Assembly (NCBI RefSeq): GCF_002177135.1
Contig: NZ_MWPH01000001.1
Coordinates: forward strand, 248,001-312,000
DNA from: Natronolimnobius baerhuensis
Lineage (GTDB): Archaea; Halobacteriota; Halobacteria; Halobacteriales; Natrialbaceae
Reading direction: 5' to 3'
DNA: 64,000 nucleotides
The position numbers were made by a program, and so were the translations under genes. Shown here one piece after another: positions 1-64,000 of this stretch. The notes under the pieces are model-generated. The model was given only the letters and a program-made list of their open reading frames with translations. It was not told the DNA's origin and searched no databases. Within the stretch, counting starts at the first letter, position 1; each line of letters starts with the position of its first letter.

Positions 1-888
1 GATATCCTGTGGGTCGGTCGTGATCGTCATCTCCTCGCGAAGGACGTTCGGGTCGACCTTGTCGCCGTGGCGCTGGACCGTCCGTGGATCGGCGATGTCT
101 GCCTCGAAGAAAATGTCAAGCATCGTCCCTCGCCACGGGAGACACGGCTCGAGGGCTGCCTCCTCGCTGTCGGGGTCGTAGGAGACGTGCAGGTGAATCG
201 AGCGGTCGAGGTCGTTGATCGACTCATTACGGTCGGATTTCTCGACGCCGGCTTCGACGGCCGGGAACAACTCGTTCTGGACGCGGTCTGGGTGCTCGAA
301 GACCGTCACGTAGCCGTCGCCGAGGTCGCCGGCCATCCGCGCAAGCGTCGAGCCGTTACTGGCGATGTAGATCGGCGGTGCCTCGTCAGGACCCGTATAG
401 AGGTTGGCCTCGTCGAGCGACCAGAAGTTGCCGTCGTAGCTGACGAAGTCGTTCTCGAACAGCGCACGAATCATCCGAATCGCTTCGGCGGTTCGCTTTG
501 CGGACTCACCAAAGCCAGGCATCGGCAGCCCCAGCGGACTTTCGTTTAGCGCTTCTCCTGAGCCAACGCCAAGGAAGACCCGATCAGGGTACATCTCCTC
601 GAGCGTCGCCAGTTGGTGGGCGACGTTGCCAGGGTGGTACCGGTGGATAATCCCCGTGACTCCCGTCCCGATAGCGAGGTTGTCGGTGCGGTCGAGCGCG
701 GCCGGTAGCCACGCCCAACAGTTGCCACCGTTGGCCGACGAGCCATCCTGTTTGTGGTCGAACCAGGGGTGGAAGTGATCATTAACCCATGCCGTGTCGA
801 ACCCGTATTCGTCTGCGAGTTCGACCTGTTGCAAGCATTCATCTGGCGTGAACTCTTCAAGAGAGGCAAACCAGCCGAATCGAACCAT
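1..888 (-). CDS. LLM-class F420/FMN-dependent oxidoreductase, C-terminus cut by window
   Basis: The reading frame starts at an ATG at 888 and stays open to base 1, so about 296 residues are visible and the stop lies outside the window. The start MVRFGWFASLEEF, the motif WVNDHFHPWF near residue 36 and the stretch GVGSGEALNE near residue 108 are typical of the luciferase-like monooxygenase fold, closest to the F420-dependent glucose-6-phosphate dehydrogenase-like branch. Such proteins are cytosolic hydride-transfer enzymes that use coenzyme F420 or FMN. The substrate cannot be read from the sequence. The gene is transcribed away from the rest of the window. Confidence 0.85.
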   Translation of the reverse strand, partial: MVRFGWFASLEEFTPDECLQQVELADEYGFDTAWVNDHFHPWFDHKQDGSSANGGNCWAWLPAALDRTDNLAIGTGVTGIIHRYHPGNVAHQLATLEEMYPDRVFLGVGSGEALNESPLGLPMPGFGESAKRTAEAIRMIRALFENDFVSYDGNFWSLDEANLYTGPDEAPPIYIASNGSTLARMAGDLGDGYVTVFEHPDRVQNELFPAVEAGVEKSDRNESINDLDRSIHLHVSYDPDSEEAALEPCLPWRGTMLDIFFEADIADPRTVQRHGDKVDPNVLREEMTITTDPQDI

Positions 889-981
889 GCTCGTAGCTAC
901 GTTGAGGCCCCACTAAGTCCATTCGTCTCGGCGAATCTAACCGCCATCCGTGACGGCGCTCGAAAAATCTACTCAGGTGGC

Positions 982-1341
982 CTACCGCTGGCGGTGCGTA
1001 GGTCCCTGTAAGTCAGTCGGCGGCCAGGTATCTAACTCCGCCGCCGTCTCGAGCAGTTGCTGGAGACTGTCACCCTCACAAAGTGTCACTGTCTCTGACG
1101 ACCAGTCGATATCGATAGTAGCGGAATCGGCGAGTTCCGGCAGGTGTTTGTGAACCAGTCGGCTCTGTGCCTGCTCGACCCTCGTCTCCGTTACGTTTGC
1201 TGGCGGCAGTTTGTGCCGACGGCTTGCGACAATTCTCGAGAGCGCCTCGATTGGAATCGGATCCTCACGGACAAGCAACTCATCGAGGATAATCTGGCGG
1301 TCCGCACTGGCGAGGATGTGCACTGTCTCCGTCCGATTCAT
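982..1341 (-). CDS. small winged-helix-like haloarchaeal protein (DUF7344-like)
   Basis: The product has 119 residues and no membrane segment. The N-terminal half (ADRQIILDELLVRED, then a second helix ending in LVHKHLPELADS near residue 70) looks like the compact winged-helix module found in many small haloarchaeal regulators. It is followed by a short strand, IDIDWSSETVTL, matching the wing. It is probably a transcription factor or DNA-associated protein. The family number is from memory and uncertain. The gene runs divergently from the zinc-ribbon gene at 1543, and an inverted repeat lies between them. Confidence 0.6.
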   Translation of the reverse strand: MNRTETVHILASADRQIILDELLVREDPIPIEALSRIVASRRHKLPPANVTETRVEQAQSRLVHKHLPELADSATIDIDWSSETVTLCEGDSLQQLLETAAELDTWPPTDLQGPTHRQR

Positions 1342-1484
1342 ACGCCACCAGCTAGCCTATCGCGAGCCCACCCAAAAACTACACCGGCTACTCACGTTGG
1401 TTGTTCCCACCTCGAGTCGACCCAACGACCCGTTCGTTTCAGTTCTCGTGCAGTTGCACGCGGTCGCTGCGTGCTGCACTGGCC

Positions 1485-1506
1485 TGTTGTTCTTGCTATA
1501 ACAACA
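1485..1506. promoter_or_regulatory. inverted repeat TGTTGTT-N8-AACAACA in divergent promoter region
   Basis: Two perfect 7-nt arms (1485-1491 and 1500-1506) are separated by 8 nt. They lie just upstream of a TATA-like GTTATAG at 1512-1518, which is about 27 nt ahead of the ATG at 1543. The geometry fits an operator for a dimeric regulator controlling a leaderless transcript of the zinc-ribbon gene, possibly the winged-helix protein encoded divergently. The binding protein is inferred. Confidence 0.35.
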
Positions 1507-1542
1507 ATACGGTTATAGTTTCGACCGACAATCGATTAATCA

Positions 1543-1743
1543 ATGGCACGGGGAGACACAAACGGTCGAACCATGGTACAGTGTACCGCTTGTGGCTCTG
1601 CCTACGCTGCACGACAACTCGACGATGGGTCCTTCGTCCCAATCGGCTCTCGGAACGGCTGTTCATGTGGCAGTACGTCTTTCGACGAACTGACCGATTC
1701 GACCCTCCTCGAGTTCGATGAGGGCCTTGAGGACGATAAGTAG
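1543..1743 (+). CDS. small zinc-ribbon protein
   Basis: The product has 66 residues. It carries a CTAC pair near residue 14 and a CSC pair near residue 36, giving the four cysteines of a minimal zinc ribbon, followed by an acidic tail (LLEFDEGLEDDK). Small proteins of this build are abundant in haloarchaea and mostly uncharacterised. The start at 1543 is preferred because the TATA-like box at 1512-1518 would place transcription initiation almost at that ATG. A second ATG 11 codons in (1576) is possible. The function is unknown. Confidence 0.6.
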   Translation: MARGDTNGRTMVQCTACGSAYAARQLDDGSFVPIGSRNGCSCGSTSFDELTDSTLLEFDEGLEDDK

Positions 1744-1843
1744 CGCTCTTCCAGATGAGACTTTCCTCGGTGACCGCGAGGCAGTCACCCATCTGTGTTA
1801 TCTTTTCGGAACGTTCAATTGAGTGGGGTTTGTCACCAACCGT

Positions 1844-2050
1844 ATGTCTGTCACACAGCCGACGCGAATGCAGCCACAGGCTGCTGGTATTATCGTTGCG
1901 TTCTTTCTTCTGCTCGGCTGTCTCTCGAGTGTTCTTATGGGCGGTGTGTTCCCTCTCATCGCACTGGGTTTTCTCGGAGCCATACTCGCTATCGCGTATA
2001 TTCTGTTCTACCTGACACTCGCCGTCGAGGAACTTGCATACGACTCGTGA
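1844..2050 (+). CDS. small two-helix membrane protein
   Basis: The product has 68 residues from the ATG at 1844; a GTG at 1823 would add seven residues. Two hydrophobic stretches, IIVAFFLLLGCLSSVLMGG and LIALGFLGAILAIAYILFYL, are separated by a very short turn, predicting a helical hairpin in the membrane with a short charged tail. No catalytic motif is seen. It is co-directional with the zinc-ribbon gene 100 bp upstream. The protein family is not recognised. Confidence 0.5.
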   Translation: MSVTQPTRMQPQAAGIIVAFFLLLGCLSSVLMGGVFPLIALGFLGAILAIAYILFYLTLAVEELAYDS

Positions 2051-2066
2051 CTGGGTCGAACACAGG

Positions 2067-2240
2067 TCAGGTTGATCGCTCGGGAGGACCATTGTCCTCG
2101 CGCTCGAGGACCTGACAGGCGGCGACGGTCAGGAGGACGTCCTCGCAGGCGGACGCGGCTTTCGTCTTGTTACAGTCGTCGAAATCCGCTGCTCGCTCGA
2201 GTGCGCTATCTCGGTAGGCGTAGTCGCCGTCGGTTCGGAT
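2067..2240 (-). pseudogene. remnant of a small DUF7692-like haloarchaeal protein
   Basis: On the minus strand 57 sense codons read IRTDGDYAYRDSALERAADF and continue to LEREDNGPPERST before a TGA at 2067. The codon just before ATC at 2240 is TGA and no ATG or GTG start is available, so the frame has lost its beginning. The text strongly resembles short proteins common on haloarchaeal plasmids and proviruses, in which IRIRTDGDYAYR opens the protein. That family assignment is from memory. A decayed accessory gene fits the neighbouring tRNA-associated scar. Confidence 0.5.
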
Positions 2241-2605
2241 TCAAATGCTCGTACACACGACCCCCCAAATCCTAGTTTTTTCGACTCACTGAACCAGCCC
2301 ATTCAGCCCAAAACGGGGGTGTTTCTATCAGACTGCCAGAACGGTTCGGTGGATCGCCAGCCCAATCACCGACCACTATTCACACAGGGTTCGTCGTCTC
2401 GTGTGCATATTCGGGAAACGTGGTTTACTAACGTCCAAGTTCAAGGGGAGGGAAAGTAGCAGCAGTAAACTAATGAGAGAGGAGACGTTGTTAGCCACAT
2501 GAAAATATACTTATATGTCCACAAATCAAGGTGCGAGTCTTGACTCTAAATCAGCAGTGAAGCACCAATAGAGATTAGTTGGTTGTCTACTAGTTCTACG
2601 TAACC
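2241..2605. other. 365-bp non-coding stretch, becoming AT-rich toward the gene at 2606
   Basis: No credible reading frame is seen here. Base composition shifts from GC-rich to AT-rich around 2400-2500, marking the left edge of the unusual-composition block. The AT-rich run AAAATATACTTATATG at about 2502-2517 is the best TATA-box candidate for the gene starting at 2606, which would then have a leader of roughly 65 nt. Confidence 0.45.
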
Positions 2606-4138
2606 GTGGTTGATCCAGAGTTTTGGCGTTTGTTCGCAACAATTTCTGCAACGATGATTGGTCTTGTTTTCTTGGGTACTTTCTATTACTTAGAAGCAGG
2701 GTGGCGAACGTTTGATTATTTCCAATCAGAAATGGAGAGTTTAACACTGAATTATTCAAAGATAATTATCGCGTATTTCTCATCATCTCTGTTGCTTGCA
2801 CTTATGCAACTTCCGTTCTTTTATAACTGGCTGAGTACAGTTGGTCTAGTCATCATCGTGAGCGGAGTATTCTTAACGACCAAGTCACTCAATAGTCAAT
2901 TAGACCGTTTCTCTAATCTTTCACAAGATATTTCGAACATATGGAATAAATGGCTGAATTGGGCATGGTTTTCCATAGTATTCATCGTTCCACTATTGGC
3001 TCTACAAAACTGGTCTGTTGGAATTCCGACTATAAATGGACTTACTGTTGACGAAGAGGTATTCGGTTGGATAATATTTGGCTCTCTCACATTTGGATAT
3101 TGGAATTTAATCATATTTTTGCTCACGCCGTTTCAAATGCATAAAATAGAGAGAGACAAATCCGCAAAAGAGAACAAGAAAAGAAGTAGACAGGGAAAAT
3201 CATCAGCGAATGAAACATGGGACCAAGATCGAATTAACCTTGCAGAGAACAGACTCAAAAGCGAACTTGATGAGAGTGGGTTGTCAATTAGTCCAGATCT
3301 CGATATCATAGAATCACACGCGGAAAATGAAGAACTATCAGGTGATCTTTCTGAACCATATCTTTACGCCCCACCAAGCGTCGATAAAAATGGCGAAGCC
3401 AGTGTCTTTGTCTACCTACCAGATGATTGGGAGTCAGATAGAGATTTGTTAGACCAATCAAGTTATCTGGCTCAAATTACTGGGATTCTTGTCCGAAGTG
3501 CGTATCGAGATCTAACTGGAATTCAAGTTAGAGTTTTTCGCCGTCGTATGGATCCTTGGAAGGACTATTCCACTAACCAAATGTTATTAAAAATTCGGTG
3601 GACAGGAACAAACTTGAGTGATTTAGACACAGTACAATCAGACTCAAAAGAGATACTCAAATCCGCTTCAAATTATTTACTTGATCCCACGCTCTATCCC
3701 CTGGGTCTTAAAGACCATAATTTTGATCTTACTGAAAAGGAACCTGAAGAAGACGAACAATACTCACTCTATACAGTATCAGACAAGAGCCATGCAATGG
3801 CAAAACGTTATTCTTCGAAGGTCGTCATTCAGGAAGGGCTATCAAAAGATCAGATGAAAGAGCTAATTCCCGATATTATTGAGAATATTAGCAAGAAAGA
3901 CGTATACCGAAATGAAAGTACTGAAGATCACTGGAAAGGAAAAAAAGCAGATGTTGTTTGGATCCATCTTTTTAGTGAAGCTCGAAAACCTCCAGAAATG
4001 ATCTGTATTGACCATATGGATCATTATATAGGAAAGGCAGAATGGTTTGCCCCGGATCTTGACCCCAGCTACTCCCCAAGGGAAATGTCTGACCCGAGTG
4101 AAGTTATTGATAATAATATACGAGTTATGTGGAGCTAG
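2606..4138 (+). CDS. AT-rich accessory gene: four-helix membrane protein with large cytosolic domain
   Basis: The product has 510 residues from a GTG start. Four hydrophobic segments lie in the first 180 residues: about 8-30 (LFATISATMIGLVFLGTFYY), 50-70 and 75-95 close together, 115-135 and 155-175. They are followed by a charged linker near 180-220 and a soluble region of about 290 residues with a mixed alpha/beta look. I do not recognise the family. Unlike every neighbour, the gene is AT-rich and rich in Lys, Asn, Ser and Ile, and it lacks CTCGAG words, so recent transfer is likely. It sits between a decayed accessory gene and a tRNA-Tyr scar. A defence or stress-sensing role is possible but unproven. 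Confidence 0.75.
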   Translation: MVDPEFWRLFATISATMIGLVFLGTFYYLEAGWRTFDYFQSEMESLTLNYSKIIIAYFSSSLLLALMQLPFFYNWLSTVGLVIIVSGVFLTTKSLNSQLDRFSNLSQDISNIWNKWLNWAWFSIVFIVPLLALQNWSVGIPTINGLTVDEEVFGWIIFGSLTFGYWNLIIFLLTPFQMHKIERDKSAKENKKRSRQGKSSANETWDQDRINLAENRLKSELDESGLSISPDLDIIESHAENEELSGDLSEPYLYAPPSVDKNGEASVFVYLPDDWESDRDLLDQSSYLAQITGILVRSAYRDLTGIQVRVFRRRMDPWKDYSTNQMLLKIRWTGTNLSDLDTVQSDSKEILKSASNYLLDPTLYPLGLKDHNFDLTEKEPEEDEQYSLYTVSDKSHAMAKRYSSKVVIQEGLSKDQMKELIPDIIENISKKDVYRNESTEDHWKGKKADVVWIHLFSEARKPPEMICIDHMDHYIGKAEWFAPDLDPSYSPREMSDPSEVIDNNIRVMWS

Positions 4139-4265
4139 TTTGACTCGTCACTTCCCATGATTTGGTGATGTCTCAGTAGTCGCGACATTAATACCCCTGT
4201 TTCATGTGCTTCAACTCGAGAATTCTGTGCGGAGGTGGGGCGGGGGCGGTGTATTTTTTCGGCTT

Positions 4266-4314
4266 TGTCCCCTTGGGGACACCCATAGGGGGTTTCGCGC
4301 AAAGCACGAAACCC
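4266..4314. repeat. tandem hairpins downstream of the AT-rich gene
   Basis: The first palindrome has arms TGTCCCC (4266-4272) and GGGGACA (4275-4281) around a 2-nt centre. The second has arms GGGTTTCG (4290-4297) and CGAAACCC (4307-4314) around a 9-nt loop, CGCAAAGCA. Both are perfect and only 8 nt apart. They could act as a terminator for the gene ending at 4138, as a folded RNA, or as a mobile-element end or origin structure. The sequence alone does not decide. Confidence 0.5.
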
Positions 4315-4510
4315 TGCATGCGGTGCGGCGAGATCGGCGCGACGACCCCGCCCTCGAGCGCAGAACCACAACCAGAATTGACTACACAGTGCTCTTACGC
4401 AAGCAATCTTGGTAAAGACGGGTATTAGAACAGTGCAGCCACGCAGAGAGACGGTGCAACCAGTCGACGAGCGATTCTAAGCTCAAATCGACTCGATTGG
4501 ATTGTCCGAG

Positions 4511-4537
4511 AAAGTCCGTCTACCCCGATTTGAACAG
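4511..4537 (-). repeat. degenerate copy of tRNA-Tyr 3' end (attachment-site-like)
   Basis: Bases 4511-4537 match 4655-4681, the 3' end of the tRNA-Tyr gene plus three flanking bases, at 23 of 27 positions in the same orientation. Both share AAAGTCCG and CCCCGATTTGAAC. Haloarchaeal integrases use tRNA 3' ends as attachment sites and regenerate them on integration, leaving such short direct repeats. An inverted partial copy lies at 4577-4594. Confidence 0.5.
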
Positions 4538-4576
4538 TTGGAAGACGGTCCGCCTTGCTTCGCGCGGCGGCTGCGA

Positions 4577-4594
4577 CTTCCATGTTCAAATCGG
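4577..4594 (+). repeat. inverted partial copy of the tRNA-Tyr-like segment
   Basis: CTTCCATGTTCAAATCGG at 4577-4594 is the reverse complement of 4525-4544, apart from a 2-nt deletion. The match runs beyond the tRNA-derived GTTCAAATCGG core into CTTCCA, so it is a real inverted duplication and not only a shared T-arm. A weaker relative, GCTCAAATCGACTCG, lies at 4481-4495. Confidence 0.4.
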
Positions 4595-4658
4595 CTCGAG
4601 ATAGCCTTTTGCGCCGACCAGTTGCTCGCTTCGCTCGCGATGTTGGTCGACACAAAAG

Positions 4659-4732
4659 TCCGCCCTCCCCGATTTGAACGGGGGGCAAGTCGATCTACAG
4701 TCGACTGCTCTACCAGTCTGAGCTAAGGGCGG
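4659..4732 (-). tRNA. tRNA-Tyr (anticodon GTA)
   Basis: The 74-nt gene folds as a standard cloverleaf with no intron. The acceptor arms CCGCCCT and AGGGCGG have discriminator A, the D-arm is GCTC/GAGC, the anticodon arms GTCGA/TCGAC hold loop CTGTAGA with anticodon GTA, and the T-arm CCCCG/CGGGG has loop TTCAAAT. The C1-G72 pair is the archaeal and eukaryotic tyrosine identity pair. CCA is not encoded. Its 3' side faces the scar region and AT-rich gene, consistent with past use as an integration target. Confidence 0.97.
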
Positions 4733-4861
4733 TCGCACTTTGATGTAGACGCCGTTGCCAATATAAGGGTTATTATTCAAGCCGAAACGAAACCCCTCGA
4801 GGCACCTGACTAGCAGAATGATTGATATGGGAGGCCATACAATGTGAGCGTATATCACCGC

Positions 4862-5605
4862 ATGAGTAAGATCACGTTTCGCGCCGACGATGCCCTCGTC
4901 GAGGACCTCGAGGCGCTCGACCTCTCGAAAAGCGAGGCGATGCGAGAGGCGCTTCGAGCGTATCTCGACGGGCCACACTCGAGCGAGGCCACCAGGTCCA
5001 GCGCCGCGCAGAGTGACGCCGCCGGGGCCAAGGGTGAGCAAGCGCGCACACGTGATCACAAGGCAGTCACCGAGGACACCGCAATCGACGACATCGTTCG
5101 CGAGCGCGTCGACGAGCTAGTTTCGGAGCGACTGACAGCACTTGGGCTCGATCCGACGGACCCGATGAACACGGACTCGCGTGCACACCCACACGAGAAT
5201 GAGTCCCAAGATATCAACGTGACAATCTCGCTTGCGGACCGTGAGCTGAACACGCACCAGCAACGCGACTCACACGCACGGACTCGAGGCGATGTGTCTG
5301 ACACGCACGGTCCATCCGACGAGCACCCAGCTGTCGGACATCGTGTGGACGGTGACCGACAGCAGACCCCGCCACCTCGAGACCACGAACACGACCACAC
5401 CGGCGATACCACACACTCGACGTCGTGTGCACAGTGTGGCGAAACCGTCGACGAAGACCACGTGTACTGTCCGAACTGCGGCGAAAAAGCCGCACATCGG
5501 CTGTTCTGTGAGTGTGGGGATGAATATCGTTCAGACTGGGCGTTCTGTCCGAGCTGTGGGCGTCGGACAGCCTCAGCGGACGTCCTCGAGTCGAATAGTC
5601 GGTAA
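4862..5605 (+). CDS. cdrL: CdrL-like long ribbon-helix-helix protein with C-terminal double zinc ribbon
   Basis: The product has 247 residues from the ATG at 4862 (a GTG at 4844 would add six). Residues 1-40 (MSKITFRADDALVEDLEAL, then SKSEAMREALRAYL) form a MetJ/Arc ribbon-helix-helix DNA-binding domain. About 130 residues of acidic, His-rich low-complexity linker follow. The C-terminus carries cysteine pairs CAQC, CPNC, CEC and CPSC, a double zinc ribbon. It lies directly upstream of cdrS-ftsZ2, as the long cell-division regulator does in other haloarchaea, and is expected to bind that promoter. The symbol rests on domain build and synteny. Confidence 0.75.
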   Translation: MSKITFRADDALVEDLEALDLSKSEAMREALRAYLDGPHSSEATRSSAAQSDAAGAKGEQARTRDHKAVTEDTAIDDIVRERVDELVSERLTALGLDPTDPMNTDSRAHPHENESQDINVTISLADRELNTHQQRDSHARTRGDVSDTHGPSDEHPAVGHRVDGDRQQTPPPRDHEHDHTGDTTHSTSCAQCGETVDEDHVYCPNCGEKAAHRLFCECGDEYRSDWAFCPSCGRRTASADVLESNSR

Positions 5606-5615
5606 TCGTGAGTGT

Positions 5616-5788
5616 TGTAAGACACTGAAAGTCGTGTCCGACGAAAGCTTTATTATTCAGGGCCGTATTCCGTTTACTCGCGTAAGACGGTCGTCTTACA
5701 CCTGCCACGAATGGCCTGAAACCGCCCGATGTCGGGCGGTTCCGGTGTAAGACACGTCGCGTCTGACAGGGGCGCGCCACCGTCTTAC
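5616..5788. promoter_or_regulatory. promoter region of cdrS-ftsZ2 with five TGTAAGAC-type half-sites
   Basis: TGTAAGACAC occurs at 5616-5625 and exactly again at 5746-5755. A perfect palindrome, GTAAGACG-GT-CGTCTTAC, fills 5682-5699, and a further CGTCTTAC lies at 5781-5788. A separate perfect hairpin, ACCGCCCGA/TCGGGCGGT, lies at 5721-5740. A TATA-like TTTATTATT sits near 5649-5657, which would start transcription near 5680, at the palindrome. Ribbon-helix-helix dimers bind short repeated half-sites, so CdrL and/or CdrS are the natural candidates to bind here. That binding is inferred. Confidence 0.6.
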
Positions 5789-5806
5789 CCAACGGGGAAT
5801 ACAACC

Positions 5807-5986
5807 ATGGAGCGTGTGACACTGCGAATTCCGAAACAGCAGATCGAGGAGGTAGAGCAACTGGTCGATTCGGGCGAGTTCCCGAACCGGAGCGAGGCAA
5901 TCCGGTCGGCCGTCCGTGAAATGATTAACGAGGAGTACGACGGACAGACCGACCACTCCCGTCAGCGAAACTGGGCAAAGGTGTAA
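5807..5986 (+). CDS. cdrS: CdrS, short ribbon-helix-helix cell-division regulator
   Basis: The product has 59 residues from the ATG at 5807. An upstream in-frame start at 5729 would add residues that overlap the operator repeats and is unlikely. [19 protein letters not shown] followed by [14 protein letters not shown] is a complete ribbon-helix-helix fold with almost nothing else. In Halobacterium, CdrS controls ftsZ2 and other division genes and is co-transcribed with ftsZ2. Here the stop codon is 2 nt from the ftsZ2 ATG, so co-transcription is near certain. Confidence 0.9.
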
Positions 5987-5988
5987 CG

Positions 5989-7176
5989 ATGCAGGATATC
6001 GTACAAGACGCCCTCGAAAACGCTGAACAGGAAGCCCGAGATATGGATGTCGACATGGACGACGATGAGTTCGGCGATCCACGGATCGTCATCGTCGGCT
6101 GTGGCGGCGCGGGCAACAATACCGTCAATCGATTGTATAACATTGGTGTCGAGGGCGCTGACACCATTGCAATCAACACGGACAAACAGCATCTGAAGAT
6201 GATCGAAGCCGACACGAAGATTCTCGTCGGCAAATCCCTGACCAGCGGACTCGGTGCCGGTGGCGACCCATCGATGGGCGAACGCGCAACCGAGATGGCA
6301 CAGGGAACGATCAAGGAAGTCCTTGGCGATGCGGACCTCGTGTTCGTGACGGCAGGCATGGGTGGCGGAACCGGCACGGGTGCCGCCCCCGTTGTCTCCG
6401 AAATCGCCAAAGAACAGGGCGCAATCGTCGTCGGCATGGTCTCGACGCCGTTTAACGTTGAGCGCGCACGGACCGTCAAGGCCGAGGAAGGCCTCGAGAA
6501 GTTGCGTGAGCAGGCCGACTCGATCATCGTCCTCGACAATAACCGACTGCTCGATTACGTCCCGAACCTCCCGATTGGCAAGGCGTTCTCGGTGATGGAC
6601 CAGATCATCGCCGAAACCGTCAAGGGAATCTCGGAGACGATCACCCAGCCAAGCCTGATCAACCTGGACTACGCGGACATGTCCACGATTATGAATCAGG
6701 GCGGCGTCGCGGTGATGCTCGTCGGCGAGACGCAGGATAAGAACAAGACCGACGAAGTGGTCAAAGACGCGATGAACCACCCGCTGTTGGATGTCGACTA
6801 CCGTGGTGCATCCGGTGGTCTCGTCCACATTACGGGCGGTCCTGACCTCACCCTCAAAGAGGCAGAAGGCATCGCAGACAACATCACGGAGCGCCTCGAG
6901 GCCTCCGCGAACGTCATCTGGGGCGCCCGAATCCAGGAGAACTACAAGGGCAAAGTCCGCGTCATGGCGATCATGACCGGCGTCCAGAGCGCACAGGTAC
7001 TCGGCCCAACGACGCAAAAACAGGCCGACAAATCCCGCGCGAGCATCGAAGGTGTCAAGGATACAGACTTCGACGCAAGCAACAACATCGAAACCAGCAA
7101 CACCGGCTACGGTGCGAAAAGTGATGGCGGCCGCAACGAAGTCGACAAACAGAACGGCGTCGACGTAATCCGGTAA
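5989..7176 (+). CDS. ftsZ2: FtsZ2, tubulin-family cell division GTPase
   Basis: The product has 395 residues. An acidic N-terminal extension (residues 1-30) precedes the GTPase domain with GCGGAGNN at 37-44 and the tubulin signature GGGTGTG at 125-131. The T7 catalytic loop region NLDYADM is at 225-231, and a polar C-terminal tail follows. Archaeal FtsZ2 polymerises at midcell and is needed for constriction, working with FtsZ1 and SepF. The extended N-terminus and linkage to cdrS and ncsA identify the FtsZ2 paralogue. No FtsZ1 gene lies in the window. Confidence 0.97.
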
Positions 7177-7217
7177 GCAAAAGCCGGCTGATACTACCGG
7201 ACAACAGTCAGTGGAGG

Positions 7218-7242
7218 TTTTCGACCGACAGGGGGTCGAAAA
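7218..7242. terminator. hairpin between ftsZ2 and convergent ncsA
   Basis: Perfect 9-nt arms TTTTCGACC (7218-7226) and GGTCGAAAA (7234-7242) surround a 7-nt loop, 42 nt after the ftsZ2 stop and between two convergent genes. T runs flank the far side (GTTTTGTC). It is a plausible bidirectional termination or mRNA 3'-end structure. Archaeal termination mainly needs T-runs, so the role of the stem is inferred. Confidence 0.45.
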
Positions 7243-7377
7243 TCTGTCACTCGTTTTGTCCGGCAGTATGAACCGACGCTCAGTACCGGTTCGTTTTCCA
7301 GATCTCTTCAGTCAGCTAGTTCTCGAGAGTGGTGTTTACGGGCGTATACGAAGCTATTGTCCAGAGACGGGACTGCT

Positions 7378-8346
7378 TCAGACGAGTGCCTCGAGCAGCG
7401 AGCACTTCCGACAGCGTTCCCGCGTCGTCGTCGACCCACATTCGACACACGCCTGTAAGTCAGCGCCGCCGTCCTCGCTGAATTCGGTGGCAACCATCCC
7501 GGCCAGTTCTTCGTACCCAGACAGGATCGAGTGACGGGTGCCGGGGTGATTTTCCTCGAGGCCGTACAGGAGTTGCTGAATCTCGCCGCGATAGGCTTCG
7601 CTGGCGTGGGGACACTCCGTGATGTGTGCGGGGAGGTTGTTCAGGTGGGCATAGAGTGCGACTTCCTTTTCGGGCACATCTCGGAGTGGCTTTGCTCGCG
7701 GGACGAACTCGTCTTGGTCTTCGCGCTCAGAAAGCGGCCCCAAACTGGCGTCGAAGTGCTTGGCGATTTGGTCGACATCGCCCTCGAGGAAGTTCATCAG
7801 CGCCGTCTGGGCTTCGTCGTCTAAGTTGTGGCCCGTCAGGAGGAGGTCTGCCTCGAGTTCGTCGGCATAGCGCTCTAAGACGTCCCGGCGGAAGACGCCG
7901 CAGTAGGCGCAGGCGGCCATATTTTCGGGGTCGTCCTCGACGACGTCGTCCATCTGGACGCCGAATTCGTCCTCGTAGCTGACGAGTTCGTGGTGTATCT
8001 CGAGGTCGTCAGTGAGTTCGACGCAGGCGTCGACTGATTTGTCGCGGTAGCCCTCGATCCCTTCGTGGATCGTGAGGCCGACGAGTTCGATGCGGGGGTC
8101 CTCGGCGAACGTATCATACAAAATCTGGGTGAGGACGACGCTGTCTTTCCCACCGGAGAGGCCGATTACCCAGGTCTGTGGGTCCTCTGGCGTCGCGTCC
8201 TGTGGGACGAGGTCGTCTCGTCTGACACGGCGTCGGACGCGCTTTTCGACCGACTCGCGGAAATGATCCTCACAGAGGTGTGCTCCGGAGTAGGCGGCGT
8301 GCATCACCGCGTCCTCGTCACACCGATTGCAATCCATCGCGCTCAC
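7378..8346 (-). CDS. ncsA: NcsA, tRNA 2-thiolation adenylyltransferase (TtcA/TtuA/Ncs6 family)
   Basis: The product has 322 residues. An N-terminal zinc finger (C6, C9, C25, H28) precedes the PP-loop SGGKDS at 64-69. A CAYC pair at 146-149 probably serves the catalytic cysteine/Fe-S site, and the C-terminal zinc ribbon holds CVEC and CRKC. The enzyme adenylates U34 of tRNA and installs the 2-thio group with sulfur carried by a ubiquitin-like SAMP protein. A start three codons downstream is possible. It is convergent with ftsZ2, an arrangement found in other haloarchaea. Confidence 0.92.
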   Translation of the reverse strand: MSAMDCNRCDEDAVMHAAYSGAHLCEDHFRESVEKRVRRRVRRDDLVPQDATPEDPQTWVIGLSGGKDSVVLTQILYDTFAEDPRIELVGLTIHEGIEGYRDKSVDACVELTDDLEIHHELVSYEDEFGVQMDDVVEDDPENMAACAYCGVFRRDVLERYADELEADLLLTGHNLDDEAQTALMNFLEGDVDQIAKHFDASLGPLSEREDQDEFVPRAKPLRDVPEKEVALYAHLNNLPAHITECPHASEAYRGEIQQLLYGLEENHPGTRHSILSGYEELAGMVATEFSEDGGADLQACVECGSTTTRERCRKCSLLEALV

Positions 8347-8476
8347 GTAACCAGCGAACGCGTATGTCCGTTTCGTCTTTTCGTCTCGAGGCGTGGGCTC
8401 GAGGCGTCGTTGGATGAGCGATTCGAGGCGTCATCGGCTGACCGGTTCGTGCATCTCGTTCCGACAGCCGGGCCAC

Positions 8477-9220
8477 TCAGGCCGGCACCGTCTCTTCTGG
8501 CTCGTCGGATTCTGCGTCTTTTTCGACCGCCTCAGCACCCTCCTCGAGCGTTGCAAGCACGGTCTCGAGGTAGTGGTCGCGCGCGGTCGAAGAGAACAGT
8601 TCGTGGCCGCCGGAGTAGACGACGATGTGTTCGGCGGGGACGCGCTCGCCGATGGGTCGAAGGCTGACGACGGGGTCGCGAAGCGAACAGAAGACGACGG
8701 CGTCGTGGTCGATTGCGAGCAGTTCCTCCTGGGCATGGCGAATCTCACGGACGAACGCGGGCGAAATCCATCGTGGCATCGTCGCGAGTTGGTGATCCGT
8801 CGCCTGCTGGCCGAGCGCGTCGCGGTCCATCCCGCGAACGGGGATACACGGGAACGTCGTTGGAACCCTCGAGACGCCCTCGAGCAGGAGGTCTGGATAC
8901 GTCTCGGCAAAGCCCCACCAGGGACTCAGGTAGACGTGGTTGTCCGCACCGTCTAAGGCTTGGGCGACTAACGCGCCCGCGCTGTGGGCAAGCAGCTGGT
9001 ACTCCTCGTCGAACTCGAGGACGTACTCCGCGATGGGCTCGAGCCAGTCCGTTTTGAAGTCCTCGATGTTGGTGGGGAGTTCGAACGCGTGGACGCGATA
9101 GCCCGCGTCGGTCAACTGGTCGATGAGCCAGCTGACGTTGTCGTGGGTCCAGCGGTTACCCCAGCCCATGACGAAGACGAGTTCCTCGTCACCGTCCTCG
9201 TTGAAGATGCGGTGTCTCAT
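8477..9220 (-). CDS. alpha/beta-hydrolase fold protein
   Basis: The product has 247 residues from the ATG at 9220; an upstream ATG at 9247 would add nine residues. The nucleophile elbow is AHSAG with serine near residue 80, and SGGHELF near residue 219 supplies the likely histidine. The N-terminal VMGWGNRW holds the oxyanion-hole region. There is no signal peptide, so it acts in the cytosol. The C-terminal tail is acidic and low-complexity (EKDAESDEPEE). The substrate is unknown. It follows ncsA on the same strand with a 130-bp gap. Confidence 0.75.
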   Translation of the reverse strand: MRHRIFNEDGDEELVFVMGWGNRWTHDNVSWLIDQLTDAGYRVHAFELPTNIEDFKTDWLEPIAEYVLEFDEEYQLLAHSAGALVAQALDGADNHVYLSPWWGFAETYPDLLLEGVSRVPTTFPCIPVRGMDRDALGQQATDHQLATMPRWISPAFVREIRHAQEELLAIDHDAVVFCSLRDPVVSLRPIGERVPAEHIVVYSGGHELFSSTARDHYLETVLATLEEGAEAVEKDAESDEPEETVPA

Positions 9221-9364
9221 ACAGGTCCATTCGATGTGAATCACCAAAAACCTGCTCTCTTGACAGGACGGATCAGTATCCCGTCGGACTGGAATCGATC
9301 AGGCTGAAACGAGAAACCGTTTTGCACCTCGAGTCCGCAGAGTCCCCAATGAGCGTGAGTAGCG

Positions 9365-10060
9365 ATGGGGTTTGATCGACTCGAGGCAGTTGATCGACTC
9401 GAGGACGTTGTCGACACGGTTGCAAACGACCGGATGCCGGTGCCTGTCCGCGAAGTATGGGCCTTCGGCGACGTCGCGCTGGGGCTCGATCCTGTCGACC
9501 GACTCGATATCTATCTGACCAAGGACGTGTTACTGCGCGATGATAGCCCGTCGCCAACTGATACTGGGGCCTCCAACAGCGACGAGCCGGATCCCGAAGC
9601 GCGATTTCGCGACTCACACGGCATCGCCGGCGTCGGAAAATCAGTCCGCGCCGACTGGGCAGACGCCCACCCCGAGTTCCTGCGAGCCAACGCGAACGGC
9701 CACGCAGCGCCCGAGAAGTGTCTCGCGGCCCACCTGCTCGGTGACGACGATGAGCCGATCCATCTCGAGGTCTGTAACGCCAGTTTCGAGGACAACGTCA
9801 CCCAGCGCCTGCGCGGCGCGAAACTGCGGGAAGACTACACGCAACTGCTCGACCCACGCGGCGTCTGTCTCTGGGCGGATGGTGTCCGAAGCGACGACGC
9901 CGTCCGAAAACTCCGGGAGAGCGAACTCGCCTTGCCAACACTCTCGAGTGCCCTCGAGATGCTGGGATTGGACGAGGAAGACGCGACGGCGGCGGCACAG
10001 GAACTACACGCCTGGCGCGAGCAACAGGAAGGTGTGACGGTGCGCGGCGACGTGGTCTGA
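9365..10060 (+). CDS. conserved haloarchaeal protein (DUF7095-like)
   Basis: The product has 231 residues with no membrane segment. The opening resembles a nucleotidyltransferase-like core (PVPVREVWAFGDVALGLDP, then VDRLDIYLTKDVLL), followed by an acidic insertion near residues 65-85 and a helical C-terminus (ALEMLGLDEEDATAAAQELH). I associate this layout with a haloarchaea-specific uncharacterised family, with the number given from memory. It is divergent from the hydrolase at 8477-9220, and nothing nearby suggests a pathway. Confidence 0.65.
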   Translation: MGFDRLEAVDRLEDVVDTVANDRMPVPVREVWAFGDVALGLDPVDRLDIYLTKDVLLRDDSPSPTDTGASNSDEPDPEARFRDSHGIAGVGKSVRADWADAHPEFLRANANGHAAPEKCLAAHLLGDDDEPIHLEVCNASFEDNVTQRLRGAKLREDYTQLLDPRGVCLWADGVRSDDAVRKLRESELALPTLSSALEMLGLDEEDATAAAQELHAWREQQEGVTVRGDVV

Positions 10061-10073
10061 GCAGCGTCAGTGA

Positions 10074-11432
10074 TTACGCCTCGAACGTCACGTCGGTCAC
10101 CTCGAAGCGTGCACCGCCATCGTTGCTCTCTGTCACTGAGATCGACCAGTCGTGTGCCATAGCGATTTCTCGAACAATGTTGAGACCGAAGCCGGTTCCA
10201 TCAGGCTCGCTCGAGTAGCCAAAGTCGAAGACTTGTTCGCGTTCTGCCTCTGGAATCCCCGGCCCGTCGTCCGCGATGGCGAATCCGTCCGGGCAGTCCT
10301 CGACGGTGACAGTAACGTCGGGTCCTGCGTGTTCGATTGCATTCCGAATGAGATTCTCGAGGAGTTGCTGTAGACGGGAGCCATCGGCCAGCACGACGCG
10401 ATCAGTGTCGCGTTCCAGTGTCGCACCGGTGGTCTCGACACCCCGCCAACTGCGGTCGACGACGGCTGCCAACTCGACCGGACGTGGGTCGGTGACCGAT
10501 TCACCTTCCCGTGCAAGCGCCAGGAGCGTCTCGATGAGCGACTCCATTCGGTCGTGTGCGGCCGCCACCTCGTCGAAGTGGTCGCGACCGCCATCAGTGT
10601 CGTCCCGAGCTAACTCGAGGTGGCCGGCTGCGATGTTTAGCGGATTTCGAAGGTCGTGAGAGACGATGCTGGCGAACGCCTCGAGTCGGTCGTTTTTCCG
10701 CTCGAGGGCCTGTTCGCGGGCCTTCCGCTCTGTGATATCCCGAACGACGCCAACCTGCTCGAGTTCAGTTTGGGACGCTGTGACGATGCTAAATCGCAGT
10801 TCGACTGGAACGGTCTCGCCGTCCGTCGTCGAGAACTGGAATTCGGCGACGCCGACATCTTGCCTACCTGATTCGAGTGCGTCTCGGGCCGAATCAATCG
10901 TCTCGAGGGCAGTAGGTTTCCCCCACTCGTAAATGTCAGTCCCGATGAGTTCGTCGCGGTCGATCCGTTTCAGCGACCCGTAGGCGTCGTTGACGTAGAC
11001 GATGGTGTCGTCTGAATCGATTGCGTAGACGGCGTCATCCAGCGAATCGAGAATCACTGTATATTGCTCGAGTCGTTGTTCGAGGTTCCGTCGGTCATCG
11101 ATTGGCGTCGAGACGAGGACGTAGCCGCCAGTGTCCGGCTCTGGGCGAGGGGGAGCCCGCGTTTCGAACCAGACCCATGAGCCATCGGCGTGACGAACGC
11201 GGTACTCGATGGGCTTGTCGAGTGTCGCCTGTTCGGGACACTCGAGAAGGCCCTCGAGTTTCGACCGGTCAGCCGGGTGAATCGACTCGAGGAGCGACGT
11301 GTCGATGAGATCGTCCTGTGCGTAGCCACAGTGGCGGTTGATCGCCGCATTCTGATAGCGAATCGTGCCACCGGTCTCGAAGATGGTGAACAGTTCCGAA
11401 CTCCGGTCGAGCAGTAATTCGAAATCAGGCAT
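10074..11432 (-). CDS. PAS-PAS sensor histidine kinase
   Basis: The product has 452 residues. Two PAS domains (about 10-115 and 120-235, the second ending in the PAC-like GVVRDITERKARE) precede a HisKA helix with the phospho-accepting histidine in VSHDLRNPL (H259). The HATPase domain has an N-box in NLIRNAIEHAG, a G1 box DDGPGIPEAE and a G2 box GTGFGLNIV. No transmembrane helix is seen, so it senses inside the cell. No response regulator gene is adjacent. Haloarchaea commonly carry such orphan kinases. Confidence 0.92.
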   Translation of the reverse strand: MPDFELLLDRSSELFTIFETGGTIRYQNAAINRHCGYAQDDLIDTSLLESIHPADRSKLEGLLECPEQATLDKPIEYRVRHADGSWVWFETRAPPRPEPDTGGYVLVSTPIDDRRNLEQRLEQYTVILDSLDDAVYAIDSDDTIVYVNDAYGSLKRIDRDELIGTDIYEWGKPTALETIDSARDALESGRQDVGVAEFQFSTTDGETVPVELRFSIVTASQTELEQVGVVRDITERKAREQALERKNDRLEAFASIVSHDLRNPLNIAAGHLELARDDTDGGRDHFDEVAAAHDRMESLIETLLALAREGESVTDPRPVELAAVVDRSWRGVETTGATLERDTDRVVLADGSRLQQLLENLIRNAIEHAGPDVTVTVEDCPDGFAIADDGPGIPEAEREQVFDFGYSSEPDGTGFGLNIVREIAMAHDWSISVTESNDGGARFEVTDVTFEA

Positions 11433-11555
11433 CGGTATCGAGTCTCTGTTCGCCGAGGTGAGGCTGCGTGCGGACGCGTGCGGCGACCAACAGGGAGTGT
11501 GAGATTATCGCTGTCCCGGTTAGTTGGGTGTTTCGGTCGAAAATAGTGTTTTGAT

Positions 11556-12350
11556 TCAACTGATGTCACGCCGCCTGAACCACAGTTGGCTCACGACTAC
11601 CAAGAGGATCGTCATCCCAATGAGGACGCCTGCACTGGTGAGATCGTACGTGCTCTCGAGGAGAACCTCGTTCGGATCGAAGTACCGCATCGGCGCGATT
11701 GCACCGACTGCTTCGTAGTCCGTGCCATCGACTAACGACTCGAGCATGAACAGGCCGAAGACGACCCCGAGAGCGATCCGCTGGGCGATACTGGTTCGGC
11801 TAACGGCCACCGATGCGACCAGTCCAATTCCAGCACACGCAAACAGGTAGGGAACCGAGAGCGCATGAATCGCAATCAGATCGACGATATCGAGCGATTC
11901 GCCGACCAGCACGGCCGAGACGTAGATGACAACCGGCGTCAGGACGTTGACGACGACGATTGGCACGGCCAGCGACCCAAATTTCTCGGCGACGACGCGG
12001 GCTCGAGAGAGCGGCATCGAGAGCAGGATATCCATGCGTTCGTGTTCGATATCGCTGGCTATCGTGCCGGCGGCGAGGTAGGCGAGATAGAGCCCGAGCA
12101 AGATTACCCAGCCGAAGATGTAGAGTTCGAACGCGAGAAAGCCCTCGAGCGTGGCCATCGTCTGGACGTCAAACAGCTGGATCACCTGCTCCGGATAGGC
12201 GTCCATGAACTGCTCGTCGATATCGTCGAACGACTCGCTAAAGGAGGGGTAGATCCAGATGACGACGGCGGCCAGTACGGACATCGCAATCGCAAGGTAG
12301 ATACTCCCTTTCAGCCGGTTGCTGCCGTCGTAGCGGGCGAGTTCAAGCAT
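11556..12350 (-). CDS. ABC-2 type transporter permease
   Basis: The product has 264 residues with about six hydrophobic helices, including IYLAIAMSVLAAVVIWIY, ILLGLYLAYLAAGTIASDI and the final VLIGMTILLVVVSQLWF. A cytoplasmic motif, ASDIEHERMDILLSMPLSR, between helices 2 and 3 is characteristic of ABC-2 permeases. The start overlaps the end of the ATPase gene by 8 bp, showing translational coupling. The substrate of the exporter is unknown. Confidence 0.85.
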   Translation of the reverse strand: MLELARYDGSNRLKGSIYLAIAMSVLAAVVIWIYPSFSESFDDIDEQFMDAYPEQVIQLFDVQTMATLEGFLAFELYIFGWVILLGLYLAYLAAGTIASDIEHERMDILLSMPLSRARVVAEKFGSLAVPIVVVNVLTPVVIYVSAVLVGESLDIVDLIAIHALSVPYLFACAGIGLVASVAVSRTSIAQRIALGVVFGLFMLESLVDGTDYEAVGAIAPMRYFDPNEVLLESTYDLTSAGVLIGMTILLVVVSQLWFRRRDIS

Positions 12351-13344
12351 CGTTGCTCACCTCGGAATCTGTCGCGGCCTGTGGCCTGTCTGTCGCGTCC
12401 GTCGCATCCGTCGATTCCGAGTCGCCGCCGTAAAACCGCATGAACACGTCCTCGAGCGGCGCTTCTTCAATCGAGAGGTCGAGCAAGTGAGACGGCCCAA
12501 GGCGCTCGAGCAGCGCGTTGACGTCGCCGGTGAAGGTGAACGTACACTCCGTGACTGCAGTGTCGTCCGCCGATGAGTCGTCGGTGACCGTCGTTTCACT
12601 CATCTCGAGCTCGTGGACGCCCTCGAGGTCGAACGCCGACGGCGACAGCGACTCTGTTGCGCGGATTCTGACGACCTTGCCGCTGCGGTCGAGCAACGAG
12701 GCGACGGGTTCGACGGTGACGAGTCGCCCGTTACGGATGATGCCGACCCGGTCACAGAGCCGCCGGACCTCGCTCAAGACGTGCGAGGAAAAAAAGACCG
12801 TCATGCCGCGGTCGCGTTCGGCCCGTAGAAACTCGGCGAAACGCTGTTGCATCAGCGGATCGAGTCCGCTCGTCGGCTCGTCCAGAATAACGAGGTCGGG
12901 GTCGTGCATGAACGTCGTCACGAGCCCGAGTTTGCGGACGTTCCCGTGTGAATACTCTCGGACCTCGCGCTCGAGTGGCGGATCGAATAGTTCGAGTAAC
13001 TCCCCGCTGCGTTCGTCGCCTTTGATCGACGCATGGAGGTCGAGTACTTCCTGTCCGGTTGCCGTCTCGTCGAACGCTGGATTGTCGGGCAAGTAGCCAA
13101 GCCGTCGTTTCGCCTCGAGTAAGGCTGATTCGTCGGTGATGTCGTGGCCGAGTAACTGGCCTGTCCCCGACGTCGGCGAGATAAAGCCGAGCAGCGTTCG
13201 AATCGTGGTCGTCTTCCCAGCCCCGTTTGGCCCCAGATAGCCGAAAATCTCGCCGCGTTCGACCTCGAACGAGACGTCGTCGTTGGCCAGTACCTCCCCG
13301 TAGTCCTTTGTTAGCCCCTCGAGTCTGATCACGGCCATAGCCAC
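12343..13344 (-). CDS. ABC transporter ATP-binding protein
   Basis: The product has 333 residues. Walker A is GPNGAGKTT at 38-46, the signature region is the variant YSHGNVRKLG, and Walker B with the catalytic glutamate is LVILDEPTSGLD. The H-loop is in SSHVLSE. The roughly 110-residue C-terminal extension (SLSPSAFDLEGVHEL onward) is typical of ATPases paired with ABC-2 permeases. The last 30 residues are a Thr/Asp-rich low-complexity tail. Starting at the third codon (13338) is equally possible. It heads the operon with the permease at 11556-12350. Confidence 0.9.
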   Translation of the reverse strand: MAMAVIRLEGLTKDYGEVLANDDVSFEVERGEIFGYLGPNGAGKTTTIRTLLGFISPTSGTGQLLGHDITDESALLEAKRRLGYLPDNPAFDETATGQEVLDLHASIKGDERSGELLELFDPPLEREVREYSHGNVRKLGLVTTFMHDPDLVILDEPTSGLDPLMQQRFAEFLRAERDRGMTVFFSSHVLSEVRRLCDRVGIIRNGRLVTVEPVASLLDRSGKVVRIRATESLSPSAFDLEGVHELEMSETTVTDDSSADDTAVTECTFTFTGDVNALLERLGPSHLLDLSIEEAPLEDVFMRFYGGDSESTDATDATDRPQAATDSEVSNDA

Positions 13345-13467
13345 CAGTACTCATCCAATCCACATGTAAGTACGTCACAATTCCCGCTGTGTGCTGTCGT
13401 CGATGACCGGTTCGGCCGCTTCGTGGCGACTGGAAAGCGTTTTGTCAGTCCCGTTAGGACCTTCTGT

Positions 13468-13662
13468 ATGGTTTCGCTGTCTTCGATTATCGATGGGCTT
13501 CGGTCACCACGGACCGCCTTGCTCCTCAACGTTGCGCTCGTGATGTCCGGTTCGGTACTCGCCCTTGTCGGCTACTTCGACGTCGTGACCGGTCTCATCG
13601 TCGTGACGGCTGGGCTGCTCGGCATGGGTATCTCACTGATTGGGCGCCAATCCGACGAGTAA
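13468..13662 (+). CDS. small two-helix membrane protein
   Basis: The product has 64 residues from the ATG at 13468. The upstream in-frame start at 13423 gives an unlikely basic prefix. Two hydrophobic segments, ALLLNVALVMSGSVLALVGY and VTGLIVVTAGLLGMGISLIG, predict a membrane hairpin. It is divergent from the ABC exporter ATPase with 123 bp between starts and ends 3 bp from the convergent methyltransferase. The family is not recognised. Confidence 0.55.
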   Translation: MVSLSSIIDGLRSPRTALLLNVALVMSGSVLALVGYFDVVTGLIVVTAGLLGMGISLIGRQSDE

Positions 13663-13664
13663 GA

Positions 13665-14474
13665 CTACCGGTCGGCGGATGTGGCGTGTCCGACTGTGAC
13701 GAAAAACGGAACGCGCTCGGTTCGGCGATACGACTCCGTGCCCATCTGTTCGATGACGTCTCGGCCCATCTCGCGCCACTCGCCGCGCAGGTCGTCGAAC
13801 TCGCCCGCAGTAAGTGCCCCCTCGAGCATTGTCTCTCGGTCGTCGGCTAACCCCGCACCCGTTGCCTTCCGGCGCGCTGCGGTCAGCGCCGCCTCGCCGT
13901 AGGGCGGTTCGACCGTCCGAACGTGGTCGTATCGGCGCGTCTCGAGCACCTCGAGTCCGGCCGCTTCGAACGTCTCACGGGCATCTGCACCGAGGGAAAC
14001 GTCAGTGTCGACGCCGTCTAAATAGGCGCGCCGTGCACGCTGCTCGAGGTCGTTTTCGGCGGCGACGCTCGAGTCGATTTCGACGGCGCCGTTGTCGGGT
14101 TCGACGGCGGCGACGAGGTCCGATGAGACGCGGGCAAACTCGGTCACTGCGGCCGCTGGATCGGGCAGGTTGATTAACAGTGCCTGACAGACGACCAGAT
14201 CGAACGCGTCATTGGGAAACGGCAACTCGAGGGCGTTTCCCGCGACGACGGGGACGTGTTCACGGGCGAACGCGAGCAGTGCGGGATCGACGTCACAGCC
14301 GACCACCTCGCCGGGCGACTCGTCGGCGAGCACACGACTCAACTCGCCCGTGCCACAGCCGACGTCGAGGACACGCTCGCGGGAGGCAAGTTCCAGGGGG
14401 GAAAGGGCCTCGCGGGAATCGTCCCACATCCCCTGGCGGGTCCGCTCGAGGTAGGCTTCTGAGAACTCGCGCAC
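13665..14474 (-). CDS. class I SAM-dependent methyltransferase
   Basis: The product has 269 residues. The glycine-rich SAM loop is VLDVGCGTGELSRVL at about 35-49, followed by the acidic end of strand 2 (GCDVDPALL), GNALELPFPNDAFDLV as motif II, and LLINLPDPAAAVTE after it. This is the Methyltransf_11-type core with a C-terminal helical cap. The substrate cannot be told. It is upstream of the small-membrane-protein gene's convergent end and separated from the next minus-strand gene by 39 bp. Confidence 0.85.
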   Translation of the reverse strand: MREFSEAYLERTRQGMWDDSREALSPLELASRERVLDVGCGTGELSRVLADESPGEVVGCDVDPALLAFAREHVPVVAGNALELPFPNDAFDLVVCQALLINLPDPAAAVTEFARVSSDLVAAVEPDNGAVEIDSSVAAENDLEQRARRAYLDGVDTDVSLGADARETFEAAGLEVLETRRYDHVRTVEPPYGEAALTAARRKATGAGLADDRETMLEGALTAGEFDDLRGEWREMGRDVIEQMGTESYRRTERVPFFVTVGHATSADR

Positions 14475-14513
14475 AGGCGGGAGTTGTCCGACTCGAGTAA
14501 AAACGGGTCGATC

Positions 14514-14885
14514 TCAGTCCGCGAGGATATCGCGAGCCACAGCGCCGAGCAACACCACTCCGATGACGATCATCGAACCCTGTGCAACGGCGGCGACGCT
14601 CGAGTCGACGCTGCCGCCGGTCACCAGTGCGATCACGTCCGACACACCGCGTGCGGAGCCGAGTACGCCGAGCAGTGCGAGGATTCCAATGCCGTAGCCT
14701 GCGATCTGCTGGCGATCAGTTTCGCGACCGACGAGTCCCAACGCGGCGATGACGACGCCGAAAATCGTCGGGATGAGCGCCGTGACGCTCGCGAAATCCG
14801 AGAGCACGTAGGCGGCGATTCCGATAACGACGAGAACGGCTCCGAGGACGATTCCGAGTCCGGGTGTCCGCTCGAACGATGACAT
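14514..14885 (-). CDS. multi-helix small membrane protein
   Basis: The product has 123 residues from the ATG at 14885; an upstream ATG at 14900 would add five. Four hydrophobic stretches (GLGIVLGAVLVVIGIAAYVL, ALIPTIFGVVIAALGLVG, IAGYGIGILALLGVLGSARG, GSMIVIGVVLLGAVARDIL) predict four membrane helices. No motif suggests a function. It sits on the same strand just ahead of the methyltransferase gene and may be co-transcribed with it. Confidence 0.65.
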   Translation of the reverse strand: MSSFERTPGLGIVLGAVLVVIGIAAYVLSDFASVTALIPTIFGVVIAALGLVGRETDRQQIAGYGIGILALLGVLGSARGVSDVIALVTGGSVDSSVAAVAQGSMIVIGVVLLGAVARDILAD

Positions 14886-15003
14886 ACCTGACCTTCTCAC
14901 TGCCTGCTAGTTAGTGCATTGGTACGGGTGCCGAATCTCGAGGCTTGCTTCGTTTACTGTGGCTGCGCCGCTCTCGAGGCTCCGTCGCCCCGGCTCATTC
15001 GCT

Positions 15004-15136
15004 CGAGTCGCGCAACTCGCGGCTTACGCCGCTCGTTATCTCGAGATTCTCACTCGTTCGAATCTCGCAGCTCACGGGTCGTTCCTCCCCGTTCGCAATC
15101 TCGTGACTCTCATTCGCTTCGCTCACTCCGAGTCAC
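15004..15136. repeat. cluster of four short hairpins downstream of nfo
   Basis: Four perfect inverted repeats follow one another: CGAGT/ACTCG at 15004-15019, GCGGC/GCCGC at 15019-15032, GAGATTC/GAATCTC at 15043-15066 and GTGACTC/GAGTCAC at 15103-15136. The last overlaps the final codons of nfo. The sequence is full of GCTCG/TTCG words and has no coding potential. It could serve as the nfo mRNA 3' end, or be decayed repeat sequence. Confidence 0.4.
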
Positions 15137-16001
15137 GTAACTCTCTCACCTTCTCAATATTCCACGCGAACCCTTTGCCGTCTTCCGTCGGCGTCTCGAG
15201 TGCGAACGGCAGGTCCCGCAGTTCGGGATGGTTCACAATCGCCTTCATGCCGTCTTCGCCGATGTAGCCCTCGCCGATGAGGGCGTGTTCGTCCTTGTGC
15301 GTGCCCACGTCGTGTTTCGAATCGTTCAGGTGGATGTACTCGAGGTGCTCGAGGCCGACCTCGTCGTCGAACCGGGACACGGTTTCGTCGACGGCTTCAG
15401 GGGTCGTGAGGTCGTTGCCGGCGACCAGCGTGTGGGCGGTGTCGATGCAGATGCCGATATCTGTCTCGGTGCGGTCGATGATGCCCGCGAGGTGTTCGAA
15501 CTCGCCGCCAAGTTTCGTCCCGCTGCCGGCGTCGGATTCGATGAGAATCTGGACATCCTCTGGGACCTCGAGGTCGTCGATGACGCCCGCGGCGTTGTCG
15601 AGGCCGCCCTCGACGCCCGCGCCGGTGTGGGCCCCGAGGTGGACGTTGACGTACGGAACGCCCAACTGCTCGGCCGCGTCGAGTTCCGCCTGCATGCTCT
15701 CCGTTGATTTGCGCCGGAGGTCTTCTTTGGGCGTACAGAGGTTCACGAGGTACGAAGAATGGATCACCCACGGCCCCTCGAGCAGTTCGTCGGTTTCGTC
15801 CTGAAAGCCGTCGGCTGCCTCGTCGCTGATTTCGGGTTGGGCCCAGACCTGCGGCGAGGTGGTGAAAATCTGTCCGCAGTTGCCACCGAACGCGAGCTGG
15901 CGGTGGACCGCGTTGCGAACGTCGTCGTACGGCGGTGTTTCGTCGTCGGAGGAGACGCGCGAGCCGGAGATCGAAACGTGTGCGCCGACCTGCATGGTCA
16001 T
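15123..16001 (-). CDS. nfo: endonuclease IV (AP endonuclease)
   Basis: The product has 292 residues, the normal family length, with a TIM-barrel AP endonuclease 2 fold. The metal-binding pattern is visible: GAHVSISG at the N-terminus, VHLGAHTG near residue 120, ILIESDAG near 152, [11 protein letters not shown] near 185, and [16 protein letters not shown] near 225 followed by [11 protein letters not shown]. It cleaves 5' of abasic sites in base-excision repair using a trinuclear zinc centre. It is followed by a hairpin cluster and preceded closely by the htpX-like gene on the same strand. Confidence 0.94.
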
Positions 16002-16060
16002 GAATCCTCGTCAGTACCGGTTCGTGATAGGTATGTCGGACCCGCCGAAGCACCGCTGGA

Positions 16061-16996
16061 CTACTCAGCGGCCAACGACCGCAGCGCCTCGAGTCGCCCC
16101 TCGAGCGGCGGGTGTGTCGACCGAAGCCCACCCAGATCGCCCTCCTCGCCGAGCGTCGGCATGACGGTGATCGCGTTCGTCGACCGGGCGTGACGAAAAT
16201 CCGTCGAGGGGCGATATCGCCGATCTGCGAGACGCTCGAGGGCCGACGCGAGCGCGCCAGGGTTGCCAGTCGCTTCGGCGGCCCCACGGTCCGCGGCGAG
16301 TTCCCGCTCACGGGAGAAGACACCGAGGCCGACGAGCGCAACAGATGTGAGCGCCCAGCCGAGCGGATCGAGTCGCCACGGATCGTCCTCGTCGGACAGA
16401 AACTCCGCGGCGAACAGCGGCACGAGCAGCCACGACGTAAACTGGAGGTCGTCGTTCGCCAGATGCGCACACTCGTGGGCCAGCACGGCCTCGAGTTCGT
16501 CGCTCGAGAGCGTCTGTACGAGCCCCCTCGAGACGACGATGACGGGCGAGCCACGGCGGCGGACCGCAATCACCGGGTCGGTCGGCTGGGTGGTCGTGTA
16601 TGCCATCGGTGTCGCATCCGACCGGACCCGAATCTCCGGTTCGGTGATGTCAAACTGCGTCGCCAGTCGTGTCGTCGCAGCCTCGAGCGCTCGTATCGCA
16701 TCGGCGTCGATTTCCGACGCGGGGACAGTCCCCTCGAGCAGTTCGAGGCGCTCCAGTCGGATGGCGTGGGAGATGACGACGGCAAAACAGGGCAGGACCG
16801 GAATCGCGGCGATGACGAGCGTCCACAGGAAGCCGGTCTCGGTGAACTCGAACGGGCCGAGTTGCATCGCGACGAACATGATGGTCGCCGCGGCGAAGAC
16901 GATGGTGACGTACGCGCTCGCGAGCAGCGTGACACCGGTGATGCCGGCTGCGAGGAGGGCTCGGACGCCGATCCCAATCGAGCCGGTCAGTCGCAT
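16061..16996 (-). CDS. htpX: HtpX/Ste24-like M48 membrane metalloprotease
   Basis: The product has 311 residues from the ATG at 16996; longer readings add a basic out-of-character prefix. Two N-terminal membrane segments (about 12-46 and 55-77) precede the zinc motif HECAH at 174-178, with a third ligand likely E232 in RERELAADR. A further hydrophobic segment lies at 210-226. Such proteases degrade damaged membrane proteins on the cytosolic face. It lies between lplA and nfo, all on the minus strand with short gaps. Confidence 0.85.
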   Translation of the reverse strand: MRLTGSIGIGVRALLAAGITGVTLLASAYVTIVFAAATIMFVAMQLGPFEFTETGFLWTLVIAAIPVLPCFAVVISHAIRLERLELLEGTVPASEIDADAIRALEAATTRLATQFDITEPEIRVRSDATPMAYTTTQPTDPVIAVRRRGSPVIVVSRGLVQTLSSDELEAVLAHECAHLANDDLQFTSWLLVPLFAAEFLSDEDDPWRLDPLGWALTSVALVGLGVFSRERELAADRGAAEATGNPGALASALERLADRRYRPSTDFRHARSTNAITVMPTLGEEGDLGGLRSTHPPLEGRLEALRSLAAE

Positions 16997-17070
16997 ATCG
17001 TGTGGTCTTGCCGTCGAAAGAAAAGCGGTCCGTTTTCTGCACCCGTGGGCACGGCGTGGCTTCCAGACGG

Positions 17071-17931
17071 CTACTGCTCGCTCGCCTCGAGGGCCTCCCG
17101 ATTCTTGATCCACGCATCCGAGCCGTACTTTCGGTCGGCGAGGTCGCGGGCAGCCTCGAGTTCCTCGGCTCGCCACGTACCGTCGTCGGCGTCGCACCAG
17201 TCACCGAGCGCATCGCCGAGCGTCTCGAGTGCCGTCTCGCGGTCGATTTCGCCGACTTGCTCGCGGATACTCGTCACACGATCAGTAAACGTCGCGTCCG
17301 CGATGTCTGTCGCGAAGGTTCCGACGTGGCGTGTGGGCTCGAGATCGAAACTCAGAGAACCGTGCTGAATGACGACATCGCGCTGGCGGTACTGGGCGTT
17401 GCCGCTGATCTTCTTCGGACGGGCTGTGTCTGCAGCCCCTGCCGGTGCGACGATATCGTGTGCCGGATGAATGTCCCGCAGATAGCAGGCGGGCTGGTAA
17501 ATCGCGTCCTGCTCGCTCGCCGCGAAGTCGGCGTCGACGCCGAGTCGGTCGAACGCCTCGAGAATCGGCTCGCAGAACAGGTCGTAACAGTCCATCAGGT
17601 CCCCCGGGACCTCGTCTGCGGGCGCGACAATCGTGTAGGAAATGTCCGCAAAGCGGTCGTGATAGATCCCGCCACCGCCGGTCTGTCTGCGGGTGACGCC
17701 GATGCCCTCGCGCTCGCAAAAGCCCCAGTCGACCGTCTCGGCGTCTTGGCGGTAGCCAAGCGAGAGGGTGCTTGGCTCCCACGAAAACGTTCGGACCGTT
17801 CTGATTCCGTCTGTGATGGCCGTCTCGGCGGCGACCTCCTCGAGGGCCATCTGGGTCGCGCCGTCGCGGGCATCGTCGCGGATGAGTCGCCAGTCGCGGT
17901 CCGCGAGGGAGCCGCTGGCTGCGTCGGTCAT
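17071..17931 (-). CDS. lplA: lipoate-protein ligase A family
   Basis: The product has 286 residues. The biotin/lipoate transferase domain shows RRQTGGGGIYHDRFADISYT near residues 80-100 and the catalytic lysine motif KKISGNAQYRQRDVVIQHGS near 172-190. The enzyme attaches lipoate or octanoate to E2 and GcvH proteins in the cytosol. The C-terminal 50 residues resemble a small accessory domain. Whether it uses free lipoate or transfers octanoyl groups is unclear, since no partner LplB-type gene is nearby. Confidence 0.88.
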   Translation of the reverse strand: MTDAASGSLADRDWRLIRDDARDGATQMALEEVAAETAITDGIRTVRTFSWEPSTLSLGYRQDAETVDWGFCEREGIGVTRRQTGGGGIYHDRFADISYTIVAPADEVPGDLMDCYDLFCEPILEAFDRLGVDADFAASEQDAIYQPACYLRDIHPAHDIVAPAGAADTARPKKISGNAQYRQRDVVIQHGSLSFDLEPTRHVGTFATDIADATFTDRVTSIREQVGEIDRETALETLGDALGDWCDADDGTWRAEELEAARDLADRKYGSDAWIKNREALEASEQ

Positions 17932-18043
17932 ATGTACGTACTCACACTCGAGCGGATTAGCGTTGAGGGTTTACTCGAGACGCGGTTAGATGATTGCGAT
18001 ACATGATCGCAGTAGCGGACGATGTGTCGCAAAGTGTCGTCTG

Positions 18044-18730
18044 TTACTCAGGAAGCGACGGCCATGTTGTTGCGACCGTTTCCTCGATCAACTGTGTTTG
18101 GGCACGACGAAGTCGCTCCGATACGGAGGATGCAGAGATGTCTAACTCTGCTGCAACCTCTTTTAAAGAGGTCCGACGTGGAATCTGGAAAAACCCGTTC
18201 TCGTACGCAATTCTCAGCGCCTCGCGTTGTCGATCTGAGAGGCCATCGCCAGGTGGTTCAGACGCACCGTTTTGAGTAAGACGGTGCAACCGGAAGCCAC
18301 CGTTTTGTTGCCAAAACAATGAAAACTCGGTGAACGCGTCCCGATTCGCAAACCAGCCCGACTGTCGCCATCCCTCCTTGGTCACTTCGATTCGCTCAAT
18401 AACGGCCTCGACAGCGGCAAGCGATTTGAGTCCAGCAGGATTGTCGATGTGGTCCCCGAGCTGTTCCTCGAAGGTGAGGGCTGGGGTCGCTTGATATCGT
18501 CGTGTAGAGCCAGCCTCGCCAATCAGCATCCATTCGTCGATATCAACGGCCGCCGTTAGCGCTGCTTCAATTGCTGTCCGTGTACCGTCTGTGACGGTGA
18601 TTATGAACAGTGGTGGATTGCCGTGATTGAATTGGAACTCGAACAGAACAGTTGCATCTGGTAGCTCTCTTGCAACCCCAACGAGCGGAAGTGCATCGCA
18701 GTAGATATCGAATTGCGCGAGAAGTCCCAT
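18044..18730 (-). CDS. Bat-type helix-turn-helix regulator
   Basis: The product has 228 residues. The N-terminal 150 residues are an alpha/beta sensory region without recognised ligand motifs. The C-terminal HTH is of the bacterio-opsin activator type: LSDRQREALRIAYENGFFQIPRR, then SLKEVAAELDISASSVSERLRRAQ. These haloarchaeal regulators control diverse metabolic genes. It is divergent from the alpha/beta hydrolase gene at 18933, which is the most likely target, and a perfect inverted repeat lies in the shared promoter region. Confidence 0.88.
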   Translation of the reverse strand: MGLLAQFDIYCDALPLVGVARELPDATVLFEFQFNHGNPPLFIITVTDGTRTAIEAALTAAVDIDEWMLIGEAGSTRRYQATPALTFEEQLGDHIDNPAGLKSLAAVEAVIERIEVTKEGWRQSGWFANRDAFTEFSLFWQQNGGFRLHRLTQNGASEPPGDGLSDRQREALRIAYENGFFQIPRRTSLKEVAAELDISASSVSERLRRAQTQLIEETVATTWPSLPE

Positions 18731-18891
18731 GTAGTCACGTCTTTCTCAGCGACAATGTACGCATCGAAACTATCTGATGACTGACTGAAATCCCGTCGAA
18801 TATAGTGACTTGTTGCGAGTTTGTTTTAGCACCAATCCGCGATAGACTGCACGATTTGTATTTCATTCTCTATTTAAATGCCCGTCTGACT

Positions 18892-18919
18892 GAGAGAACT
18901 GCTTACGCTGATTTCTCTC
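18892..18919. promoter_or_regulatory. inverted repeat GAGAGAA-N14-TTCTCTC before the hydrolase gene
   Basis: Perfect 7-nt arms lie at 18892-18898 and 18913-18919, ending 13 nt before the hydrolase ATG at 18933. A TATA-like CTATTTAAAT lies at about 18870-18879, so the repeat would cover the region from the transcription start to the start codon. It is well placed to be an operator for the divergent Bat-type regulator. This is inference. Confidence 0.35.
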
Positions 18920-18932
18920 GAACAGTGGTTGT

Positions 18933-19745
18933 ATGCAAACGATACAGTCCGAAACAGGCATTGAAGTAACATACGACTGTGACGGCGATGGCCCGCCGTT
19001 GATTCTCCTACACGGTGGGATGGCTCCAAAGGAATACTGGACGCCAATCGTCCCATACCTAGATGGGTATACGACGATCATTCCGCAGCGACCCGGATTT
19101 GGAACCTGTCCCGAGAGTCTAGCCGAGCTGACCGCTGATGACGTGTTGAATCGCGAAGTAAAGTATGTGCAAACGCTCGTCGAGGATATCGACCGTGATC
19201 CAATCTTGTTCGGGCATTCCTATGGGGCACTCACCGCGATTGAGGCTGCAACAAAAGTACCGGTTACGGCAGTCGTTGCGTACGAACCGGCGATCCTGCC
19301 TGCGGAGTATCGAGAAACAGCCAACCTTGCGGATCAGATGCAGACACGTATTGAGGCAGGGAAACCGGGTGAGGCGATAAAACAATACATTGAATTGGTT
19401 CTTCACCCCGGTGGTATTGACGACCTCGATGCGTGGCTGTCAGATTGGCCGGTGTGGCCGGACTGCATCGACCTTGCTGACGAAGTTCTCCGAATGAATC
19501 GCGCTGTCGAACGGTACCAGCTCCCACCCAGTCTCGACGTCACCGCACCTGTGCTCACACTGACCGGGACTAACGGACCCGATTTTCTTCGAAAGAGCGC
19601 CCGTGATACCCACGTTGCACTCTCACAGAGTCGCCTCGTCGAATTCGACAGTGTTAGTCACGCCGGCCCCGCCGAAGCACCAGACGTACTCTCGAGCGAA
19701 ATCGAGACGTTCCTCCGCGCACATTCGCCACGTTCTCGCGACTGA
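18933..19745 (+). CDS. alpha/beta-hydrolase
   Basis: The product has 270 residues. LILLHGGM near residue 24 gives the oxyanion-hole region, the nucleophile elbow is GHSYG with serine at about 96, and DSVSHAGPAEAPD near the C-terminus supplies the catalytic histidine. There is no signal peptide. It resembles haloalkane dehalogenase/epoxide hydrolase-type or esterase proteins, and the substrate is not identifiable. It is less GC-biased in codon use than its neighbours (for example ACATACGAC, ATACCTAGATGG), as is the divergent regulator. Confidence 0.82.
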   Translation: MQTIQSETGIEVTYDCDGDGPPLILLHGGMAPKEYWTPIVPYLDGYTTIIPQRPGFGTCPESLAELTADDVLNREVKYVQTLVEDIDRDPILFGHSYGALTAIEAATKVPVTAVVAYEPAILPAEYRETANLADQMQTRIEAGKPGEAIKQYIELVLHPGGIDDLDAWLSDWPVWPDCIDLADEVLRMNRAVERYQLPPSLDVTAPVLTLTGTNGPDFLRKSARDTHVALSQSRLVEFDSVSHAGPAEAPDVLSSEIETFLRAHSPRSRD

Positions 19746-19762
19746 TCACTCCAAAGACGGGT

Positions 19763-20821
19763 TCATTCTGAACTGATACGCTCGAGAAACGTCCCGCTCG
19801 CCTTGTCCCACGCCTCGATAATCGCGTCATCGTTCGCGCTGTCCCACGACTCGAGGCCCTCGCGGTCCTCGAGCGCGTCAATCGTTCGTCGAATCCCATC
19901 CTCGAACTCGATGGTGTACTCGAAGCCGAGGTCGCGTTTCGCCTTCGTGTTGTCGAAGACCGTACTGTACTGGAAGTGTGCCTCGAGCATGTCGGTGCGC
20001 TCGGGCGCGGCTTCGCGGAGTTGCTCGGTCGGAATGTGGACGAACTCGGGTTCGGGCGCGTCCATCGCGGCCGCGACGCGGCGATAGTACTGATTCCAGG
20101 TGATAGTCTGCTCGCTCGTGGCGTGATAGGCTTCGCCGTAGGCGGTTTCGTTGCCGACGGCACCGACGAACGCCGTCGCAACGTCGTCACGGTGACACGG
20201 CCCCCACAGCGAGGAGCCGTCGCCGTGGACGATGATCGGCTCCCCCTCTCGAATTCGGTCGAGGTAGTAGGTGTCGCTGCCGAACGTGTGAAAGACCGCG
20301 CCGCCCTCGCCGTAGGTGCTCCACGGGCGGATAATCGTCACCGCGAACGCGCCTTCGGAGTCTGTCCCGTGGACTGATTCGGCTCCGTCGTGAGCCTCGA
20401 GAAAGACGTCTTCCGCGGCGGCTTTGTTCGCGCTGTAGTCGCTGACCGGCTCGGCGTCGACGTCTGATTCTCGTGGGGCGTCTTCGGTCGCCGGATTGGA
20501 CTCGAGCGGGCGGTGATACACGTCGACCGTCGAGCAGAAGATGTACTGCTGTATCTCGCCGCCGAAGACATCGACCGCCTCGCGCGCCTGCTCGGGCGTG
20601 AAACAGACCATATCGATGACGCAGTCGGGGTCGACCTTGCTGGCGACTCGCTCGAGCGCATCACGGTCGTTGCGGTCGCCGGTGACGAACTCGACGCTGT
20701 CGGGAACGTCGGCGTCGGTTTCGCCGCGAGTGAGACAGACGACCTCGTAGCCGTCGTCGACCAGTTGGCGGGTGATGCCGGTGCTGATGACACCGGTGCC
20801 GCCGATAAGTAAAACGCGCAT
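19763..20821 (-). CDS. NAD-dependent epimerase/dehydratase (extended SDR)
   Basis: The product has 352 residues. The N-terminal Rossmann motif is LLIGGTGVISTG, and VIDMVCFTP follows strand 4. The active-site pair is in YSANKAAAED (YxxxK), with CSTVDVY supplying the upstream serine/threonine. The C-terminal half includes GPCHRDDVATAFVGAVGN, a typical substrate-binding stretch. It probably acts on a nucleotide sugar or related metabolite. It is divergent from the sugar isomerase-like gene at 20918, with only 96 bp between starts, so co-regulation is likely. Confidence 0.85.
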   Translation of the reverse strand: MRVLLIGGTGVISTGITRQLVDDGYEVVCLTRGETDADVPDSVEFVTGDRNDRDALERVASKVDPDCVIDMVCFTPEQAREAVDVFGGEIQQYIFCSTVDVYHRPLESNPATEDAPRESDVDAEPVSDYSANKAAAEDVFLEAHDGAESVHGTDSEGAFAVTIIRPWSTYGEGGAVFHTFGSDTYYLDRIREGEPIIVHGDGSSLWGPCHRDDVATAFVGAVGNETAYGEAYHATSEQTITWNQYYRRVAAAMDAPEPEFVHIPTEQLREAAPERTDMLEAHFQYSTVFDNTKAKRDLGFEYTIEFEDGIRRTIDALEDREGLESWDSANDDAIIEAWDKASGTFLERISSE

Positions 20822-20917
20822 AGCTATCGGTTACACTGACCGGGCATAAACCCGGGTACCCCACCCCGTTTGTTCCGCCTCCCGAACGCTTTTGGACCGG
20901 TCCGCGCGAGTGCACCT

Positions 20918-21697
20918 ATGACATCGTTCAACTGTGGGCTCCAGAGCATCGTCTTCGGTGAGGGAACACTTGAGGACGTTCTCGACTCACTCGAGACAGC
21001 CGATACCGACCTCGAGACGCTCGAACTCTGGGACCGGCATCTGCCGCCGACCGACGATCCGGACGAGCGACTCGAGATCCAACAGCTGCTCGAGGAAGCG
21101 GCCATCGACGTCTGTGGCTACGGCGTCGTCGACCTCGAAACTCCCGAGGACGCCCGCGAGTATATCGCGTTCGCAGACTGGCTCGACGCCGACTACATCA
21201 CGGTCAACTATCCGCCGGATCGGGACGAGATTACCGAGGAACTGCTCGCCCTTGCCGAGACGTTCGAGATCGACGTTGCGATTCATAACTACTCGTCGGT
21301 GCACCACGACGACCTCTCGAGGGTGTTTTCGTCCATTGACGACGTCCGCGAGGTGCTCGAGGCGTACGACCATCCGCGACTCGGCGTCTGCATCGACACT
21401 GGGCACTTCCTTGTCGAGTCGGTCGATCCGGCGGATGTGATCCCCGCTGTCGGCGACCGAATCGTCGCCACCCACCTCAAGGACACCTCCGAGGCGGAAC
21501 TCGAGGACGTACCCGGATCGGGAGTGCTCGACCTCGAGCGGATCGTCTCTCTCCTTGGCGACCACGCCGACCCGGATACGCCGCTGATTATCGAGTACGA
21601 ACTCCCCGAGGACCGACGACTCGAGGCGCTCCAGGCGGGTGAGCGAAACGTTCGTGAGGCACTCGAAACTGCCGATGCCGGTTCGGACAGCCGCTAA
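20918..21697 (+). CDS. sugar phosphate isomerase/epimerase (xylose isomerase-like TIM barrel)
   Basis: The product has 259 residues from the ATG at 20918; the in-frame start at 20870 would run through the divergent promoter. The TIM-barrel pattern shows DADYITVNYPP, then DVAIHNYSSVHHDD and LGVCIDTGHFLVESVDP, with metal-binding E/D/H residues at strand ends, and IIEYELPEDRR near the end. It is expected to isomerise or epimerise a sugar or polyol. Pairing with a divergent extended SDR suggests a joint carbohydrate pathway. Confidence 0.82.
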   Translation: MTSFNCGLQSIVFGEGTLEDVLDSLETADTDLETLELWDRHLPPTDDPDERLEIQQLLEEAAIDVCGYGVVDLETPEDAREYIAFADWLDADYITVNYPPDRDEITEELLALAETFEIDVAIHNYSSVHHDDLSRVFSSIDDVREVLEAYDHPRLGVCIDTGHFLVESVDPADVIPAVGDRIVATHLKDTSEAELEDVPGSGVLDLERIVSLLGDHADPDTPLIIEYELPEDRRLEALQAGERNVREALETADAGSDSR

Positions 21698-21805
21698 ACT
21701 CGGAATCGGCGACCGCTACATTTCTATCTCCATCGCGGATCGCGTCGTGCGCTCGCTCGAGTAGCGCCGCGGTTTCACTCACGGGAAGATTTCGTATTGC
21801 TCTAT

Positions 21806-21890
21806 GGGGTTTACCAACCCCCATCGCTCGATCACGCTATCGAACGATAACGGGGCACAGAGGAGCTAGTGGTGCGGTTGGCACACCACT
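21806..21890. repeat. three hairpins in the gap upstream of rio2
   Basis: Three perfect stems follow each other: GGGGTT/AACCCC (21806-21821, 4-nt loop), TATCG/CGATA (21838-21849, 2-nt loop) and AGTGGTG/CACCACT (21868-21890, 9-nt loop). They fill the middle of the 290-bp gap between the isomerase and rio2. They could form a 3'-end structure for the isomerase mRNA, a rio2 leader, or a small RNA. No matching known RNA family is recognised. Confidence 0.4.
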
Positions 21891-21987
21891 GATCTCAGAC
21901 TCAGCGTTTGGTCTCGAGGAACGAGCCATCGTGCGCTGGCGGGCGTTCGTCACGACGTTTTTACGTACTCGCCGGCTATCGCACTCT

Positions 21988-22899
21988 ATGGTGCGGAATG
22001 TCGCCGGGGTACTCCCGGAGCTCGAGGACGAGGACTTCTATCTCCTCTCCGGTGTCGAACAGGGGATGCGCTTCTCCGAGTGGGTCCAGCGGGAGAAACT
22101 CTCGGAGTTCGCCAGCCTCACCGACGAGGAGGTCGACTACCGCCTCGAGCGATGTTTGAAACGCGGGTTGATCGAGAAGAAAACGATTCAGTACGAGGGC
22201 TACACCCTGCAGTTCGAGGGCTACGATACACTCGCCTTGCGGGCGCTCGTCGAGCAGGATACGATTTCGGAATTTGGCTCGCCACTCGGCGTCGGCAAGG
22301 AAAGCGACGTCTACGAAGTGCGCTCGTACAAACCCCACGCGCTGAAGTACCACCGTGAGGGCTATACCAACTTCCGGGAAGTCCACAAGGAACGCGATTA
22401 CACGTCCGACCGCGACCACGTCTCCTGGATGTACACCGCGCGCAAGGCCGCCGAGCGCGAGTACGACATCCTCGAGTCGCTGTATCCCGATGTGTCGGTT
22501 CCCCAGCCCATCGGCCAGAACCGCCACGCCATCGTCATGGAGAAGATGGAGGGGGTCGAACTCTCGCAGACAAAACTCGAGGACGAGCAAGTAATTGGCG
22601 TCCTCGATCTCCTACTCTCGGAGATCGCGCGCGCGTACGATCATGGCTACGTCCACGCGGACATGAGCGAGTACAACGTCTTCGTCGATGAGGGCGGAGT
22701 GACGATTTTCGACTGGCCTCAGGCGATTCCGACGGATCACGAGAACGCAACGGAGTTCCTCCGGCGTGATCTGACCAATGCTATCGGCTACTTCCGACGC
22801 AAGTACCCCCAGCACATCCCGGACGATCTCGAGGCCGAGCCGGTTGCGGCTGCGATTGAGCGAGGATCGTTCGAGTCGGTGATGGCAATCCTCGAGTAA
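21988..22899 (+). CDS. rio2: Rio2 atypical serine kinase, ribosome biogenesis
   Basis: The product has 303 residues from the ATG at 21988, the usual archaeal length; a GTG at 21931 would add 19 basic residues. A winged-helix domain fills residues 1-85 (ELEDEDFYLLSGVEQGMR, then RLERCLKRGLIEKKT). The RIO kinase domain has the nucleotide loop GVGKESDVY at 101-109, the catalytic HADMSEYN at 223-230 and the metal-binding FDWPQ at 241-245. Rio2 acts in maturation of the small ribosomal subunit. It is monocistronic in appearance. Confidence 0.95.
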   Translation: MVRNVAGVLPELEDEDFYLLSGVEQGMRFSEWVQREKLSEFASLTDEEVDYRLERCLKRGLIEKKTIQYEGYTLQFEGYDTLALRALVEQDTISEFGSPLGVGKESDVYEVRSYKPHALKYHREGYTNFREVHKERDYTSDRDHVSWMYTARKAAEREYDILESLYPDVSVPQPIGQNRHAIVMEKMEGVELSQTKLEDEQVIGVLDLLLSEIARAYDHGYVHADMSEYNVFVDEGGVTIFDWPQAIPTDHENATEFLRRDLTNAIGYFRRKYPQHIPDDLEAEPVAAAIERGSFESVMAILE

Positions 22900-23169
22900 G
22901 CGACTGCACGTCTCGTAGTCGCTCCGTGTGTCTCACTCCGAGTATACGTCTTTTCTCGGTGTATTTCGGCTGGTATGGTGAGTCGCACAGTTCGACCGCT
23001 TCCGATCACATACACGGTATTATGATATACAGAATTTGGATACTGAGTCTCGAGTCGGCAGGGGACAAAAGGGCGCGTAAGGAGCCATGTTCGAGCCAAA
23101 CCGGACGAGAACGCATTGTTGCCCGGTTCTGATTCCGCGGATCGTACCACCACCTAAAAGATTACAAGT

Positions 23170-23445
23170 GTGGGCCTGGGTGTTCGAGATGTGCTATCGA
23201 CTACACCGCTGTTCGTGGCTCCTGGCGGGCCTGAGATCTTGCTGATCGTTGGGATCGCCATTTTGATATTTGGTGCACAGAAGATTCCGAAACTCGCTCG
23301 ATCTATCGGCGAGTCGACTGGCGAATTCAAGAAAGGGCAGGCGAAGGTCGAACAGGAACTCGAGGAGATTCGACCGGACACTGATCTGAGCGCCGACGTG
23401 AACCCAGACGCCGGCGCTGCGGTCGACACTGAAACGAATTCGTAA
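23170..23445 (+). CDS. tatA: TatA-type twin-arginine translocase subunit
   Basis: The product has 91 residues from a GTG start. GPEILLIVGIAILIFGAQKI is the single membrane helix followed by the conserved FGxxKxP hinge, then an amphipathic helix (LARSIGESTGEFKKGQAKV) and an acidic tail. TatA forms the pore for folded proteins, the dominant export route in haloarchaea, and several Tat-type lipoproteins are encoded in this window (40398-41672, 54444-55082). An unusual 17-residue segment precedes the helix. TatC is not nearby. Confidence 0.9.
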   Translation: MGLGVRDVLSTTPLFVAPGGPEILLIVGIAILIFGAQKIPKLARSIGESTGEFKKGQAKVEQELEEIRPDTDLSADVNPDAGAAVDTETNS

Positions 23446-23489
23446 CGACGTTGTCGCGTGGTTCTGCGAACGATTCTATCGACGAGCAG

Positions 23490-25541
23490 TTACTCGAGAG
23501 GTTCGACTCCGAACTCATCGCTGAGGTCGTCGTCTGCAACGGCGACGTCGAACGCATCGATGGTCGAATCACCGACGAGCCAGTCGGTATCGTCGCCAGT
23601 CTCGAGTCGGTAGGCATCGCTCGTGAAGTTCGTGACCCACGTTCGCCCGTCGCGGTGGTTGATACGAAGGCCGTCGGGGAGTCGCTCGGTGTAGTCGACG
23701 TCCGCACGGGCGAGCAGCGGGCGAACGAGTTCGTCAGCCAGATCAGCGTCGGGCCAGACGCCGCAGTAGACGACGGTTCCGTCGCCGACGCTGTTTCGAA
23801 CGGCCGCCGTATGGCCGTCCTCGATGCCATCCATCTCGTAGGTGAAGAGGGGGTCGGCGTCGTCGGCCTCGAGCCATTCGGCCCAGGTGCGGAAGCCGTA
23901 GCTGTCGTCGCCGTCGACGGGACTGACAACGGTCTCGATCCGTTCGGGGAGCGTGTCGTGTTGCTCGACGGTCGCGCCGACGAGATCGGTCAGCGGGCCG
24001 GGCTGGAGCGCGGGTCGAAGTTTGTTGTATGCGTCTTTCACGCCGGTTCGCGGGCCGAGAAGGAGTTCGCCGCCGGCTTCGACGTACTCCTCGAGGCGGG
24101 TTGTGATTTCATCGGTGACGAGATGGAGCGCGGGTGCGACGACGGCGTCGTATCCCTCGAGGTCGTTAGTCGGTGGAACGACATCGACCTGCACGCCGCG
24201 TGCCCGAAGCGCGCCGTGGAACGACTCGAGCAGTTGCCAGTAGTCGAAATCGGGTGCGTGGGGTTGCTCCTCGAGCGCCCAGCAACTGTCGTAGTCGAAC
24301 AGGAGGGCAACGGGTGCGTCGACGTGGTCGACGCCGTCCTCGCCGCCGATTGCAGCGAGTTCGTCTGCAGCCTGCGTGGCGTCGTGATAGCCGCGATCCG
24401 GCGAGCCGTCCTGTTTGCGCAGGCCCGCGTGGTACTGCTCTTGGCCCTCGAGACAGCGTTGCCAGCGGAAGTAGACGATGCCGTCTGCGCCGTGGGCGCT
24501 CGCGTGGTGGGCCCAGAGTCGCATCGCGCCGTCGGCTGGCTGGGTGCCCTGTGCGGGCCAGTTGATGTCGCCGGGCTGTTGTTCCATGACCCAGAACGGG
24601 CGATCACGCGCGCTGCGATAGAGGTCGTGATTCAGCCCGAGTTGGTCGGGGTTGCCGGCGCGCAGTTCGTCGACCGTTGGCTCCTCGGGGGACATCTCCT
24701 GGACGAAGCCGGTCGGATAGGAGTCCCACGCGACCATCTCGAGGTCGTCGCTGACGTCGAATGCGTTCAGGTCCGAGAAGTGACCCATGAAGTTGTGGGT
24801 GACGAACCAGTCGGCGTCGATCTCGCGGAGTAGGTCGGCCTGGAATGCGTTGTAGTCGACGACCGAATCGCTCGAAAAGCGGGCGTACTCGAGGAGGCGT
24901 GCGGGATGGTGGCCGTCCGGTGTCGGACCCGGTGCGTCAATCTCGTCGAAGGCGTTGTACTGCTGGCTCCAGAAGCGATTGCCCCACGATTCGTTGAGGT
25001 CTTCGATGGAGTTGTACTTCTCGGCGACCCACTCCCGAAAGGCCGCTTCGCAGTCGTCACAGTAACACCGAACGGTCTCGTGACAGCCGAACTCGTTGTC
25101 GGTTTGCCAGCCCGCGACGGCGGGATTGTCGGCGTAGCGGCCGGCCATCTCGCTGATGATTCGGTCGGTCTCCTCGCGGAACGCATCTGAGTTGAAACAG
25201 TAGTGACGGCGACTGCCGAACTCGAGGGTGGTGCCGTCGAACGTTTCCTGTCGAATTTCTGGGTGTTCGTCGACGAGCCATTTCGGCGGGGTCGCAGTCG
25301 GCGTACAGAGGACTGCCTGCATGTCGTACTCGCCGATTAGGTCGACGACCTCGTCGAGCCACTCGAAGTCGAACTCGCCGCGTTCGGGTTCGATGGCGGC
25401 CCACGAGAACTCCGCCATGCGGACGTACTCGAGGCCAGCTTCGGCCATCGCTTCGATATCGGTTTCCCAGCGCTCGCGCGGCCAGTGTTCCGGAAAGTAA
25501 CAGACGCCGAGGTTCATACGCGGTTGTGAATTGGTACTCAC
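23490..25541 (-). CDS. bgaH: GH42 beta-galactosidase
   Basis: The product has 683 residues, the standard family length. The TIM-barrel catalytic domain has the acid/base glutamate in WQTDNEFG (E150) and the nucleophile in FWVMEQQPG (E320). The zinc cluster of this family is visible as C153, C159, C161 and C164 after the acid/base. Trimerisation (about 400-600) and C-terminal beta domains follow. There is no signal peptide, so it hydrolyses beta-galactosides in the cytosol. No sugar transporter is adjacent. Confidence 0.95.
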   Translation of the reverse strand: MSTNSQPRMNLGVCYFPEHWPRERWETDIEAMAEAGLEYVRMAEFSWAAIEPERGEFDFEWLDEVVDLIGEYDMQAVLCTPTATPPKWLVDEHPEIRQETFDGTTLEFGSRRHYCFNSDAFREETDRIISEMAGRYADNPAVAGWQTDNEFGCHETVRCYCDDCEAAFREWVAEKYNSIEDLNESWGNRFWSQQYNAFDEIDAPGPTPDGHHPARLLEYARFSSDSVVDYNAFQADLLREIDADWFVTHNFMGHFSDLNAFDVSDDLEMVAWDSYPTGFVQEMSPEEPTVDELRAGNPDQLGLNHDLYRSARDRPFWVMEQQPGDINWPAQGTQPADGAMRLWAHHASAHGADGIVYFRWQRCLEGQEQYHAGLRKQDGSPDRGYHDATQAADELAAIGGEDGVDHVDAPVALLFDYDSCWALEEQPHAPDFDYWQLLESFHGALRARGVQVDVVPPTNDLEGYDAVVAPALHLVTDEITTRLEEYVEAGGELLLGPRTGVKDAYNKLRPALQPGPLTDLVGATVEQHDTLPERIETVVSPVDGDDSYGFRTWAEWLEADDADPLFTYEMDGIEDGHTAAVRNSVGDGTVVYCGVWPDADLADELVRPLLARADVDYTERLPDGLRINHRDGRTWVTNFTSDAYRLETGDDTDWLVGDSTIDAFDVAVADDDLSDEFGVEPLE

Positions 25542-25650
25542 CTAAGTGTTGTTTTTTCGTGCCACCCGTCAACACGCCTGTATCCTCGTCTCGCGGTTCG
25601 AAGCGCTTATACGGGAACGCTGGCTACCATTGACCAACTCGCTGGGTTGC

Positions 25651-25684
25651 GGGCGCCAGCGGGCACCTGTTCGGTGCGACGCCC
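25651..25684 (+). promoter_or_regulatory. hairpin in the rpl15e leader
   Basis: Outer arms GGGCG (25651-25655) and CGCCC (25680-25684) enclose an inner stem GCACC/GGTGC with loop TGTTC (25663-25677). A TATA-like GCTTATA near 25609 would start transcription around 25635, giving a leader of about 110 nt before the ATG at 25745. This is unusual in a genome where most leaders are absent or very short. A regulatory fold is possible. Confidence 0.35.
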
Positions 25685-25744
25685 ACAGGTCGGGATGTGA
25701 TCTCGCGTATCGGGATTGAACCAGGAAAGCCCGCGGTGATACAT

Positions 25745-26335
25745 ATGGCACGAAGCTTCTACTCCCACATCAAGGAGGCATGGAAGGACCCCGGCGACGG
25801 TAAGCTTGGGGAACTGCAGTGGCAGCGAAAACAGGACTGGCGCAAAGAAGGTGCAATCGAACGCATCGAGCGCCCAACGCGACTCGATAAGGCCCGTGAA
25901 CTCGGCTACAAGGCCAAACAGGGCATCATCGTGACCCGCGTCTCGGTCCGTAAAGGGACCGCCCGAAAGCAGCGACATAAAGCAGGTCGGCGCTCCAAGC
26001 GCCAGGGTGTCAACCGCATCGGGCGGCGTAAGAACATCCAGCGCATCGGCGAAGAGCGCGTCTCGCGCAAGTATCCAAACCTGCGCGTACTCAACAGCTA
26101 CTGGGTCGGTGAAGACGGCTCGCAGAAGTGGTTCGAAGTGATCCTCGTTGATCCCGAACACCCAGCAATCGAGAACGACGACGACCTCAACTGGATCTGC
26201 GACAGCGCACACACGAACCGTGCGTTCCGTGGCCTGACCAACGCTGGCAAGGCCAACCGCGGTCTCAACAACCGTGGCAAAGGCGCAGAGAAGGTCCGCC
26301 CGTCCAACAACGGCGGGCAGGGCCGCGCGAAGTAA
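25745..26335 (+). CDS. rpl15e: large-subunit ribosomal protein eL15 (L15e)
   Basis: The product has 196 residues from the ATG at 25745; an upstream in-frame ATG at 25697 lies in the leader. MARSFYSHIKEAW and the conserved basic core RVSVRKGTARKQRHKAGRRS and NIQRIGEERVSRKYPNLRVL are diagnostic of eL15, followed by NSYWVGEDGSQKWFEVIL. It binds 23S rRNA in the large subunit. It is highly basic in its middle despite the acidic proteome, as expected for a ribosomal protein. Confidence 0.97.
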   Translation: MARSFYSHIKEAWKDPGDGKLGELQWQRKQDWRKEGAIERIERPTRLDKARELGYKAKQGIIVTRVSVRKGTARKQRHKAGRRSKRQGVNRIGRRKNIQRIGEERVSRKYPNLRVLNSYWVGEDGSQKWFEVILVDPEHPAIENDDDLNWICDSAHTNRAFRGLTNAGKANRGLNNRGKGAEKVRPSNNGGQGRAK

Positions 26336-26427
26336 CGTCGCCCGAATCGATTTTTATCGACTAACTGATTCCCGACCAGTGCTAACTGTGGCTGGACTTT
26401 AAGCCCGAGACGCTCGTAGGGACAGCT

Positions 26428-26862
26428 ATGACATCTCACATCCTCGTTCCAGTCGACGACTCAGAGCACGCAACCCAGGCCCTCGAGTTCGCCTGCACCG
26501 AGTACCCAGATGCCGATATCACGGCACTCAATATCCTTGACCCGGGCGATTTCTACGCTGCCACGGGCATCGAAGGCGGCTCGATGGCAAACTACGATCA
26601 GATCCAGAAACAGCAGGAAAACCAGTCCGAGAATCTCCTCGAGCAGGCGAAAGACCAGGCAGCCGAGTTTGGCCACGAGATCCAGACCGATCACGTCGTC
26701 GGCAGTGTCTCCCGGTCGATTGTCGATTACGCCGACGAGACAGATGTGGATCACATTATCATCGGCAGCCACGGGCGAACGGGTGCCAGCCGCATCTTGC
26801 TCGGCAGCGTTGCCGAAACGGTTGCTCGACGCTCGCCGGTGCCGGTGACGATTGTTCGCTAA
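26428..26862 (+). CDS. universal stress protein (UspA family)
   Basis: The product has 144 residues with a single Usp domain. ILVPVDDSEHATQALEFA opens the fold, and the ATP-binding signature G-2X-G-9X-GS is complete in GSHGRTGASRILLGS near residues 113-127. ATP-binding Usp dimers modulate stress survival in the cytosol. It stands 93 bp after rpl15e with its own promoter region. The precise target is unknown. Confidence 0.93.
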   Translation: MTSHILVPVDDSEHATQALEFACTEYPDADITALNILDPGDFYAATGIEGGSMANYDQIQKQQENQSENLLEQAKDQAAEFGHEIQTDHVVGSVSRSIVDYADETDVDHIIIGSHGRTGASRILLGSVAETVARRSPVPVTIVR

Positions 26863-26948
26863 GCACTCGACCCCTCCGTTCCATGCCTATTGTTCTCACA
26901 GTAGCTCACATACGAACGATTAGGTAGCGGTCGTCCCTCTCTCCGCGT

Positions 26949-27371
26949 ATGGCTCCCGACACCCGAATCGCGCTCATCTGCGTACAAAATGCCGGTCGCA
27001 GCCAGATGGCGACCGCCTACGCCGAGCGAGAACGCACCGAGCGCGACCTCGAGGACCACATCGAGATCATCTCCGGTGGCACACACCCAGCCGAGGCTGT
27101 TCACGATGTCGTGATCGAGGCCATGGGCGAGGATGACATCGACCTCTCGAATCGAACGCCACAGGCGGTCTCCGAGGCAGAACTCGAGAGCTGTGACTAC
27201 GTCGCGACGATGGGCTGTTCGACGCTTGATCTCGAGGCAGATACTGACGTTCGAGACTGGGACCTCCCCGATCCACACGGGGAAGACCTCGAGACGGCCC
27301 ACTCGATTCGGGAGGATGTCCGCGCTCGCGTCGCGGACTTATTCGACGAACTCGAAGCCGAGAGTGCATAA
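26949..27371 (+). CDS. low-molecular-weight phosphatase / arsenate reductase family
   Basis: The product has 140 residues. The catalytic loop CVQNAGRS (C11-X5-R17-S) is near the N-terminus and the acid-base region DWDLPDPHG is near residue 105, matching thioredoxin-type ArsC. The cysteines at about 80 and 88 (LESCDYVATMGCS) could form the redox relay of true arsenate reductases. Arsenate reduction is the most likely role, with a protein tyrosine phosphatase as alternative. No arsenic transporter or ArsR lies next to it. Confidence 0.82.
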   Translation: MAPDTRIALICVQNAGRSQMATAYAERERTERDLEDHIEIISGGTHPAEAVHDVVIEAMGEDDIDLSNRTPQAVSEAELESCDYVATMGCSTLDLEADTDVRDWDLPDPHGEDLETAHSIREDVRARVADLFDELEAESA

Positions 27372-27386
27372 TCCAACCGTGAGCGC

Positions 27387-28097
27387 CTAGACCGTTGTGA
27401 GCGCACCAATTGGTGCGTCGGTTCGCTCGCGAGCGCGGTCAGTGCCGTCATCGCCGGCAGCAATGAGGGCGAAGACGCCAGCGACCTCTGCGTCGGCGGT
27501 GTCGATAATATCGAGGAGGAGTTCCTGTGTTTCGCCCGAGCGGATGAGATCGTCGACGACGAGGACGGTTTCGCCGGGTTCGATTGCGGAGGCAGGCAGA
27601 TAGTAGGTAAGTTCGATTCCGGACTGGAGGCGCTGGCGGGCTTCGATGAACTCCTCGACGGCGGTTTCTTTTTGTTTTTTCGCGTAGGCACAGCGAGTGC
27701 CGTAGTAACTCGCAAGCGAGGCTGCGAGGGTGATGCCGTCGGTCGCAGCGGTGAGGACGACATCGGGGCGGTCGAACTCGAATCCGTTCGCGACGACCGG
27801 CGCGACGAGGTCGAGGAAGGGCTGATCGAAGACGGCCGCGCTGTTATCGACGTAGCCCTCGTGGTCGACGCGGATGCGTTCGTCGAGTTCCGCCGCGAGC
27901 GCGTCCCGACCGAGTTCTTCGACAACCTCGCGTGCGCGTTCGGTGCCGGGGAGGACGTGGCCGTTGACGTACCGGTTCAAATCGCCGGCAGGAAGCCCAG
28001 TCGTCTCGGCGAGTTCGTCGTACGTTCGCGTCTCTTTGAGCATCCGCAACACGTCGACCGCTCGCAACTGCAGGGCTGCTTTCTCGGCTCTGTTCAT
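27387..28097 (-). CDS. gfcR: GfcR-type regulator: HTH fused to phosphoribosyltransferase domain
   Basis: The product has 236 residues from the ATG at 28097 (an upstream ATG at 28109 would add four). Residues 1-55 hold a helix-turn-helix (AVDVLRMLKETRTYDELAE, then LPAGDLNRYVNG). The rest is a type I phosphoribosyltransferase fold with the PRPP-loop VLVVDDLIRSGET near residue 180. In Haloferax this protein is a transcriptional activator of the semi-phosphorylative Entner-Doudoroff sugar pathway, not a biosynthetic PyrE. True PyrE is encoded separately at 32659-33192. Confidence 0.85.
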   Translation of the reverse strand: MNRAEKAALQLRAVDVLRMLKETRTYDELAETTGLPAGDLNRYVNGHVLPGTERAREVVEELGRDALAAELDERIRVDHEGYVDNSAAVFDQPFLDLVAPVVANGFEFDRPDVVLTAATDGITLAASLASYYGTRCAYAKKQKETAVEEFIEARQRLQSGIELTYYLPASAIEPGETVLVVDDLIRSGETQELLLDIIDTADAEVAGVFALIAAGDDGTDRARERTDAPIGALTTV

Positions 28098-28145
28098 ACA
28101 GGTATGCACGATTCTGCAACTATGTGGATTTCGATCCGTGTACGC

Positions 28146-28853
28146 TTACAAAAGCGCACGAACATGTGGGCTTACGTCCCCTGCTGTCCGGCCGTACCGT
28201 TCAGTGAGGCGTCTCATTACCCGCGCCTGGGCCTTCTGAAGCAGCGTCGCGGCCGTACTCGGCGCACAGCCCAGTTCGTCGGCAACATCGCGGACGCCAG
28301 CCTCGCGAGGCACGTCGAAGTAGCCAACGTCAACTGCCACCTCGACGGCCTCGAGTTGGCGATCAGTGAGATCGCCGACGAGCGGCGCGTGGCGGCGGTC
28401 GTAGTCACCGATAGCACGGACCGTGACGTCGATTTCGTCCGGCAGGCCCTCGAGCATCGCTTGCAGATTGTCGCCGCTGCCGACGACCGTCATGTAGAAC
28501 GCCGCGGTGGGGTCGTAGACGATGGGCGGGATAACGACGAGATTTAGCGCCGCGAAGGCCTCACGCCAGCGAACGTCCTCGCCGCGGGTCTCTTGGCAGA
28601 TGTAGACGTAGAACGAATCGTCGTCGATTGGGGTCAGATCGTACCAACGAACCGAATCGACAGCAGCGAGCGCGTCCTCGTACGGCTCGCGGGCGGCTTC
28701 GACGTAGAATAGTTCGTACTCGAGAGCGTCGCCAGTGGCAATGGCCCACGCCTGCAGTTCCTCGTACCGAACGACGCTTTCCTCGCGGATGAACCGCTGC
28801 ATCGGGTGGAGCATCCAGTCGGGCTGAGAGAGTCGAACGGTGCAGTATTTCAT
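28146..28853 (-). CDS. Bat-type helix-turn-helix regulator
   Basis: The product has 235 residues. A sensory N-terminal region of about 150 residues opens with MKYCTVRLSQPDWMLHPMQRF. The C-terminal bacterio-opsin-activator HTH follows: LTDRQLEAVEVAVDVGYFDVPRE, then VRDVADELGCAPSTAATLLQKAQ. It ends about 50 bp from gfcR on the same strand and is divergent from the ICMT-like methyltransferase at 28988. The effector and target are unknown. Confidence 0.88.
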   Translation of the reverse strand: MKYCTVRLSQPDWMLHPMQRFIREESVVRYEELQAWAIATGDALEYELFYVEAAREPYEDALAAVDSVRWYDLTPIDDDSFYVYICQETRGEDVRWREAFAALNLVVIPPIVYDPTAAFYMTVVGSGDNLQAMLEGLPDEIDVTVRAIGDYDRRHAPLVGDLTDRQLEAVEVAVDVGYFDVPREAGVRDVADELGCAPSTAATLLQKAQARVMRRLTERYGRTAGDVSPHVRALL

Positions 28854-28987
28854 CCCGTTGACTCAAGTGAGGTCTCGAGGGTATATAAATCACCTAGCGT
28901 GTCCGTGAGAAGATTCCAGCGGATTGCGACTCGAGCGTCGTGTATGGTCCAAACACTGGGTGCGACCGCGGAGGGAGTACGAGACGG

Positions 28988-29635
28988 ATGATCGATGCCG
29001 TCTTCACGACTGTCAGGGCGGACTCGCTGACGACGTTCGTATTCGTCCTCGGCGTCGGACTGGTCACGTTGAACCTCGCGGGTATTGTTGCGAGTGCTCT
29101 CGGCTTGGCCAACTACTGGCCGCCCGGCGAACGAGGGTGGCAGTTTTACACACATTGGACGATCTCACAGGCGCTCAACGTACTCTTGCCTGTCCTTGCA
29201 TATCTCACCTGGAACACGCTCGGTCTCCCGCGGATACCATCTCTTCTCGCAGGAGTGAGTTTATTCGTCGGTGGGTTTGCCGTCGCTATCGCTGCCGGGT
29301 ACGACCTCGGCGTCGAGGAGACGAAAGGCCTCTCTGGCGAGTTACGAACCGGCGGCTGGTATCGCTACTCGAGAAATCCTCAGTACGTCGGCTACATCGC
29401 TGCAACGGTTGGGTTTGCACTTCTCACGAACTCGCTGTTGGTGACGATCATCTGTGCGATCTACTTCGTGTGGTGGCTCGCGCTTCCCTTTGCCGAGGAA
29501 CCGTGGCTGCGAGAGCAGTACGGCAACGCGTACGAACGCTATGCGGAGCGTGTGCCGCGGTTCGTCGGGGTACAGACGATTCGTGCACTCGTCGGGAACC
29601 GATCAGAAGAGACGGCGGTCAGCGACGGTAGCTGA
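28988..29635 (+). CDS. isoprenylcysteine carboxyl methyltransferase-like integral membrane protein
   Basis: The product has 215 residues from the ATG at 28988; the in-frame GTG-type start at 28940 adds a polar prefix. Five to six hydrophobic segments are seen. The C-terminal signature YRYSRNPQYVGYIAATVGFAL and EEPWLREQYGNAYERYAERVPRF are typical of the ICMT/PEMT methyltransferase superfamily, which binds SAM at the membrane. Archaeal members have no proven prenylated protein substrate, so lipid or small-molecule methylation is possible. Confidence 0.82.
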   Translation: MIDAVFTTVRADSLTTFVFVLGVGLVTLNLAGIVASALGLANYWPPGERGWQFYTHWTISQALNVLLPVLAYLTWNTLGLPRIPSLLAGVSLFVGGFAVAIAAGYDLGVEETKGLSGELRTGGWYRYSRNPQYVGYIAATVGFALLTNSLLVTIICAIYFVWWLALPFAEEPWLREQYGNAYERYAERVPRFVGVQTIRALVGNRSEETAVSDGS

Positions 29636-29641
29636 TCGCGT

Positions 29642-31603
29642 TCAGTCCTGCAGGAAGTCCGGCTCCGTCCGCTGCTCGTCGACCTCGCCCTCGAGATGGC
29701 TGCGGAACGCCGCAATCTCGACGTCGTACTCCTGGTCCTCGAAGCGGTCTCGAACCGAGATGTTGCCAGCCTCTTCTTCGTTGTCGCCGACGATGATCTG
29801 GTAGGGGACGCGGTCGTCGTGGGCCGCGCGGATCTTTCGCTCGAGCGTGGAGTCGCGACCGTCGACCTCGGCACGGAAGTCGTCGAACTCGTTTGCGACG
29901 CGGTGGGCGTAGCCGAGGTTCGCGTCCGAAATTGGGAGGACGCGGACCTGTTCTGGTGCGAGCCAGAGCGGGAATCGGCCCTCGTAGTGCTCGATGAGCA
30001 TCATGAAGAACCGTTCGTAGCTGCCATAGAGCGCGCGGTGGATCATGACGGGTTCGTGTTCCTCGTTGTCCTCGCCGACGTAGGAGAGGTCAAAGCGGTC
30101 GGGCATGTTGAAGTCCAGTTGGACCGTCGGACCGTCCCAGGCGCGACCGATAGCGTCCTCGAACGCGAAGTCGATTTTCGGCCCGTAGAACGCGCCGTCG
30201 CCCTCCTCGACCTCGTACTCGAGGTTGCGCTTTTCGAGGACGTTCTCGAGTTGCTCCTCTGCGTGCTCCCAGATGTCGTCGCTCCCGACGGACTTCTCGG
30301 GGCGCGTAGCGAGTGCCATCTCGTACTCTAAGTCGAACGTCTCGAGGACGTCCGTGATCATGTCCATGATCTCTTCGACTTCCTGTTCGATCTGGTCGGG
30401 GCGGATAAACAGGTGGCCGTCGTCGATGGTAAAGGCCCAGACTCTCGAGAGTCCCGACAACTCGCCGCGCTGTTCTTTCCGATACACTTTGCCGTTCTCC
30501 GCGTAGCGGATGGGGAGGTCACGGTACGACCAGGATTGGTCCTGGAAGATGGCTGCGTGTCCCGGACAGTTCATCGGCTTCAGGCCAAATTCGTCGTCGC
30601 CGACGTCAAAGATGAACATGTCGTCGGCGTAGTTCTCGTAGTGGCCCGAGCGGTGCCACAGATCCGTCTTGAAGACGTGGGGCGTCTCGACGTAGTCGTA
30701 GCCGGCGTCCTGATTGAGGTCCTCGACGAAGTCCTCGAGTTCTTTCAGGACCGTCTTTCCGGGCGGGTGATACAGCGGCAGTCCGGGGCCGGTCACGTCC
30801 TGAATCGAGAACAGGTTCATCTCGGACCCGATCTTTCGGTGATCTCGTTTCTCGGCTTCTTCCTTGCGCTCTATGAAGTCCTCGAGGTCGCTCTCGTCTT
30901 CGAACGCGGTGCCGTAGATGCGCGTCTGCATTTCGTTTTCCTCGTCGCCGCGCCAGTACGCGCCAGCGATCTCGAGCAGTTTGACGACGCCGATTTCGCC
31001 CGTCGACTCGACGTGCGGGCCGGCACAGAGGTCTTCCCACTCGCCCTGTTTGTAGAAGGTGACCTGCTGGCCGTCGTCGGCGAGTTCCTCGAGGAGTTCG
31101 AGTTTGTACGGTTCGTCTGCGAGGCGTTCTTCGGCCTCCTCGATGGAGACGTCTTCCCGTTCGATCTCGTAGTCTGCGGCGATGATTTCCTCGATTTCGG
31201 CCTCGAGGTCGCGGAGATCGGACTCGTCGATGTCGAGGTTGTCGAAGTCGTAGTAAAAGCCCTCGTCGGTTGGCGGGCCGATGGCGAGTTTGACCGTTTC
31301 CTCGTCGTAGAGGCGCTCGACGGCCTGTGCGAGACAGTGCGAGGCCGAGTGGCGCATGACGCGCAGCGATTCGTCGCTGCCTTCGGTGATGATCTCGAGT
31401 TCGGCACCGTCGTAGGCGGGTGCTTCTTTGGCGACGAGGTCGCCGTCGAGTTTCCCGGCGACGGTGTCGCTGCCGAGTCCCGGGCCGATTTCGTAGGCGC
31501 AGTCTTCGACCGTCGCGCCGTCGTCGACGGCGAGTTCCGAGCCGTCTGGGAGGACGACCGTGAGTTGTTCCCCTGCGTTCGCGTCTGAGTCTGAGTCTGA
31601 CAT
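29642..31603 (-). CDS. thrS: threonyl-tRNA synthetase, bacterial type
   Basis: The product has 653 residues. A TGS domain (about 10-70), a second editing domain with [11 protein letters not shown] (HxxxH) and [13 protein letters not shown] near residue 190, the class II core with motif 2 [18 protein letters not shown], and a C-terminal anticodon-binding domain ([16 protein letters not shown]) are all visible. This is the bacterial layout, unlike archaeal ThrRS with a DTD-like editing domain. Haloarchaea are known to use the bacterial type. It edits misacylated Ser-tRNA(Thr). It has a long leader with an inverted repeat. Confidence 0.96.
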
Positions 31604-31633
31604 GGCTGTAGCTGTGTGGTACGATTACTGGAA

Positions 31634-31652
31634 GAACGTCAAGACGACGTTC
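31634..31652 (-). promoter_or_regulatory. inverted repeat in the thrS leader
   Basis: Perfect arms GAACGTC (31634-31640) and GACGTTC (31646-31652) surround a 5-nt loop, ending 31 nt before the thrS ATG. The best TATA candidate on the minus strand, TTTTTATC, lies at about 31788-31795, which implies a leader near 160 nt. An operator or an mRNA hairpin controlling thrS is possible. No T-box elements are seen, and T-boxes are not known in archaea. Confidence 0.35.
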
Positions 31653-31869
31653 GGCGTGGCGTCCGTCAACGTTGCCCGCGCAGTTCGAACCGGCGCGAGC
31701 GACGGGCGTGAATGTGAGTTAGAAGCGGGCAAACGCCCCTGTAAAACGGACACCTACCATCGTAGCTACGCGTAGTCTCGAGCGGGATAAAAACATTGTG
31801 ATGGTGTGCGACGGCGCATGGTGGGGACAACGGCCCGTTTTCACCTTCTTTTCACCTGTAGACACACAC

Positions 31870-32592
31870 TCAGACGACGCCGATAACTGGCTCATCCTCG
31901 AGTAGCCTGGTGAGAGCGACGTGTGGAACGTTACGAAGCGCATGAATCTCGGCAGCAAGATCGCGTGCGGTCGACTCGAGTGCCGGCGTGTCAACCATGT
32001 TCAGCAGTGGGATTACCGTTGCGCCGTCGGGCACGTCCTTGCACCCACCACGGTCGCTCGTGAGGACGGTCGCGACATCGGTGACAGCAATTCGATCCCC
32101 GCGCTCGAGGCCCGTGATCGCGGCGACGCGCTCCGGACGGTGAACGTGTTCGTCGGTCAGGGTCTCGCCGACGATTTTCGCGCTGGCGATTGGAACGACC
32201 ACGTCCGTAGTGGTGGGCAGTTGTGGCTCGTGTTCGCCCGGTGCCTTGAACCAGCGCGTGCGTGCGCCGTCGGCCTTGACGAGAATGGTGGTGTCGGATG
32301 CGACGCTCGCGAGTGCATCGATCTGTTCTGGCTCGTAGCCGTGACACCGCTCGCCGTCGCGGTCAGCAACGAGTCCGAGCGGCCAGTCAGTCGCATTCTC
32401 GAGTATTTGGCTTGGATTCGCAGTCACCCGAACCTCGGCGACCTGGTCGTCAAAGGGCGGAATCCGAACCGTGGCGGTGACGACTGCCCGCTCGAGGTGC
32501 CCAGCGAGCGCATACAGCGTCGATTTCTTGCCGCCAGCGCCGACGACGCAGACGGTGTTTCCCTCGGCCTCGAGTGCGCTGGGGAGGTCCAT
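31870..32592 (-). CDS. yqeC: YqeC family protein (selenium/molybdenum-hydroxylase accessory)
   Basis: The product has 240 residues. A nucleotide-binding loop VVGAGGKKSTLYALA opens the protein at residues 16-30, followed by TTILVKADGARTRWFKAPG and a C-terminal IPLLNMVDTPAL. YqeC is linked by genomic context in bacteria to maturation of selenium-dependent molybdenum hydroxylases. Its biochemical role is not firmly known. Here it lies alone between thrS and pyrE with no xanthine-dehydrogenase-type genes alongside. Confidence 0.8.
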   Translation of the reverse strand: MDLPSALEAEGNTVCVVGAGGKKSTLYALAGHLERAVVTATVRIPPFDDQVAEVRVTANPSQILENATDWPLGLVADRDGERCHGYEPEQIDALASVASDTTILVKADGARTRWFKAPGEHEPQLPTTTDVVVPIASAKIVGETLTDEHVHRPERVAAITGLERGDRIAVTDVATVLTSDRGGCKDVPDGATVIPLLNMVDTPALESTARDLAAEIHALRNVPHVALTRLLEDEPVIGVV

Positions 32593-32658
32593 ACGCGAGC
32601 CACCAGCGCGAGTGGCTTGAGTGCGTCGCCGGTGTGAGAGACAGCGACTCGAGTTCGG

Positions 32659-33192
32659 TTACGCGCGGTCCGCGTCGGCCAACAGTTCGCTCGCGGTCAC
32701 GAGCGACTCCATCTCGAGGTCGGCGTCTTCGACGTTCTCGCGGCCGCCTTCCTCGCGGTCGACAACGACCAGTGCGCGGTTGACGGTCGCACCCGCGTCG
32801 CGAAGCGCCTCGACGGCCTCGACCAGACTGGTTCCCGTGGTGACGATATCTTCGACGACGACGACCTCTTCGCCCTCCTCGAGTCGGCCCTCGATCAGGT
32901 TGGCCGTTCCGTACTCCTTGCGCTGCTTGCGGGCGATGACGTAGGGAACGCCAGCCGCGACGCTGGTTGCAGCGGCGAGTGGGACGCCGCCCAGTGCGAC
33001 GCCGCCGAGCTTGTCGTCCGAATCGAGTCGCTCGGCGAAGGCCTCAGCGATGGCCTCGAGACAGGTGGGATCGGTTTCGAAGAGGTACTTGTCGACGTAG
33101 TACTCGCTGGTGCCGCCGTGGGAGAGTTCGAACTCGCCGAATCGGACGGCATCAGCCTCGCGGAGCGCGTCGATGAGTGCCTGGTTCGTCAT
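32659..33192 (-). CDS. pyrE: orotate phosphoribosyltransferase
   Basis: The product has 177 residues. The orotate-binding start [21 protein letters not shown], the catalytic lysine region [18 protein letters not shown] and the PRPP loop [13 protein letters not shown] near residue 118 are all present. It converts orotate and PRPP to OMP in pyrimidine synthesis. This is the biosynthetic enzyme, corresponding to the pyrE2-type gene used as a marker in Haloferax, distinct from the PyrE-like regulator at 27387-28097. Confidence 0.94.
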
Positions 33193-33388
33193 TGCTCGAA
33201 CGCGCGTGCCCCGACAAAATAAGCGGTGTGGAAACGGGTCGGACAGACGCGGTGCATGCTCGCGGAACCAGTCGCACTCGAGGCGGGCTTTGATGCCGTC
33301 GACCGGCTTAGGCCGGATCTGAACGCGACCCTCGGCACACGTGGCAGCTGATCGGTATGTTTTTTATAGCAATGATTCTTGATTGTGT

Positions 33389-34174
33389 ATGAACCGACGG
33401 TCCGCCCTCCTTGCTGTCGTCATCTGCGCCGGGATTGTGACGACCGGCGTCCTCGCCGTGTACTCGCCAACCGACGCTCGAGCGGCCGAACCTGCTGATC
33501 CGACTGAACTCGAGGGATCATACACTGTTTCGGAGACGGTCCTCGTCGACGACGACCTGTTTGTCTCGCTCGAATCGACCGTGGATAGCGACACTGGCGA
33601 ACAGCGTGAGACGCTCGCGTTCGAGGATATCACGTACGACCACTACTGGAGCGGAGATGGTGAGCGATACACGAAGGCGACCGCCGAGTCGGCCGACCGA
33701 CTCGAGGAGTGGCTCGCGGAGACCGACGACGAGGTGCTTCGAACGTCTGAGGACGAACACAGCGCGATCACCACGGCGGACGGTGCTGTTTCTGATGGAC
33801 CAGCGACCGCCGTCTACCCCGACCGCCTCATTTACTCCCAACTCGAGATGACTGCATTCGAGCAAACGGCCGAAACGACCGATAGCGGGACAGCGCTCGC
33901 TGTCTACGAGCCAGAGACGGGGTGGACCGAAATCGAAACTGGCGAGTCCACCTACGAGACGCAGTACGTCACTGACACCGACGGCGAGGTGCACGTCGAC
34001 GAGGCCGGACAACTGCAGTACTCGAACATCACACTCGAGCGCGTCGATGCCTCGACGTGGGGTGAGTACGTCCTCGAGCGCGGCGAATCGTGGACGACGA
34101 CGCTCGAGTACGACGTGATAGAAACTGCTGAGAACGTTCAGCCGGAGTGGCTCGAAGACGTTTCAGAAGACTAA
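33389..34174 (+). CDS. exported acidic protein, function unknown
   Basis: The product has 261 residues from the ATG at 33389. MNRRSALLAVVICAGIVTTGVL is an N-terminal signal or membrane anchor followed by AVYSPTDARAAEP. The rest is strongly acidic beta-rich sequence with repeated threonine/glutamate patches and no cysteine after the signal, so it is not a lipoprotein. A TATA-like TTTTTTATA at 33360-33368 lies about 25 nt before the ATG, supporting a leaderless transcript. The family is not recognised. Confidence 0.7.
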   Translation: MNRRSALLAVVICAGIVTTGVLAVYSPTDARAAEPADPTELEGSYTVSETVLVDDDLFVSLESTVDSDTGEQRETLAFEDITYDHYWSGDGERYTKATAESADRLEEWLAETDDEVLRTSEDEHSAITTADGAVSDGPATAVYPDRLIYSQLEMTAFEQTAETTDSGTALAVYEPETGWTEIETGESTYETQYVTDTDGEVHVDEAGQLQYSNITLERVDASTWGEYVLERGESWTTTLEYDVIETAENVQPEWLEDVSED

Positions 34175-34189
34175 ATCGCTTCGGACAGC

Positions 34190-34735
34190 TTACCAGGGCT
34201 CGTTCTTCAGGCCGAGTTTGTACGCGATCATGTTCGTCGTGACGTGCAGGATTGGCGTGACCACGACGACGACGAGGATGACCTCCCACGTGAAGACCGT
34301 GCGGAACCAGTCGGTTGCAAGCAGCGCGGTCAGGGGCAAGGAGACGACGACGAAGTCGAGCTGGTCGAGTCCGGGGAACATCGCGCCGCGTTCACGGCCG
34401 CTGCGGCGTTTGAGAAACGACGCGAGAATGTCCCCAAGCATTGCACCGGCAGCGAGTCCGAGCGCCGCAAGCGGGGCAAACTCCGGCACCTCGAAGCCGA
34501 GTGCGCTGCTCACGTCGCCAGCGAACAGCGTCAAAATGCCCGCGAGTGCGAGCCCCGCAGTGATACCCGCAGCCGTCCCGCGCCACGTTTTCCCGTCGCC
34601 GAGGACCCGTTTTCCATCCCAGGTTCGCCCGCCATCGATTGGCCGGCCACCGCCGGCCAGCACGGCGGCGTTGTTCGGCACGTACGCCGGCAACATCGCC
34701 CAGAACGCGATCACGATGGTCTCGAGTAGTGTCAT
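34190..34735 (-). CDS. carS: CDP-archaeol synthase
   Basis: The product has 181 residues from the ATG at 34735; the longer frame from 34852 adds a basic extension through the divergent promoter. Four to five membrane helices are present, and the conserved cytoplasmic stretches RPIDGGRTWDGKRVLGDGKTWRG and GDILASFLKRRSGRERGAMFPG match the family active site. It transfers CMP from CTP to unsaturated archaetidic acid (digeranylgeranylglyceryl phosphate), forming the CDP-activated lipid for all polar head groups of archaeal membranes. Confidence 0.93.
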   Translation of the reverse strand: MTLLETIVIAFWAMLPAYVPNNAAVLAGGGRPIDGGRTWDGKRVLGDGKTWRGTAAGITAGLALAGILTLFAGDVSSALGFEVPEFAPLAALGLAAGAMLGDILASFLKRRSGRERGAMFPGLDQLDFVVVSLPLTALLATDWFRTVFTWEVILVVVVVTPILHVTTNMIAYKLGLKNEPW

Positions 34736-34893
34736 ATACTGGCGGACGAACTGGCGTGTCTTAACCGGCGGTGGTTTCTCGCGGCGCGTGAGTGCGCTCG
34801 CCTCACCGTGTCGTTGGTTTCCTCGAGACTGGTTGTTCGCACGCACAGTCACTCACACCAAACACCTTACAGGGGGTAGATACTAGTACCAGT

Positions 34894-35736
34894 ATGATCC
34901 CGCCAATCGCTGACCGGTTCGTCGCGGGGGAGTCGGCCGCCGAAGTCCTCGAGCACGTCAGCCGGCTCAACGGACGAAACGTCGGCGCAATCATCAACCT
35001 CCTTGGTGAACACTACGGCGAGCGACCACCAGTGCGCTCCGATGCAGCGGAGTATCGGGCGTTGGCTGGCGACATTTCCCGCTCGAATCTCGATGCCTGT
35101 CTCTCCGTGAAACCCTCGCAACTAGGTCTCGACCTTGGCGAAGACGTCTTTCGCGAGGAACTCGAGGGCGTCGTCGATGCCGCAGCCGAGCACGACGTCT
35201 TCGTCTGGATCGATATGGAAGATCACACGACGACCGATGCGACGCTGGATGCATTCGAAGCACTCGCTCACGAGTACGACGGCGGTGTCGGCGTCTGTGT
35301 ACAGGCGAATCTCAAGCGAACGCGGACGGATCTCGAGCGACTGGCCGACGTCCCCGGAAAGATTCGGTTCGTCAAGGGAGCCTACGACGAGCCAGCAGCG
35401 ATTGCATATACTGACTCCGAGCGAGTCAACCGCGAGTACGAGGCCTTGCTCGAGTACGCCTTCGAGCACTTTCACGACGGGCCGACGATTGCCGTCGGAA
35501 GTCACGACGACCGGATGCTCGAGCGCGCAATTGCCCTCCACGACGAGTATGGGACCGACGTCGAGTTCCAGCTGTTGATGGGCGTTCGCGAGCAGCGCCA
35601 GTACGACCTCGCCGCCGAGTACGATGTCTATCAGTACGTTCCCTACGGCGGCCGCTGGCTCTCGTACTTCTCTCGGCGCGTGATGGAGCGCAAGGAGAAT
35701 CTCAGATTTGCCCTTCGGGCAGTGCTCGGACGCTAA
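34894..35736 (+). CDS. proline dehydrogenase
   Basis: The product has 280 residues from the ATG at 34894. The FAD-binding TIM barrel shows LDACLSVKPSQLGLDLG, VFVWIDMEDHTTTD near residue 105 and FVKGAYDEPAAIAY near 155. The C-terminal QLLMGVREQRQYDLAAEYDV and YVPYGGRWLSYFSRRVMERKENL are diagnostic substrate-binding segments. It oxidises proline to pyrroline-5-carboxylate, passing electrons to quinone. The P5C dehydrogenase is not adjacent. It is divergent from carS. Confidence 0.93.
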   Translation: MIPPIADRFVAGESAAEVLEHVSRLNGRNVGAIINLLGEHYGERPPVRSDAAEYRALAGDISRSNLDACLSVKPSQLGLDLGEDVFREELEGVVDAAAEHDVFVWIDMEDHTTTDATLDAFEALAHEYDGGVGVCVQANLKRTRTDLERLADVPGKIRFVKGAYDEPAAIAYTDSERVNREYEALLEYAFEHFHDGPTIAVGSHDDRMLERAIALHDEYGTDVEFQLLMGVREQRQYDLAAEYDVYQYVPYGGRWLSYFSRRVMERKENLRFALRAVLGR

Positions 35737-35775
35737 AGGGAAGGGCTCATTATCCCGTAGTGTGAGTCTGCGTAC

Positions 35776-36474
35776 ATGGCTTCGTGGAAGCGGGATTTCG
35801 CGAGTGGGCTGATCGTCCTCGGCCCGATCCTCATTACCCTCTACGTCATCTACTGGATCTACGGGATTATCGCCGGGATCACGCCGGGACTGATTCTCGA
35901 GTGGCAAGCCGTCGAGCCGTTCGTTCCGGGCGGCCAAGAGCAGGCCGAAGAACTCGCACAGTTCCTCCGTGTCATCGTCGCACTGACCGTCCTGACGATA
36001 CTGACCCTCTCTGTCGGCTATCTCATGCGAACGACCGTCGGCGGACTCGTCGAACGGCTTGTCGACAACATTGCGAATCGTGTCCCCGTAATGCGCGTCG
36101 TCTACAACGCCTCGAAGATGGCTGCCGAAACCGCCTTCGGCGAGCAGGAATCCCTCCAAAAACCCGTCAAACTCGAGGTTTGGGAGGGACTTCGGATGAC
36201 GGCGTTTAAGACCGGGAAAGTGACTGAGGACGGCCGAGAGGTCTTGTTCCTGCCAACGTCGCCGAACATTACCACCGGGTTCGTCATCGAGGTCAAATCC
36301 GACCGCATTCAGGAAATTGACGAGGACGTCGAAGACGCCCTCACGCGAGTCCTGAGCGCCGGATTCGGCGACTCGGACCGCAACAGGGGAATGGATGCCG
36401 GCGTGTCGATTGACGTGATCGACGAGGCGAGAGCCGGCGGGAACAAGAACACAGACGCCGCAGACGACGACTGA
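35776..36474 (+). CDS. DUF502 family membrane protein
   Basis: The product has 232 residues. Two membrane helices (GLIVLGPILITLYVIYWIYG and FLRVIVALTVLTILTLSVGYL) precede the conserved VGGLVERLVDNIANRVPVMRVVYNASK segment and a soluble domain with VLFLPTSPNITTGFVIEV. This is the DUF502 pattern, found widely in bacteria and archaea without an assigned biochemical role. The C-terminus is a short acidic tail. It follows the proline dehydrogenase by 39 bp and may be co-transcribed. Confidence 0.88.
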   Translation: MASWKRDFASGLIVLGPILITLYVIYWIYGIIAGITPGLILEWQAVEPFVPGGQEQAEELAQFLRVIVALTVLTILTLSVGYLMRTTVGGLVERLVDNIANRVPVMRVVYNASKMAAETAFGEQESLQKPVKLEVWEGLRMTAFKTGKVTEDGREVLFLPTSPNITTGFVIEVKSDRIQEIDEDVEDALTRVLSAGFGDSDRNRGMDAGVSIDVIDEARAGGNKNTDAADDD

Positions 36475-36558
36475 GACGGTCTGTCGGTCTTTACTCTCGA
36501 GTCGTCACCCGACGCTGGACGAACGGGTTTATTGGACAGCATGTGAAAGGACTGTGTG

Positions 36559-36912
36559 ATGGCTACTGACGACCGAGCGGACCTGATTCAGGCGTATTTC
36601 GACGCGATGGACGAGGAAGACCCCGCGATTGCCCGTGACGCACTCGCCGATGAGTTCGTCTACGAATCGCTCTCGGGCACGCTCGAGGGATTCGACGGCT
36701 TCGCACGCTACGTCAACGAACTGCGCGGCCTCTCGAACTCAACACACGAGGTGTCGCTGCTCGTCCACGACGAGGACGCCTCCGTCGCTGAGGGGACAGT
36801 CACCGGCGAGAAGGACGACGGCACGCTCGAGGCGAAATTCTGCGATGTCGTGGAGTTCGACGAGCACGAGGAGTCGATCACGCGAATCAGCGTCTATCTG
36901 AACGACGCCTAA
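36559..36912 (+). CDS. SnoaL-like (NTF2 fold) small protein
   Basis: The product has 117 residues from the ATG at 36559, or one more from the GTG just before it. RADLIQAYFDAMDEEDPAIARDALADEF is the helix pair that opens NTF2-like folds, and LEGFDGFARYVNELR and ITRISVYLND fit the remaining sheet. Members are ligand-binding or enzymatic, such as polyketide cyclases or isomerases. No specific function can be given. Confidence 0.75.
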   Translation: MATDDRADLIQAYFDAMDEEDPAIARDALADEFVYESLSGTLEGFDGFARYVNELRGLSNSTHEVSLLVHDEDASVAEGTVTGEKDDGTLEAKFCDVVEFDEHEESITRISVYLNDA

Positions 36913-37018
36913 GTACCCGTACGCAGTGTCAAACTGGTTCTTTTGTCGGTATGAAACGGCCTCTCGAGCATCAACAGGAGGACTCGAGGTGTTGTGCTAT
37001 GGCAAGTACCGACGGTGC

Positions 37019-37213
37019 TCAGTGACGCCTTCGGTCGGCCCGTTCGCGGTAGTATTCATACAACATGTAGCCGAGTATGACCACGCCAAGTGGTGCAAAC
37101 AGCACGAACGAGACAAACGCGAGGAGCCAGAGGCGCAGTCCGTATCGCTCACGGTCGTAGAACGCCTCCCAAGAATCGATAGCGGCGACCTCGCTGCTGC
37201 CATCGTGCGTCAT
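37019..37213 (-). CDS. small single- or double-helix membrane protein
   Basis: The product has 64 residues from the ATG at 37213; an ATG at 37234 would add seven. The N-terminal half is acidic and soluble (MTHDGSSEVAAIDSWEAFYD). A hydrophobic stretch, LRLWLLAFVSFVLFAPLGVV, with ILGYMLYEYYRERADRRR makes one long or two short helices with a basic cytoplasmic end. It is convergent with the SnoaL-like gene. The family is not recognised. Confidence 0.6.
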   Translation of the reverse strand: MTHDGSSEVAAIDSWEAFYDRERYGLRLWLLAFVSFVLFAPLGVVILGYMLYEYYRERADRRRH

Positions 37214-37343
37214 TGAGCACAGGTCGGTTGGCAAACAGTAATCGCTTCTGGATACTGCAACCGAACGATTCGGAGACTATACTGGCCGCTCCACTCGCTG
37301 GCAGCGGGTCAGAGCACGCCAGACAGGATGTCCTCAGCGCGTC

Positions 37344-38273
37344 TCAGACGTAGGTGAACCACTCGTCGTAGGCGTCGGTCTTGCGTTCGACGACGTCGAA
37401 GAACTCCGACTGGATGTCTTCGGTAACCGGGCCGCGCGAGCCGTCGCCGATGACGACGTTGTCGACTTTCCGGATGGGCGTCACTTCGGCTGCAGAGCCG
37501 GTGAAGAACAGCTCGTCGGCCGTGTTGAGTTCACCTCGAGAGATCGAGACGTTGTCGTGGACGGTGTAGCCCAGATCCTCCGCGAGCGTGATGACGGTGT
37601 CGCGGGTGATGCCGTCGAGAATCGACTCCGAGAGGCCGGGCGTGTAGATTTCGTCGTCACGCACGAGGAAAATGTTCTCGCCGGGGCCTTCCGCGACGTT
37701 GCCTTCCTTGTTCAGCACGATGGCTTCTGCGAAGCCGTTCCGGCGGGCTTCCTCGCCCGCGAGCATGCTGTTGACGTACAGGCCTGTGGTCTTCGCGTTC
37801 GTCGGAATCTGACTCGAGGCATGTTTTCGCCACGAGGAGATCATCACTTCGATGCCCTGCTCTAGGGCTTCCTCGCCGAGGTAGGCGCCCCACGGCCAGA
37901 CGGCGATAGCGGTCTTGGTCGGGCAGTCGGCGGGGCTGACGCCGAGTGAGTTGTAGCCGTAGTACGCGATTGGCCGGATGTAACAGGAGGGCAGTTCCTG
38001 GCGCTCGATGAGCTCGAGCGTGGCCTCGGTGAGTTCCTCCTTCGAGAAGTCGATCTCCATCTCGTAGGGCTTTGCGGACTGGTAGAGTCGATCCAGGTGT
38101 TCCTCCCAGCGGAAGATCGCTGGCCCTTCTTCGGTGTCATAACAGCGCGCGCCTTCGAAGACGCCGCTGCCGTAGTGGAGTCCGTGCGTGAGCACGTGGA
38201 TCTGGGCGTCGTCCCAGTCGACGAACTCGCCGTCCATCCAGATCGTGTCGACATCCATCTCGTCGAATCCCAT
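37344..38273 (-). CDS. ilvE: branched-chain amino acid aminotransferase
   Basis: The product has 309 residues, the typical length. The fold-type IV PLP enzyme shows THGLHYGSGVFEGARCY near residue 35, the PLP lysine in PTNAKTTGLYVNSMLAGEEA near residue 165, GPGENIFLVRD near 200 and LFFTGSAAEVTPI near 255. It transfers amino groups between glutamate and the 2-oxo acids of valine, leucine and isoleucine. No other branched-chain pathway gene is adjacent. Confidence 0.95.
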   Translation of the reverse strand: MGFDEMDVDTIWMDGEFVDWDDAQIHVLTHGLHYGSGVFEGARCYDTEEGPAIFRWEEHLDRLYQSAKPYEMEIDFSKEELTEATLELIERQELPSCYIRPIAYYGYNSLGVSPADCPTKTAIAVWPWGAYLGEEALEQGIEVMISSWRKHASSQIPTNAKTTGLYVNSMLAGEEARRNGFAEAIVLNKEGNVAEGPGENIFLVRDDEIYTPGLSESILDGITRDTVITLAEDLGYTVHDNVSISRGELNTADELFFTGSAAEVTPIRKVDNVVIGDGSRGPVTEDIQSEFFDVVERKTDAYDEWFTYV

Positions 38274-38354
38274 GATCGTGTGTGTTGAAAGCCACCGTAC
38301 TAAGTGTTCGCGATTTACGAGCAGAAATCGACTCGAGTGAAGTCCACGGGCCGG

Positions 38355-40394
38355 TCAGTCGCGACCCCGATCCCGATCACGAAACCGGACGGATTCGACG
38401 ACGACGGCGAGGCTGCCAACGATGCCGACGGTGATGGCACCGAACTGAAGCAGCGTGGCGAACGCGGAGTCAGTGTCTGTGTCTGGATCGTGGTCGTGGT
38501 CATCGACTCCGGCATGGTCGTCGTGGTCGTGGTCCTCGACTTCGGCATGGTCATCGTGGTCTCCGTGATCATCGTGATCATGGCCTCCCTCCGCCGCCAC
38601 GTACACCTCGAGCCACTCGCTGACGAACTGCTCATCCGGACTGCCAGTCACACGGATATCCCAGTGCCCGGCATCGGCGAACGGCTGGACGACCGCGTAC
38701 GTACCGTCATCGGTCCGCTCGAGGTCGACATCGAACGTCGTGTCGCCGTCGACGGCGTCGGCCGTGAGCCGAACGGTCTGGTCCGACTCGAGGGGAGTCG
38801 CGTTGTCACCGGCTGCGCCTGCCTCGGTGAACGCGACCTCGAAGACGATTGGCTCGTCCGCCTCGAGGTGGAACTGTTCGCCCGCAGCAGCGGGCGACGT
38901 CTCGGCGGGAAGTGCCGTCACTGCGATATCGATGTCGTCGCCCTCGCGTTCGATGGTCGCGAGTTCCGGACCGTCGTCGCTACCGCCGACGACTGCGGCC
39001 GTCGGAACGGAGGTCAGCAGCCCGGAGAGCAAGAGAACGACGACGAGGACGGCGACCTCGAGGCGGACGACGCGAACGAACGAAGTGGTCGTCCCCGACT
39101 CGTCGCTTGCTGAGGCCTCGAGGTGGCGAAGCAGGACGAACCGCGTGAGGCCGCCGAGGCCGAGCGCCAGCAGGACCAGCAGGGTTTTCGCGGAGAGCGC
39201 TGTGCCGTAGACGCTCTCCGTGAGGGCCGACAGCGAGGGGACGTGCCAAGCGGCAAGCGCGAGGCCGGTCGCGCCGGCGAGCGTCACGCCAGCGAGTGCG
39301 AGCAGCGAGTAGCGTCGGATCGTGCCCGCGGCAAGCGCTGCCCGATCCGCTGGCGGTGTCTCTCGAAGGACTGCGGGAACGACGAGTGCGAGAACGACGA
39401 GTCCGCCAACCCAGAGCGCTGCGCCGCCGATGTGGACGAAGTCGACGGTCATCCCCTGGAGGCGGTCGATTGCCGTCGCGGAGTGACTCGTCCAGCTGAC
39501 TGCCGCGCCGACGACGACCGCGCCGAGCGCGGTGCCGCCGAGCCAGACGGGGCGAGAACCGATGCCTGCGAGGCCGAGTGCCAGCACGCCGCAGACGGCG
39601 AGTGCGGCTACAAACTGCACGGTCCACGCCTGTCCAAGTGGCATCTCGAGGAACTCGAGGAACACCTCGAGCGACGGCGAGCCGACCGCACTAGCCTGTA
39701 CGTAGCCGAGTGCGAGCACCGCCGCGAGCAACACGACGGCTGCGCCGGCTAGCAGTCGTTTGAGACGCTGGTCGACGACGTGCGTCGAGGAATTGAGCCG
39801 GTCGGCAACGGGATAGACAGCCAGTGCCCCGGCGGTAGGCCCACCGACGAGGCCGACGAGTGCAACCAGCAGGAGTCCTTTCGCGGCGGTCTCGAGCGGT
39901 GGCACCTCGTCGTCGACTTCGTCGTCGTCTTCGTAGGCCTCGAGGACGGCGTCGCGGTCGAGCGGTTCGTCACCGAGGCTGAAGAAGAAGGAACCGGCGG
40001 TCGTGTGGCCGTCGTCGGCCAGGACCTCCCAGTCGACGGTGTACATGCCCTCGGGGGCGTCGCCGTCTGAGGCCTCGAGCGGAACCGTAACGATCTGCGT
40101 GTCGTCGGCGTTGATTTCGGGGTCGCTACTGATGTCCTCGCCATCTGGATTGGTGACGGCGATATCCGCATTCTGGACGCCGTCACCGGAGAACGTCAGC
40201 GTCACCTCCTCTGGCAGCGTTTCGACCTGCTCGCCGTTTGCGGGATCCGTCTCGCTCAGGTAGGCATGAGCCGCGACCGGCATCGCGAGACTCGAGAGCG
40301 CGAGCGCGGCCACGAGGCCGACGACCGCGAGGGCAGCCACCATGCGGGCGCGAGTTTCAGGGCGGCGGTCGGACGATGCTGGGGTTCGGGGCAT
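38355..40394 (-). CDS. CopC-CopD fusion with C-terminal YtkA-like and His-rich segments
   Basis: The product has 679 residues. After a signal peptide ending VAAHA, a CopC beta-barrel follows (about 43-150) with a copper-type His at the mature N-terminus (HAYLSETDP) and DDGHTTAGSFFF. Residues 165-475 contain about eight CopD membrane helices including VDFVHIGGAALWVGGLV. A second extracellular domain of YtkA-like appearance (about 480-620) precedes a run of His-Asp repeats near 625-655 and a final helix. The build indicates copper binding and uptake or delivery at the membrane. It is the last gene of the copper-type operon. Confidence 0.88.
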   Translation of the reverse strand: MPRTPASSDRRPETRARMVAALAVVGLVAALALSSLAMPVAAHAYLSETDPANGEQVETLPEEVTLTFSGDGVQNADIAVTNPDGEDISSDPEINADDTQIVTVPLEASDGDAPEGMYTVDWEVLADDGHTTAGSFFFSLGDEPLDRDAVLEAYEDDDEVDDEVPPLETAAKGLLLVALVGLVGGPTAGALAVYPVADRLNSSTHVVDQRLKRLLAGAAVVLLAAVLALGYVQASAVGSPSLEVFLEFLEMPLGQAWTVQFVAALAVCGVLALGLAGIGSRPVWLGGTALGAVVVGAAVSWTSHSATAIDRLQGMTVDFVHIGGAALWVGGLVVLALVVPAVLRETPPADRAALAAGTIRRYSLLALAGVTLAGATGLALAAWHVPSLSALTESVYGTALSAKTLLVLLALGLGGLTRFVLLRHLEASASDESGTTTSFVRVVRLEVAVLVVVLLLSGLLTSVPTAAVVGGSDDGPELATIEREGDDIDIAVTALPAETSPAAAGEQFHLEADEPIVFEVAFTEAGAAGDNATPLESDQTVRLTADAVDGDTTFDVDLERTDDGTYAVVQPFADAGHWDIRVTGSPDEQFVSEWLEVYVAAEGGHDHDDHGDHDDHAEVEDHDHDDHAGVDDHDHDPDTDTDSAFATLLQFGAITVGIVGSLAVVVESVRFRDRDRGRD

Positions 40395-40397
40395 CGA

Positions 40398-41672
40398 TTA
40401 TCGAAGCTTACCGGTGTAGCCGGTGCCGGAGTCGCCGACGTACTGGACGGTGTCGACGCCATCTGCGACTTCGACGTGCTCGATCAGTTCCTGTTCGGCC
40501 ATGTTGACGACGGCGACGAAGCCGTCTGCCTCGGCCGGAGTAAAGAAGTACTCGTCACCGGCGACCGCCGAGCGATGGAGGTGGTGGGCGTCTTCGGGGC
40601 GCTCGATATCGCCGACTGCGAGCGTCTCGACGACCTCGAGGGCGTCGACGTCGATCACGGACGCCTGGTCGGTCATGGTGTGTGCGGTGAAGGCGTACAG
40701 TCCGTCGTCACCGTCGTAGTAGCGCAGCGCGTCGGGACCGTCGCCGACGTCGACCGCGCCGAGTTCGTCGCTGTCATCGCTCGTGGCATCGAGGAATCGA
40801 ACCTGATCGCCATCGAGAACACCGAGAATTTGCTCGTCCGGTGTGAGGTACATCCCACCTGCAAACTCGAGTTCGTCGACGATTTCGTCATCCTCGGTGT
40901 CGACGACGACCGTCACGTCGCCGTACTCGAAGTACGCGAGGCCGGTTTCTGGAGCATAGGCCTTGTAGTGGGTGCCCTGCTCTTCGTCGTCGAACTCGAT
41001 GAAGTCGCTTCGCTCGTAGTTTTCGAGGTCGATCACGGGCGCGCCGGGGTCGTTGACGTTCGTCGCGTAGCCCATCGAGCCGAAGTCCTCGTGGTACAGC
41101 AGTTTGCCGTGGCCTTCGGCCTCGAGGCCGGATTCGACGGTTTCGATGACCGAGTGGTCGTCGGTGTCGATGACGTAGAACGTCCCCTCTGCGTCGGCGT
41201 GGACCCACATTTCGTCGTCGTTGGGGTGGTACATGTGTGTCGCGTCGGGGCCAATGTCGACTTCGGCGACGATTTCGCGCGTCTCGGTGTCGATCACGAG
41301 CACCTGATCGAGCGATTCCTCGATGGCGTAGAGTTCGCCGAAATCAGCCGTGATTCGGGTATCGCCCCAGCCGTTGTCGTCGATGCCGTCGGTGATCTCG
41401 TCGACGACCTCGCCCGCTTCGGGGTCGATAATCGCGATGGTGTCCGGGCTGAACGCGTAGGCGTGTCCGTCGCTGCCGGGTGCGTCGCCCTCCTCACCTT
41501 CATCATCGTCATGATCGTGCTCGAGATCATCGTCGTGGTCGTCGTGATCGTCTCCGGTTTCATCGTCACCGTTGCCGGTGTCGTCGTCGCCGCCGAGACA
41601 GCCGGCAACACCGACTACCAGTCCGCCACTCATCGCCTGTATCAATCGCCGTCGTTTGACGGGGCGCTCCAT
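40398..41672 (-). CDS. Tat-exported lipoprotein with beta-propeller repeats and His/Asp-rich linker
   Basis: The product has 424 residues from the ATG at 41672; a start at 41735 would place the signal internally. A twin-arginine signal (KRRRLIQAM) ends in the lipobox GVAGC with C25. A metal-binding-looking linker of Asp, Glu and His repeats (about 28-60) precedes a YVTN-type beta-propeller with repeated phrases such as SPDTIAIIDPEAGEVV, DQVLVIDTETREIV and TFYVIDTDDHSVI. It lies 3 bp upstream of the CopC-CopD fusion, suggesting a periplasm-side metal or redox partner. Confidence 0.85.
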   Translation of the reverse strand: MERPVKRRRLIQAMSGGLVVGVAGCLGGDDDTGNGDDETGDDHDDHDDDLEHDHDDDEGEEGDAPGSDGHAYAFSPDTIAIIDPEAGEVVDEITDGIDDNGWGDTRITADFGELYAIEESLDQVLVIDTETREIVAEVDIGPDATHMYHPNDDEMWVHADAEGTFYVIDTDDHSVIETVESGLEAEGHGKLLYHEDFGSMGYATNVNDPGAPVIDLENYERSDFIEFDDEEQGTHYKAYAPETGLAYFEYGDVTVVVDTEDDEIVDELEFAGGMYLTPDEQILGVLDGDQVRFLDATSDDSDELGAVDVGDGPDALRYYDGDDGLYAFTAHTMTDQASVIDVDALEVVETLAVGDIERPEDAHHLHRSAVAGDEYFFTPAEADGFVAVVNMAEQELIEHVEVADGVDTVQYVGDSGTGYTGKLR

Positions 41673-41743
41673 ACGGCCGCATCTTTCATATCGACTATTT
41701 ATTGTTCTGGTACGACTGTCGAAATTATGGTTCAATCGTCGAA

Positions 41744-42271
41744 CTAGCGCGATTCAGCACCGGCCTCGAGCAAGTCATCGACGAGTCGAGTGAACCGGTC
41801 TACGAGCCGGTCGGGGACCGTGGGTTCGACGGCCGAGAGTAACTCGCCGGTCCGTTCAGGATTTGCCAGCGTAAGCGTGACCTGATTGCGGTGGTCGTAG
41901 GATTTGTCGACGATGTTGCGCTCGACGAGTCGCTCGAGGTGGTACTCGAGGGTGCTGCGAGCGATATCGAGGGCAGCGGCGACTGCGGCGGGTTCGGCGG
42001 GTTCGTGCTCGATGAGATAGACGACGAGTTCGCGGGTCGTTTCGCGTCGAAAGAGCGCGAGGGCGGCGCGTTCCCACTCGTCGTAGGTTGGCGGATAGTA
42101 GTGAGTGCGACCGTAAAACTCGCCGCGGACGAGGTCGCCGCTGTCGATCAAGCGCCGGACGTGATACTGAATCTGTCCCGGGGCGAACTCTGACTCCCTG
42201 ACGAGTTCGTTGAAGTGGATGCCGGCGTTCGACTGGACGTGCGTTCTGATCTGGCCTCTGGTTGTAGTCAT
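41744..42271 (-). CDS. double winged-helix transcriptional regulator
   Basis: The product has 175 residues with two ArsR/MarR-like winged helices in tandem: residues 1-65 (IHFNELVRESEFAPGQIQYHVRRL) and about 70-130 (PAAVAAALDIARSTLEYHLERLVE). A C-terminal helix may mediate dimerisation. No cysteine is present, so metal sensing through Cys is excluded, and histidine sites remain possible. It ends 71 bp upstream of the copper-type lipoprotein gene and is its likely regulator. Confidence 0.82.
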   Translation of the reverse strand: MTTTRGQIRTHVQSNAGIHFNELVRESEFAPGQIQYHVRRLIDSGDLVRGEFYGRTHYYPPTYDEWERAALALFRRETTRELVVYLIEHEPAEPAAVAAALDIARSTLEYHLERLVERNIVDKSYDHRNQVTLTLANPERTGELLSAVEPTVPDRLVDRFTRLVDDLLEAGAESR

Positions 42272-42336
42272 GGATGATCGATAGACACTCGAGGTGGTTG
42301 CTTACTCGGCGCTAGTGGCGCAGTTACCATAACGGA

Positions 42337-42362
42337 TTCTCATCGTTCCCGATAGATGAGAA
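42337..42362. promoter_or_regulatory. inverted repeat TTCTCATC-N10-GATGAGAA in divergent promoter
   Basis: Perfect 8-nt arms at 42337-42344 and 42355-42362 lie between the regulator (start 42271) and the divergent membrane protein (start 42493). A second, smaller perfect repeat, ACTCGT/ACGAGT, is at 42394-42410, just before a TATA-like TTATAA at 42416-42421 for the plus-strand gene. They are candidate operators for the double winged-helix regulator. Confidence 0.45.
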
Positions 42363-42492
42363 CGGGTCATATGTCGGTTTGGCGTTCCGAACGACTCGTT
42401 TTCTACGAGTGGCTGTTATAACTCACCGTCTGCTCGAGGGGGCGACCACCGAAGCACATACGTGACCGTCCCACCGATGTACGATAGCGGCG

Positions 42493-42852
42493 ATGCATCA
42501 TACGACTCCGTTCGACGTCGAGTGGGTCAGCCCGGAACTCGCACCGGTACTGCTCGCGATCATCATTTTGGCGGTGATCGGCACGACGATTCTCTTTGGC
42601 TGTGGCCTCGTCGCCTACTCGAGGCGCCGATCACAACGCTATCTGCTGATTACAATCGTTCTTGGCCTGTTGGTTGCACGCTCGGTGATCGGACTCGGGA
42701 CCGTGTTCGGACTCGTTCCGATGGCGTTCCATCACCTGATGGAACACAGCGTCGACTTCGCGATTGCCGTGCTCATTCTGTATGCAGTGTATCGAAGCGG
42801 TGCCAGTTCGAGCGAGTCGGTGCTCGAGTCCGGTGGAAGAAACGGTGACTGA
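42493..42852 (+). CDS. three-helix membrane protein divergent from copper-type operon
   Basis: The product has 119 residues. Hydrophobic stretches ELAPVLLAIIILAVIGTTILFGCGLVAY, YLLITIVLGLLVARSVIGLG and MAFHHLMEHSVDFAIAVLILYAVY predict three helices. Histidines cluster at the N-terminus (MHHTTPF) and in FHHLMEHS, a possible metal or haem contact. It probably belongs to a haloarchaeal membrane family paired with winged-helix regulators. The role may be copper or electron-transport related by context only. Confidence 0.6.
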   Translation: MHHTTPFDVEWVSPELAPVLLAIIILAVIGTTILFGCGLVAYSRRRSQRYLLITIVLGLLVARSVIGLGTVFGLVPMAFHHLMEHSVDFAIAVLILYAVYRSGASSSESVLESGGRNGD

Positions 42853-42855
42853 ATC

Positions 42856-43584
42856 TTAGCCGAGTCGCTCGAGGACGCTACTGGCCTCGAGATATGCGAG
42901 GTCGTAGCGGTCGGCGTAGGCGCGGGCGTCAGCCGGGTCGAGTGCGCCGCCGGTTTCGTCGTCTAACATCTCACAGACGACGACGGCGGGCGAACGGTCG
43001 GCGGCGTCGGCGAGTGCAACGCCGAGTTCGGTGTGGCCCTCGCGCTGGGCGAGTAAGTCGGGGGCGGCTTTCAGCAGGTGGACGTGGCCGGGGACGCGAA
43101 ACGCCTCGGCAAAGTCGACGGCGGCCGGCTCGGTGGCTGCCTCGCCGAGTGCCTGGATGGTTTTCGAGCGATCAGCGTCCGTAATGCCGGTGTAGGTATC
43201 GCGGTGGTTGACCGTCAGCGAGAACGACGAGCGGTCGTCGTAGCCGAGTTCGTGGTCGGCGGCCGCGGGGTGGTCGATCTCGTCGGCGTAGAAGGGCAAG
43301 TCGAACGTCTCGGCGATCTCGTGGCCGAGGGCGACACAGACGAGGCCGCCAGCATCGTTTCGCAAGCGAGCCACGGCATCGGGCGTGACGGCGTCGGCGT
43401 GATAGATCAGGTCCGTCTCGCCCTCGCGGTCGGCCGCGTCGTGGACCAAAATTGGCTCGCCCGCTCGCAGCGACTCGAGAGCGTGCTCGAGTGCGTCGTC
43501 GGTGGCGTCGGTGCTCACATCGGTTGCGGCCGTCTCGGCGTCACCGCTCGAACTCGAGCGCGGGCCGGCGTGGTGGCCGGTCAT
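42856..43584 (-). CDS. ribB: 3,4-dihydroxy-2-butanone 4-phosphate synthase
   Basis: The product has 242 residues. The active-site string [20 protein letters not shown], the motif [31 protein letters not shown] and [21 protein letters not shown] are classic RibB segments. It converts ribulose 5-phosphate to the four-carbon precursor of riboflavin with formate release. An N-terminal extension of about 35 low-complexity residues is present. Its start overlaps the end of rbkR by 4 bp, showing translational coupling. Confidence 0.95.
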
Positions 43585-44288
43585 TGGCGATCACCCACGG
43601 CAACGGTCACGAAGTCGTCGTCCTCGAGTGCGAGTTCGTCGCGGAGTTTGATCGGGGCGATGACCTCGAGTTGGTCCTCGTCGTGGTGGGTTCGCTCGGG
43701 GGCGATTGTGTGTGCGCCCTCGTAGGTCTCGCCGTCGCTGGTTTCAATCGTCGCTGGATAGCAGACAGCGGGACCATAGGTTCGGTCGTCGTCCTCCCAG
43801 CCATCGATGGAAACTGGCTCGAGCGAGGAGACGGCGCTGCGTCGGCGGACACTGTCCTCGCGCAGGTCGACGTTCAGCGTGCCGGGGAACGGTTCGTACC
43901 CGAGGCGGTCTTCGAACTGGCGCTGATAGCCCGGCAGCGAGATGTAGTGGCGACCCTCGCCCATGCCGCTCGTGACGGTGCCCTCGAGGGCGACTTCGGC
44001 GTCCGTCTCGAAAATGCGACGGTACTCTTCGTACTCGCCGTGAAGGGCGCGCTCGCCGGCATCGGTGATCGCAACCCACTGGCCGTCGTTGACGGTATCG
44101 CGCTCGAGCAATGCGGCGCTCTCGAGTCGCTGAAGGCGTCTCGAGGCAGTCTGATTCGACGCGTCGAGACGGTCTGCAAGCCGCGAACAAGAAATCTTGA
44201 GATCGCCCTCGAGTCCGCCCTCGAGTGCCAGCAGTTTCAACACTGCAAGCTCGTCGGGGCCAACGGCGGACTCCGTTGTGAGTGACAT
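43581..44288 (-). CDS. rbkR: RbkR: bifunctional CTP-dependent riboflavin kinase and transcription regulator
   Basis: The product has 235 residues from the ATG at 44288 (an upstream start adds nine). Residues 1-85 are a winged helix ([20 protein letters not shown], then [13 protein letters not shown]). Residues 95-235 are the archaeal riboflavin kinase domain with [28 protein letters not shown] and the C-terminal [18 protein letters not shown]. Such fused proteins make FMN from riboflavin using CTP and repress or control riboflavin genes. It heads an operon with ribB, and a perfect inverted repeat precedes it. Confidence 0.93.
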
Positions 44289-44334
44289 ACTCCGACGTTT
44301 GGCCGGACACCTCAAAAGCGTATCGGATATGGCA

Positions 44335-44356
44335 TGCGTAACACAACTGTTACGCA
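44335..44356. promoter_or_regulatory. candidate RbkR operator TGCGTAAC-N6-GTTACGCA
   Basis: Perfect 8-nt arms lie at 44335-44342 and 44349-44356, 47-68 nt upstream of the rbkR ATG. A TATA-like CTTTTGAG at about 44310-44317 would allow a leaderless rbkR transcript, placing the repeat just upstream of the core promoter. Autogenous control by the HTH-fused riboflavin kinase is the natural reading. Binding is inferred. Confidence 0.55.
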
Positions 44357-44462
44357 GTTCATCCGCGTGTACGCCGCTTGTTCAGAAGTCGGTACCGGCC
44401 CGTAGAAAACCCTCTGGTCTTGCATCCGTTTACGGCGGGCGTAACGGTGAGTCCGCAGTCGG

Positions 44463-45296
44463 TCAAAGAGTCGATGCGATGTAGTTATCGACCGCAACGA
44501 CCGTTTCGGGATCGAACGTCCAGAAGCTGTCCCAGATCCGCGGTTCGACCTCGAGACAGACCAGTGCTGCCGGTGTCGCATCCGACGCGGTCGGATCGGG
44601 CGGTCGATGAACGACGAACCAGCCGTCTCGGTACTCAGCGCTCGAGCCCGTGTGTACTGTTGCGTCGAGCGCCGCTGCGGGGGTAACCTCGTCTTCTGCC
44701 ATCCCGTAGAGATGCACGTCGACGCCGGTGTCGGCGAGTCGTTCGTAGACGCGGCGGGTTCCGAGTTCGTCCTCGAGTCGCTCGAGGTGCTGGAACGACG
44801 AGCGGATCGTGCCACTGTCTGCCTCCCAGGCGGTCTGTTCGATGTAGCGCGACAGGAGGATCAACAGCAACTTTTCCTTGTGTGAAAGCGGATAACCCCG
44901 GAGTCGGAGGCGCGTGTCTGTGAGGGTTGTAAGAAGGTCCGGCAGTTCAATCTCTCCTAACCCTCGCGCACCAGTTATAAAGAGATCCGAGTTGATCGCA
45001 AGCACCGTCTCGTACAGTTCTGAGAGCGGTGACGAGGCGACCGGTGTGCCATCCTCGAGTAAGACGGCGAGGGGATCGTCCGTGGCGATGGGGGACTCGC
45101 CTTCGACTGCAACGACTGTGTCGTCTATTTCAACACTGCCCGTCTCACGCTGTCCCGCCTCGAGTTGCACGTCGATTTCGCTGTCGGTGAACGAGGTCTC
45201 GAGGAGTTCCCCAAGGGGGTCTTCGGCGTCATCGCCGAGCACTGCAATTGCGTGATTCGGCGTCCCTGCTGAATCGAGAAACGTTCGCAGACTCAC
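44463..45296 (-). CDS. DICT sensory domain protein
   Basis: The product has 277 residues from a GTG at 45296. This start is preferred over the upstream ATG at 45404 because a TATA-like TTTAAG lies about 27 nt before it and the longer frame overlaps the MMPL gene. SLRTFLDSAGTPNHAIAVLGD opens a DICT domain, with YPLSHKEKLLLILLSRYIEQTAW near residue 150 and YGMAEDEVTPAAALDATVHTG near 215. DICT domains are associated with light and nucleotide signalling. It follows the exporter operon closely. Confidence 0.8.
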   Translation of the reverse strand: MSLRTFLDSAGTPNHAIAVLGDDAEDPLGELLETSFTDSEIDVQLEAGQRETGSVEIDDTVVAVEGESPIATDDPLAVLLEDGTPVASSPLSELYETVLAINSDLFITGARGLGEIELPDLLTTLTDTRLRLRGYPLSHKEKLLLILLSRYIEQTAWEADSGTIRSSFQHLERLEDELGTRRVYERLADTGVDVHLYGMAEDEVTPAAALDATVHTGSSAEYRDGWFVVHRPPDPTASDATPAALVCLEVEPRIWDSFWTFDPETVVAVDNYIASTL

Positions 45297-45346
45297 TTGC
45301 AAACAATCGACTGAGACGGGCTTAAAGATTGTCGCCGGTGGGTCCG

Positions 45347-47824
45347 TTACCAGGGTGTTGGGATTCGCTCGAATCCACCGTCTGCGCTGTCGAACTTTGC
45401 CCACAGCAAGAGTGCGGGCGGGAGCGCCACGATGGACGCAACGAACGAGTAGAACACACTCAGCGCCATCAACATCCCGAAGTCCCCGAGGACTGGCGTG
45501 ATCGCGAGTGCAAGCGCACCCGTCCCGAGCGATGTCGTGAGCATGCTGCCGGTGAGTGCACCGCCGGTCCCCGACAGCGTCGTCGTGAGCGCCGTCACCG
45601 GGTCGCCGGTGGCGTTGTACTCGTCGATGAACCGCGCGGTGGTGTGGACGGTGTAGGCGATTCCAAGGCCAATCGAAATTGCGAGGATCGTCGCCGTCAG
45701 CGCGTTCAGCGGCATGCCAAGCAGCCGCATCGTCCCGATGAGAAACGCCACTGCAATCGCAATCGGGAACAGGTTCACGATTCCGAGCAACGGTCGACGC
45801 TCGAGGATCGCATAGATGACGACGAGGAAGACAGCGGAGAGCACGAGCGCGAGGATCAATCCATCAACTGCCGAGTCGAAGATCATCCCTGTAATCGCAT
45901 CGAAGATGACGAGTTGGCCGGTTGCCGTCGCCGAGTAGTGGAAGTCCTCAGCGAAGGCGGCACCGTCTTCGGCAGCATCTTCCTGGCTCGCCTCAGTATC
46001 GATCACGTACTCGATCTGTGCGCCGCGGCGGTCGTCCGTGAGGTACTGTTCAGCCTGCGAACTGGCTGGTGATGCGAACAGTTCGTCGTAAATCCGGTCG
46101 AGGTTTCTGTCCGGAATCCCGTTCCCGCTTCGGTCATTGCGGTCAACGAGTGCAGCGAACTCCTCGTCCTGTTCGGCATACGACTGGATCACCGTGATGA
46201 TACTCTGTTCGTCCGCTTCGCCACCCGGTGCGACGGCCAGGCTACTCGGTGGATCGTCGTTCGCCCGATCAAGGGCCTCGAGGGCGTGTTCCTCCTCGAA
46301 CGGTCCTTCGACGAATATCGTGACCGTCTCATCCTGATTGGCGTCGAAGCGATCCTCGAGGATGTTGATGGTCTGCGTGAAGGTGTACTCACCCGGTGCG
46401 AACGGCTCGGGGATGTACTCGATGTACCACTCTTCGTCTTCGGGCGGGAGGAAGTCCTCTTCGTCGAAGGAGGTGTCGACGCCAGTGCCGTAGGCACCCA
46501 TTGCAGCGCCGCTGACCAGAATCACGAGGACGAACGCCGTTGGTGCGTACTGGCTGGCTTTCACTGGAAGCGTCAGGATGCGCCCGAGCGAGGAGTCTTC
46601 CGAGGCAATTGGCGTCGAGTTGAATTCTGGGACGCCATGTTTCTCCCGGAAGTCGTCGACAAGCAACTTCATCGACGGGAGGAGAATCCCGAAGATGAGG
46701 AACGTAAACAGCATGCCGATCCCCGAGGCGATCCCCATGTTCCGGATCGGATCGAGATCGGAGACGACGTTCGCGCCGAAGCCGAAGACAGACGTTACCG
46801 TCACGATGATGAACGCGATCATCAACTGGTTGTTCGCGGTTCGCATCGCTTCCAGGGGTTCATAGCCCTGAATCGTCTCCTCGCGGTAGCGGTTGATGAT
46901 GTGAATCCCGAAGTCGACCCCGACTGCTAACAATAACACGGGGACGGCGACCAGTTGCTGATCGAACGGAATCCCCGCATAGCCGAGGAAGCCGAACGTC
47001 CAGACGACCGTCAACAGGAGCGAGAGCAAGCCGAGGCTGAGATCGATTGGATCCCTGTAGGCCGCGATGAGGAACGCGAGCATCAACAGGACGACGATGG
47101 GCATCACAATCGCCAACGAGTCGATGATGACGTTCTCGAACTCGTCGAACATGATCCCCTCGCCGAAGATGATAATGTTGGCCGATTCGTCGTCGGCAAT
47201 CGACTCGACGCCCAGTTGGATATCGGACAGATCCTCCTCGCTGAACCCCGACGGAACGTCGTGTGTGACGACAGTGATCGACGCCGATGCGGCAGGGGAA
47301 CCCTCGTTGAAGTCATCCGCAAGCAATCCCGCAAAGCCTGGCTCCTCGCCAAGCGCCCGGACTGTCTCTCGGACTTGTCTGTCCGTGGCTCCCTCGAGAA
47401 CCTGGCGCTGTTCGGTTGGTGTCTGTGCGGTCTCGTCGATTGCCTGCGCGACGATTGGTGCGGGACCGTTCGCACCGTCCATACGCAGGTCGGACTGGTC
47501 GTCGACCTGCTCGAGGACGGAGAGGCTGGCAAGTAACTCCTCGCGGGTGAGTACGTTCGAACTCGTGTGAATGAGTTGTGTGCTCTCTTCGTCGGTGGTG
47601 AACGGGCCAGCAAACTCCGATTCGATTGTGTCGTAGGCTTGCTGTTCCGCTAAGTCCTCTGTGAACGCGTCGGTCATATCGGTCTCCGTCTCGATCAGCG
47701 GAATCCCGGCTGCAAAGACGACTGTCAGCACCAGGAAAACCAGTACGACCGTTTTCGGACGAGAGACAATTGTCTCGTTGAGACGCTCGGTCGCGCCCTC
47801 GATTCGCTCACTGAGGTCCGTCAT
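45347..47824 (-). CDS. MMPL/RND-family exporter (HAE3-like)
   Basis: The product has 825 residues. An N-terminal membrane helix (TVVLVFLVLTVVFAAGIPLI) and a first large extracytoplasmic loop precede a six-helix bundle, a second loop (about 430-640) and a second six-helix bundle ending at VASIVALPPALLLWA. LLLAVGVDFGIHIINRYREE is the conserved helix-4 motif with an intramembrane aspartate, repeated as ISIGLGIAYTVHTTARFIDEY. Such transporters export lipids or hydrophobic compounds using the ion gradient. Its start abuts the CARDB-like gene stop directly. Confidence 0.92.
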   Translation of the reverse strand: MTDLSERIEGATERLNETIVSRPKTVVLVFLVLTVVFAAGIPLIETETDMTDAFTEDLAEQQAYDTIESEFAGPFTTDEESTQLIHTSSNVLTREELLASLSVLEQVDDQSDLRMDGANGPAPIVAQAIDETAQTPTEQRQVLEGATDRQVRETVRALGEEPGFAGLLADDFNEGSPAASASITVVTHDVPSGFSEEDLSDIQLGVESIADDESANIIIFGEGIMFDEFENVIIDSLAIVMPIVVLLMLAFLIAAYRDPIDLSLGLLSLLLTVVWTFGFLGYAGIPFDQQLVAVPVLLLAVGVDFGIHIINRYREETIQGYEPLEAMRTANNQLMIAFIIVTVTSVFGFGANVVSDLDPIRNMGIASGIGMLFTFLIFGILLPSMKLLVDDFREKHGVPEFNSTPIASEDSSLGRILTLPVKASQYAPTAFVLVILVSGAAMGAYGTGVDTSFDEEDFLPPEDEEWYIEYIPEPFAPGEYTFTQTINILEDRFDANQDETVTIFVEGPFEEEHALEALDRANDDPPSSLAVAPGGEADEQSIITVIQSYAEQDEEFAALVDRNDRSGNGIPDRNLDRIYDELFASPASSQAEQYLTDDRRGAQIEYVIDTEASQEDAAEDGAAFAEDFHYSATATGQLVIFDAITGMIFDSAVDGLILALVLSAVFLVVIYAILERRPLLGIVNLFPIAIAVAFLIGTMRLLGMPLNALTATILAISIGLGIAYTVHTTARFIDEYNATGDPVTALTTTLSGTGGALTGSMLTTSLGTGALALAITPVLGDFGMLMALSVFYSFVASIVALPPALLLWAKFDSADGGFERIPTPW

Positions 47825-49555
47825 TTATCTCCTCTGGAAGATGTATGCGCCCGCACCGAGACTGAGAACCGTGATCGTTGCAATTGCGCCGACCGGAAGC
47901 CCACCGCTGCTGGCAGTGACGTCGATAGCGACGCGCGTCGTATCAGAGAGGTGGCTGGTGCCGGAGGCGTCATCGTAGCGGAAGTCGAACGAAATCGGAT
48001 ACGTTTTTTCGGCTGCGTCGCCGTCTGCGTCCAACTGGAACGTCATTGTCACGGTTTCGCCCGGCTCGAGTTCCTGGATGAACGCCTCGTCGTCGTCGCT
48101 GTCGAGTGGGTCGCTGGCGAACAGGCTCGCTTCGACGTCCGTGACGGTCTCATCGAGGTTGTTCGTCACCTCGACGTCGATGTGTTTCTCGTCACCGGCC
48201 GCAATCTCGCGGTCCGGCACATCGACGATGAACTCATCGCGCTGTTCGTTCACCGCTGTGACGACCTCGAGATCCTCGTACATCCGCTGTTCGAAGTCGG
48301 CGGTGCGATACACCACGCCGAGGTCGATTGTCCGGTCGATTGCCTCGGCTTCGCTACTGATGTCGAGTGGCATGCTGAACGCCTCGGATTCGCCCGGCTC
48401 GAGCGAGCCGACGGCGATGCTCGGTTCGATTGGGATCACCGTCTGGGACTCGTCGGTGTACTGCACGACGACGTTCTCGGCTTTCGTTGGGCCGTCGTTC
48501 GTGACGACGCCGTGGAGGTAACCGTCTTCGCCGACGTACAGGGATGAGTCGACGTTGTCGATGCTAAAGCGCTGTTCTGCAAGTGGAGTGACGCCCGCGG
48601 TCGGGCTGTCATCGGCTCGTTGGAGGCCATCGGGCGTCTCGAACGTCACGGTCCCATCGAGCATGTAGTACCGTTCCGACGTTCCCGGCAGCACCGAGAC
48701 GTCGTATTTCACCGGTGCCGTCTCGTTCGGCTCGAGTTCGTCGATCATTGCGGTATCCTGTGCCGTCGTCGTCTCGTGTGTCAGATCGCCGAACAGGAAG
48801 CCACTACTCATCGACTCGAGGGCGACGTTGACGTTCGAGGCGGTTTCGTTGCCGACGTTTGTGACCTCCACTGTCATCGTTCCCGAGTTGCCGATCTGTG
48901 CATCGGTCGAGACATCGACGATTTCGAACCGTGCATCGTCGTCGACGACGACATCGATGGTCATCGAATCCGACGCAGAGCGTTCGTAGACACCTCTACT
49001 CGAGGTTGTGCGCCACGTGTAGTCATAAGAAACGTCGACGTCGATGGAGTACGTGCCAGCGTCGATATTGTTCGGCACATCGACTGCGAGTGTAGTGGCG
49101 TCGTTCGGTTGGCTATCCGCGACGGGGCCGATTGCCATTGTCCCGCTTCTGACCGTCAATGGCGTGTCGTCCGCGTCGGCCTCGAGTTCGACGTTTCGCG
49201 CCGTCGTGACGGCCTCTCGCATGTCTCCAGTTCCGCGCTCGAACTCGCCGTCATTCGTGACGACGAGGGGGACTTCGTTGGTCTCACCGGGCTGGACGAT
49301 TGGGTTCGGTACGATGACATCCAGATCCGGCTCACCGTGTACATCGTATGATTCCGAGCCTTGCATCTGGGACATGGCTATTTGCTGACCTCTCAGTTCA
49401 CCCTCTTCGAGGCCTTTTTCGTACGCTGCTTCCTCTTCAGGACTCATCTCGTCGTCATCATCGTCAGCGACTACTGTTCCAACGCCGGCGGCGAACACGC
49501 CTGAAGTGACCAACAGCAGAGCCATCACAACCGTAAGCGACGACCTGAACGTCAT
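47825..49555 (-). CDS. large surface protein with CARDB-like repeats (COG1361 type)
   Basis: The product has 576 residues. The signal peptide SSLTVVMALLLVTSGVFAAG is followed by an acidic helix, then three or more immunoglobulin-like CARDB repeats seen in VVTNDGEFERG, VEVTNVGNETASNVNV, VVTNDGPTKAENVVV and VEVTNNLDETVTDVEA. A C-terminal anchor, GAIATITVLSLGAGAYIF, ends in QRR. It is probably held on the outer face of the membrane. The stop codon touches the MMPL start, so the two are surely one operon and the surface protein may be an adaptor for the exporter. Confidence 0.85.
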   Translation of the reverse strand: MTFRSSLTVVMALLLVTSGVFAAGVGTVVADDDDDEMSPEEEAAYEKGLEEGELRGQQIAMSQMQGSESYDVHGEPDLDVIVPNPIVQPGETNEVPLVVTNDGEFERGTGDMREAVTTARNVELEADADDTPLTVRSGTMAIGPVADSQPNDATTLAVDVPNNIDAGTYSIDVDVSYDYTWRTTSSRGVYERSASDSMTIDVVVDDDARFEIVDVSTDAQIGNSGTMTVEVTNVGNETASNVNVALESMSSGFLFGDLTHETTTAQDTAMIDELEPNETAPVKYDVSVLPGTSERYYMLDGTVTFETPDGLQRADDSPTAGVTPLAEQRFSIDNVDSSLYVGEDGYLHGVVTNDGPTKAENVVVQYTDESQTVIPIEPSIAVGSLEPGESEAFSMPLDISSEAEAIDRTIDLGVVYRTADFEQRMYEDLEVVTAVNEQRDEFIVDVPDREIAAGDEKHIDVEVTNNLDETVTDVEASLFASDPLDSDDDEAFIQELEPGETVTMTFQLDADGDAAEKTYPISFDFRYDDASGTSHLSDTTRVAIDVTASSGGLPVGAIATITVLSLGAGAYIFQRR

Positions 49556-49986
49556 ACGACTCCCTCCACGGGCTGTACTCGAAGGATCCGTCGCTGCTCG
49601 GGCAGCGAGCCGTCACTCGTAGTATCAGCCGTCTCTCTCGCAAAATTCGGTTTGGCGACTACGCTCGTCATATAGGAACCTGAGAATAGAAAAATAAAAA
49701 AGGTTTCTATTCATGAGTTTCTGGTAGGGCACGAGAACTGATGACAATCGACCGGCCACAACGGGGCATGTGGGCGCGGACACCAGGAACGCGACGTACT
49801 GTGGTGGCACACTCGAGTGCAGACGCGCAGCGATTTGCGTCCAGACTCGGCGTTTCGAAGACGACCAGCGCCACGCAGTTACAGCGCCAGACCGAACGGC
49901 GAGACAGCGACCTGCCGTCCTGTCACCCCATAGCGAAGGGACGCATTGATTTACGACCAGCACGCACCGACAGGAGCAACACGTAA
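49556..49986. other. 430-bp divergent promoter region of the MMPL operon and tetR
   Basis: No convincing gene is seen. The AT-rich core at 49684-49712 holds an inverted repeat and the best TATA sequence for the minus-strand operon, giving it a leader of about 110 nt. A TATA-like TGATTTAC near 49947 could serve tetR. The small frames in this stretch encode basic peptides unlike the acidic proteome. Confidence 0.5.
49684..49712. promoter_or_regulatory. candidate TetR operator GAATAGAAA-N11-TTTCTATTC
   Basis: Perfect 9-nt arms lie at 49684-49692 and 49704-49712. The central AATAAAAAAGG, read on the minus strand as a TTTTTTATT run, is the likely TATA box of the exporter operon, so a bound dimer would block the promoter. 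The divergent tetR gene at 49987 is the obvious source of the repressor. The arrangement is seen; the binding is inferred. Confidence 0.55.
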
Positions 49987-50589
49987 ATGAAGGGATTCAG
50001 CGACGAGGAACGGGAACGAATTAGAGCCGACCTGATCGAGTCAGGGCGAGCGTTATTCATTCAGTTCGGCTTAGAGCGAACGCGCATCAAGGATATTACC
50101 GACGAGGTCGATATCGGAACGAGTACCTTCTATCGATTTTTCGACTCGAAGGAACACCTCTATACGGAAGTGCTGTACACGGAAGTCGAACGGTTCACGG
50201 TCGATCTCGAGGAGAAAATCGAGACCGAACCCGAGCCACGCGAGCAGGTGCGAGTTGCGCTCGAGCAAACGTTCGAGGCAGTCGAATCGAACCCAATCGT
50301 CAAGAACCTCATTATCGAGGACGAGGTTCGAACGCTACAAACACAGCTGTCGGACACGAAGCGAGCAGAACTGTCGAACCAACTCGACGATGTCTTCGTG
50401 GCGACAGACGAGTGGACCGATCTCGAGACGTTCAAATACGACGACCCAGCAGTCGTCAACGAGTTCTTTCGAACCCTCGTTTTTAGCACGCGATACAAAG
50501 ACCTTCATTCTCGAGACGCGGTACCTGGATACTCCGAGATTAGAGACGAGTTGATCGACACGATTGTCGATGGCCTGTTCGAGGACTGA
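49987..50589 (+). CDS. TetR-family transcriptional regulator
   Basis: The product has 200 residues. The N-terminal TetR HTH is clear: RADLIESGRALFIQFGLERT, then RIKDITDEVDIGTSTFYRFF and DSKEHLYTEV. The C-terminal all-helical ligand-binding domain has no recognisable effector site. It is divergent from the CARDB-like/MMPL operon. By analogy with TetR-exporter pairs it should repress the exporter and respond to its substrate or a lipid-like ligand. Confidence 0.92.
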   Translation: MKGFSDEERERIRADLIESGRALFIQFGLERTRIKDITDEVDIGTSTFYRFFDSKEHLYTEVLYTEVERFTVDLEEKIETEPEPREQVRVALEQTFEAVESNPIVKNLIIEDEVRTLQTQLSDTKRAELSNQLDDVFVATDEWTDLETFKYDDPAVVNEFFRTLVFSTRYKDLHSRDAVPGYSEIRDELIDTIVDGLFED

Positions 50590-50662
50590 CCGAACTGTTC
50601 GTCCATCTCAGTTTCTCTGCAATTACCGCCGAACGTACGGTCTCGGTGCTCTCGGAGAGCGA

Positions 50663-51643
50663 TCAGTCACCCGTCACTGGATCGCGTTCCCAGAACTCGC
50701 TGTCTTTCTTTAACTTTGGTACCCACGTATCCTCAGTCTTCGACAGGAGAGCGACTCGAGACGGTGGCACACCCTTTACTTCGCTGAACTCGGGCATGTA
50801 CTCCCCGACCGCCTCCGCAAACGCCATGACCTCTTCGTGGTCGGGCATCGACGAGCGGTCCAGCCGACCGCGGGAGTGGCCGACGTGCATGTACGCTTTG
50901 AGTTCGATGAAATCGGGATCGGCCAGGTCGTAGAATCCGGCGTACCAGTCGGGATGGTGCATGTTCTCGCCGTCGACGAGCGTCGTCCGCAGGACGGTTC
51001 GGGTCTCGTCTTTTGCTCGTAGGACGGCCATCGTCTCGAGGAGGCGGTCCCAGGCGTCGTCGTCGACGGCTTTGACGACCTGATCGAACGTGTGGCGTTC
51101 GGGGGCGTCGACGCTGACGTAGAGTTGCGTCGGGTCACACTCTCGGAGCACGTCGGGATTCGTGCCGTTCGAGACGAGGAAGGTCGTGATATCGCGCTCG
51201 TGGAAGGCCTCGAGCAGTTCGGGGAGATAGGGGTAGAGCGTGGGTTCGCCGTCGAGTGAGATCGCGACGTGGCGCGGTTCCATGGCTTCCTCGAAGCGCT
51301 CGCGTGGGACCTCGTCGTTGCCGCCGAAGCCCGAGAGGAGTTTCTTCTGTAACTCGAGGGAGGCGTCGGCGACGGCGTCGGGGTCGTCCCACTCGACGTC
51401 GTCCAGTTCGTAGGCGTGGCCGCGGTGGTCGCGCCAGCAGAAGACGCAGCGTTCGTTGCACTTGACGACCGGCGTCATCTGGATGCAGCGGTGGGATTCG
51501 ATGCCGTACCAGATGTTTTTGTAACAGCGACCCTCACCGCGGAGGGCGTTGGCCGTCCAGCCGCAGGTCTGGGCGGCCGTGTGGTTCTCGCTGTGGTAGT
51601 CGGGCGAATCGACCTGATTCGGCCCTGCCTCGGAATCGCTCAT
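50663..51643 (-). CDS. taw1: Taw1, 4-demethylwyosine synthase (radical SAM, tRNA-Phe)
   Basis: The product has 326 residues from the ATG at 51643; the longer frame to 51790 adds a non-conserved basic prefix. The radical SAM cluster motif is KCNERCVFC (C62, C66, C69), and C27, C40 and C53 upstream fit the second iron-sulfur cluster of this family. AISLDGEPTLYPYLPELL and VSNGTNPDVLRE follow. It condenses pyruvate carbons onto m1G37 of tRNA-Phe, forming the tricyclic wyosine core. Confidence 0.95.
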   Translation of the reverse strand: MSDSEAGPNQVDSPDYHSENHTAAQTCGWTANALRGEGRCYKNIWYGIESHRCIQMTPVVKCNERCVFCWRDHRGHAYELDDVEWDDPDAVADASLELQKKLLSGFGGNDEVPRERFEEAMEPRHVAISLDGEPTLYPYLPELLEAFHERDITTFLVSNGTNPDVLRECDPTQLYVSVDAPERHTFDQVVKAVDDDAWDRLLETMAVLRAKDETRTVLRTTLVDGENMHHPDWYAGFYDLADPDFIELKAYMHVGHSRGRLDRSSMPDHEEVMAFAEAVGEYMPEFSEVKGVPPSRVALLSKTEDTWVPKLKKDSEFWERDPVTGD

Positions 51644-51924
51644 TAGGCGAGGACTAGACCCCAACGGCAAAAACCTCCACGTTCGAGCGCCCCCACCCGA
51701 CGAGCAGCCACAGGTGGTGATTTTGACGGTGTAGCCGGCGCGTACCAGCCCTCGAGGCGCGTACAGACTGTGACAAACGCCGACTAACAATGGGTCACAA
51801 CCACACTATCAACGCGTGATCAGTCCGTGTACCAGAGGCGACACGAGAACGCAAGGCAGTCGGGCAGGGCACAGACTCCGGGGCACGCCGTAATGCGGGC
51901 GAGTGGACCGCACCCGCGTACGCA

Positions 51925-52728
51925 ATGACGGAACTCGGCCATCTTCCACGGACGCTGTGGTGTACCGGAAAGTACTTCGTCAAGAAGAAAACCGGGAGCG
52001 AGACGGTTGGGCGGGTCGATCCGGCGCTGTTCGAGCAACTACTCTCCCAGTACGACGAGGACGTCGTCTTCGTCCATGCGGGGCTGAGCGACGTTTCGGA
52101 CGCCTTCGAGACAGATCCCTACGAATTTCTGTTCGACCGGCTCACCGACCAGTTCGAATCGGTGCTTGCACCCGGATTTACCCCGTCGTTTCGTGACACG
52201 CGCGAGTACGATAAACGCGACTCTGTCCCCCAGATCGGCGCGTTCTCGCGGTGTTTTCTCGAGGATGCACAGTACCGGACGGACGATGCGATTCACTCGA
52301 TTCTGGTCCACGGCTCGTACCGCTTCGACGACTGCGACCACCACGATACGTTCGGCGAGGACGGCTGTTTTGCGAAACTCGACGACGATAACGTCCTCGT
52401 GGTGAATGTCGGCACGCCCTGGCTCATCAGCACGCAGTTACACTACATCGAGATGACGTCCGATCCGCCCTATGCTGAACTCGCCGACACTGACGGGACG
52501 ATTCACTATCCTGACGGCGAGTCCAGACAAATCACACAGACGAGTTTCGACAAGAACGAGTACGTCTACTACTGGAACCGCGAAAAGATCCGCGAGGATG
52601 CCAAAGCCGCAGGCGTCCTCGATTACTCCTCGCTCAACGGCCTCGACGTGATGGCATTTCGAGCCAACGACCTCTCACAGTTCCTCGAGCCAAAACTCGA
52701 GGCGGATCCGTACTATCTGGTCCAGTGA
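51925..52728 (+). CDS. AAC(3)-family N-acetyltransferase-like protein
   Basis: The product has 267 residues. The aminoglycoside 3-N-acetyltransferase fold is indicated by VVFVHAGLSDVSDAF near residue 47, TDDAIHSILVHGSYRF near 115, and TPWLISTQLHYIEMTSDPPY near 168. In the family, acetyl-CoA acetylates an amino group of an aminoglycoside or amino sugar. Aminoglycosides do not act well on archaeal ribosomes, so modification of a cell-surface amino sugar is more likely. No glycan cluster surrounds it. Confidence 0.82.
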   Translation: MTELGHLPRTLWCTGKYFVKKKTGSETVGRVDPALFEQLLSQYDEDVVFVHAGLSDVSDAFETDPYEFLFDRLTDQFESVLAPGFTPSFRDTREYDKRDSVPQIGAFSRCFLEDAQYRTDDAIHSILVHGSYRFDDCDHHDTFGEDGCFAKLDDDNVLVVNVGTPWLISTQLHYIEMTSDPPYAELADTDGTIHYPDGESRQITQTSFDKNEYVYYWNREKIREDAKAAGVLDYSSLNGLDVMAFRANDLSQFLEPKLEADPYYLVQ

Positions 52729-52729
52729 G

Positions 52730-53023
52730 TCACTTGCCGTGTGGCAGTTCGCCCGGTTCTGCAGCCTCGTCGTCCTCGCTCGAGACCTCGCGTTCGAACG
52801 TATAGAGCACGATCCCGGTGTTTGCGGTCATGATGACGCCGGTCGTCGGAACTGTTGCGAAGAGATAGAGACCGACGCCAAGCGCGAACGCACCGCCGGA
52901 ACACACTGCCCAGAACCGAGGGCGAGAGACCTCATTTCGTATTGCATCCCGGTAGGTCCAGCCAACGAGTCCGGCTGAAACCACAATACCGAGAACAGCA
53001 ACAAGGGCATCTGTGAGGTCCAT
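52730..53023 (-). CDS. small membrane protein
   Basis: The product has 97 residues. Three hydrophobic segments, ALVAVLGIVVSAGLVGWTY, FWAVCSGGAFALGVGLYLF and TTGVIMTANTGIVLYTF, are followed by an acidic tail (EREVSSEDDEAAEPGE). It ends one base after the convergent AAC(3)-like gene. No function is recognised. It resembles short uncharacterised haloarchaeal membrane proteins. Confidence 0.65.
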   Translation of the reverse strand: MDLTDALVAVLGIVVSAGLVGWTYRDAIRNEVSRPRFWAVCSGGAFALGVGLYLFATVPTTGVIMTANTGIVLYTFEREVSSEDDEAAEPGELPHGK

Positions 53024-53133
53024 ACGTGACGATACGGCTGCCAGCGCAAAAGCGTTCTGTCAGCGACGTAGTGCCGAACAAAACCTCACCGTGAACGTCA
53101 ACGTTTTTGAGGGTGTTCGCTGTCTGTTCCGGC

Positions 53134-54330
53134 ATGTTCGACGGCATCGGATCAATCGACGACGTCAACGGCGTCGGCAGTCCGAACGACATTCGCTACG
53201 GCATGGGCGCAACGGCCGAACTCGAGTCCTACGCGGCCGAAGAAGGTCTCGAGTCAGTACTGGTCGTCACAGACGCGGGCGTTCTCGAGGCGGGTGCGGC
53301 CGACCCGGTGATCGACGCGCTCGAGGCGGCGGGCGTCGAGGTGTCGATTTACGACGGCGTCCAGCCGGAGCCGAAACTCGCGCTCGCGGAGGCGGCCGCC
53401 GCGCAACTCGAGCGAACGAACGCGGACGCGGTGGTCGGAATCGGCGGCGGGAGCAGTCTCGATACGGCGAAACTCGCCTCGGCGCTGGCCGCACACGACG
53501 AGCCGGTACGGGATATGCTGGGAATGGGCAACGTGCCGGGTCCCGGCCGGCCTACGATCTTGCTCCCGACGACGGCGGGGACGGGCAGCGAAGTGACCCA
53601 CATCGGCGTCTTCGCGGACGGAGAGGACGACGGCAACAAGAAGGTCGTCTACTCCGAGCACCTCTACGCCGATCTGTCGATTGTCGACCCCGAACTGACG
53701 CGCTCGCTGCCGCCGGGCGTCGCGGCCGCGACCGGCATGGACGCGCTCACCCACGCGATCGAGGCCTACACGTCGACGCTGCGAACGCCCTACACCGACG
53801 GGCTCGCGCGCCACGCCATCGACCTGACCGGCGAGCACCTCCGCGAAGCAGTCCATCAGGGTGAGCACAACGACGAGGCCCGCTACGGGATGAGTCTCGC
53901 GGCGATGCTCGGCGGCCAGGCGTTCGTCAACTCCGGACTCGGAGCCGTCCACGCGCTCACCTACCCGCTCGGCACCGAGTGCGGACTCGGCCACGGGCTG
54001 GCAAACGCCGTCCTCCTGCCCCACGTCATCGAGTACAACGTCCCCGCCGAACCCGACCGCTTCGCCGACATCGCAACCCTACTTGGCGTCCCCGAACGCG
54101 ACGACGAAACTACCCTCGAGCGCGCCCATCGAAGCGTCGACGCCGTCAAATCGCTCAACGACGATATCGGCATTCCGAACCAGATCCGGGACCTCGAGGC
54201 CGATGTCGACGAGTCGCAGTTCGACGAGTTTGCGGAGATTGCCCTCGAGCACTCCCAACATAACATCGACCGGAATCCACGTCGGATGGACAAACGGGAT
54301 ATCATCGACGTGTTCGAAACAGCGTACTAA
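53134..54330 (+). CDS. iron-containing alcohol dehydrogenase family
   Basis: The product has 398 residues from the ATG at 53134. The dinucleotide-binding motif GIGGGSSLDTAK is near residue 100, the PTTAGTGSEVT loop near 140, and the metal ligands lie in GMDALTHAIEAYTS, GAVHALTYPLG and GLGHGLANAVLLPHV. The class reduces aldehydes or oxidises alcohols with NAD(P) using Fe(II) or zinc. The substrate is unknown. It stands alone between a small membrane protein and a DsbA-like gene. Confidence 0.94.
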   Translation: MFDGIGSIDDVNGVGSPNDIRYGMGATAELESYAAEEGLESVLVVTDAGVLEAGAADPVIDALEAAGVEVSIYDGVQPEPKLALAEAAAAQLERTNADAVVGIGGGSSLDTAKLASALAAHDEPVRDMLGMGNVPGPGRPTILLPTTAGTGSEVTHIGVFADGEDDGNKKVVYSEHLYADLSIVDPELTRSLPPGVAAATGMDALTHAIEAYTSTLRTPYTDGLARHAIDLTGEHLREAVHQGEHNDEARYGMSLAAMLGGQAFVNSGLGAVHALTYPLGTECGLGHGLANAVLLPHVIEYNVPAEPDRFADIATLLGVPERDDETTLERAHRSVDAVKSLNDDIGIPNQIRDLEADVDESQFDEFAEIALEHSQHNIDRNPRRMDKRDIIDVFETAY

Positions 54331-54443
54331 GGTTCTCAAAGGCGTTCAGACGGTCTCTTGTCCAGATTACCAGGCGACCGCAGACGGTCGTCAGTTCCAC
54401 TGGAACGACACCTCTAATGGGGTCTGGCTCCTCTCTCCCGTAC

Positions 54444-55082
54444 ATGAATCGTCGTTCGTTTCTCGCCACGGCCGCCGGCACCGTCGCCATCGCTACAGCG
54501 GGTTGTACCTCGCTGTTCGAGGCCTCAACGCCGGATGACCTCGAGAACGTCGACCCAGATCAGCAACTGCCAACGCCGACGCTCGGCGATGGCACGGTGA
54601 CGGTCGAGGGCTACGAAGACATGGGCTGTCCGTACTGTCAGGAGTTTCAGGCGGATGTGTTTCCGGTGCTCGAGGACGAGTACATCGCAACGGACGAAAT
54701 CGAGTATCGCCACCACGACTTCGTCGTCATGGCCTCGGACGCGTCGCTCGCCATGGCAAACGCCGCGCGTGCAGTGCAAAACGAAACCCGAACTGACGAC
54801 GATCCGAACGGCAGATTTTTCGACTACAAAGCCGCGGTGATGGCGGCGGACCCCGAGAGCGCCGACGAGATCGCCGCGCTTGCAGCGGAGGTCGATGTCG
54901 ACCCAGCGGTCGTGACAGATGCACTCGAGGGCGACACGTACTATCCGACGCTCGCCGCGAATTGGGACCATGGCGAGGAAAACGGGGTCGAGGGGACGCC
55001 AACTGTTATCGTCGACGGGGAGACCGTCGACGAGCCAACGGATCCGGATGCAGTCACCACTGCGATTGACGAGGCGCGGTAA
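54444..55082 (+). CDS. Tat-exported DsbA-like thiol oxidoreductase lipoprotein
   Basis: The product has 212 residues from the ATG at 54444. The twin-arginine signal MNRRSFLATAAGTVAIATAG ends in a lipobox with C21 as the lipidated cysteine. The thioredoxin fold has the active site CPYC at 62-65 (in YEDMGCPYCQEFQ) and the cis-proline segment GVEGTPTVIVDG. It probably forms or isomerises disulfides in exported proteins outside the cytoplasmic membrane. It is followed by a convergent MFS transporter. Confidence 0.92.
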   Translation: MNRRSFLATAAGTVAIATAGCTSLFEASTPDDLENVDPDQQLPTPTLGDGTVTVEGYEDMGCPYCQEFQADVFPVLEDEYIATDEIEYRHHDFVVMASDASLAMANAARAVQNETRTDDDPNGRFFDYKAAVMAADPESADEIAALAAEVDVDPAVVTDALEGDTYYPTLAANWDHGEENGVEGTPTVIVDGETVDEPTDPDAVTTAIDEAR

Positions 55083-55104
55083 TCTCGAGACGCCCACCTC
55101 GAGA

Positions 55105-56421
55105 TTAGCGGTAGGCTTCGAACTCCTGGCCGAAGATGGCGAAGTAGACCACGCCGATGAGGCCGATACTCGAGGCGATAGTAAAGGAGAGTTCGGGCGT
55201 GGCGTACTCCCAGAGGACGCCGCCGATCAGGCCGCTTGGAATCACGATGAGACCGCGAACAAAGTAGTACGAGCCGGTGACACGGCCGCCGGAACCCTGC
55301 TCTGCGGGACCAACGATGAGGGCCTTGTGTGCCGGTAGGCCGGCAAAGCGCAGGCCGGAGAACGCAAAGAGAACGAGCAGGACCCAGACATTTTCGGGCG
55401 CGAAGATGAGCATTACTGGGAAAATGGCATAGACCAGAAAGCCGAGTCCGACAATCGGTTTGAGACCCGTTCGTTCGGCCAATGTGGCGGCGGGAGCCAT
55501 CGTCAGCAACGCGACGAGCATTTCGATGCCAAGCAGGACGCCGAAGAACGCGGCGGGCGCGAGGTCAATCGCACCGACGAGGGGGAGCGACACGTTCAAG
55601 CCGATATCCATGAACTGTGTGATCACCAGGACGAAGAAGACGTACACCATCCCGTTGGCAAAGCGGACGAAGGTATCTGCGACCAGCAGCGGGCGTAACG
55701 GATCTGGCAGCGCTCGAAGATCGTTGGCGATCTGGCCGAAGCCTTCGAACTCCTTGCCGACGGTGTCCTCGGCGGCCTCGTACATGAAATGCTGGAGGAT
55801 TGTTCCGAGCAATGCGAAGACGAGTCCGATCACGAGTACCCAGAGGAAGCCGGGCATGAGCTGGTCGGCGACGAGGGCGGCGACGATCAGCGGTGCGATC
55901 AGAAACGCTGTTCGGCGAAACGTCTCCGTGCTCGCAAAGCCGTGTGCCAGGCGCTCGGGTTCGGTCGCTTGCTTGACGATTGCGTAGTGGCCGCCGATGC
56001 CAAACGATTTCCAACACTGTGCGAGCAGCAGGCCGACGAACACCCAGACCCACGGCTCGAGGACGATCACACCGAGGTCGATAGCCGGGACGAACGCAGA
56101 GCCGAGCCAGATACCGAAGCCGAGTGTTGAGAGAAAGCCGAAGACGGTCAGTGCGTACCGCGACCCAACGCGGTCGGAGACAACGCCGCCGTAGTAGGGA
56201 TACACCGCGCCGATGACGTTTCCGAACGTCCCCCAGGCTCCGATGATCAGTCCGCTTGCGCCGAGAAACGCAAGGTATTCCGGCAGAAATCGATTGGTCA
56301 TCTGGAAGCCAAGACTGAACGCGAACATCGCCAGCGAGAGGACGAGCACATCCCGCCGCAGAGACATGAACTGCCGGAACGCATCGAGTGGCCCCGAGAC
56401 TTCGGCCTGTTGTTGTGTCAT
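55105..56421 (-). CDS. MFS transporter
   Basis: The product has 438 residues from the ATG at 56421; the in-frame start at 56514 adds 31 residues before the conserved part. Twelve membrane helices can be counted. The MFS motif A-like loop is GGVVSDRVGSRYALTVFG between helices 2 and 3, and a second domain begins after the long cytoplasmic loop near residue 200. The substrate is unknown. It is convergent with the DsbA-like gene. Confidence 0.88.
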   Translation of the reverse strand: MTQQQAEVSGPLDAFRQFMSLRRDVLVLSLAMFAFSLGFQMTNRFLPEYLAFLGASGLIIGAWGTFGNVIGAVYPYYGGVVSDRVGSRYALTVFGFLSTLGFGIWLGSAFVPAIDLGVIVLEPWVWVFVGLLLAQCWKSFGIGGHYAIVKQATEPERLAHGFASTETFRRTAFLIAPLIVAALVADQLMPGFLWVLVIGLVFALLGTILQHFMYEAAEDTVGKEFEGFGQIANDLRALPDPLRPLLVADTFVRFANGMVYVFFVLVITQFMDIGLNVSLPLVGAIDLAPAAFFGVLLGIEMLVALLTMAPAATLAERTGLKPIVGLGFLVYAIFPVMLIFAPENVWVLLVLFAFSGLRFAGLPAHKALIVGPAEQGSGGRVTGSYYFVRGLIVIPSGLIGGVLWEYATPELSFTIASSIGLIGVVYFAIFGQEFEAYR

Positions 56422-56596
56422 TATCGGTGATTCAACGAACGACGGGTAAAATAGTTCGGAACCTAGAAGTGAGGCCGGTATCCGATTCGGCCTCGAGACG
56501 CGGCCCTCGAGCACGCTCCGGAACCGCTACGAAAACGGCACGGATCGTCCCCGAGTGTGCCGATCCCCGTCGTCGTCGCGGTCGGTTCCAGCGGCG

Positions 56597-57031
56597 CTAA
56601 CGTTGGGTTTCGCGCACGAACGCCTCGAGTTCGTCGTCGATGAGCGTTGCGACGCGTTCGCCGTACTGCCAGAGCGCCGCATTGAGGCGCTCCTCGAGGT
56701 CGTCGTCGATCCCGTCGCCGCCACGAAGGACGGAGTCGTCGGTGATCTGTGGGTGATACACGCAGACGACCCCGAGTGCGGTGTCGGAACCTGTGGGGCC
56801 GCCCGTGTGGATACCGTACTGATCGGTCCCCCAGACGCCGTCACCACCGTGTCGTTCCAGCGCCGAGTCGAACGCATCGAGGCGGTGCAGTTCGTCAGGG
56901 GAGAGGATCGGATCGTTGCCCTCGAACAGTTCACGGTAGGCCGCTGTACGGGCACCGTTCGTCCACTGCTCCAGCTGGGACCGTGCTCGGACGACCAGTT
57001 GTCGCTCTCGCTCGTCTGGACCCTCGACCAT
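56597..57031 (-). CDS. conserved haloarchaeal protein of unknown function
   Basis: The product has 144 residues from the ATG at 57031, chosen because it matches the acidic composition; longer in-frame readings are Ser/Arg-rich. It is helical with ARSQLEQWTNGARTAAYREL, a middle region GTDQYGIHTGGPTGSDTALG and a closing helix RLNAALWQYGERVATLIDDE. There is no membrane segment or known motif. It is probably a lineage-specific protein family. Confidence 0.6.
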   Translation of the reverse strand: MVEGPDERERQLVVRARSQLEQWTNGARTAAYRELFEGNDPILSPDELHRLDAFDSALERHGGDGVWGTDQYGIHTGGPTGSDTALGVVCVYHPQITDDSVLRGGDGIDDDLEERLNAALWQYGERVATLIDDELEAFVRETQR

Positions 57032-57212
57032 ACGGTTCTGAGGAGGCCCACGGCAATCAACGTTTGTACATTGGTAGCACACAGTGACCGTTGCGACGAG
57101 GCTCTCGTCACCTCGCCACTGACATGACTGCTGAGGTGGGGTAGTCCCACTCTCGGAGCGACTCGCGAGTGCCGCCCGCAGCGTTATCCCGTTCACGGAC
57201 GTGTGCCATACT

Positions 57213-57599
57213 ATGGCAGACACAAAAAAGGGGCGAGAGGACCAAGCGCGCGACGCGGAGGATCGCCAGCGAGAGCGAGAACTCGAGGAAGCGCTCGACC
57301 GTGACGACGAAGCCGAACCAGCGCGTGACGACCAGGACGACGACACAGCGGTCCGCCGCACGGAGGACGAATCCGCTGATCCTCCCGCCGAGTGTCAGCG
57401 GCGAGGCTGCACCGAGTCGGCGTCGTTTACCGTCGTCGAACGGTATCAGGAGGAAACCGGCCACGGTGCCGTCGAAGCGACGGCGTCCCTCTGTCGGGAC
57501 CACACCGCCGCGGAGAGTCCCGCGAATCTCGACGGCGTGTATGCGGAGTATCTGTTTCGCGTCGAACCGCTTCCGGAAACGTCCGACGACACGGAATAG
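57213..57599 (+). CDS. small charged protein with a Cys/His metal-binding segment
   Basis: The product has 128 residues from the ATG at 57213. The first 45 residues are a highly charged helix (DAEDRQRERELEEALD) typical of a coiled coil. The second half has CQRRGC, then CRDHTAA near residue 94, a three-Cys, one-His arrangement that may bind zinc. The end, VYAEYLFRVEPLP, forms a strand-like tail. No function is recognised. It is divergent from the gene at 56597-57031. Confidence 0.65.
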   Translation: MADTKKGREDQARDAEDRQRERELEEALDRDDEAEPARDDQDDDTAVRRTEDESADPPAECQRRGCTESASFTVVERYQEETGHGAVEATASLCRDHTAAESPANLDGVYAEYLFRVEPLPETSDDTE

Positions 57600-57688
57600 C
57601 AGCCACTGGACGACCGACCGCCGTCAGTACCCGCTACAGAGCGGCTGTTGTACGCCGCTGTGTGTCTACCGAATTCTCGACATCTGCG

Positions 57689-58687
57689 TTACTCGCTCGG
57701 ATTCCGAGCCGCCGCGATGCGCTCGAACTGGTCGTCGCTCAGGTCGAGTTCGACCGCGCCGACGTTCTCCTCGAGTTGGGTTGGCTTTCGCGCGCCGACG
57801 ATTGGGACGCACGTATAGTCCGGCTGGTCCATCAGCCAGCGCAGCGAGACCTGTGCCGGGGAGGCATCGAGTTCGTCGGCGACGCTCTCGACTGCCTCGA
57901 GCACGTCCCAGGCTTGCTCCGTGACGTACCACTCGTCGAACATCTCGTCGAGACTGCCCCGGGAGCCGTTGGGCGCTTTGACGCCGCCGTCGTCGGTGCG
58001 CTCGTACTTGCCGGTGAGGAAGCCGCCCGCGAGCGGCGAGTACGGACACACAGCGAGGTCCTGATCGGCACAGACCTCGAGATAGTCGCTGACCTCGTCG
58101 TACTGGACCGCGTTGACCATCGGCTGGGTCACGTCGAAGCGCTCGAGACCGTTCACGTCGCTCTCCCAGAGCGCTTTCGTCAGCTGCCAGGCAGCCATCG
58201 TCGAGGCCCCGAGGTAGCGGACTTTGTCCTCGCGGACGAGTTGCGTGAGTTCCGAGAGCGTCTCGCGGATCGGCGTGTTCTCGTCCCAGCGGTGGATGTA
58301 GTAGACGTCGAGATAGTCGGTGCCGAGGCGCTCTAAGGTGCCCTCGATCTGGGCGCGGATGTGCTTGCGCCCGAGGCCGGAGTCGTTCGGGCCGGGCTCG
58401 CCCCAGCCGTCAAATGGGAAGTACACCTTCGAGGCGATGACGAAGTCCTCGCGGTCGTGATCCTCGAGCCACTCGCCGATCCACTCCTCGCTGGTGCCGT
58501 TTGGATCGCCGTAGACGTTCGCGGTGTCGATGAAGTTGACGCCGTTCTCCCAGGCGGTATCGAGCAGGTCGTTTGCTGCGGTCTGGTCAGTTTCGACGAC
58601 GCCGCCACTTTCCATCGCGAATCGCCAGGTGCCGAAACAGAGTTTCGAGACCGTCGTCCCCGTGTTGCCGAGCGTGGTATACTCCAT
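57689..58687 (-). CDS. aldo/keto reductase
   Basis: The product has 332 residues from the ATG at 58687. The TIM barrel has the catalytic tetrad region NFIDTANVYGDPNGTSEEW (Asp and Tyr), KVYFPFDGWG (Lys) and DVYYIHRWDENTPI (His). NADP-binding follows in YSPLAGGFLTGKYER and VGARKPTQLEENVGAV. It reduces carbonyl compounds with NADPH. The substrate is unknown. It sits 78 bp downstream of the ABC permease on the same strand. Confidence 0.93.
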   Translation of the reverse strand: MEYTTLGNTGTTVSKLCFGTWRFAMESGGVVETDQTAANDLLDTAWENGVNFIDTANVYGDPNGTSEEWIGEWLEDHDREDFVIASKVYFPFDGWGEPGPNDSGLGRKHIRAQIEGTLERLGTDYLDVYYIHRWDENTPIRETLSELTQLVREDKVRYLGASTMAAWQLTKALWESDVNGLERFDVTQPMVNAVQYDEVSDYLEVCADQDLAVCPYSPLAGGFLTGKYERTDDGGVKAPNGSRGSLDEMFDEWYVTEQAWDVLEAVESVADELDASPAQVSLRWLMDQPDYTCVPIVGARKPTQLEENVGAVELDLSDDQFERIAAARNPSE

Positions 58688-58765
58688 AGTCGCCCGGACG
58701 TTGGCGAGCAACGGGTAAAACGAATCGGGAAGCGGCGAGTCGCAGGGGGTACGAAACCGTGAATC

Positions 58766-60427
58766 TCACTCGAGTCGGTACCAGTCGAAGCGCTCGACGG
58801 CGTAGCGGTAGGCGACCGGCGGCGCGATCACTCCGATGACGAGAATCGTCCACGAGAGCGTCGTGACGGTGCTCGCCTCGAACGTCGCCTCGACCTGCGG
58901 GACGACGGTTGCCGTCATCGTGGCGATCTCAGCGATAAACGCCGCCGAGTCGGTGTAAAGGACGACCGCCGCGCCCGCGGGCAGCATGATCGCGACCGTG
59001 TAGACGAGAAACGCCATCTTGCTCGGCATGACCGCCTCGCTGTTGTTCGTCACCTTGACGCTCCCGAATCGAGGGAATACGGAGCCGATGCCGGCCGCGA
59101 GCCCCGGCGTGACGACCGCCCCGACGGCCGTCCCGACGACGAGCGCGCCCGTCGCCTCGAGCGAGAGCGGGCTACTCAGTCCCATCACGAGTGCGACGAC
59201 GACGGCGAGCGGGACGCCGACGAGCGAACCGGCGATCATTCGGCCTCTGATCGCGTCCGTGCCGGAGAGCGTCGACGTGAGGACGGCGGGGAGCGCCTGT
59301 CCGAGGTCCCCGAGCGGGTTGAGCGTGAACAGGACGCCCGCACCCCAGACGACGTACAGACAGAGCGCGACGGCGAGATACGTCGGGACGGTGCCGGTCT
59401 GGATGATCTCCTGGGCGAAAAATAACGTCCCAAAGAGCGGGTAGGCGGCGTAGGCCAGGCGAATCGGCGCGCGTTTCGTCCGGCGAATCGCCGTCACCGC
59501 GACGGTCCGCGTCGGCTGGGAGAGACCGTGTGCGAGGAGGCTCGAGAGTCGATTCGACGAGTCGGCGTCCGAGACGGTCTCGTCACCCGTTCGAGCCGGA
59601 TCCGCGTACCAGTGGATGCGAGCGACGGCTTCGCCGACCACGAGGGCCAGTGGCGCGACGACCACCGCCGCGACGACCGCACCAATTGCGGCCGTGCTCG
59701 AGGGAGCAACGCCCGGAACCGCGAACAACAATAGATGGCCGGGCCAGCCGAGTGGGCCATCACCGAGGAGGTCGAAGAGGACGGCGGTGATCTCGTTGAA
59801 CCAGCCGGTTGCAATCGAGCCGAAGTACGCGAGCGCGAGCAGGGCAAGCAGCGGGGTGCGATAGCGCGCAATCGGTTCGTAGACGGTGATCAGGTGACGG
59901 AAGCAGACGCCGATGACGAACCCAACCGGGATCGCGGTCACCAGCACGAGGGCGACGACCAGTGGAGCGATGAGAACGGGCAGAATCGTCCCGGCTCCGG
60001 AGGCAAACGCACCCGCGAGGACCAGCGCGGGCGGGACGACCCACAGCGAAAAGAGGAGGATTTCCGCGCCGACGACGCCGACGACGACGTTGCGCAGTCG
60101 CGTCGAGACGAGCAGGCAGGCGGGCTTGTCTATCTTGGCGGCCGTCGTCACGGTCCGAATCGCCCCCATCAGCACCACGAAGAGCCACGCGACGGCGACG
60201 ATACCGGGGACGATCTCGAGGATCATCGACGCCATCTCCGGATCGACAGCTCCCGCTGCGACCTGCTCACCGAGTTCAGGCAGCAAGAGCAGCGCCACGG
60301 CCGTCAACGGGCCGAACGCGAAAACCCCGATGGCCGCCATGACGAGAATCTTCGTCCGGTCGCCGGTAACCGCGCGAATCGTCCGCCGACACTCCATCCC
60401 GGCGATGCTGAGAGCGGCGTTCGTCAC
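58766..60427 (-). CDS. large ABC transporter permease-like membrane protein
   Basis: The product has 553 residues with roughly twelve membrane helices, about twice the usual ABC-2 permease. It looks like two six-helix halves joined by a soluble linker near residues 270-300 (YADPARTGDETVSDADSSNR). A repeated pattern of short cytoplasmic helices before membrane segments (MECRRTIRAVTGDRTKILVM and AIRRTKRAPIRLAYAAY) suggests an internal duplication. Its probable ATPase is encoded divergently at 60621-61448. Confidence 0.8.
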   Translation of the reverse strand: MTNAALSIAGMECRRTIRAVTGDRTKILVMAAIGVFAFGPLTAVALLLLPELGEQVAAGAVDPEMASMILEIVPGIVAVAWLFVVLMGAIRTVTTAAKIDKPACLLVSTRLRNVVVGVVGAEILLFSLWVVPPALVLAGAFASGAGTILPVLIAPLVVALVLVTAIPVGFVIGVCFRHLITVYEPIARYRTPLLALLALAYFGSIATGWFNEITAVLFDLLGDGPLGWPGHLLLFAVPGVAPSSTAAIGAVVAAVVVAPLALVVGEAVARIHWYADPARTGDETVSDADSSNRLSSLLAHGLSQPTRTVAVTAIRRTKRAPIRLAYAAYPLFGTLFFAQEIIQTGTVPTYLAVALCLYVVWGAGVLFTLNPLGDLGQALPAVLTSTLSGTDAIRGRMIAGSLVGVPLAVVVALVMGLSSPLSLEATGALVVGTAVGAVVTPGLAAGIGSVFPRFGSVKVTNNSEAVMPSKMAFLVYTVAIMLPAGAAVVLYTDSAAFIAEIATMTATVVPQVEATFEASTVTTLSWTILVIGVIAPPVAYRYAVERFDWYRLE

Positions 60428-60620
60428 TGCATCTCACCGCCACACACAGCGTTCTCTCCCGGCGTTTTCATACCTGATATCAGGCCGCCTGCTACGTAAA
60501 CCGTTTGGACCGTTGTCACGCACAGAACCTGCGAGTCGTCTGCTGGCGTGTGCTCGAGGGTTGCATCCGAGCCTGACACCGGTGTCATGGATTTAACTGG
60601 ATGCGAGCGCAACGGAGGGT

Positions 60621-61448
60621 ATGGTTCCGTCTCCGTCTTCGCCTCCATCTTCGCCAGGGTCGTCTGGCACTGGGACAGCCGTTATCGAAACTGCCGACCT
60701 CACGAAACGCTACGGCGAGACGACTGCCGTCTCCGGACTCACGCTCGAGGTCGACCGGGGAACCGTCTACGGCTTTCTCGGCCCGAACGGCGCGGGAAAG
60801 ACGACGACGATGCGGATGCTGACGACGCTCACCCAGCCGACGTCAGGGACGGCCCGCGTCGCCGGCCACCCGATCACCGACCGCGAGGCCGTCACGCCCC
60901 ACATCGGCTACCTGCCCGAAGAACCGCCGATCTACGACGAACTCTCCGGGCGCGAGCAACTCGAGTACGTCGCCGGACTGCGCGATCTGCCGGCCGAGGA
61001 TGCAAGCGAGCGCATCGAATCGTTGCTCGAGCGATTCGGCCTGCTCGAGGATGCGGACAAGCGTATTGGCGACTATTCGAAGGGGATGCGTCAGAAAGTC
61101 GGCGTGATTCAGGCGGTGTTGCACGAACCGGCCGTTGCCTTCCTTGACGAGCCCACGAGCGGGCTGGACCCGCGTGCGGCGCGGACGATGCGCGAGACAA
61201 TCGCCGATCTGGCCGACCGGGAGATGACCATCTTCCTCTCGACGCACATCCTCCCCGTGGTCGACGAACTGGCCGACGAAATCGGCGTCCTCCACGGCGG
61301 CGAACTCGTCGCACAGGGCGACCCCGAAACCCTCAAATCCCGCGCCGAGACCGGCGAAGCCCGCAGTCTCGAGGATGCCTTCCTCGAGGTCACGCAGGAA
61401 CACGGCGAGGACGCCTCGAGGCGGTCGGCGGAAGCATCGCCTGAGTAG
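60621..61448 (+). CDS. ABC transporter ATP-binding protein, divergent from permease
   Basis: The product has 275 residues. A Ser/Pro-rich N-terminal extension of about 18 residues precedes Walker A GPNGAGKTT at 54-62, the signature YSKGMRQKVGV and Walker B AVAFLDEPTSGLD. The H-loop is in STHILPVVDEL. It is of the ABC-2 exporter class. The permease at 58766-60427 is transcribed from the opposite strand with 193 bp between starts, and the membrane gene at 61521 follows on the same strand. Confidence 0.9.
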   Translation: MVPSPSSPPSSPGSSGTGTAVIETADLTKRYGETTAVSGLTLEVDRGTVYGFLGPNGAGKTTTMRMLTTLTQPTSGTARVAGHPITDREAVTPHIGYLPEEPPIYDELSGREQLEYVAGLRDLPAEDASERIESLLERFGLLEDADKRIGDYSKGMRQKVGVIQAVLHEPAVAFLDEPTSGLDPRAARTMRETIADLADREMTIFLSTHILPVVDELADEIGVLHGGELVAQGDPETLKSRAETGEARSLEDAFLEVTQEHGEDASRRSAEASPE

Positions 61449-61520
61449 GATCGCTTACACCCAATTCTGTTTCCATTCTTCGGAGATATGCATAAATAGT
61501 TGTGTGCTGTCATCTCTGCT

Positions 61521-62345
61521 ATGCACTGGTCCCGGCCCACCGCGACGACGCTCGCGCTCGCCGCCGTTGGCGGTCTCGTAAACCTCGCCATCGTGTTCGG
61601 CCTCTACATCCGCGCAGCGTATCCCATCCTCGAGTCGACCGGCGACGTCGCCGTCCTCGCGGTGGCGCTGTTCGCAGTCGGCGCGATTGCGGCCTTCGCT
61701 TCGGCGTACACACGGTTGCTCACACCCGCACTCGGCTGGCTCGCGGCACTCGCCGGCACCGCGTACTACGAACTGACGACGCCGATGCCCGAGTGGAGTG
61801 AATTCGAGGGGTACGTCATCGTCGACGGCCCGACCCACGTCGCCAGCTACGCCAACACGTGGTACGTCTGGCTCGCGCTCGCGTTGTTCGCCGGCGTCCT
61901 CGAGTTCGGCATTCGACGCGGATACGGCCTCGGCGAGCGATCTCTCCGAAACCTTCCCGAGCTGCCGCTGTCGCGGGCGGACCTCGGTCGCGCCGTCGTC
62001 GGCTTCGGTGCGCTGGTCGGCGTCGCGACGATGTTGCTGGCGATTCGGTCCGGTCTGCCACGCCTCGCGACGGCGCTGGCCATCGCCGTTCTCGCGACCG
62101 CCGTCGCCGCAGTCCCCCTCGCGGCGTTGCTCGCTCGAGGACTGCTCCTCCCAACTGTGCTGTTCGCGCCCGTCCCGTATCTGCTGGTCTACGAGGTGTT
62201 CGTCACGACCGACAGCCACGTCCACATTTTGCTGTTCGGCCCCTACGCGCTCGTCCTCGCACTCGCGTGGGCGCTCGAGGCTGTGCTCCGGTCGCGGCTG
62301 CGAGGCTGGGACGGCGGCCGGTTTACGAACCACAACGCTGCGTGA
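61521..62345 (+). CDS. multi-helix membrane protein
   Basis: The product has 274 residues from the ATG at 61521. Seven or eight hydrophobic segments are seen, from TTLALAAVGGLVNLAIVFGL to LLFGPYALVLALAWALEAVL. No catalytic or transporter signature is recognised. It follows the ABC ATPase by 72 bp and may be an accessory membrane subunit or an independent protein. A TATA-like CATAAATAG near 61490 supports its own promoter. Confidence 0.65.
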   Translation: MHWSRPTATTLALAAVGGLVNLAIVFGLYIRAAYPILESTGDVAVLAVALFAVGAIAAFASAYTRLLTPALGWLAALAGTAYYELTTPMPEWSEFEGYVIVDGPTHVASYANTWYVWLALALFAGVLEFGIRRGYGLGERSLRNLPELPLSRADLGRAVVGFGALVGVATMLLAIRSGLPRLATALAIAVLATAVAAVPLAALLARGLLLPTVLFAPVPYLLVYEVFVTTDSHVHILLFGPYALVLALAWALEAVLRSRLRGWDGGRFTNHNAA

Positions 62346-62416
62346 GGCGACGCCGCCGGAGACGGGGGCAGCCCCGAGTCCGACACCCTAAAGCGGGCTG
62401 ACTCTGTGGTTCGGAT

Positions 62417-64000
62417 ATGGAGTATCACGAGGCGGCGGACACGCTTTTCGGGCTGCGGCGATTCGGCCCGAAACCGGGAACGGAGTCGACCGAACGACTC
62501 CTGTCCCACCTCGAGGACCCCCACGACGGCGTTGATTTCGTGCAGATTGCCGGCTCGAACGGGAAGGGAAGCACGGCACGGATGCTCGAACGAACGCTTC
62601 GCGAGGCGGGGCTCTCGGTGGGACTGTACACCTCGCCGCATCTTGAGGACCTGCGCGAGCGGGTTCGGGTTGATGGACGCAAGATCCCGAGGTCAGCGGT
62701 CTGTGCGTACGTCGCAGACATTCAGGAGTATGTAACGAAACGGGCCGCCGACGGCGAGTCGCCGACCTTCTTCGAGGCGATGACGGCCATGGCGCTGTGG
62801 CACTTCGGGAACGAAGACGTCGACGTGGCCGTCCTCGAGGTCGGTATCGGCGGAAAACTCGACGCGACGAGCGTCGTCGACCCGATTGCGAGTGCAGTGA
62901 CGAGCGTTACCTTAGAACACACCGGTATCCTGGGCGACACGGTCGAAGAAATCGCCCGCGACAAGGCCCACGTCGCCCCCGCCGACGCGCCGCTGGTCAC
63001 CGGCGTCACGGGCGCTGCGCTCGAGGCGATTCGCGACGTGGCCGGCGAGGTGGTGACGGTCGGTGGCGTCGATGGCTCAGAATCGGGCACAAGACGCGCA
63101 CGGCCTGACGTTCGGGTCGCCTACGACGGCCTGACGAACCACACCGAAGCGGGCGTCTCGATTACGGCCGACGACTGGGACCTCCAGACGCGGGTCCCAC
63201 TCCCCGGCGAGCACCAGGCCGAAAACGCCGGCATCGCCGCGACGCTCGCTCGGCAGGTCACGGCCGTCTCGAGCGCGGACATCGCTCGCGGCGTGCGAAA
63301 CGCCCACTGGCCCGGGCGGTTCGAAGTGATGGGGACCGACCCGCTGGTCGTCCTCGACGGCGCGCACAACCCTGGTGCGTGCGAGCAACTCGCGGCGACG
63401 CTCGAGCAGTACGCATACGACGATCTGACGCTCGTTTTCGGCGCGATGCACGACAAGGACCACCGGGAAATGGCCGATGCCCTGCCGACGCCCGACAGCG
63501 TCGTCGCAGCCGAACCGTCGCTCGAGCGGGCGGAGGACCCGGCCGTTCTCGCCGACGTATTCGAAGACGCTGGCGTCCCGGACGTTCGAACCGAATCCGC
63601 CGTCACCGACGCCCTCGAGACGGCACTTGTAGATGCTGACCCGAACGACTGCGTGCTCGTCACCGGCTCACTGTTTGCGGTCGCCGAAGCCCGTTCGCGC
63701 TGGACTCGCGCGGACGTGCCAAAGCGGGTTCGTGACCGCACAGACGCCCGAAAAACGCTCGAGAACGCAGACGTGACGCCAGAAACCGTCCGGCGACTCG
63801 AGGACGAGGCGGTCCACCGCGTCGTGAAGACGACGGTCCAGCCCGGCCAGGCCGACCGCCTGCAAGAGGAACTGCTGCGTCTCGGCGGCGAGTGTGCGAT
63901 TTCCGGCCACCGGGACGCCGGCGAGCGCGTCGAGGCCGTGCTGATGGGCACGCTCGCGCAGTTCGAAGGACTGATCGACACCCTCGAGAGCGAGTCGACG
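62417..64000 (+). CDS. folC: dihydrofolate/folylpolyglutamate synthase, N-terminal part of a probable FolC-FolP fusion
   Basis: The frame is open from the ATG at 62417 to the window end (528 codons). The FolC (Mur ligase-like) part shows the ATP loop QIAGSNGKGSTARML at 39-53, VAVLEVGIGGKLDATSVVDP near 140, EHTGILGDTVEEIARDKA near 165 and DGAHNPGACEQL near 316. This domain normally ends near residue 430. About 100 more residues follow here, which fits the haloarchaeal fusion to dihydropteroate synthase (FolP). The FolP catalytic part would lie beyond the window, so the fusion is inferred. Confidence 0.88.
   Translation, partial: MEYHEAADTLFGLRRFGPKPGTESTERLLSHLEDPHDGVDFVQIAGSNGKGSTARMLERTLREAGLSVGLYTSPHLEDLRERVRVDGRKIPRSAVCAYVADIQEYVTKRAADGESPTFFEAMTAMALWHFGNEDVDVAVLEVGIGGKLDATSVVDPIASAVTSVTLEHTGILGDTVEEIARDKAHVAPADAPLVTGVTGAALEAIRDVAGEVVTVGGVDGSESGTRRARPDVRVAYDGLTNHTEAGVSITADDWDLQTRVPLPGEHQAENAGIAATLARQVTAVSSADIARGVRNAHWPGRFEVMGTDPLVVLDGAHNPGACEQLAATLEQYAYDDLTLVFGAMHDKDHREMADALPTPDSVVAAEPSLERAEDPAVLADVFEDAGVPDVRTESAVTDALETALVDADPNDCVLVTGSLFAVAEARSRWTRADVPKRVRDRTDARKTLENADVTPETVRRLEDEAVHRVVKTTVQPGQADRLQEELLRLGGECAISGHRDAGERVEAVLMGTLAQFEGLIDTLESEST

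Follow-up and report, generated by a model that had tools for sequence, protein, structure and literature searches.

A conserved half-site array at the cdrS-ftsZ2 promoter of Halobacteria as a candidate ribbon-helix-helix operator and mRNA leader fold

The cdrL-cdrS-ftsZ2 locus

The window analysed here, a stretch of 64,000 nucleotides from the haloarchaeon Natronolimnobius baerhuensis, carries the cell division gene ftsZ2 behind the genes of two regulators, CdrL and CdrS. The same genes in the same order make up the CdrSL network of Hbt. salinarum, for which the available text of Darnell 2020 (PMC7439475) describes a CdrL peak upstream of cdrS-ftsZ2.

4862-5605, + strand: CdrL, with an N-terminal ribbon-helix-helix (RHH) domain (MSKITFRAD) and a C-terminal double zinc ribbon (Pfam DZR)
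5807-5986, + strand: CdrS, a 59 aa RHH regulator (NCBIfam NF058555, 120.1 bits vs a cut-off of 100)
5989-7176, + strand: FtsZ2 (Pfam Tubulin and FtsZ_C)

A sequence-only reading of this DNA had proposed that RHH proteins are encoded on both sides of an array of repeated half-sites, and profile comparison agrees. CdrS belongs to the RHH (CopG/Arc/MetJ) regulators by its RHH_1 match (4.9e-8) and by the NF058555 equivalog, above cut-off. CdrL alone gave no Pfam RHH match, and its RHH domain was recognized from profile comparison with CdrS (hhalign 92.5%, E 5e-7) and with a NikR chain (E 3e-4); both the CdrS and the CdrL profiles match NikR sequences. An AlphaFold model of CdrL was set aside for its poor confidence (mean pLDDT 58.6). 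The predicted DNA-reading strand is R3-T5-R7 in CdrS (146/146) and K3-T5-R7 in CdrL (K3 in 125/125), positions 3, 5 and 7 being those that we take to read DNA in the RHH family. Elsewhere in the neighborhood lie a tRNA-Tyr gene (4658-4732, - strand) close upstream of cdrL and a 510-aa open reading frame (2606-4138) with no Pfam match.

Between the cdrL stop (5605) and the cdrS start (5807), the heptamer GTAAGAC occurs exactly five times (starting at 5617+, 5682+, 5693-, 5747+ and 5782-), and the rest of the 64 kb holds only three further copies. The chance expectation is 4.7 copies per 64 kb, or 0.013 per 175 bp, from which arithmetic gives a probability of about 3e-12 for five copies in 175 bp. 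The half-sites and the features that accompany them are as follows, the RNA elements being predicted.

5617-5623, + strand: half-site 1, exact; upstream of the TATA element and outside the transcript
5641-5656, + strand: BRE/TATA-like promoter CGAAAGCTTTATTATT, from sequence inspection; at the same position in relatives
5682-5688, + strand: half-site 2, where transcription is expected to begin; forms the 5' side of RNA stem P1
5682-5788, + strand: structured mRNA leader (P1, P2-H1, H2), followed by a conserved GGGGAAT at 5794-5800
5693-5699, - strand: half-site 3, 11 bp from site 2, with which it forms the palindrome; 5' strand of P2
5720-5741, + strand: hairpin H1 of the RNA, flanked by sites 3 and 4
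5747-5753, + strand: half-site 4, pairing in RNA with site 3 (5693-5702 : 5744-5753)
5758-5776, + strand: RNA hairpin H2, containing GTCTGAC at 5761-5767
5782-5788, - strand: half-site 5, 3' strand of P1 (5682-5691 : 5779-5788)

The elements reported from the letters alone are confirmed: two exact copies of TGTAAGACAC (5616-5625 and 5746-5755), a central 8+8 palindrome GTAAGACG-GT-CGTCTTAC (5682-5699) and a further half-site, all within 175 bp. The separate hairpin is also present (5720-5741, 10+10 in DNA, 9 bp with a 4-nt loop in RNA), and the distance of about 66-76 bp between the left, centre and right groups is roughly right. Symmetric boxes repeated at about one helical turn, as expected of an RHH operator, are found here with a palindrome spacing of 11 bp. 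From the position of the BRE/TATA-like element, transcription probably starts near 5679, so that sites 2 and 3 would fall at this start, with 4 and 5 inside the leader; a scan with bacterial promoter and terminator models, ill-suited to archaea, returned nothing. Two boxes of a related type, GTCCGAC (5636-5642, overlapping the BRE-like stretch) and the GTCTGAC inside H2, are possible CdrS feedback sites, and the latter is near-invariant among Natrialbaceae-like leaders.

Conservation and origin of the array

The earlier proposal was to be refuted if the motif were not conserved upstream of cdrS in relatives, and the motif is conserved: the central palindrome (GTAAGAC-N3..6-GTCTTAC) was found in 374 of 391 genomes of the class, exactly once in 372, while a reversed control pattern was found in 7 genomes of the same scan. 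Among the 17 genomes without it, three have only weak CdrS matches, so that the locus is possibly absent from those assemblies, and the others carry diverged arrays. Scanning with CdrS yielded 80 named loci from many haloarchaeal genera, nearly all with the array at the same position. Within the window's own 3.9-Mb genome the palindromic 18-mer GTAAGACGGTCGTCTTAC is present as a single copy, with no copy at one mismatch and the nearest others at two.

Across 148 distinct upstream regions, exact copies number 147 for site 2, 141 for site 3, 112 for site 4 and 144 for site 5, counts in which sites 2 and 3 are slightly favored since 30 source loci were chosen by means of the palindrome. Site 1 is exact, in either orientation, in 109 of these regions, and all five sites are exact in 89; sites 2 and 5 form the most constant pair. 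The most divergent Halobacteria (loci L087 and L161) have sites 1-3 intact or almost so and do not retain 4-5. The position of site 1 relative to site 2 depends on the clade, most copies being in + orientation at a distance of 65 bp or in - orientation at 52 bp. Since site 1 thus flips and shifts, no fixed helical phase is preserved, and the suggestion that the spacing of the groups allows looping or graded repression loses ground, at least as looping of fixed phase.

Twenty loci from outgroups in the same phylum contain cdrS-ftsZ2 with no CdrL nearby, and a CdrL profile searched against the whole outgroup genomes gave only weak, zinc-ribbon-type matches. Their cdrS leaders carry GTCAGAC/GTCTGAC boxes, a one-base variant of GTAAGAC, and among boxes with at least 6 of 7 bases matching, 109 of 137 distances are multiples of 11 bp; a distal control region is nearly empty of boxes, and one locus (L182) has, by inspection, nine boxes in register. 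As these outgroups lack CdrL and still carry boxes of 11-bp period, the predicted tandem RHH-type operator at cdrS is older than CdrL. The ancestral GTCAGAC operator was most likely an autoregulatory site of CdrS, and the array of Halobacteria would derive from this tandem form.

Candidate readers of the boxes

RHH proteins such as MetJ, NikR and the CopG type bind as dimers to short symmetric boxes, which may form arrays. The candidate operator described here differs from theirs in its GTAAGAC heptamer, its 11-bp spacing, its position at an archaeal start site and its additional use as RNA stems.

In H. volcanii, CdrS ChIP yielded 18 sites, including ftsZ1, dacZ and threonine ammonia-lyase, in a list from which its own cdrS operon is absent (PMC8406309); the accessible portion of Liao 2021 (PMC8406309) gives a symmetric CdrS motif upstream of promoters such as those of ftsZ1 and dacZ. 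Upstream of ftsZ1, GTCWGAC-N4-GTCWGAC-like boxes adjoin the promoter in most of 30 haloarchaea, and a similar GTCWGAC-type box lies upstream of dacZ in many of them. With at most one mismatch, this pattern occurs at 13 places in the window's own genome versus 3 for a control, including dacZ, ftsZ1 and threonine ammonia-lyase, the orthologues of CdrS ChIP targets. The presence of GTCWGAC boxes at orthologues of CdrS targets suggests a CdrS box one base away from GTAAGAC, a comparison limited to those parts of Liao 2021 to which we had access. CdrS-type sites were also seen upstream of methenyl-H4MPT cyclohydrolase (L086) and as three tandem boxes with 11-bp spacing (L261), both in the window's own genome. 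Exact GTCAGAC-N2..6-GTCTGAC palindromes at DnaK/DnaJ, at TFB ends and elsewhere were not taken as CdrS sites.

ChIP-seq of CdrL in Hbt. salinarum, at promoter resolution, gave the cdrS-ftsZ2 promoter as its sole peak, according to the available text (PMC7439475), and one palindrome per genome fits this single promoter. Together, the GTCWGAC boxes at CdrS targets and the lack of a CdrS ChIP site at its own operon point to CdrL as the likely main reader of GTAAGAC in most species, through putative binding. Of the original proposal, the conserved operator-like array upstream of cdrS therefore stands, and its assignment to both proteins gives way to CdrL as the likelier main reader. The competing possibility that CdrS rather than CdrL reads GTAAGAC, an autoregulation like that presumed for the outgroups, draws on boxes older than CdrL, on the invariant reading strand of CdrS and on the persistence of the palindrome in lineages where CdrL is not detectable, but it sits poorly with both ChIP data sets and with the GTCWGAC boxes elsewhere, and we regard it as unlikely though by no means negligible. 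Weighing against the operator model set out below, published transcript levels of ftsZ2 are lower when CdrS is missing, and the deletion strain of CdrL, from which the sign of its action would have to be read, had second-site mutations.

Two lineages (G001 with G007, and G002) retain the palindrome together with site 5 but have no site 1; no CdrL was detected in G001 and G002 by whole-genome profile search, nor beside cdrS in G007. A strict dependence of the palindrome on CdrL was consequently rejected, as CdrL is not its sole reader or cause, and in these genomes the palindrome must be held by CdrS, by another RHH protein or by the RNA fold. These three genomes (loci L274, L275 and L276) contrast with the statement, in the available text of Darnell 2020 (PMC7439475), that CdrL is present in all sequenced Halobacteria. 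In L274, a different palindrome, GTAAACAAACCGTTTAC, lies just upstream of the TATA element, at the would-be position of site 1. The divergent genome G021 (L279) has a second RHH-like open reading frame (154 aa) directly upstream of cdrL, about 1.1 kb before cdrS.

A predicted leader fold and its alternatives

Because sites 2-5 alternate in orientation, the leader is able to pair 2 with 5 and 3 with 4, a fold that the sequence-only reading did not contain. Both pairings are present in the minimum-energy fold of 66 of 70 diverse leaders (94%, phylogeny ignored), and the leader of the window folds at -62.2 kcal/mol. Alternating half-sites by themselves permit such pairing, and the fold could on this account be a by-product of a DNA operator acting alone, a reading favored also by site 1 outside the transcript and by outgroup leaders with no sense-strand bias. 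Against it, shuffling the spacers with the half-sites kept lowers the double fold to 32% and weakens it by about 10 kcal/mol, and both spacers fold better on the sense than on the antisense strand (p 8e-7 and 3e-8, kinship ignored; upstream control p=0.34). The half-site pairs never vary, so that covariation rests on the flanks and hairpins: 3:4 flank pairing exceeds permutation (2.27 vs 1.46 bp, kinship ignored), with no excess for 4:5 flank pairing, and Haloferacales-like leaders show 26 double-change cells versus 10.4 when shuffled (kinship ignored), with 91.7% of cells pairing versus about 40% in slid controls. One clade, moreover, keeps and lengthens the P2 pairing where DNA site 4 has decayed, and we consider an operator without a functional RNA improbable.

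A conserved fold with compensatory changes, as in the structured leaders of Rfam, is thus found here around invariant half-site pairs, although an Rfam search gave no match (best 23 bits vs a gathering score of 50). For sites 4 and 5, the fold would be an explanation no worse than additional protein binding. That the element is riboregulatory alone, with the repeats serving as stems and no operator, might be argued from the leader covariation, from the constancy of sites 2 and 5 and from Haloquadratum-like leaders, which lose sites 3 and 4 together and retain P1, H1 and H2. We hold it to be highly improbable, since site 1 lies upstream of the TATA element, the divergent loci keep sites 1-3 without 4-5, the outgroup boxes follow an 11-bp DNA period and the available ChIP description places CdrL at this promoter (PMC7439475).

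We favor, with a probability of roughly 0.6, an RHH operator that overlaps the transcription start, is read chiefly by CdrL in most Halobacteria and is reused as the stems of a 5' leader. The array, its conservation and uniqueness, the ancestral period and the RNA covariation come from computation and the binding of CdrL to this promoter in Hbt. salinarum from published work, while the sequence contacts, the repression and the RNA effect of this model are inferred. Its core would be the start-site palindrome, two heptamers 11 bp apart with one heptamer per RHH dimer, together with one half-site upstream of the TATA element. Binding at sites 1-3, putatively cooperative, would hinder RNA polymerase or promoter escape and so repress the operon. 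In the transcript, the pairings 2:5 and 3:4 would form around H1 and H2 and yield a compact leader directly before the start region; this leader probably adjusts how well the cdrS-ftsZ2 mRNA is translated or how stable it is. Sites 4 and 5 would persist chiefly because they pair with 3 and 2 in RNA, with a possible second role as weaker sites on DNA. A more tentative version, to which we give somewhat less than even odds, holds that the same heptamers are DNA half-sites and regulatory leader stems across the class, with a split in specificity between CdrS and CdrL that comes down to one residue (R3 to K3) and one base (C to A).

Darnell 2020 (PMC7439475) does not use the word "motif", and the half-sites, their class-wide uniqueness, their ancestral form and the RNA fold come from the present analysis, none of them appearing in the available text of that work. 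The timing of archaeal cell division is poorly understood, and the array gives the cdrS-ftsZ2 operon a defined candidate operator that can be mutated as a single-copy target throughout the class, and offers a way, open to testing, in which CdrS and CdrL could stay apart. In organisms with mostly leaderless mRNAs, it is also evidence that a division operon carries a structured leader RNA. For this operon, mRNA levels and ribosome occupancy have been reported not to match, together with probable post-transcriptional regulation (PMC8303175); the leader fold suggests a reason for this discrepancy, and one sequence may control division both as DNA and as RNA.
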